Assembly: GCA_003557545.1 (NCBI GenBank)
Contig: PWOD01000036.1
Span: forward strand, 1-16,721
DNA length: 16,721 bases
From: a bacterium
GTDB lineage: Bacteria > T1Sed10-126
Direction of reading: 5' to 3'
The notes beneath the pieces are model-generated. The model had not been told where the DNA came from. It was given only the letters and a program-made list of their open reading frames with translations, and made no database searches. A program made the translations under genes and the position numbers. Of the stretch, positions 1 through 16,721 are shown piece after piece (position 1 is the first letter of the stretch; every line of letters begins with the position of its first letter).

Positions 1-1925
1 TGAATACCCTGCCTGTATTCCGGGGTGATACTAGTAAAATGTGGATCATCTACCAGATCACCCTGATCAAAATGGAGCCCACCGGGGCTTATGCGGGCCT
101 TGAAACCCTGTCCGACACGGGACGAACGATCGGTGAGGGCGGCGACAAAAAAGGTAAAACCGGGATCGATCACCCCCCGATTATATTCCAGCCGGGTATC
201 GGACCCAAACTGCTCCTGAGGTGAAGGGAGAGTAAAACCATCCTGCAGAACAAGCCGGACACGGGTATCACTTTCCCAGTGTGTCTGAGTCTTAGAAAGG
301 GGCAAAAACTGATCAACCTCAACCCCAAACTGGTTCTTTCCCTCCCGATTGTACCAGATCTGCAGACCACTGAAACGGGTCTGATTAAGTTCACGTAGAT
401 TTTCCCGTGGATTGAACCCCTCAATGGTTTCTGGAAACTCCACAGTAATCGCTTCCAGCTGAGTCTTTAATCCAGGTGTGGGTGTATCTCCCCGAGTCCC
501 AATAGCCTTGATTCCCAGCAGTACTTCCGGGGCAAAATCAAGTCCATAACCATCATAAATCTGCCCCACGGGATCAGCATAGAGGGAGTCAAGAATTCCA
601 ACATCAGGACCAAAAGCAGTAATCTCACCCAGGGCCCGATTGAGAATCGGACCAACTGCACTTACCCCCTGAAAAAGTGACTCAGGGATAGTCTCATCCA
701 CGTCAACATCATCTTCCGTAGTATTTAATGTTATTGTGTCAACAGTAACGTCAAAAGCCTCACCATAACCAAAAAACTGGCCGGCATCCTCAAAAGATTC
801 ACCCCAACCACGGCCGGTCTGAATGGTTAGAAAATAAAAATTGTCCTCATAATAGGTCCTGTTTAATTTAACATTGGGAGTAGAACTGGTCTGCAATAGA
901 TCAGTCAAACTGGCCGCCGATCCGGAGACAACCTCGGCGGTCGCCGGATCAAATTTCGGAGTTGGGGAACGTACCAGGTCAAGCTGCTCAAGATGACGTT
1001 CGGGAATCCATTCACCGATTACCTCAGTAAAACTAATAGCCAGCTGCTCAAGAAAAACCTCCTGCCCACCTGCGGGAAAGTTGTCGCCACCATAATGTAG
1101 CGTAAAAAGTGGAATACGGTCGCTTTGTGAAGCCAGCAACTGGGGAATTCCATCAGCACTATCCTTCTCACCGGCCAGCGGCAGATCGCCATAGCGACCA
1201 CGATAACTCCCATAAGGGACAACTGCGTTTAACACTGTCAGGGGATGGCTGGAACCCTGCGACGGGGAAATATTAAAGGAAACATCGTTCGATTCTGCAG
1301 TAATCCATTCAAAATTAAGAGCAAAATTCGCACCGTGATTAGGGTGCTGATTAGCCACAGCCCCGCTCCTACCGGCGATAATTATTTCCACCTGAAATTC
1401 TACCACGTCATCAAAACCCAGTTCAAAGAAACTGGTGTCAGCCAGATCAGCCGGGGTGATCTGAACCCGGTTAAAAGCATCAAGTTCAAAGGGCAGCTCA
1501 ACAGTTTCGATTGTCGGGAAAGGACCAATATCAGATAGCCGAATAACCAGGGTATCGATATCATCCTGGTTGAATCTACCAAAATTACTGGCTGAAAAGA
1601 TAAGACTTGTTAGATCAACAGGATATTCCCCGGTCTGGGTCATAGTTCCTGAAAAAAGGCGGACCCGCTGCCCCGGCGCAACAACCTCATCCTCCGCGGT
1701 CAGACGCTCCATGGAGACAATTAGATCGCCCCGGAAGTCGGGTTCCCCATTATCCGCAGCGGCCGGCGTCAGAGATAAAGTTAACAACCCGCAGCTAAAA
1801 ACAACTATAGCCATGCTATAAAACAGAGTTGATAACCAACCGACAGGGACAGCTTCCCCCGAGGAGTTTTCAAACGCCTGTGAATAGTTGGAGTTACCGG
1901 CGACCAAATAATTTTGCTTCTGCAT
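1..1925 (-). CDS. Exported three-repeat beta-rich protein of unknown family (3' end outside window)
   Basis: The frame starts at an ATG at 1925 and stays open for 641 codons to the left edge, so the C-terminus is missing. I checked the frame at several points along its length. Residues 1-28 are polar, about 29-52 are hydrophobic, and SLTPAAA at 51-57 ends in a likely signal-peptidase site before DN, so the protein is probably exported; the polar lead is long for a signal peptide. The rest is acidic and rich in beta-type sequence, with no transmembrane helix. Three related segments begin near residues 107, 294 and 489, about 190 residues apart. Each has a 'xLxxIxxxF' strand, an acidic 'F/W-N/P' turn and a Leu-rich strand, followed by a later F-x-(V/L) strand and an R-(S/G)-rich loop. 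No family is recognised. The Shine-Dalgarno before 1925 is weak; an in-frame GTG four codons upstream and the ATG at 1814 are alternative starts. It follows gspK after 169 bases and may have its own weak promoter. Confidence 0.8.
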   Translation of the reverse strand, partial: MQKQNYLVAGNSNYSQAFENSSGEAVPVGWLSTLFYSMAIVVFSCGLLTLSLTPAAADNGEPDFRGDLIVSMERLTAEDEVVAPGQRVRLFSGTMTQTGEYPVDLTSLIFSASNFGRFNQDDIDTLVIRLSDIGPFPTIETVELPFELDAFNRVQITPADLADTSFFELGFDDVVEFQVEIIIAGRSGAVANQHPNHGANFALNFEWITAESNDVSFNISPSQGSSHPLTVLNAVVPYGSYRGRYGDLPLAGEKDSADGIPQLLASQSDRIPLFTLHYGGDNFPAGGQEVFLEQLAISFTEVIGEWIPERHLEQLDLVRSPTPKFDPATAEVVSGSAASLTDLLQTSSTPNVKLNRTYYEDNFYFLTIQTGRGWGESFEDAGQFFGYGEAFDVTVDTITLNTTEDDVDVDETIPESLFQGVSAVGPILNRALGEITAFGPDVGILDSLYADPVGQIYDGYGLDFAPEVLLGIKAIGTRGDTPTPGLKTQLEAITVEFPETIEGFNPRENLRELNQTRFSGLQIWYNREGKNQFGVEVDQFLPLSKTQTHWESDTRVRLVLQDGFTLPSPQEQFGSDTRLEYNRGVIDPGFTFFVAALTDRSSRVGQGFKARISPGGLHFDQGDLVDDPHFTSITPEYRQGI

Positions 1926-2025
1926 TAACTGGACCACTTTCTTGAGTAAGAGTTATCACGTCACCTGGTATATTACCGATTACACTCAAACCAAAAAACC
2001 TTATTGTCAGATTCCACCATAATTA

Positions 2026-2054
2026 AGTATAACCGATAATCAGGAAAAATTAAA
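2026..2054 (-). promoter_or_regulatory. Weak candidate promoter for the three-repeat exported protein
   Basis: On the minus strand a good -10 box TATACT (2026-2031) lies 17 bases from a poor -35 box TTTAAT (2049-2054). It is about 100 bases upstream of the ATG at 1925, in the AT-rich gap after gspK. The -35 match is only 3 of 6, so readthrough from the gspH promoter is equally possible. I see no convincing terminator in this 169-base gap. Confidence 0.25.
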
Positions 2055-2094
2055 AGCCGATTTTAAAAAACCGCTATTTACCTTAAAATACCGA

Positions 2095-4329
2095 TCAAAA
2101 AGAGCGCATAAACATAATTTTTAACGGTTCTCCATCAAACAGCGGACGGCGATCAACCACTGCCTGAACTGTCGAACGGCTGAGTGGCGAACCCTGTCCA
2201 TCGATTCTTCCTCCAACAACTTCAACCTGGACAATCCCTTCGCTGCCCAGCATCGCATACTGCTGGAAGACATTACAATCAAAATCTCCTGCATGCTCGG
2301 ACTGTTCGAGCTGATCACACAGTTCGATTATATCATCAAACAGCTCGCCATTCCCGGCGGCGGCCAGAGGTCCCAACTCTGGAAAATGATCGTCTGAAGT
2401 AGAGCTGACCGGTAGTTGAGCCAGAACCTCCGGGGGGGCACCCCGCAATCGAATGATCTCCAGGGCAAGCTGATTGGTAATAAACTGTGTATCACCGGAT
2501 CCGTGGGGTTCGCCCGCCATCTGAATTCCCCGCAAAGCTTCCCAGCTGGCGGTGTTAAGATTAACCATATCGGAAAAATCCTGCCGGTAGGCCGAATAAC
2601 TGGCACCCAGGGCCCGAGCCCGGGCCGAACCAATATTAGAGATATCCAGCAGATCAAAGGTGGTCAACCAGGGCCGGGAACGGGTCATAATATCTTCCGC
2701 CCAGTTAAAAAGCCGCATGGTCCGGCCGGTGTCTGTATGCTCCCCCAGGACACATCCGTCATTATCCACCCAGCCGCCGGCATCCGAGATACAGCTGGCG
2801 GTCCGGGGATTATTTAAATCCTGTTTGCCACTTTCATCATGAATTTTCTCCACTCTGAAATAGCCAAAATCAGCCGGTTCAGGAGAGGAACCAAAAGATG
2901 GGATAAAAACAGTATCCCCCATGGAAACTCCCGGTACAATCTCCCCACCCCAGAACCAATCAGCTCCAAAATGGGCATTCCAATCGGCTCCCACGGCAGC
3001 CACTTCCCCCGGATTGGCCGCCAGCTCATCAGCCGCTGCGCAAACCCCCCGGTAACAGCCCCAGTTATTTCGAGTATTTTCCTCACCAACCCGCCCGGGA
3101 TCAAGTTTAACCATCGAACGGCCCGGATAGACCGCTTTACCGGCCCAACCATCAAATGGAACAATATCATCTTCAAAAGGAGCCGGACGGCGTAAAATAA
3201 TCTGTTCCAGCTGCTGTCGGTCCAACCCCTCCTCACCCATGAAAGAAAAGGTATCTTCCTGAATATCCCAGAGGGCAAACAGTCGAATCTCTTCAGCCTG
3301 AATTTTAGCGGCTATATCGAGACCGGTAGCGGTAGTATCAGCATCCAGCGGCAGGGCCAGTGCCACCTCTCCCTCCGGCAGCTCATCCCCGGCAAAAAGA
3401 TCAGTATAAAATGGATCCGCCGGATGGCGCTCAAAAGAAAACTGGTGGCCCGCCTGATTTTCTAACAGATATCCTCCACCCACCAGATCCTGAGCTCCGA
3501 ATCCTCCACTGTTATACAGCTCAATAAAACTCAGCTCTTCCACTTCCAGATAATCCTGTGGCCAGCCACCCGGGGCTGCCTCAACCCCCATCCAGGCGGC
3601 TCCCACAAAGAGCGTGTTTCCAGCTGTATCACCCCCGTCATCAACAGTTCTTATCTCCAGACCGCCAGCATCTCCCTCCGTCATAGTAGTTGTTGCTGAA
3701 TGGGTCAAAGCCTGCCACGAAGCATCTTCCAGCAGCGTTTCTGAGCCCCAGTTTGTATGGCCGCTGGGTGATTCAACCCCCAGTTGGACCGAGCCAGTTC
3801 CCCGAACCCAGACTTCTACATGATACTGGGTCCCTGTTTCAACCGGCTGAAGAAGATCGCCGCCCCGCTGCGAGAGAGTCCGCTGACCACCGCCGCTAAC
3901 AGCCACAGAAAAATTGCCGATCAAAGGTTCGGCTGATTCCCTGCCCCAGTTGGCTGCAAAAGAATGAGAACCGCTCCAATTTTGCGGACGATTTCCAACC
4001 CAGTTATCAAAATGCCAGTTACTAATCAGATTGCGTTCATCATCAGTTATCTGCTCGGCCAGAAAATAACTCAAAATCTCGGTGATCACCAGCCCGGAGG
4101 GTTGTAGTTCACGACCATCGGTCCGCAACAGTCCCAACCATGTTTCAAACCCAGCTTCAGCCATTAATGAGCTGGTTCCAATATGGCGCAATGATTCAGT
4201 CACCTGATACTGAGTCAGCGCGGTGGCTGAAAAAGCAGCTATCAGGGCAGCCAGAACAGCTATTACCCAGAGAATAATAATAAAAGCATTACCCCGCTGA
4301 TTACGATGAAAAAACTTAACTGGTGACAT
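2095..4329 (-). CDS. gspK: Type II secretion minor pseudopilin GspK, enlarged with CBM-like and lamin-tail-like inserts
   Basis: GspK caps the tip of the type II secretion pseudopilus together with GspI and GspJ. Residues 1-13 are a basic prepilin-type leader ending in Gly, followed by the hydrophobic helix NAFIIILWVIAVLAAL. As is usual for GspK, there is no Glu at mature position 5. The C-terminal region has the family's helix-hairpin-helix motif MVNLNTASWEALRGI (588-602) and the preceding FDLLDISNIG. Typical GspK proteins are about 300-330 residues, while this one is 744. Residues about 96-248 resemble a CBM4/9-type beta-sandwich (NLISNWHFDNW near the start, then an aromatic-rich stretch). 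Residues about 258-420 resemble a lamin-tail domain (ELSFIELYNSG, then MVKLDPGR). Cysteines at 425, 430, 513, 526, 671 and 685 could form disulfides. The ATG at 4329 is 15 bases after gspJ and is preceded by AGGAG. GspK identity is firm; the insert assignments are by pattern only. Confidence 0.87.
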   Translation of the reverse strand: MSPVKFFHRNQRGNAFIIILWVIAVLAALIAAFSATALTQYQVTESLRHIGTSSLMAEAGFETWLGLLRTDGRELQPSGLVITEILSYFLAEQITDDERNLISNWHFDNWVGNRPQNWSGSHSFAANWGRESAEPLIGNFSVAVSGGGQRTLSQRGGDLLQPVETGTQYHVEVWVRGTGSVQLGVESPSGHTNWGSETLLEDASWQALTHSATTTMTEGDAGGLEIRTVDDGGDTAGNTLFVGAAWMGVEAAPGGWPQDYLEVEELSFIELYNSGGFGAQDLVGGGYLLENQAGHQFSFERHPADPFYTDLFAGDELPEGEVALALPLDADTTATGLDIAAKIQAEEIRLFALWDIQEDTFSFMGEEGLDRQQLEQIILRRPAPFEDDIVPFDGWAGKAVYPGRSMVKLDPGRVGEENTRNNWGCYRGVCAAADELAANPGEVAAVGADWNAHFGADWFWGGEIVPGVSMGDTVFIPSFGSSPEPADFGYFRVEKIHDESGKQDLNNPRTASCISDAGGWVDNDGCVLGEHTDTGRTMRLFNWAEDIMTRSRPWLTTFDLLDISNIGSARARALGASYSAYRQDFSDMVNLNTASWEALRGIQMAGEPHGSGDTQFITNQLALEIIRLRGAPPEVLAQLPVSSTSDDHFPELGPLAAAGNGELFDDIIELCDQLEQSEHAGDFDCNVFQQYAMLGSEGIVQVEVVGGRIDGQGSPLSRSTVQAVVDRRPLFDGEPLKIMFMRSF

Positions 4330-4344
4330 CCCCTGAAGCTCCTC

Positions 4345-5121
4345 CTACTGTCTGGGAGACAGCCGCACTATTCCCCGAAACCACTGGGGAGTAACGTGAC
4401 CGCCCGGATTAAAGGTTCTAAAAGCATATTCAACAGCCTGCGGCATACGATCCTGCTGGTCACCGCTGCGGCTATCCCACTGTTCAACCCAGCCGGCGGC
4501 AGGGTCATAGAATCTAAAAATAATCATATCAACATTATCAGCCAGGTGAAATCCTGCCTGTCGGGCCAGATTATCGTCAAAATCAGGGAACAGTTGTTCA
4601 GCATTTTCATAAGACTCCTGAGCCCGCCGGCGAAATGCACAGTGCTGGATATAAGCGGACCGATCCGAGCCCAGGAAAAAAAAGATCGACCGACGATCAG
4701 ACCGGTCACGGCCCTCGGGAACAGACTCATAACCGGCCAGACGATCGACGGAGGCCGGTTGACAGCCTATTTCATCAAATCCCCTATCCATCCCATAATC
4801 ATCGAGGGTATAGTTACCCCCACCGCCAATCAACCGCCAGCCAGATTCTGTGGGTCGCTCTAATAATCCCGGTCTGAACAACCGTTTCAACTGAATTTCA
4901 AAATCAATCGCGGCAATATGCTGATTTACCATAATATCGGAATAAGCTCTACGTTGAACCATTGTCCGATTAATCTGCTCGACCAGCACCATTAACGAAC
5001 CGGAAAGAATCGCGATCACCGCCGTGGCCACCAGCATTTCGATCAAGGTAAACCCGGCCTCGGAAGTTCTTTTTTTAGAGCTGTTATCCGAACAAAAGCA
5101 GTTGATAAACAAGCTTCTCAT
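4345..5121 (-). CDS. gspJ: Type II secretion minor pseudopilin GspJ
   Basis: This 258-residue protein has a 23-residue leader ending EAG, followed by FTLIEMLVATAVIAILSG. That is the class III prepilin signal, cleaved and methylated after Gly23 by the prepilin peptidase, with the conserved Glu at mature position 5. The helix continues into LVEQINRTMVQRRAYSD, as in the PulJ/GspJ family, and the remainder is a beta-rich globular domain of the expected size. Its ATG overlaps the gspI stop by four bases (ATGA), so translation is probably coupled. GspJ forms the pseudopilus tip complex with GspI and GspK, and the H-I-J-K gene order supports the assignment more strongly than the divergent C-terminal domain does. 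Confidence 0.87.
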   Translation of the reverse strand: MRSLFINCFCSDNSSKKRTSEAGFTLIEMLVATAVIAILSGSLMVLVEQINRTMVQRRAYSDIMVNQHIAAIDFEIQLKRLFRPGLLERPTESGWRLIGGGGNYTLDDYGMDRGFDEIGCQPASVDRLAGYESVPEGRDRSDRRSIFFFLGSDRSAYIQHCAFRRRAQESYENAEQLFPDFDDNLARQAGFHLADNVDMIIFRFYDPAAGWVEQWDSRSGDQQDRMPQAVEYAFRTFNPGGHVTPQWFRGIVRLSPRQ

Positions 5122-5579
5122 CCCCCTCCCGACGGACGCTGATCGGTTAGCAGGAAAAACAGATCCGGCCGATCACATTCAGCAGCATCAGAACAATGGA
5201 TGGTTCGGTCACGGCCGGTCACAATATCATAATATTCTATCCAGACTAATACTCGTTTACCGCTAAACTCTGGATGGGCCCCAGAAAACTCCTCAACTTC
5301 GATTCGATAATAATAATCTTCATAATCCTCATCCCGCCAGTCAGCACCAAAGTTTCCACTGGTACTGGCGGCATTCAAATACCCCTGTTCGACCTGAACC
5401 TGCCCCAGTTTCCAACGGCCCAGCATCAGGGCTGTAGCAGTTCGATCGGCCTGGATTGCCGCCTCCCAGGAGATCACGTAGGCCTGAAGCATCGGCACCA
5501 GGGCCACTCCAACGATGGCGATAGCGGCAATAATCTCTATCAGAGTAAATCCATCCTGGTTTTCATGCGGTCGTATCAT
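5118..5579 (-). CDS. gspI: Type II secretion minor pseudopilin GspI
   Basis: The protein has 153 residues, slightly longer than typical GspI. The leader MIRPHENQDG is followed by FTLIEIIAAIAIVGVALVP, a class III prepilin signal with Glu at mature position 5. Downstream, ATALMLGRWKLGQVQ matches the helix of GspI/PulI proteins that normally reads as an Ala/Leu run followed by Lys-Leu. The C-terminal part (YYRIEVEEF, then RVLVWIEYYD) fits the family's antiparallel strands. The ATG at 5579 is two bases after the gspH stop, with GGAGG seven bases upstream. GspI initiates the tip complex with GspJ and GspK. PilV of type IV pili is the nearest alternative, but the following gspJ and gspK argue against it. 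Confidence 0.87.
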   Translation of the reverse strand: MIRPHENQDGFTLIEIIAAIAIVGVALVPMLQAYVISWEAAIQADRTATALMLGRWKLGQVQVEQGYLNAASTSGNFGADWRDEDYEDYYYRIEVEEFSGAHPEFSGKRVLVWIEYYDIVTGRDRTIHCSDAAECDRPDLFFLLTDQRPSGGG

Positions 5580-5581
5580 TT

Positions 5582-6187
5582 TCAGTCCTCCACGCAGCGT
5601 GGTGGGTCGGCCAGGGTATGATGGCCATCATACACTTTAAAATCGACCAGCATTCCACTCGGGGCCCCAAGCGGTGGGAAAGCAATCGTTCGATAATCAC
5701 ATTCATCAACCGGTTCAGGACTGAGGGTTGTAAAATGAACCCCCCAGTAATCACCCATATTAACCGTCCCACTGTTGCCCCGCCGATTATAGGTTACATA
5801 ACTTTCATCCCTGGTCTCAGTAACCCCGGCCGAAACTATATCGACCCCCTGGGGCACTGAGGTGGGTGAACGAACCGCCTCCCATTCATCAAACGGAACG
5901 GTTCCCACACCACAGCTGGAACCATCACCCACCCGGGCACGTTCATAAAATACCCGGTTTTCATCAAGATCAAACCGGGCTCTCATACAGCGCTCCCGGG
6001 CCACAGCCTCAACCCGCAATGACTGCATCTCAGTAAAGATTGTATTGGTTACCTGGTTAAGTCGAAACCGGTTAATAAAACCAAAAAAACGGGGCACGGC
6101 CACAGTCGCAAAAACACCGATAATGGCCAGTACAACCAGCAGTTCGACTATTGTGAAACCGGAACGACGAGCAACTAATCGACCCAA
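5582..6187 (-). CDS. gspH: Type II secretion minor pseudopilin GspH (GspH/FimT family), TTG start
   Basis: I place the start at a TTG (6187), giving 201 residues. The leader is MGRLVARRSG, followed by FTIVELLVVLAIIGVFATVAVP, a textbook class III prepilin signal with Glu at mature position 5. The frame stays open upstream, but it contains no ATG and would add an implausible second hydrophobic segment. The chosen TTG sits five bases after AAGGCGGTG, a one-mismatch copy of the ideal Shine-Dalgarno, and gives a 10-residue leader like that of GspI. After the helix, NQVTNTIFTEMQSLRVEAVARE matches the GspH/FimT family. The beta-rich remainder has four cysteines. GspH links the pseudopilus tip complex to the major pseudopilin; GspG itself is not in this window. 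Confidence 0.85.
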   Translation of the reverse strand: MGRLVARRSGFTIVELLVVLAIIGVFATVAVPRFFGFINRFRLNQVTNTIFTEMQSLRVEAVARERCMRARFDLDENRVFYERARVGDGSSCGVGTVPFDEWEAVRSPTSVPQGVDIVSAGVTETRDESYVTYNRRGNSGTVNMGDYWGVHFTTLSPEPVDECDYRTIAFPPLGAPSGMLVDFKVYDGHHTLADPPRCVED

Positions 6188-6192
6188 AAAAA

Positions 6193-6201
6193 CACCGCCT
6201 T
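6193..6201 (-). promoter_or_regulatory. Strong ribosome binding site deciding the gspH TTG start
   Basis: The minus strand reads AAGGCGGTG, eight of nine matches to the consensus AAGGAGGTG, five bases before TTG (6185-6187). It selects this TTG over a TTG at 6265, which has no Shine-Dalgarno. A small hairpin (GGGTA, ATTCA loop, TACCC; 6205-6219) lies just upstream. Confidence 0.7.
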
Positions 6202-6284
6202 GCAGGGTATGAATTACCCACCATAAGCAAAAAACTGTCGACAACCATTGTAAAATAACAATCAACTAATCAGCAGACAAGCCC

Positions 6285-6313
6285 AATATACTGAAACTTA
6301 CTCCACCGGTCAA
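6285..6313 (-). promoter_or_regulatory. Sigma70-type promoter of the gspHIJK operon
   Basis: On the minus strand TTGACC (6308-6313) and TATATT (6285-6290) are separated by exactly 17 bases, each with 5 of 6 consensus matches. Transcription would start near 6278, leaving an untranslated leader of about 90 bases before the gspH TTG. It lies in the 186-base gap between cysC and gspH, so the minor pseudopilins are probably transcribed independently of the nucleotide-sugar genes. Confidence 0.72.
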
Positions 6314-6373
6314 GCGAAAAATAACTACCCTCCAAACCTCCTCGAAAACTCAGTAGAGCAGAGCTGCTAAAGG

Positions 6374-6922
6374 TTAAATCTCAACACCCTCTTGAACTAA
6401 ATAATCGATAATTTTTTTAGCACTTTCCTCGACAGTCTCCTCTTCCGTGTGTAAAACCAGATCGGCCGTTACCGGTTTCTCATAGGGGGCGTCGATCCCC
6501 GTGAAGTTTTTGATCTCTCCCCGCTTGGCCTGAGCATACATACCCTTGGGGTCACGTTCCACACAGGCATCAACTGAAGCCTCAACATAAACTATTCTGA
6601 CATCATCTACCGTATCCCTGACAATATCACTCTGAGCGCGGTATGGAGTTATAAAACTACAGAGCGTAACAACATCATTCCGCTGTAACAGTCGGGCCAC
6701 AAAAGCCACACGAGAAATATTTGTATCACGATCTTCCCGGGAAAATCCCAGATCAGCCGTCAACGACTGTCGAACCACATCACCATCGAGACGTTCTATC
6801 CTAACCCCCCGGTCAAACAGCTGTTTTTCGACCGCTTTAGCAACGGTAGTTTTTCCCGAACCGGGTAATCCTGTCAGCCAGAGACAGATACCTTTGCTTG
6901 AATTATGTTTCAAATTAGTCAT
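6374..6922 (-). CDS. cysC: Adenylylsulfate (APS) kinase CysC
   Basis: CysC phosphorylates adenylylsulfate with ATP to make PAPS, the donor for sulfotransferases and an intermediate of sulfate assimilation. From the ATG at 6922 it is 182 residues, the usual size for stand-alone CysC. Motifs in order are the Walker A loop GLPGSGKTT (18-26), LDGDVVRQSL (45-54), LGFSREDRDTNISR (58-71), ITPYR (91-95), ERDPKGMYAQA (122-132) and GEIKNFTGIDAPYE (135-148). The family's active-site Ser in ISPYR/ISPHR is Thr92 here. A GTG at 6931 and an ATG at 6928 are in frame upstream, but GAGGG is best spaced (8 bases) for 6922. It lies 37 bases after the UDP-glucuronate decarboxylase gene. No sulfurylase subunit genes are visible, so a role in sulfating a surface glycan is an inference. 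Confidence 0.92.
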   Translation of the reverse strand: MTNLKHNSSKGICLWLTGLPGSGKTTVAKAVEKQLFDRGVRIERLDGDVVRQSLTADLGFSREDRDTNISRVAFVARLLQRNDVVTLCSFITPYRAQSDIVRDTVDDVRIVYVEASVDACVERDPKGMYAQAKRGEIKNFTGIDAPYEKPVTADLVLHTEEETVEESAKKIIDYLVQEGVEI

Positions 6923-6959
6923 CAACATCACCCTCTTGAAAAATTAAATTATCCTCAAT

Positions 6960-7928
6960 CTAGCAGTTAGAATCTTCTATCAAACGTTTAAAATAGGGAA
7001 CTGTTTGCGCTAAACCCTCATGCAGCGTTACCTCCGGCTCCCAGTTAAGCTGTCGGCGCGCTCTTGTAATATCAGGCCGCCGCACCTGCGGATCATCCTC
7101 CGGCAGCGGTTTATAAACAATACCGGAGTTGGAACCGGTCAGTTGAATGACCTCTTCGGCAAACTGATTAATTGTGATTTCAGCTGGGTTACCAATATTA
7201 ACCGGTTCAGTTGAACTTGATTCAAGCAGAGAGACCAGCCCCCGAACAAGATCAGAAACAAAACAAAAAGAGCGGGTTTGAGTCCCATCTCCATAAACAG
7301 TTAGATCACGCCCGGACAGCGCCTGACAGACAAAATTAGGAACAACCCGTCCATCATTGACCCGCATTCCAGGGCCATAAGTGTTAAAAATCCGGGCAAT
7401 CCTTGTTTCCACACCATGCGCCCTGTGATAGGCCATAGTAAGTGCTTCAGCAAACCGCTTGGATTCATCATAAACACCTCGCACACCCAGCGGATTGACA
7501 TTGCCCCAGTACTGTTCAGACTGTGGATTAACCTCTGGATCACCATAGACCTCACTGGTTGAGGCCAGAAGAAAGCGGGCTCCATATCGTTTGGCCACAC
7601 CAAGAGTCTGATGGGTTCCCATCCCGCCCACCTTAAGAGTTTTAATCGGAAATTCAGTATAATCACGCGGGCTGGCCAGACTGGCGAAATGCAGCACTCT
7701 GTCCACTGCAAAACCGGCAAACTTTCCCGAGAGATTTTCCAGATCAATATATTCTGTTACATCCTGTTCAACCAACTTAAAATTATCCGCCTCAAACAGT
7801 CCTTGAAGATTTTCACGGCGACCGGTTATGAGGTTATCGTAGCAGATAACCCGATCCCCGCGATCGACAAAATAATGGCACAGATGCTGACCTAAAAATC
7901 CAGCACCACCTGTTATTAATATATCCAC
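6960..7928 (-). CDS. uxs: UDP-glucuronate decarboxylase (UDP-xylose synthase), extended SDR family
   Basis: UXS oxidises and decarboxylates UDP-glucuronate to UDP-xylose using bound NAD. The 322-residue protein opens with the Rossmann motif GGAGFLG (7-13). The key blocks are specific to UXS rather than to general epimerases: [16 protein letters not shown] (121-136), YWGNVNPLG (140-148), YDESKRFAE with the YxxxK pair Tyr153/Lys157, [39 protein letters not shown] and PVNIGNP. A Ser replaces the more usual Gly in YDEGK. The GTG start at 7928 is supported by AGGAGG six bases upstream. It follows ugd, which makes its substrate, after 56 bases. UDP-glucose 4-epimerase is the less likely alternative. 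The enzyme is probably cytoplasmic and feeds glycan synthesis. Confidence 0.9.
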
Positions 7929-7984
7929 TGTCTTCCTCCTCGTTCCGATTTTATGGCTTTTGCAGCCAACCCGCAGTCGAGATA

Positions 7985-9343
7985 TTACTGCAGCAGGTAA
8001 CTGTGATGGAGAATATTATCCAACCGGTCAATTCCCCGGCCTACCCCATAATATTCATAGCCCTGATCGATCAACTGCTGCATCGGCAGACAGTTACGTC
8101 CATCAAACAGCACCGGATGGTTCAACAGCTGTTTGACCCGCGCAAAATCACGTTTTAAAAACTCATCCCACTCAGTCAATATAACCAGAGCATCCGCACC
8201 TTCAACCGCCTGTTCAGCCGACAGAGCCCAGTTAACTCCGGTAATTATCTCCCGAGCATTATCCAGGGCTTCGGGATCATAGGCCCGGACATTAACACCC
8301 TCTTTCTGAAGATGGTGAATAATCTCAATCGACGGGGCCTCACGCATATCATCCGTTTCCGGTTTAAAGGCCACCCCCAGCACCGCCACCTCTGGCCGCT
8401 GCTCGGTTTCGGGCAGATGATTAACTATCTTCCTGGCAAACCTGATACGCTGCTGATGGTTTACACTGATTACAGCATTTAAAATCTGGGAATGATATCC
8501 ACCCTGCCCGGCGATGTCAACCAGCGCCTCGGTGTCCTTGGGAAAACAGCTCCCCCCATAGCCGACTCCTGCTCCTAAAAAATCCTGCTGGATTCGATGG
8601 TCAAGCCCCATACCACAGGCTACCTCGGTAACATCCGCCCCGACCATTTCACAAACATTAGAGATCTCATTGATGAACGATATTTTGGTGGCTAAAAAGG
8701 CGTTGGAAGCATATTTTATCATCTCGGCAGTTCGCAGACCACTGTATAAAATCGGACAATCCAGAGAACTATAGAGCTCACCCACAGTTTCTCTGGCGGC
8801 TGAATTTTCTGAGCCAATAACAACCCGGTCAGGCTGTAAAAAATCTTTAACCGCATTTCCTTCTCGAAGGAATTCAGGATTTGAAACAACTGAAACGGAA
8901 GCTGAAATATCGGAGCGTTGTTTGATTACATCGACAATTTTTTGTTCGACCAGCTCTCCGGTTCCAACTGGAACCGTGCTCTTATTAACCACAACCAGAT
9001 CGCCGGTAAGGTTTTCACCAATCATCCTCGCAGCATCCAGTACATAGCTTATATCACAGGATCCATCCTCCCGTTTAGGAGTCCCAACCGCAATAATAAC
9101 CAGATCACGATCAGTAAGAAAACCCTCCGTTTTATCAGTAAACTTTAAACGACCTGACTCTATTAGAGGTTTAAATATTTTTTCCAGACCCGGTTCATAA
9201 ATCGGAATCTCACCCTGTTTTAAACTTTCCACTTTATTACTGTCGATCTCATAAACAAGAACCTGGTTGCCAAGTTCAGCCAGACAGGTTCCGGCAACAA
9301 GTCCCACATACCCGCTGCCCATAACTGTAATTTTACGCGTCAA
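7985..9343 (-). CDS. ugd: UDP-glucose 6-dehydrogenase
   Basis: Ugd oxidises UDP-glucose twice with NAD+ to UDP-glucuronate. The protein has 452 residues, normal for the bacterial TuaD/Ugd type. It shows the N-terminal Rossmann motif [17 protein letters not shown] (9-25), VGTP (86-89), STVPVGT (122-128), NPEFLREG (155-162), [14 protein letters not shown] (210-223) and the catalytic loop [10 protein letters not shown] with nucleophile Cys266. The UDP-binding C-terminal domain contains [17 protein letters not shown] (322-338). The start is TTG at 9343, supported by AGGAG nine bases upstream; no in-frame ATG fits the conserved N-terminus. It lies 29 bases after the TPR gene and upstream of the UXS gene, forming a two-step route to UDP-xylose. 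Confidence 0.96.
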
Positions 9344-9372
9344 AATAGTTCACTCCTAATAAAAAGATAGAT

Positions 9373-9987
9373 TTACCCAGAATTTCCCGCTGTAGTTCCG
9401 CAGAGTTTCCAGTTTTCCTGGATAGCCCGAATAGCCTCACGAATTTTTTCCGGCTCAGTGGTTTCCTGCAATGCACCTTTTAACAGCTGTAGAGCCCGTT
9501 GATAATGAGACTCGGAGATTTCAATCCGAGCCAGATCAAGCCGGGGTTCAACCCGGCCGGGATCACATTCAATAGCCCAGCGCAAAAACCTGCGCGCAGC
9601 CTGATAACCTTCACAATGGTACACAGCAACACCAAGCAGGTGATAATAGCGGCCATTTTCAAGATCATCCTCAACCGCCTTCAAGGCCTCGGCCGCTGCT
9701 TTTTGATATTCTTTTCGAAACTGATGAATCCGTCCCTTAAGATAACGATATTCAGCAGAATTTGGATTACGTTTAAGTGCCCGACGGATATGATCCATCG
9801 CCCAGAAATAGTTTCCCTCTCCAAGATAGACCCGGGCAAGGCCATAGTTGGCCCTTTCAACATATTCTGATTTACGGGTCATAGCAAGAATCTTCCCAAA
9901 TCGCTGGCGAGCCTGATCCAGCTTATGTTCGTCCAGATCCTGCAACCCTTTTTTATATAGCCAATCGACCGCTTCTACCGTCTGCAT
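9373..9987 (-). CDS. Cytoplasmic tetratricopeptide-repeat protein
   Basis: The 204-residue protein consists almost entirely of about five TPR-like helical hairpins (near residues 8-41, 44-76, 78-110, 111-144 and 146-178). They carry the usual W/L-G-Y-A-P spacing, for example ANYGLARVYLGEGNYFWAMDHIRRALKRNPN and YYHLLGVAVYHCEGYQAARRFLRWAIECDPG in pattern. There is no signal peptide or membrane segment, so it is probably a cytoplasmic protein-interaction scaffold; the partner is not evident. The ATG at 9987 is preferred because GGAAAGGA precedes it; an in-frame TTG at 10023 would add 12 residues without a good ribosome site. It is the first gene of the likely TPR-ugd-uxs-cysC operon and may relate to glycan production through that context only. 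Confidence 0.85.
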   Translation of the reverse strand: MQTVEAVDWLYKKGLQDLDEHKLDQARQRFGKILAMTRKSEYVERANYGLARVYLGEGNYFWAMDHIRRALKRNPNSAEYRYLKGRIHQFRKEYQKAAAEALKAVEDDLENGRYYHLLGVAVYHCEGYQAARRFLRWAIECDPGRVEPRLDLARIEISESHYQRALQLLKGALQETTEPEKIREAIRAIQENWKLCGTTAGNSG

Positions 9988-10023
9988 AGCGATCCTTTCC
10001 AAAATCAACTGAGTTAAAATCAA

Positions 10024-10277
10024 TTACAACTAACCAGTGGCGGTGCCAGCGAACAGTGCAGAGCGCAAATCAAACCACCAGAAAATCACTTCTAAAGGAT
10101 ACGTTTTTTTTTGTTATTAAACAACTCAATCTCAATCTTCAGACTAAAAGAGATTTTTTTCTCGGCGGCTTCTTTTATCTCGCTTAATCTCCAGCAAATA
10201 TAACCAGACAACTTAGCATATCCGGCCTGAAAAAAAGAACCAAAGGAAACTTAAGATAAACGATAAAACCGGTTGGA
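10024..10277 (-). other. Intergenic region between the SMC-led unit and the TPR-ugd unit
   Basis: This AT-rich gap holds no credible ORF. An AACCGGTT palindrome lies at its right end, a few bases past the stop of the Pro/Glu-rich gene, and a run of seven Ts follows about 30 bases later. There is no GC-rich stem next to the T run, so I do not call a terminator. A candidate promoter lies at 10096-10124. Confidence 0.5.
10096..10124 (-). promoter_or_regulatory. Candidate promoter for the TPR-ugd-uxs-cysC operon
   Basis: On the minus strand TTGTTT (10119-10124) and TATCCT (10096-10101) are 17 bases apart, with a run of nine As in the spacer. The hexamers match consensus at 3 of 6 and 4 of 6, so this is a moderate call. 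It lies about 110 bases upstream of the TPR gene's ATG, in the only sizeable gap before it. Confidence 0.35.
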
Positions 10278-11348
10278 TTAACGGATCGGTGGCGGGGAAA
10301 AATTTATAGTATCTGCCGGCGGAGCCGAACCGGGCCGCGCAGGCGGTGAAACGGTAGCCGGCGACGGATCATCAGTACCGATAATCGGAGGAGCTGCTCT
10401 CAGCTCAAAATACTGCCGTTCCCTGGTAACAGTTTGAGAAGAAGGGGCCGGCTCATCCATGCGTAGACTTTCCATCACCCGAACATTACCATTATCACTC
10501 CAGTAAACTCGCCGGCGGGGGTGGTTGATCATGGTTTGGGGAGAGTTACTATCAAGATTATCAACCTCAACTGAATGGACCGGACTATCGGTCTCCCGTT
10601 CAACCGCTGCTGTTTCAGGTTGCTCTACTTCAGAATCCAGTTCGGGCTCTCCGGCCTCCAGGGGCTCGCTTTCCTCTTCTGTCGGTTCTGAATCGGGCGG
10701 CACAACCGGTTCAGTCGACGGAACAGTTTCCTCCACAGGTTGAGTCTCAGGCCGCGGACCTGCTTTCCGACTCTCTTCAGCTGCCGATGGTGAATCAACT
10801 TTATCCTCATCCGGGGCGGCCGGTTGCGGTTCCTCGGGAGTCGTCTCCAGCGAAAGTTCCACCTCTTCCAGGGCATCTGGCCGCCGTTCCCATTGAAACT
10901 CATATTCCTGGTGAATTCGATAGAGCCGGGACTGCAGACCAAGTATACGGGCAGCATTATCTGGATTTAACCGCTGATAATTCCGTCTAAACCAGGCCAA
11001 GCGCAACCTATCCTGCTCACGATTTGTTTGAGCCTGCCACCACTGGCCAAGGCTGGCCGGTGGTTCACGATCAACCGGGACATATCCCCAACGGTACAGA
11101 GCACCCAGATCCCGCCGGGAATAGTTGTTGGCTCGTTCCAGGTCGGTTATAAGCTGCAACCGCTGCTGCTCAGTCAAAGACTCAAAAAAAGCGGCGCGCA
11201 CACGGTTTTCCATCCAGGTACGCTCGAAATTAGGCCGGGCCTGCAGCGACTGCCCGGACAGCAGAAGAAAAACCGATGAGACGATTAAAACCAGCAGAAT
11301 CCCCGCCATAAAACCGGGCAGATGCTGTTTCCATTTTCTACAATACAT
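10278..11348 (-). CDS. Exported or membrane-anchored Pro/Glu-rich protein of unknown function
   Basis: The 356-residue protein is not recognised. A basic N-terminus (CRKWK) precedes a hydrophobic stretch at about 11-32 that ends SLQA before RP, so it is either a cleaved signal peptide or an N-terminal anchor. Residues 38-160 look helical and charged, with several Trp and Arg pairs (WMENRVRAAFFESLT, QWWQAQTNREQDRLRLAWFRRNYQRLNP). Residues about 161-270 are a low-complexity acidic linker rich in Pro, Glu and Ser, of the kind that spans the cell wall or periplasm. A short ordered segment follows (PRRRVYWSDNGNVRVMESLRM, in pattern) and then a Pro-rich tail. The ATG at 11348 overlaps the previous stop by one base (TGATG) with GGAGG upstream; an in-frame TTG one codon earlier is less likely. 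It is the last gene of the SMC-led unit. Confidence 0.8.
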   Translation of the reverse strand: MYCRKWKQHLPGFMAGILLVLIVSSVFLLLSGQSLQARPNFERTWMENRVRAAFFESLTEQQRLQLITDLERANNYSRRDLGALYRWGYVPVDREPPASLGQWWQAQTNREQDRLRLAWFRRNYQRLNPDNAARILGLQSRLYRIHQEYEFQWERRPDALEEVELSLETTPEEPQPAAPDEDKVDSPSAAEESRKAGPRPETQPVEETVPSTEPVVPPDSEPTEEESEPLEAGEPELDSEVEQPETAAVERETDSPVHSVEVDNLDSNSPQTMINHPRRRVYWSDNGNVRVMESLRMDEPAPSSQTVTRERQYFELRAAPPIIGTDDPSPATVSPPARPGSAPPADTINFSPPPIR

Positions 11349-13675
11349 CAACCATCAACCTCCACAACTGGTTTTTCGGTTTTTCGATCCAGCCGCTTAA
11401 AACTATCCGTTCTAAAATAATGCATCGACTCCAGTAACTTATCGACCAGCGGATAGGGCGGCTTAATACGCTGGTATTCAACTCTTACCGGCGCCGGCCA
11501 ATCCCCCTCAGGAAAAGTCCACCCGGAGATGTCAGTTCGAACTGAATTTAACTGCTCCTCAAGCTCATCTCCCGGATTCAGTTTAAAACCACAAAAAACA
11601 GTCCCGTAGGAGCGACATATCAGATGGTGGGGGAACCGTTTACTCAACAGACCGGCCAGTGATTTCGTCCAGCTCACCAGCTCTTCACGACCCCCCGCCT
11701 CACCAATCTCCTGAAAACCCGGAACCCATATCTGCCAGACACCGGCCGGGGCTGCCTTCTTCTGCAATGATTTTTCCACCTGACGACGCCAGCTGGCATA
11801 ATTATTTAACTCTGTTATATTATCGAGTGCTGACTCCTGTTGATAAAGTTGTTTAAAACAATCCAGTCGAAGCCAGCTATTAAACAGCCCGGCCAGCTGC
11901 TTAAAACTATCAAACCTTTTTTCCGGTATCCGAGCGGAAGAACTAAAAATTACAGTCACAAATCCGTTAAGTTTTTTGTCATCACCCCGAACAGGAAGAA
12001 CAACTAATGGTCCGGCTAAATTCTCTGCAAGATCAAATCCCGGTAGTTTGTCGGTGCGGGGAAAATTAAACAGCGGCTCATCTGTCCCGACGATACTGCT
12101 GGCCAGAGTACTATCAACATCGACCATCTCCGGGAAAATCCCCTTACCGGTATATGTAACTCGTTCGAAGCAACCATTATTCCGCCAGTAATAGGCAGTT
12201 GCCGCGGGAGAAAGTTCTTCCTGCAGGGCTGTTAAAAAACTGCTGGCCTGACGTTTTGGGTCAGCACAGCTTTCTATGGCACATAACCGTTCAATCCATT
12301 GTTTCAACCGACGACTCTGCTGTTCAGCACTATCAAATCCCCGGGCAATTTGCAACAGCTGTTCCAGGTAATCTAACAACACCCTGAAGATCTTTTCGTC
12401 CTCCCGATTAAAATAGCCAGCATTACTGGCTGTAAGAAAGATCAAACCGGCGATTTCAGAACCATCCGCAGCGATCTGGCCGCCTAAAAAAGCGGTTGCA
12501 CGGGACTGTCCATAGCGATCAAGCAGTTGTCCGGAAACTTTTTTCCGGGACAGATCAGCAACCCGCAATATCTCTCCGCTGTTTATAATCCAACGGCGGC
12601 AGCCCTCAAAAATTTTTCGCCGTACCGGCGGTGAGATATGTTCAAAAGATTGATCGGCCGAGAAAAAATCAATCTCATCAGCTGGTAAATAACTCTTCAC
12701 AAACTCAAGAACACGGGAAACAGTCTGGTTAAAATTCTTCTCCTGGAGCGGATTAACAGTATAAAGTTTTTCCAGCAACCGCAATTTCTTTTGAGTTTTA
12801 ACCAGCTGACGGACCCCGTAATCAAGTCTAATGATCTGGTTTATCTGATCCACAAAGGACTGCAGCTGATCGGCCTGCGGAATCTCTGAATGGTCCCATT
12901 CAAGAACTAACACACCAACCAGCTGATCCTCATGTTTAATCGGAAAATAGTTGACTTGCCGCAACTCCACCGGCCGGACATGATACCGAAGATTTCTCCA
13001 ATCAAGCGTTCTTCCATGCATTTTAAGCGGTTTCTCATGACGTAATACCCAGCCAACACTCTGAGCAATATCCGGTTCAAATTTGAGCTGACGATTAATC
13101 TCACCCAGCTGATTGATAACATAACCGATTTGTGCCTGGCGGTTTCGAACGTGGTAATAAAGCAGATTGGTCAGATTTAAAGCTTCCATCCCCCGGTTGA
13201 ACTGCTCGATAATCAGTTGCCGTGAATTGTCAATTATTTTTTCAAAATCAACAACTTCTGAGGAGATAGCGGGTCCAGTTGAAAAACCGGAGTGGCGGGC
13301 CGGACGGCTGTCGGGGGTTTGTCCTGCAGCTTTCACCGGATAAAACCGCTCAACCAGTGAACTTATCTCAAATTTAGTCGCCACAACAACTACTGCGATG
13401 AGCAGTACCCAGAACAGCAGATCACCTCCGGTAAACTGCTGGCCGATTCCCAGCCCGTCGGAAAGCACAGCAATGGCCGCTGTGATAAAACCAGGTATAT
13501 CAGGTAAAAAAGCCCCGGCAGTCATAACTCCAACCAGCAGAACAACCCGGCGCAGATAGATGAAAATTGTGGCATCAAAGACCAATCCAAAAATTATTCC
13601 TACCCAGATAAAAAACAACGAAATACCGATGGTCAAACTCAACAACCGGTAATCTTTAGCTGCTGAATCCTTCAC
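11348..13675 (-). CDS. Membrane protein with GAF-like domains and a degenerate GGDEF domain
   Basis: The 775-residue protein begins with about four hydrophobic helices (11-32, 35-55, 57-72, 84-101). Three segments of GAF-like alternating helix and sheet follow (about 155-285, 305-445 and 455-600; for example YFPIKHEDQLVGVLVLEW and AAFL-type strands). Residues 615-760 align by pattern with a diguanylate cyclase domain: DNITELNNYASW stands for the usual D-x-L-T-G-L-x-N-R, and SYGTVF (689-694) lies where the GGDEF catalytic motif belongs. The catalytic acidic residues are missing, so it is probably not a cyclase and may bind a ligand or partner. The GTG start at 13675 lies within the phosphatase gene (20-base overlap) behind AGGAGG. 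It is likely a membrane sensor. The GGDEF relationship is an inference from motif spacing. Confidence 0.8.
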   Translation of the reverse strand: MKDSAAKDYRLLSLTIGISLFFIWVGIIFGLVFDATIFIYLRRVVLLVGVMTAGAFLPDIPGFITAAIAVLSDGLGIGQQFTGGDLLFWVLLIAVVVVATKFEISSLVERFYPVKAAGQTPDSRPARHSGFSTGPAISSEVVDFEKIIDNSRQLIIEQFNRGMEALNLTNLLYYHVRNRQAQIGYVINQLGEINRQLKFEPDIAQSVGWVLRHEKPLKMHGRTLDWRNLRYHVRPVELRQVNYFPIKHEDQLVGVLVLEWDHSEIPQADQLQSFVDQINQIIRLDYGVRQLVKTQKKLRLLEKLYTVNPLQEKNFNQTVSRVLEFVKSYLPADEIDFFSADQSFEHISPPVRRKIFEGCRRWIINSGEILRVADLSRKKVSGQLLDRYGQSRATAFLGGQIAADGSEIAGLIFLTASNAGYFNREDEKIFRVLLDYLEQLLQIARGFDSAEQQSRRLKQWIERLCAIESCADPKRQASSFLTALQEELSPAATAYYWRNNGCFERVTYTGKGIFPEMVDVDSTLASSIVGTDEPLFNFPRTDKLPGFDLAENLAGPLVVLPVRGDDKKLNGFVTVIFSSSARIPEKRFDSFKQLAGLFNSWLRLDCFKQLYQQESALDNITELNNYASWRRQVEKSLQKKAAPAGVWQIWVPGFQEIGEAGGREELVSWTKSLAGLLSKRFPHHLICRSYGTVFCGFKLNPGDELEEQLNSVRTDISGWTFPEGDWPAPVRVEYQRIKPPYPLVDKLLESMHYFRTDSFKRLDRKTEKPVVEVDG

Positions 13676-14612
13676 CTTTTTCCTCCTCTAAAAGCTGATC
13701 TATAAATCCTACCAGGAGGCCAAGATCACTAATAATAACCCGGCTGGCGGACAGTTGTTCCATAAAATATTGAATAATTAGCAGACCGGGCATCAACAGG
13801 TCAGCACGACCGGCACCGATCATTGGATGTTTTGCCAAACGGTTAAAATTAACCTCTGAAAACTGCCTCTTCAACAATTCAATTTCAGCCAACTCAAGGG
13901 TTTGCCCATGGACAACCGCAGGATTATAATTTTTCAACTGCTGTTTATAAGCAACAGCAGTTGTTCCGGTTCCACCAACCACCACCAACGGTCCGGTTCC
14001 AGATCCCCTAACTTGGCAAAGCTGCTGGAGCTGCCGCCGGAGAGGCCCCTCCTGTTCCTGATCCCAGCTGTCCCCCCGTATAAACTGTTCAGCCAGAGTA
14101 ACAACCCCTACCGGATAGCTAATAGCATTATCAATCTTTCCACTATTATCAAACAGAAGAAACTCCGTACTACCGCCACCAATATCCAGAACTGCCCCAA
14201 GAGTAATTTGGGGAAGTGCCAGCTGCGCTCCCCGAGCAGTCAACCACGCCTCATTTTCACCGGAGATTAAACGGGGAACAACACCGATCAACTGATTCAA
14301 ACTATCAAACAACTGCTGACGGTTTTCCGCCCGCCGGCAGGCGCTTGTTGCCACTGCACCGGCCCAGCTGCCACCGGCCATTTTTATTTCCTGATCAAAC
14401 TGACTGACCGCCCTCATGATACGTGACAGGGCGGTGGCTGACAGAGAGTTGGTCAGCGCCAGTGATTCACCGGCCCGGGTTATCCGATTACCCCGAGCAA
14501 CTACCCGCCGGGGGCTAAAACTCAAGCCTGTCGGACCGATTCCTGTACAGTCCACCAGCAGATAACGGGTTGAATTGCTCCCCAGATCAAGGACTGCTCG
14601 TAAATCAGCCAT
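13656..14612 (-). CDS. ppx: Exopolyphosphatase / pppGpp phosphohydrolase family protein (Ppx/GppA)
   Basis: Members of this ASKHA-fold family hydrolyse inorganic polyphosphate or convert pppGpp to ppGpp. The 318-residue protein matches the short form with only the catalytic domain pair. Motifs are the phosphate-1 loop VLDLGSNSTRYLLVD (7-21), ATSACRRAENR (88-98, family ATSALRDA-N), SGENEAWL (117-124) with the conserved catalytic Glu region, DIGGGSTE (143-150), VVGGTGTTAVAY (211-222) and the C-terminal ISDLGLLVGFI (294-304). Ppx and GppA activities cannot be separated from sequence. The ATG at 14612 is two bases after the previous stop, and the 3' end overlaps the sensor-like gene by 20 bases, so the products may share a pathway such as stringent or polyphosphate signalling. 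Confidence 0.92.
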   Translation of the reverse strand: MADLRAVLDLGSNSTRYLLVDCTGIGPTGLSFSPRRVVARGNRITRAGESLALTNSLSATALSRIMRAVSQFDQEIKMAGGSWAGAVATSACRRAENRQQLFDSLNQLIGVVPRLISGENEAWLTARGAQLALPQITLGAVLDIGGGSTEFLLFDNSGKIDNAISYPVGVVTLAEQFIRGDSWDQEQEGPLRRQLQQLCQVRGSGTGPLVVVGGTGTTAVAYKQQLKNYNPAVVHGQTLELAEIELLKRQFSEVNFNRLAKHPMIGAGRADLLMPGLLIIQYFMEQLSASRVIISDLGLLVGFIDQLLEEEKGEGFSS

Positions 14613-14614
14613 GT

Positions 14615-14983
14615 TCAGTTTAAGGAAGTCCCCAGCAGTTCAGGTGCCTCCAGCTTTTCCAATTCGATCAAATAATCTTCAAACCTGATCGCAGGTCCAT
14701 AATCAGACAACGGTTCGATCTGCCTGATAAGCGGATCATACTGTTCCTCCAGCGGCGGAACCACAATATTTTCTGAATCCAGTGGATCAACTACCTCCGC
14801 CGGGCTGGGGGTCCAATCAATGATTCGCTCCGCCTTCACCGACTCTATCCTGATCTGACGTGCGGCAAACTGACGTTGAATAAAAAAATAAATACCTGCG
14901 GCCACCAGCAGCAGCAGACCAATTAAAATAACCAACCCGCGGTTTTCTTTAAGCCAGCTTTTTAAGCCGTTTTCATCGGCCAT
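14615..14983 (-). CDS. Small single-pass membrane protein of unknown function
   Basis: The 122-residue protein is not recognised. Residues 1-14 are polar and charged (ENGLKSWLKENRG), 15-36 form one clear transmembrane helix (LVILIGLLLLVAAGIYFFI), and the rest is an acidic, Pro-containing tail of about 85 residues with a basic patch just after the helix (QRQFAARQIR). The orientation is ambiguous from charge alone; an outside tail is plausible. There is no catalytic motif. Its ATG shares one base with the smc stop (TGATG), so its translation is probably coupled to smc, and ppx follows two bases after its stop. It may be an assembly or tethering factor, but only the context suggests it. Confidence 0.82.
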   Translation of the reverse strand: MADENGLKSWLKENRGLVILIGLLLLVAAGIYFFIQRQFAARQIRIESVKAERIIDWTPSPAEVVDPLDSENIVVPPLEEQYDPLIRQIEPLSDYGPAIRFEDYLIELEKLEAPELLGTSLN

Positions 14984-16721
14984 CAGCCAACTGCCTCCTC
15001 ACGCCAGCGATCAGCCTCAGGAAGAGCCAGGCCCACCACCGTCGATACTCCCGATTCCTCCATGGTTACTCCATAAAGCTGGGAAGCAGCCTGCATGGTC
15101 ACTTTGTTATGGGTAATTATCACAAACTGCGTATCAGTACTATAGCGATGAATAAGACTGATCAGCTGGGAGATATTATCATGATCAAAAGGTGCGTCCA
15201 CCTCATCCAGAAAGCAGAACGGTGTCGGACTATGTTCAAACAAAGCAAACAGAAAGGCCAGCGATGCGAGGGTTTTTTCGCCACCGGAAAGCGCCGACAT
15301 GGTGGAAAGTTTTTCTCCTGGTGGCTGGACCTCAATCTCAACACCGGCATCCAGTACTGCCCCTTCTGTAAGTTCAAGACGACCTTTACCACCACCAAAA
15401 AGTTCTTCAACAAAATCAGCAAAATAATCCTGGATCTCTCCAAACGCCTCCAAAAACTGTTCCCGGGCAAGCCGGTTAAGCTTCCTTATTACAGCTTCCA
15501 GCTGCTCGCAGGTCGCCTCAAGGTCGGCTTTTTGAGCCGCCACGTCATCGACCTTTTCCCGCAGTTTGTCGGCCTCACGATCAGCCAGCATATTAACCGG
15601 TTCCAGCTTGCGCAGCCGATTTTTTAACTGCCTGATCTCACGACCCAACCGCTCCTCAGTAAGTTTTTCAGCTTCTCCAGTATCAAACCGTTCCAGTTTT
15701 TCGGGGGAGTCAATATCAAACTCTTCCGCCAGATACCGGAGCTGTTCGGATCTTCTCTCCTGAAGATTAACCTTCTCATTTTGTAGTTTGTTTAACCGAC
15801 TACGCTGCCGTTCGGTAGTCTGACCCTTAAGCCGAAGGTTTTCATTGCTCTGATCAAGCTTTTCCTGTTTTTCCGTTCTCAGGCGGGAAAGCGAACCTTT
15901 CAGCTCCTCCCAGCAGTCCAGTTCAACCTTTAATCGATCTTCCTTCAGAGAAAACTCTACCCGCTTAATCTCAGTCTGATGGCGGCGACGCTGACGCCGG
16001 GCAGTCTGGCTCTCAATATTGTCTATCTCATCCAGCAACTCATGCCAGCGACCATCAAAACCCTCAACTCGATCGCTCAGCTGATTATCCAGTGAGCTGT
16101 AATTTTGAAAATCTTTCAACTGCTGTCTCCAGTTCTGATGAAGATTTTCCAGGAGTGTCTCACAACTTTCCAGCTCAGTCTGATATTTCTTGCGCTGCTG
16201 TTGACGCTGTTTATCACGACGGGCAATAGTCGAAGCGATCTGCTCGGCTCCCAGCAGCAACTGATAATTACGTAACTTTCTATCCTGTAATTCTGCCAGC
16301 TGGTACAGCAGCCCATGGTATTCACGGCGGCTGTTGCCCAGTTGATGACGAACAGTTCGAAGATTTTCATACAGTTCAAGAGCTTCACTACGAATCCCCC
16401 GTAGAGCCCCAGAAATTAACTCCTGACGGTTATCACTATCACCGACCAGCCGGGCGATTTTATCAAGCTGCGAACGAAGGTTTTCAAGCTCAGCGGCAAG
16501 AGTGCGAGTACGTTTTTTAAGAGTTTTGATCTTCTGGGAGCGACCCAGTAGATCCTCATCATTTTTGCCAAATTTTCCTCCGGTTATAAATCCAGTTCCT
16601 GAGATTTTTACTCCATCCAGAGTAACCAGTTCAATTCCAGCTGGTATTTCTGGATCGGTCGAAAGATTAAAAGCAGTTTGCAGATTTTCAACCACAAGAG
16701 CTGACCCGATAAGTTCAGTCA
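14983..16721 (-). CDS. smc: Chromosome segregation ATPase SMC, C-terminal half (5' end outside window)
   Basis: SMC is the core ATPase of the bacterial condensin complex that compacts and segregates the chromosome. The frame is open to the right edge, so the N-terminal head, first coiled-coil arm and most of the hinge are missing. Visible in order are the end of the hinge (TLDGVKISGTGFITGG), a long coiled coil of about 380 residues rich in Lys, Glu, Gln and Arg, and the C-terminal ATPase half. That half has ELFGGGKGRLELT, the ABC signature LSGGEKTLASLAFLFAL about 100 residues before the C-terminus, Walker B FCFLDEVDAPFD and the His switch ITHNK. The D-loop reads APFDHDN instead of the common APLDDAN. 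The stop overlaps the next ATG by one base. Neither ScpA nor ScpB is visible. Confidence 0.96.
   Translation of the reverse strand, partial: TELIGSALVVENLQTAFNLSTDPEIPAGIELVTLDGVKISGTGFITGGKFGKNDEDLLGRSQKIKTLKKRTRTLAAELENLRSQLDKIARLVGDSDNRQELISGALRGIRSEALELYENLRTVRHQLGNSRREYHGLLYQLAELQDRKLRNYQLLLGAEQIASTIARRDKQRQQQRKKYQTELESCETLLENLHQNWRQQLKDFQNYSSLDNQLSDRVEGFDGRWHELLDEIDNIESQTARRQRRRHQTEIKRVEFSLKEDRLKVELDCWEELKGSLSRLRTEKQEKLDQSNENLRLKGQTTERQRSRLNKLQNEKVNLQERRSEQLRYLAEEFDIDSPEKLERFDTGEAEKLTEERLGREIRQLKNRLRKLEPVNMLADREADKLREKVDDVAAQKADLEATCEQLEAVIRKLNRLAREQFLEAFGEIQDYFADFVEELFGGGKGRLELTEGAVLDAGVEIEVQPPGEKLSTMSALSGGEKTLASLAFLFALFEHSPTPFCFLDEVDAPFDHDNISQLISLIHRYSTDTQFVIITHNKVTMQAASQLYGVTMEESGVSTVVGLALPEADRWREEAVG

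Follow-up and report, generated by a model that had tools for sequence, protein, structure and literature searches.

HIJK systems begin assembly from a tip complex, with the K subunit as its cap (PMC9934059). Modular pilins comprise more than 1,200 proteins in 264 architectures by InterPro (PMC8179133), and domains grafted onto tip pilins act as adhesins or receptors, as in PilB and PilC of S. sanguinis and ComZ of Thermus (PMC8179133, PMC9934059, PMC6561018). In S. sanguinis the graft on PilC is a glycan-binding lectin and that on PilB a vWA domain (PMC9934059, PMC8179133). GspK is itself a modular pilin. Such a cap is common to T4P and T2SS, and what the tip touches is known for only a few model bacteria.

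The window, a stretch of 16,721 nucleotides, belongs to an uncultured bacterium and comes from one of the two genomes of the phylum T1Sed10-126 (Candidatus Busufiota), found in hypersaline soda lake sediment (PMC11382960). It encodes a GspK-type protein of 744 residues with a large insert, in which a CBM4/9-type domain is probably nested within a lamin-tail (LTD)-like domain. ComZ of Thermus thermophilus (PMC6561018) is likewise a tip pilin of GspK-like type that has received a large foreign insert, and it has a proposed role as cap and ligand receptor; the ComZ insert, however, is a beta-solenoid lying between the penultimate and last strands and serves as a DNA receptor, whereas the insert described here follows the N-terminal helix. 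PilB and PilC of S. sanguinis are also minor pilins of a tip complex with a grafted ligand-binding module, although their grafts are C-terminal, belong to a monoderm T4P and are of the concanavalin-type lectin or vWA kind, while the present insert is internal to a complete GspK and its ligand binding is predicted. With the canonical T2SS GspK (ETEC GspK) the protein shares a helix without Glu5, the DExGK-xLN motif, the NLNTA hairpin, the C-terminal strand and a place last after H-I-J, but the canonical protein has only the alpha-domain in about 300-350 residues and lacks the additional 395 or so that are found here.

A K subunit with one large insert

The features of the window on which the analysis rests are the following.

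3..1937, minus: exported protein of 645 residues that matches no known family and runs off the contig (ORF call and domain scans)
2095..4329, minus: GspK-type minor (pseudo)pilin with insert, 744 residues (Pfam/NCBIfam scans, profile comparison)
2098..2922, minus: GspK core, residues 470-744, with DESGKQDLN (498-506), the helix-hairpin-helix NLNTA motif and the C-terminal strand (hhalign)
3040..3555, minus: remainder of the putative LTD-like domain, residues 259-430 (FIELYN..., ...ALALPLD..., PGRSMVKLDPG...NNW), below the Pfam cut-off
3556..4041, minus: predicted CBM4/9-type beta-sandwich, residues 97-258, probably nested (Pfam, fold matches, 11 homologous copies)
4042..4095, minus: putative first strand of the LTD-like domain, residues 79-96 (GLVITEIL; gain in LTD profile score)
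4108..4329, minus: prepilin leader and GspK-type N-terminal helix, residues 1-74 (hhalign, residues 7-72)
4345..5121, minus: GspJ-like minor pilin (N_methyl 29.4 bits; N-terminus fits gspJ/ComGE models)
5118..5579, minus: GspI-like minor pilin (Pfam/NCBIfam scans)
5582..6265, minus: GspH-like minor pilin, true start probably at about 6175, immediately ahead of the prepilin leader (Pfam/NCBIfam scans)

The H-, I- and J-like proteins each have a class III leader that scores above the Pfam cut-off. Because the I and J genes overlap by four bases and the K start codon lies 15 bases past the J gene, we regard the four as a single H-I-J-K operon with K as its final gene. The 645-residue exported protein begins 157 bases downstream of K and perhaps lies outside the operon; it is a possible substrate or partner.

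The K reading frame starts with ATG at 4329, with AGGAGG just upstream. Its leader reads RG/NAFIIILW, with cleavage expected after G13, and residue 5 of the mature protein would be Ile, not Glu; absence of Glu at this position is a GspK trait. Against a profile built from 20 GspKs of other genomes, residues 7-72 match with a probability of 91 (hhalign). With residues 75-469 omitted, the protein aligns to the profile from end to end (columns 1-371 of 402, probability 97.9, E 3.8e-13), and the C-terminal part alone (470-744) scores 38.5, compared with a shuffle maximum of 21.4. DESGKQDLN corresponds to the DExGKxNLN motif of GspK, and the NLNTA motif and the final strand match too. Since the rest fits the whole profile when 75-469 is left out, the protein is, as judged from these alignments, a complete GspK of ordinary size (~350 residues) with a single insert of ~395 residues right behind the N-terminal helix and before the first core strand. 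It thus joins a pilin module to domains that are not specific to T4P, as modular pilins do.

An earlier note, made from the letters of the window alone, had identified the protein as a GspK with a clear leader and core. The identification holds on the profile match and the operon, but by standard models the core is not clear: NCBIfam T2SS_GspK (NF037980) gives 22 bits, over residues 11-77 only, against a cut-off of 130, and the Pfam T2SSK models (PF03934, PF21687) give no match above cut-off to the 744-residue protein. It becomes clear once the insert is removed. Only 48 of 386 genomes pass the NF037980 cut-off, from which it follows that most divergent GspKs fail it. As the curated cut-offs are not reached, we call the protein GspK-like, or a K subunit. 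The unusual length that the note had pointed out is borne out by the canonical size given above, as are its six cysteines (425, 430, 513, 526, 671 and 685).

Neither the contig search nor the 386 genomes yielded a protein closely related to it over the whole length, and phmmer of the protein against the PDB gave no match. No counterpart of the H-I-J-K operon was found in the phylum's only other genome. A canonical GspK of 297 residues on another contig of the source assembly (C232, L037) was considered as a second GspK and set aside as probably mis-binned; the tetranucleotide distance of this contig is 0.334, and 35 chunks of the assembly itself lie at or below 0.240.

A CBM4/9-type domain and a probable LTD-like domain

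We are confident, on sequence and model evidence, that residues ~97-258 form a CBM4/9-type domain, as the earlier note had suspected. CBM_4_9 (PF02018) matches residues 100-221 with 29.5 bits, over the Pfam cut-off of 25.9. When the region is modelled by AlphaFold alongside four homologs, drawn from T1Sed10_126 and from a Bacteroidales MAG, an all-beta sandwich results, with pLDDT of about 70-86 in its better part and of up to 88 by block. The best fold match of this model is a sugar-binding domain (Z 10.8, 95 residues, 2.2 A), followed by solved CBM22, CBM29, CBM4-2 and CBM16 domains with Z of 8-9.2; Foldseek alone gives E of 0.004-0.01. CBM-like domains can, however, have a structural role instead.

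The module has 11 further homologous copies in the source genome and the second genome of the phylum, at least 12 with that of GspK. Identities are 21-50%, with 51% for the nearest copy, in a 484-residue surface protein of the second genome, and most copies belong to large exported proteins that also have InlB-type, Ig-like (Big_2) and FlgD_ig/CHU_C-like domains. Because the CBM family is common to surface proteins, the GspK insert is part of the organism's own surface-protein kit. One contig of the source genome (C133) holds an open frame of at least 1592 residues with many InlB-type repeats, adjoining further CBM copies (L022:2-4777). The same module, 40% identical, also occurs with many InlB-type repeats in the Bacteroidales MAG, from soda lake sediment (L076:5917-7821), by inter-phylum exchange in one habitat or by mis-binning.

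The LTD is less readily seen. The intact protein has no Pfam match to it, and when the CBM (97-258) is removed LTD (PF00932) becomes the best Pfam match, with 14.1 bits against a cut-off of 34.3; as this cut-off is not reached, we call the domain LTD-like. Compared with a profile built from about 29 bacterial LTDs, residues 79-96 joined to the part after the CBM score 34.2 (hhalign, probability 73) and place LVITEI and FIELYN in register; without residues 79-96 the score is 26.1. The maximum of 200 shuffles is 23.9, and that of shuffles of the head only is 30.3. Joining across the loop in two well-supported LTDs, in which 123-131 residues separate the strands, raises their scores likewise, from 55.2 to 70.8 and from 59.1 to 74.7, and these therefore serve as a positive control for the method. 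Aligned directly to the LTDs of four other K subunits (below) alone, the domain scores 19.0, below the shuffle maximum of 21.7, as against 33.7 with the pooled LTD profile, for which shuffles reach at most 19.0. Two AlphaFold models of the LTD part have pLDDT of about 35, and the fold matches, which barely cover this part, include no LTD.

Taken together, we consider it likely from the profile scores that residues 79-96 and ~259-430 form one LTD-like domain with the CBM nested in its first loop. The earlier note had placed an LTD-like domain behind the CBM as a second insert in tandem. The domain itself is made likely by the profile score, but its borders have moved to either side of the CBM, and the gain on joining indicates that the two are probably one nested unit. 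Of the checks that the note had proposed, HMMER with PF02018 thus came out above cut-off and those with PF00932 and T2SSK below, while structure prediction returned the CBM sandwich and little for the LTD part.

Lamin-tail domains in other K subunits

With the whole protein as query, a search of 386 genomes turned up large ORFs that start like a GspK, four of which bear an LTD.

G133: 626 residues, LTD 34.8 bits (just over cut-off), directly after the helix
G270: 700 residues, LTD 21.4 bits, directly after the helix
G075: 1026 residues, LTD 36.2 bits, later in the core
G217: 1049 residues, LTD 26.6 bits, later in the core

G133 and G270 belong to one bacterial family and G075 and G217 to another. 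In the first pair the LTD is placed as in the window protein, unlike in the second. Each of the four genes (L132:1558-3657, L135:2011-3888, L133:1545-4622 and L134:1537-4683, all minus) is the last pilin gene of an operon. The first and second LTD strands are 9, 34, 123 and 131 residues apart in these proteins and 182 in the window protein, and in G075 and G217 a stretch of ~125 residues occupies the first LTD loop, the same loop that would hold the CBM in the window. None of the four has a CBM4/9 domain. These four cases and their loop spacings indicate that LTD-bearing GspKs recur and that the first LTD loop takes inserts. It is conceivable, though we advance it tentatively, that this loop is a socket for different beta-rich modules in K subunits, forming a widespread, undescribed class of tips with lineage-specific specificity.

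A survey of the GspK family gave 13 ORFs of more than 500 residues among the matches listed. Twenty long ORFs of the survey, of which ten were scanned with Pfam and the others inspected visually, showed neither a CBM nor an LTD, and several were merely open frames extended upstream. Weak single matches of an LTD-core query in other genomes proved to be noise on reading. An ORF of 892 residues in G119 (L131:2723-5398) begins like a GspK, and its remainder contains no known domain; it is another enlarged pilin-like protein.

The earlier note knew of no such GspK architecture. For a CBM in a GspK this stands among the genomes searched: besides the window protein, no ORF in the 386 genomes combines a GspK start with a CBM. 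It does not stand for the LTD, which enlarges GspKs in at least four other genomes, and modular pilins are known (PMC8179133, PMC6561018). Our literature search found no report of a lamin tail joined to a pseudopilin or a pilin of such kind. The GspK(LTD(CBM)) architecture and the recurrence of the LTD in K subunits of unrelated lineages are apparently undescribed, and the latter provides a sequence handle for finding more enlarged K subunits.

The filament machine and a proposed role of the tip

Two secretins occur in the source genome, and its F-type genes form two sets, one of which looks Tad-like from gene sizes and pairing. The other lies on contig C167, on a different contig from the H-I-J-K operon, in the order GspE/PilB, a second GspE-like protein, PilT, GspF/PilC, major pilin, a PilM-type fusion, a GspC/PilP-like protein, a Big_1 protein and a secretin (GspD/PilQ) of 1514 residues. 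PilT (473.6 bits, cut-off 319), PilM (152.9, cut-off 133) and GspF all exceed their cut-offs, and the secretin, F and E proteins are nearer to GspD/GspF/GspE than to PilQ/PilC/PilB. By its gene content, then, the C167 machine is a T4P/T2SS hybrid with parts for retraction, and it is the only non-Tad machine found in this genome. No match to PilY1 was found in either genome of the phylum, in a search whose control genomes also gave no strong positive. Where PilY1 is not detectable, a K subunit in which a sugar-binding domain can be recognized is a direct and testable candidate for tip adhesion.

The explanation that we favor, at somewhat better than even probability, is that the K subunit caps the H-I-J-K complex and that a ligand-binding unit, inserted where its N-terminal helix gives way to its core, serves as a retractable polysaccharide-binding tip. 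The lamin-tail-like scaffold would carry the CBM4/9-type domain in its first loop and so display it at the far tip of a type IV-type filament. A GspE/PilB-type motor would extend this filament through the secretin and PilT would retract it; the tip would grip polysaccharide on a particle surface, in exopolysaccharide or in the cell's own or a neighbor's coat, and cell and surface would be drawn together. The tip position, which the earlier note had also assumed, is probable by analogy with HIJK systems elsewhere. Binding of polysaccharide is proposed by analogy with the grafted domains of PilB, PilC and ComZ, which serve as adhesins or receptors, and we put glycan binding and adhesion by the insert at only a little above an even chance.

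The earlier note had put the insert at the tip of the pseudopilus, as a glycan- or substrate-binding surface where cargo is selected or the outer-membrane channel is met. In a T2SS it would recruit glycan-bearing cargo or cargo with a CBM partner, or dock at the secretin. The GspD/GspF/GspE-like scores of the C167 proteins, the GspH/I/J/K-type pilins in one operon and the many large exported proteins that could be cargo speak for such a system, but a PilT-family ATPase above cut-off stands in the same gene row, and to our knowledge T2SS has no retraction ATPase of this family. Some of the large surface proteins, moreover, end in FlgD_ig/CHU_C-like domains, which hint at another export route. 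Because the only non-Tad machine is a hybrid with PilT, and also with PilM, we rank the retractable tip adhesin above cargo selection, which we consider unlikely.

Were the machine to import DNA, the LTD or the sandwich could be its receptor, as the insert of ComZ is (PMC6561018). The ComEA-like repeats at the C-terminus of the C167 secretin and the ComEA/ComEC-type ORFs present in the genome agree with this, and DNA binding has been proposed for LTDs fused to DNases of halophiles (PMC4486849). For bacterial LTDs, however, DNA binding is argued by analogy; the nested CBM is common to exported surface proteins and not to competence proteins, and the insert is rich in acidic residues, all of which make a DNA receptor decidedly improbable. 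At least as improbable is an insert that plays no part in adhesion and only makes the tip longer, shields it, or attaches it to the glycan coat of its own cell: in many bacteria LTDs are a common part of long ORFs, and the CBM family is spread over the genome's own surface proteins, as a structural spacer would allow, but the content of the loop varies among LTD-GspKs, as one would expect of exchangeable binding modules more than of a fixed spacer.

Two proteins of the C167 machine have unusual forms. The secretin (L046:15457-19998) exceeds 1500 residues and has AMIN, Invasin_D3/Big_1-like and five Secretin_N stretches; the repeats at its C-terminus are of the HHH type, and by eye there are none at the end of its 1647-residue counterpart in the second genome of the phylum. 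The PilM-type protein (L046:8804-11086) has 761 residues; two actin-like stretches lie apart from each other in it, and its C-terminus looks PilN/GspM-like.
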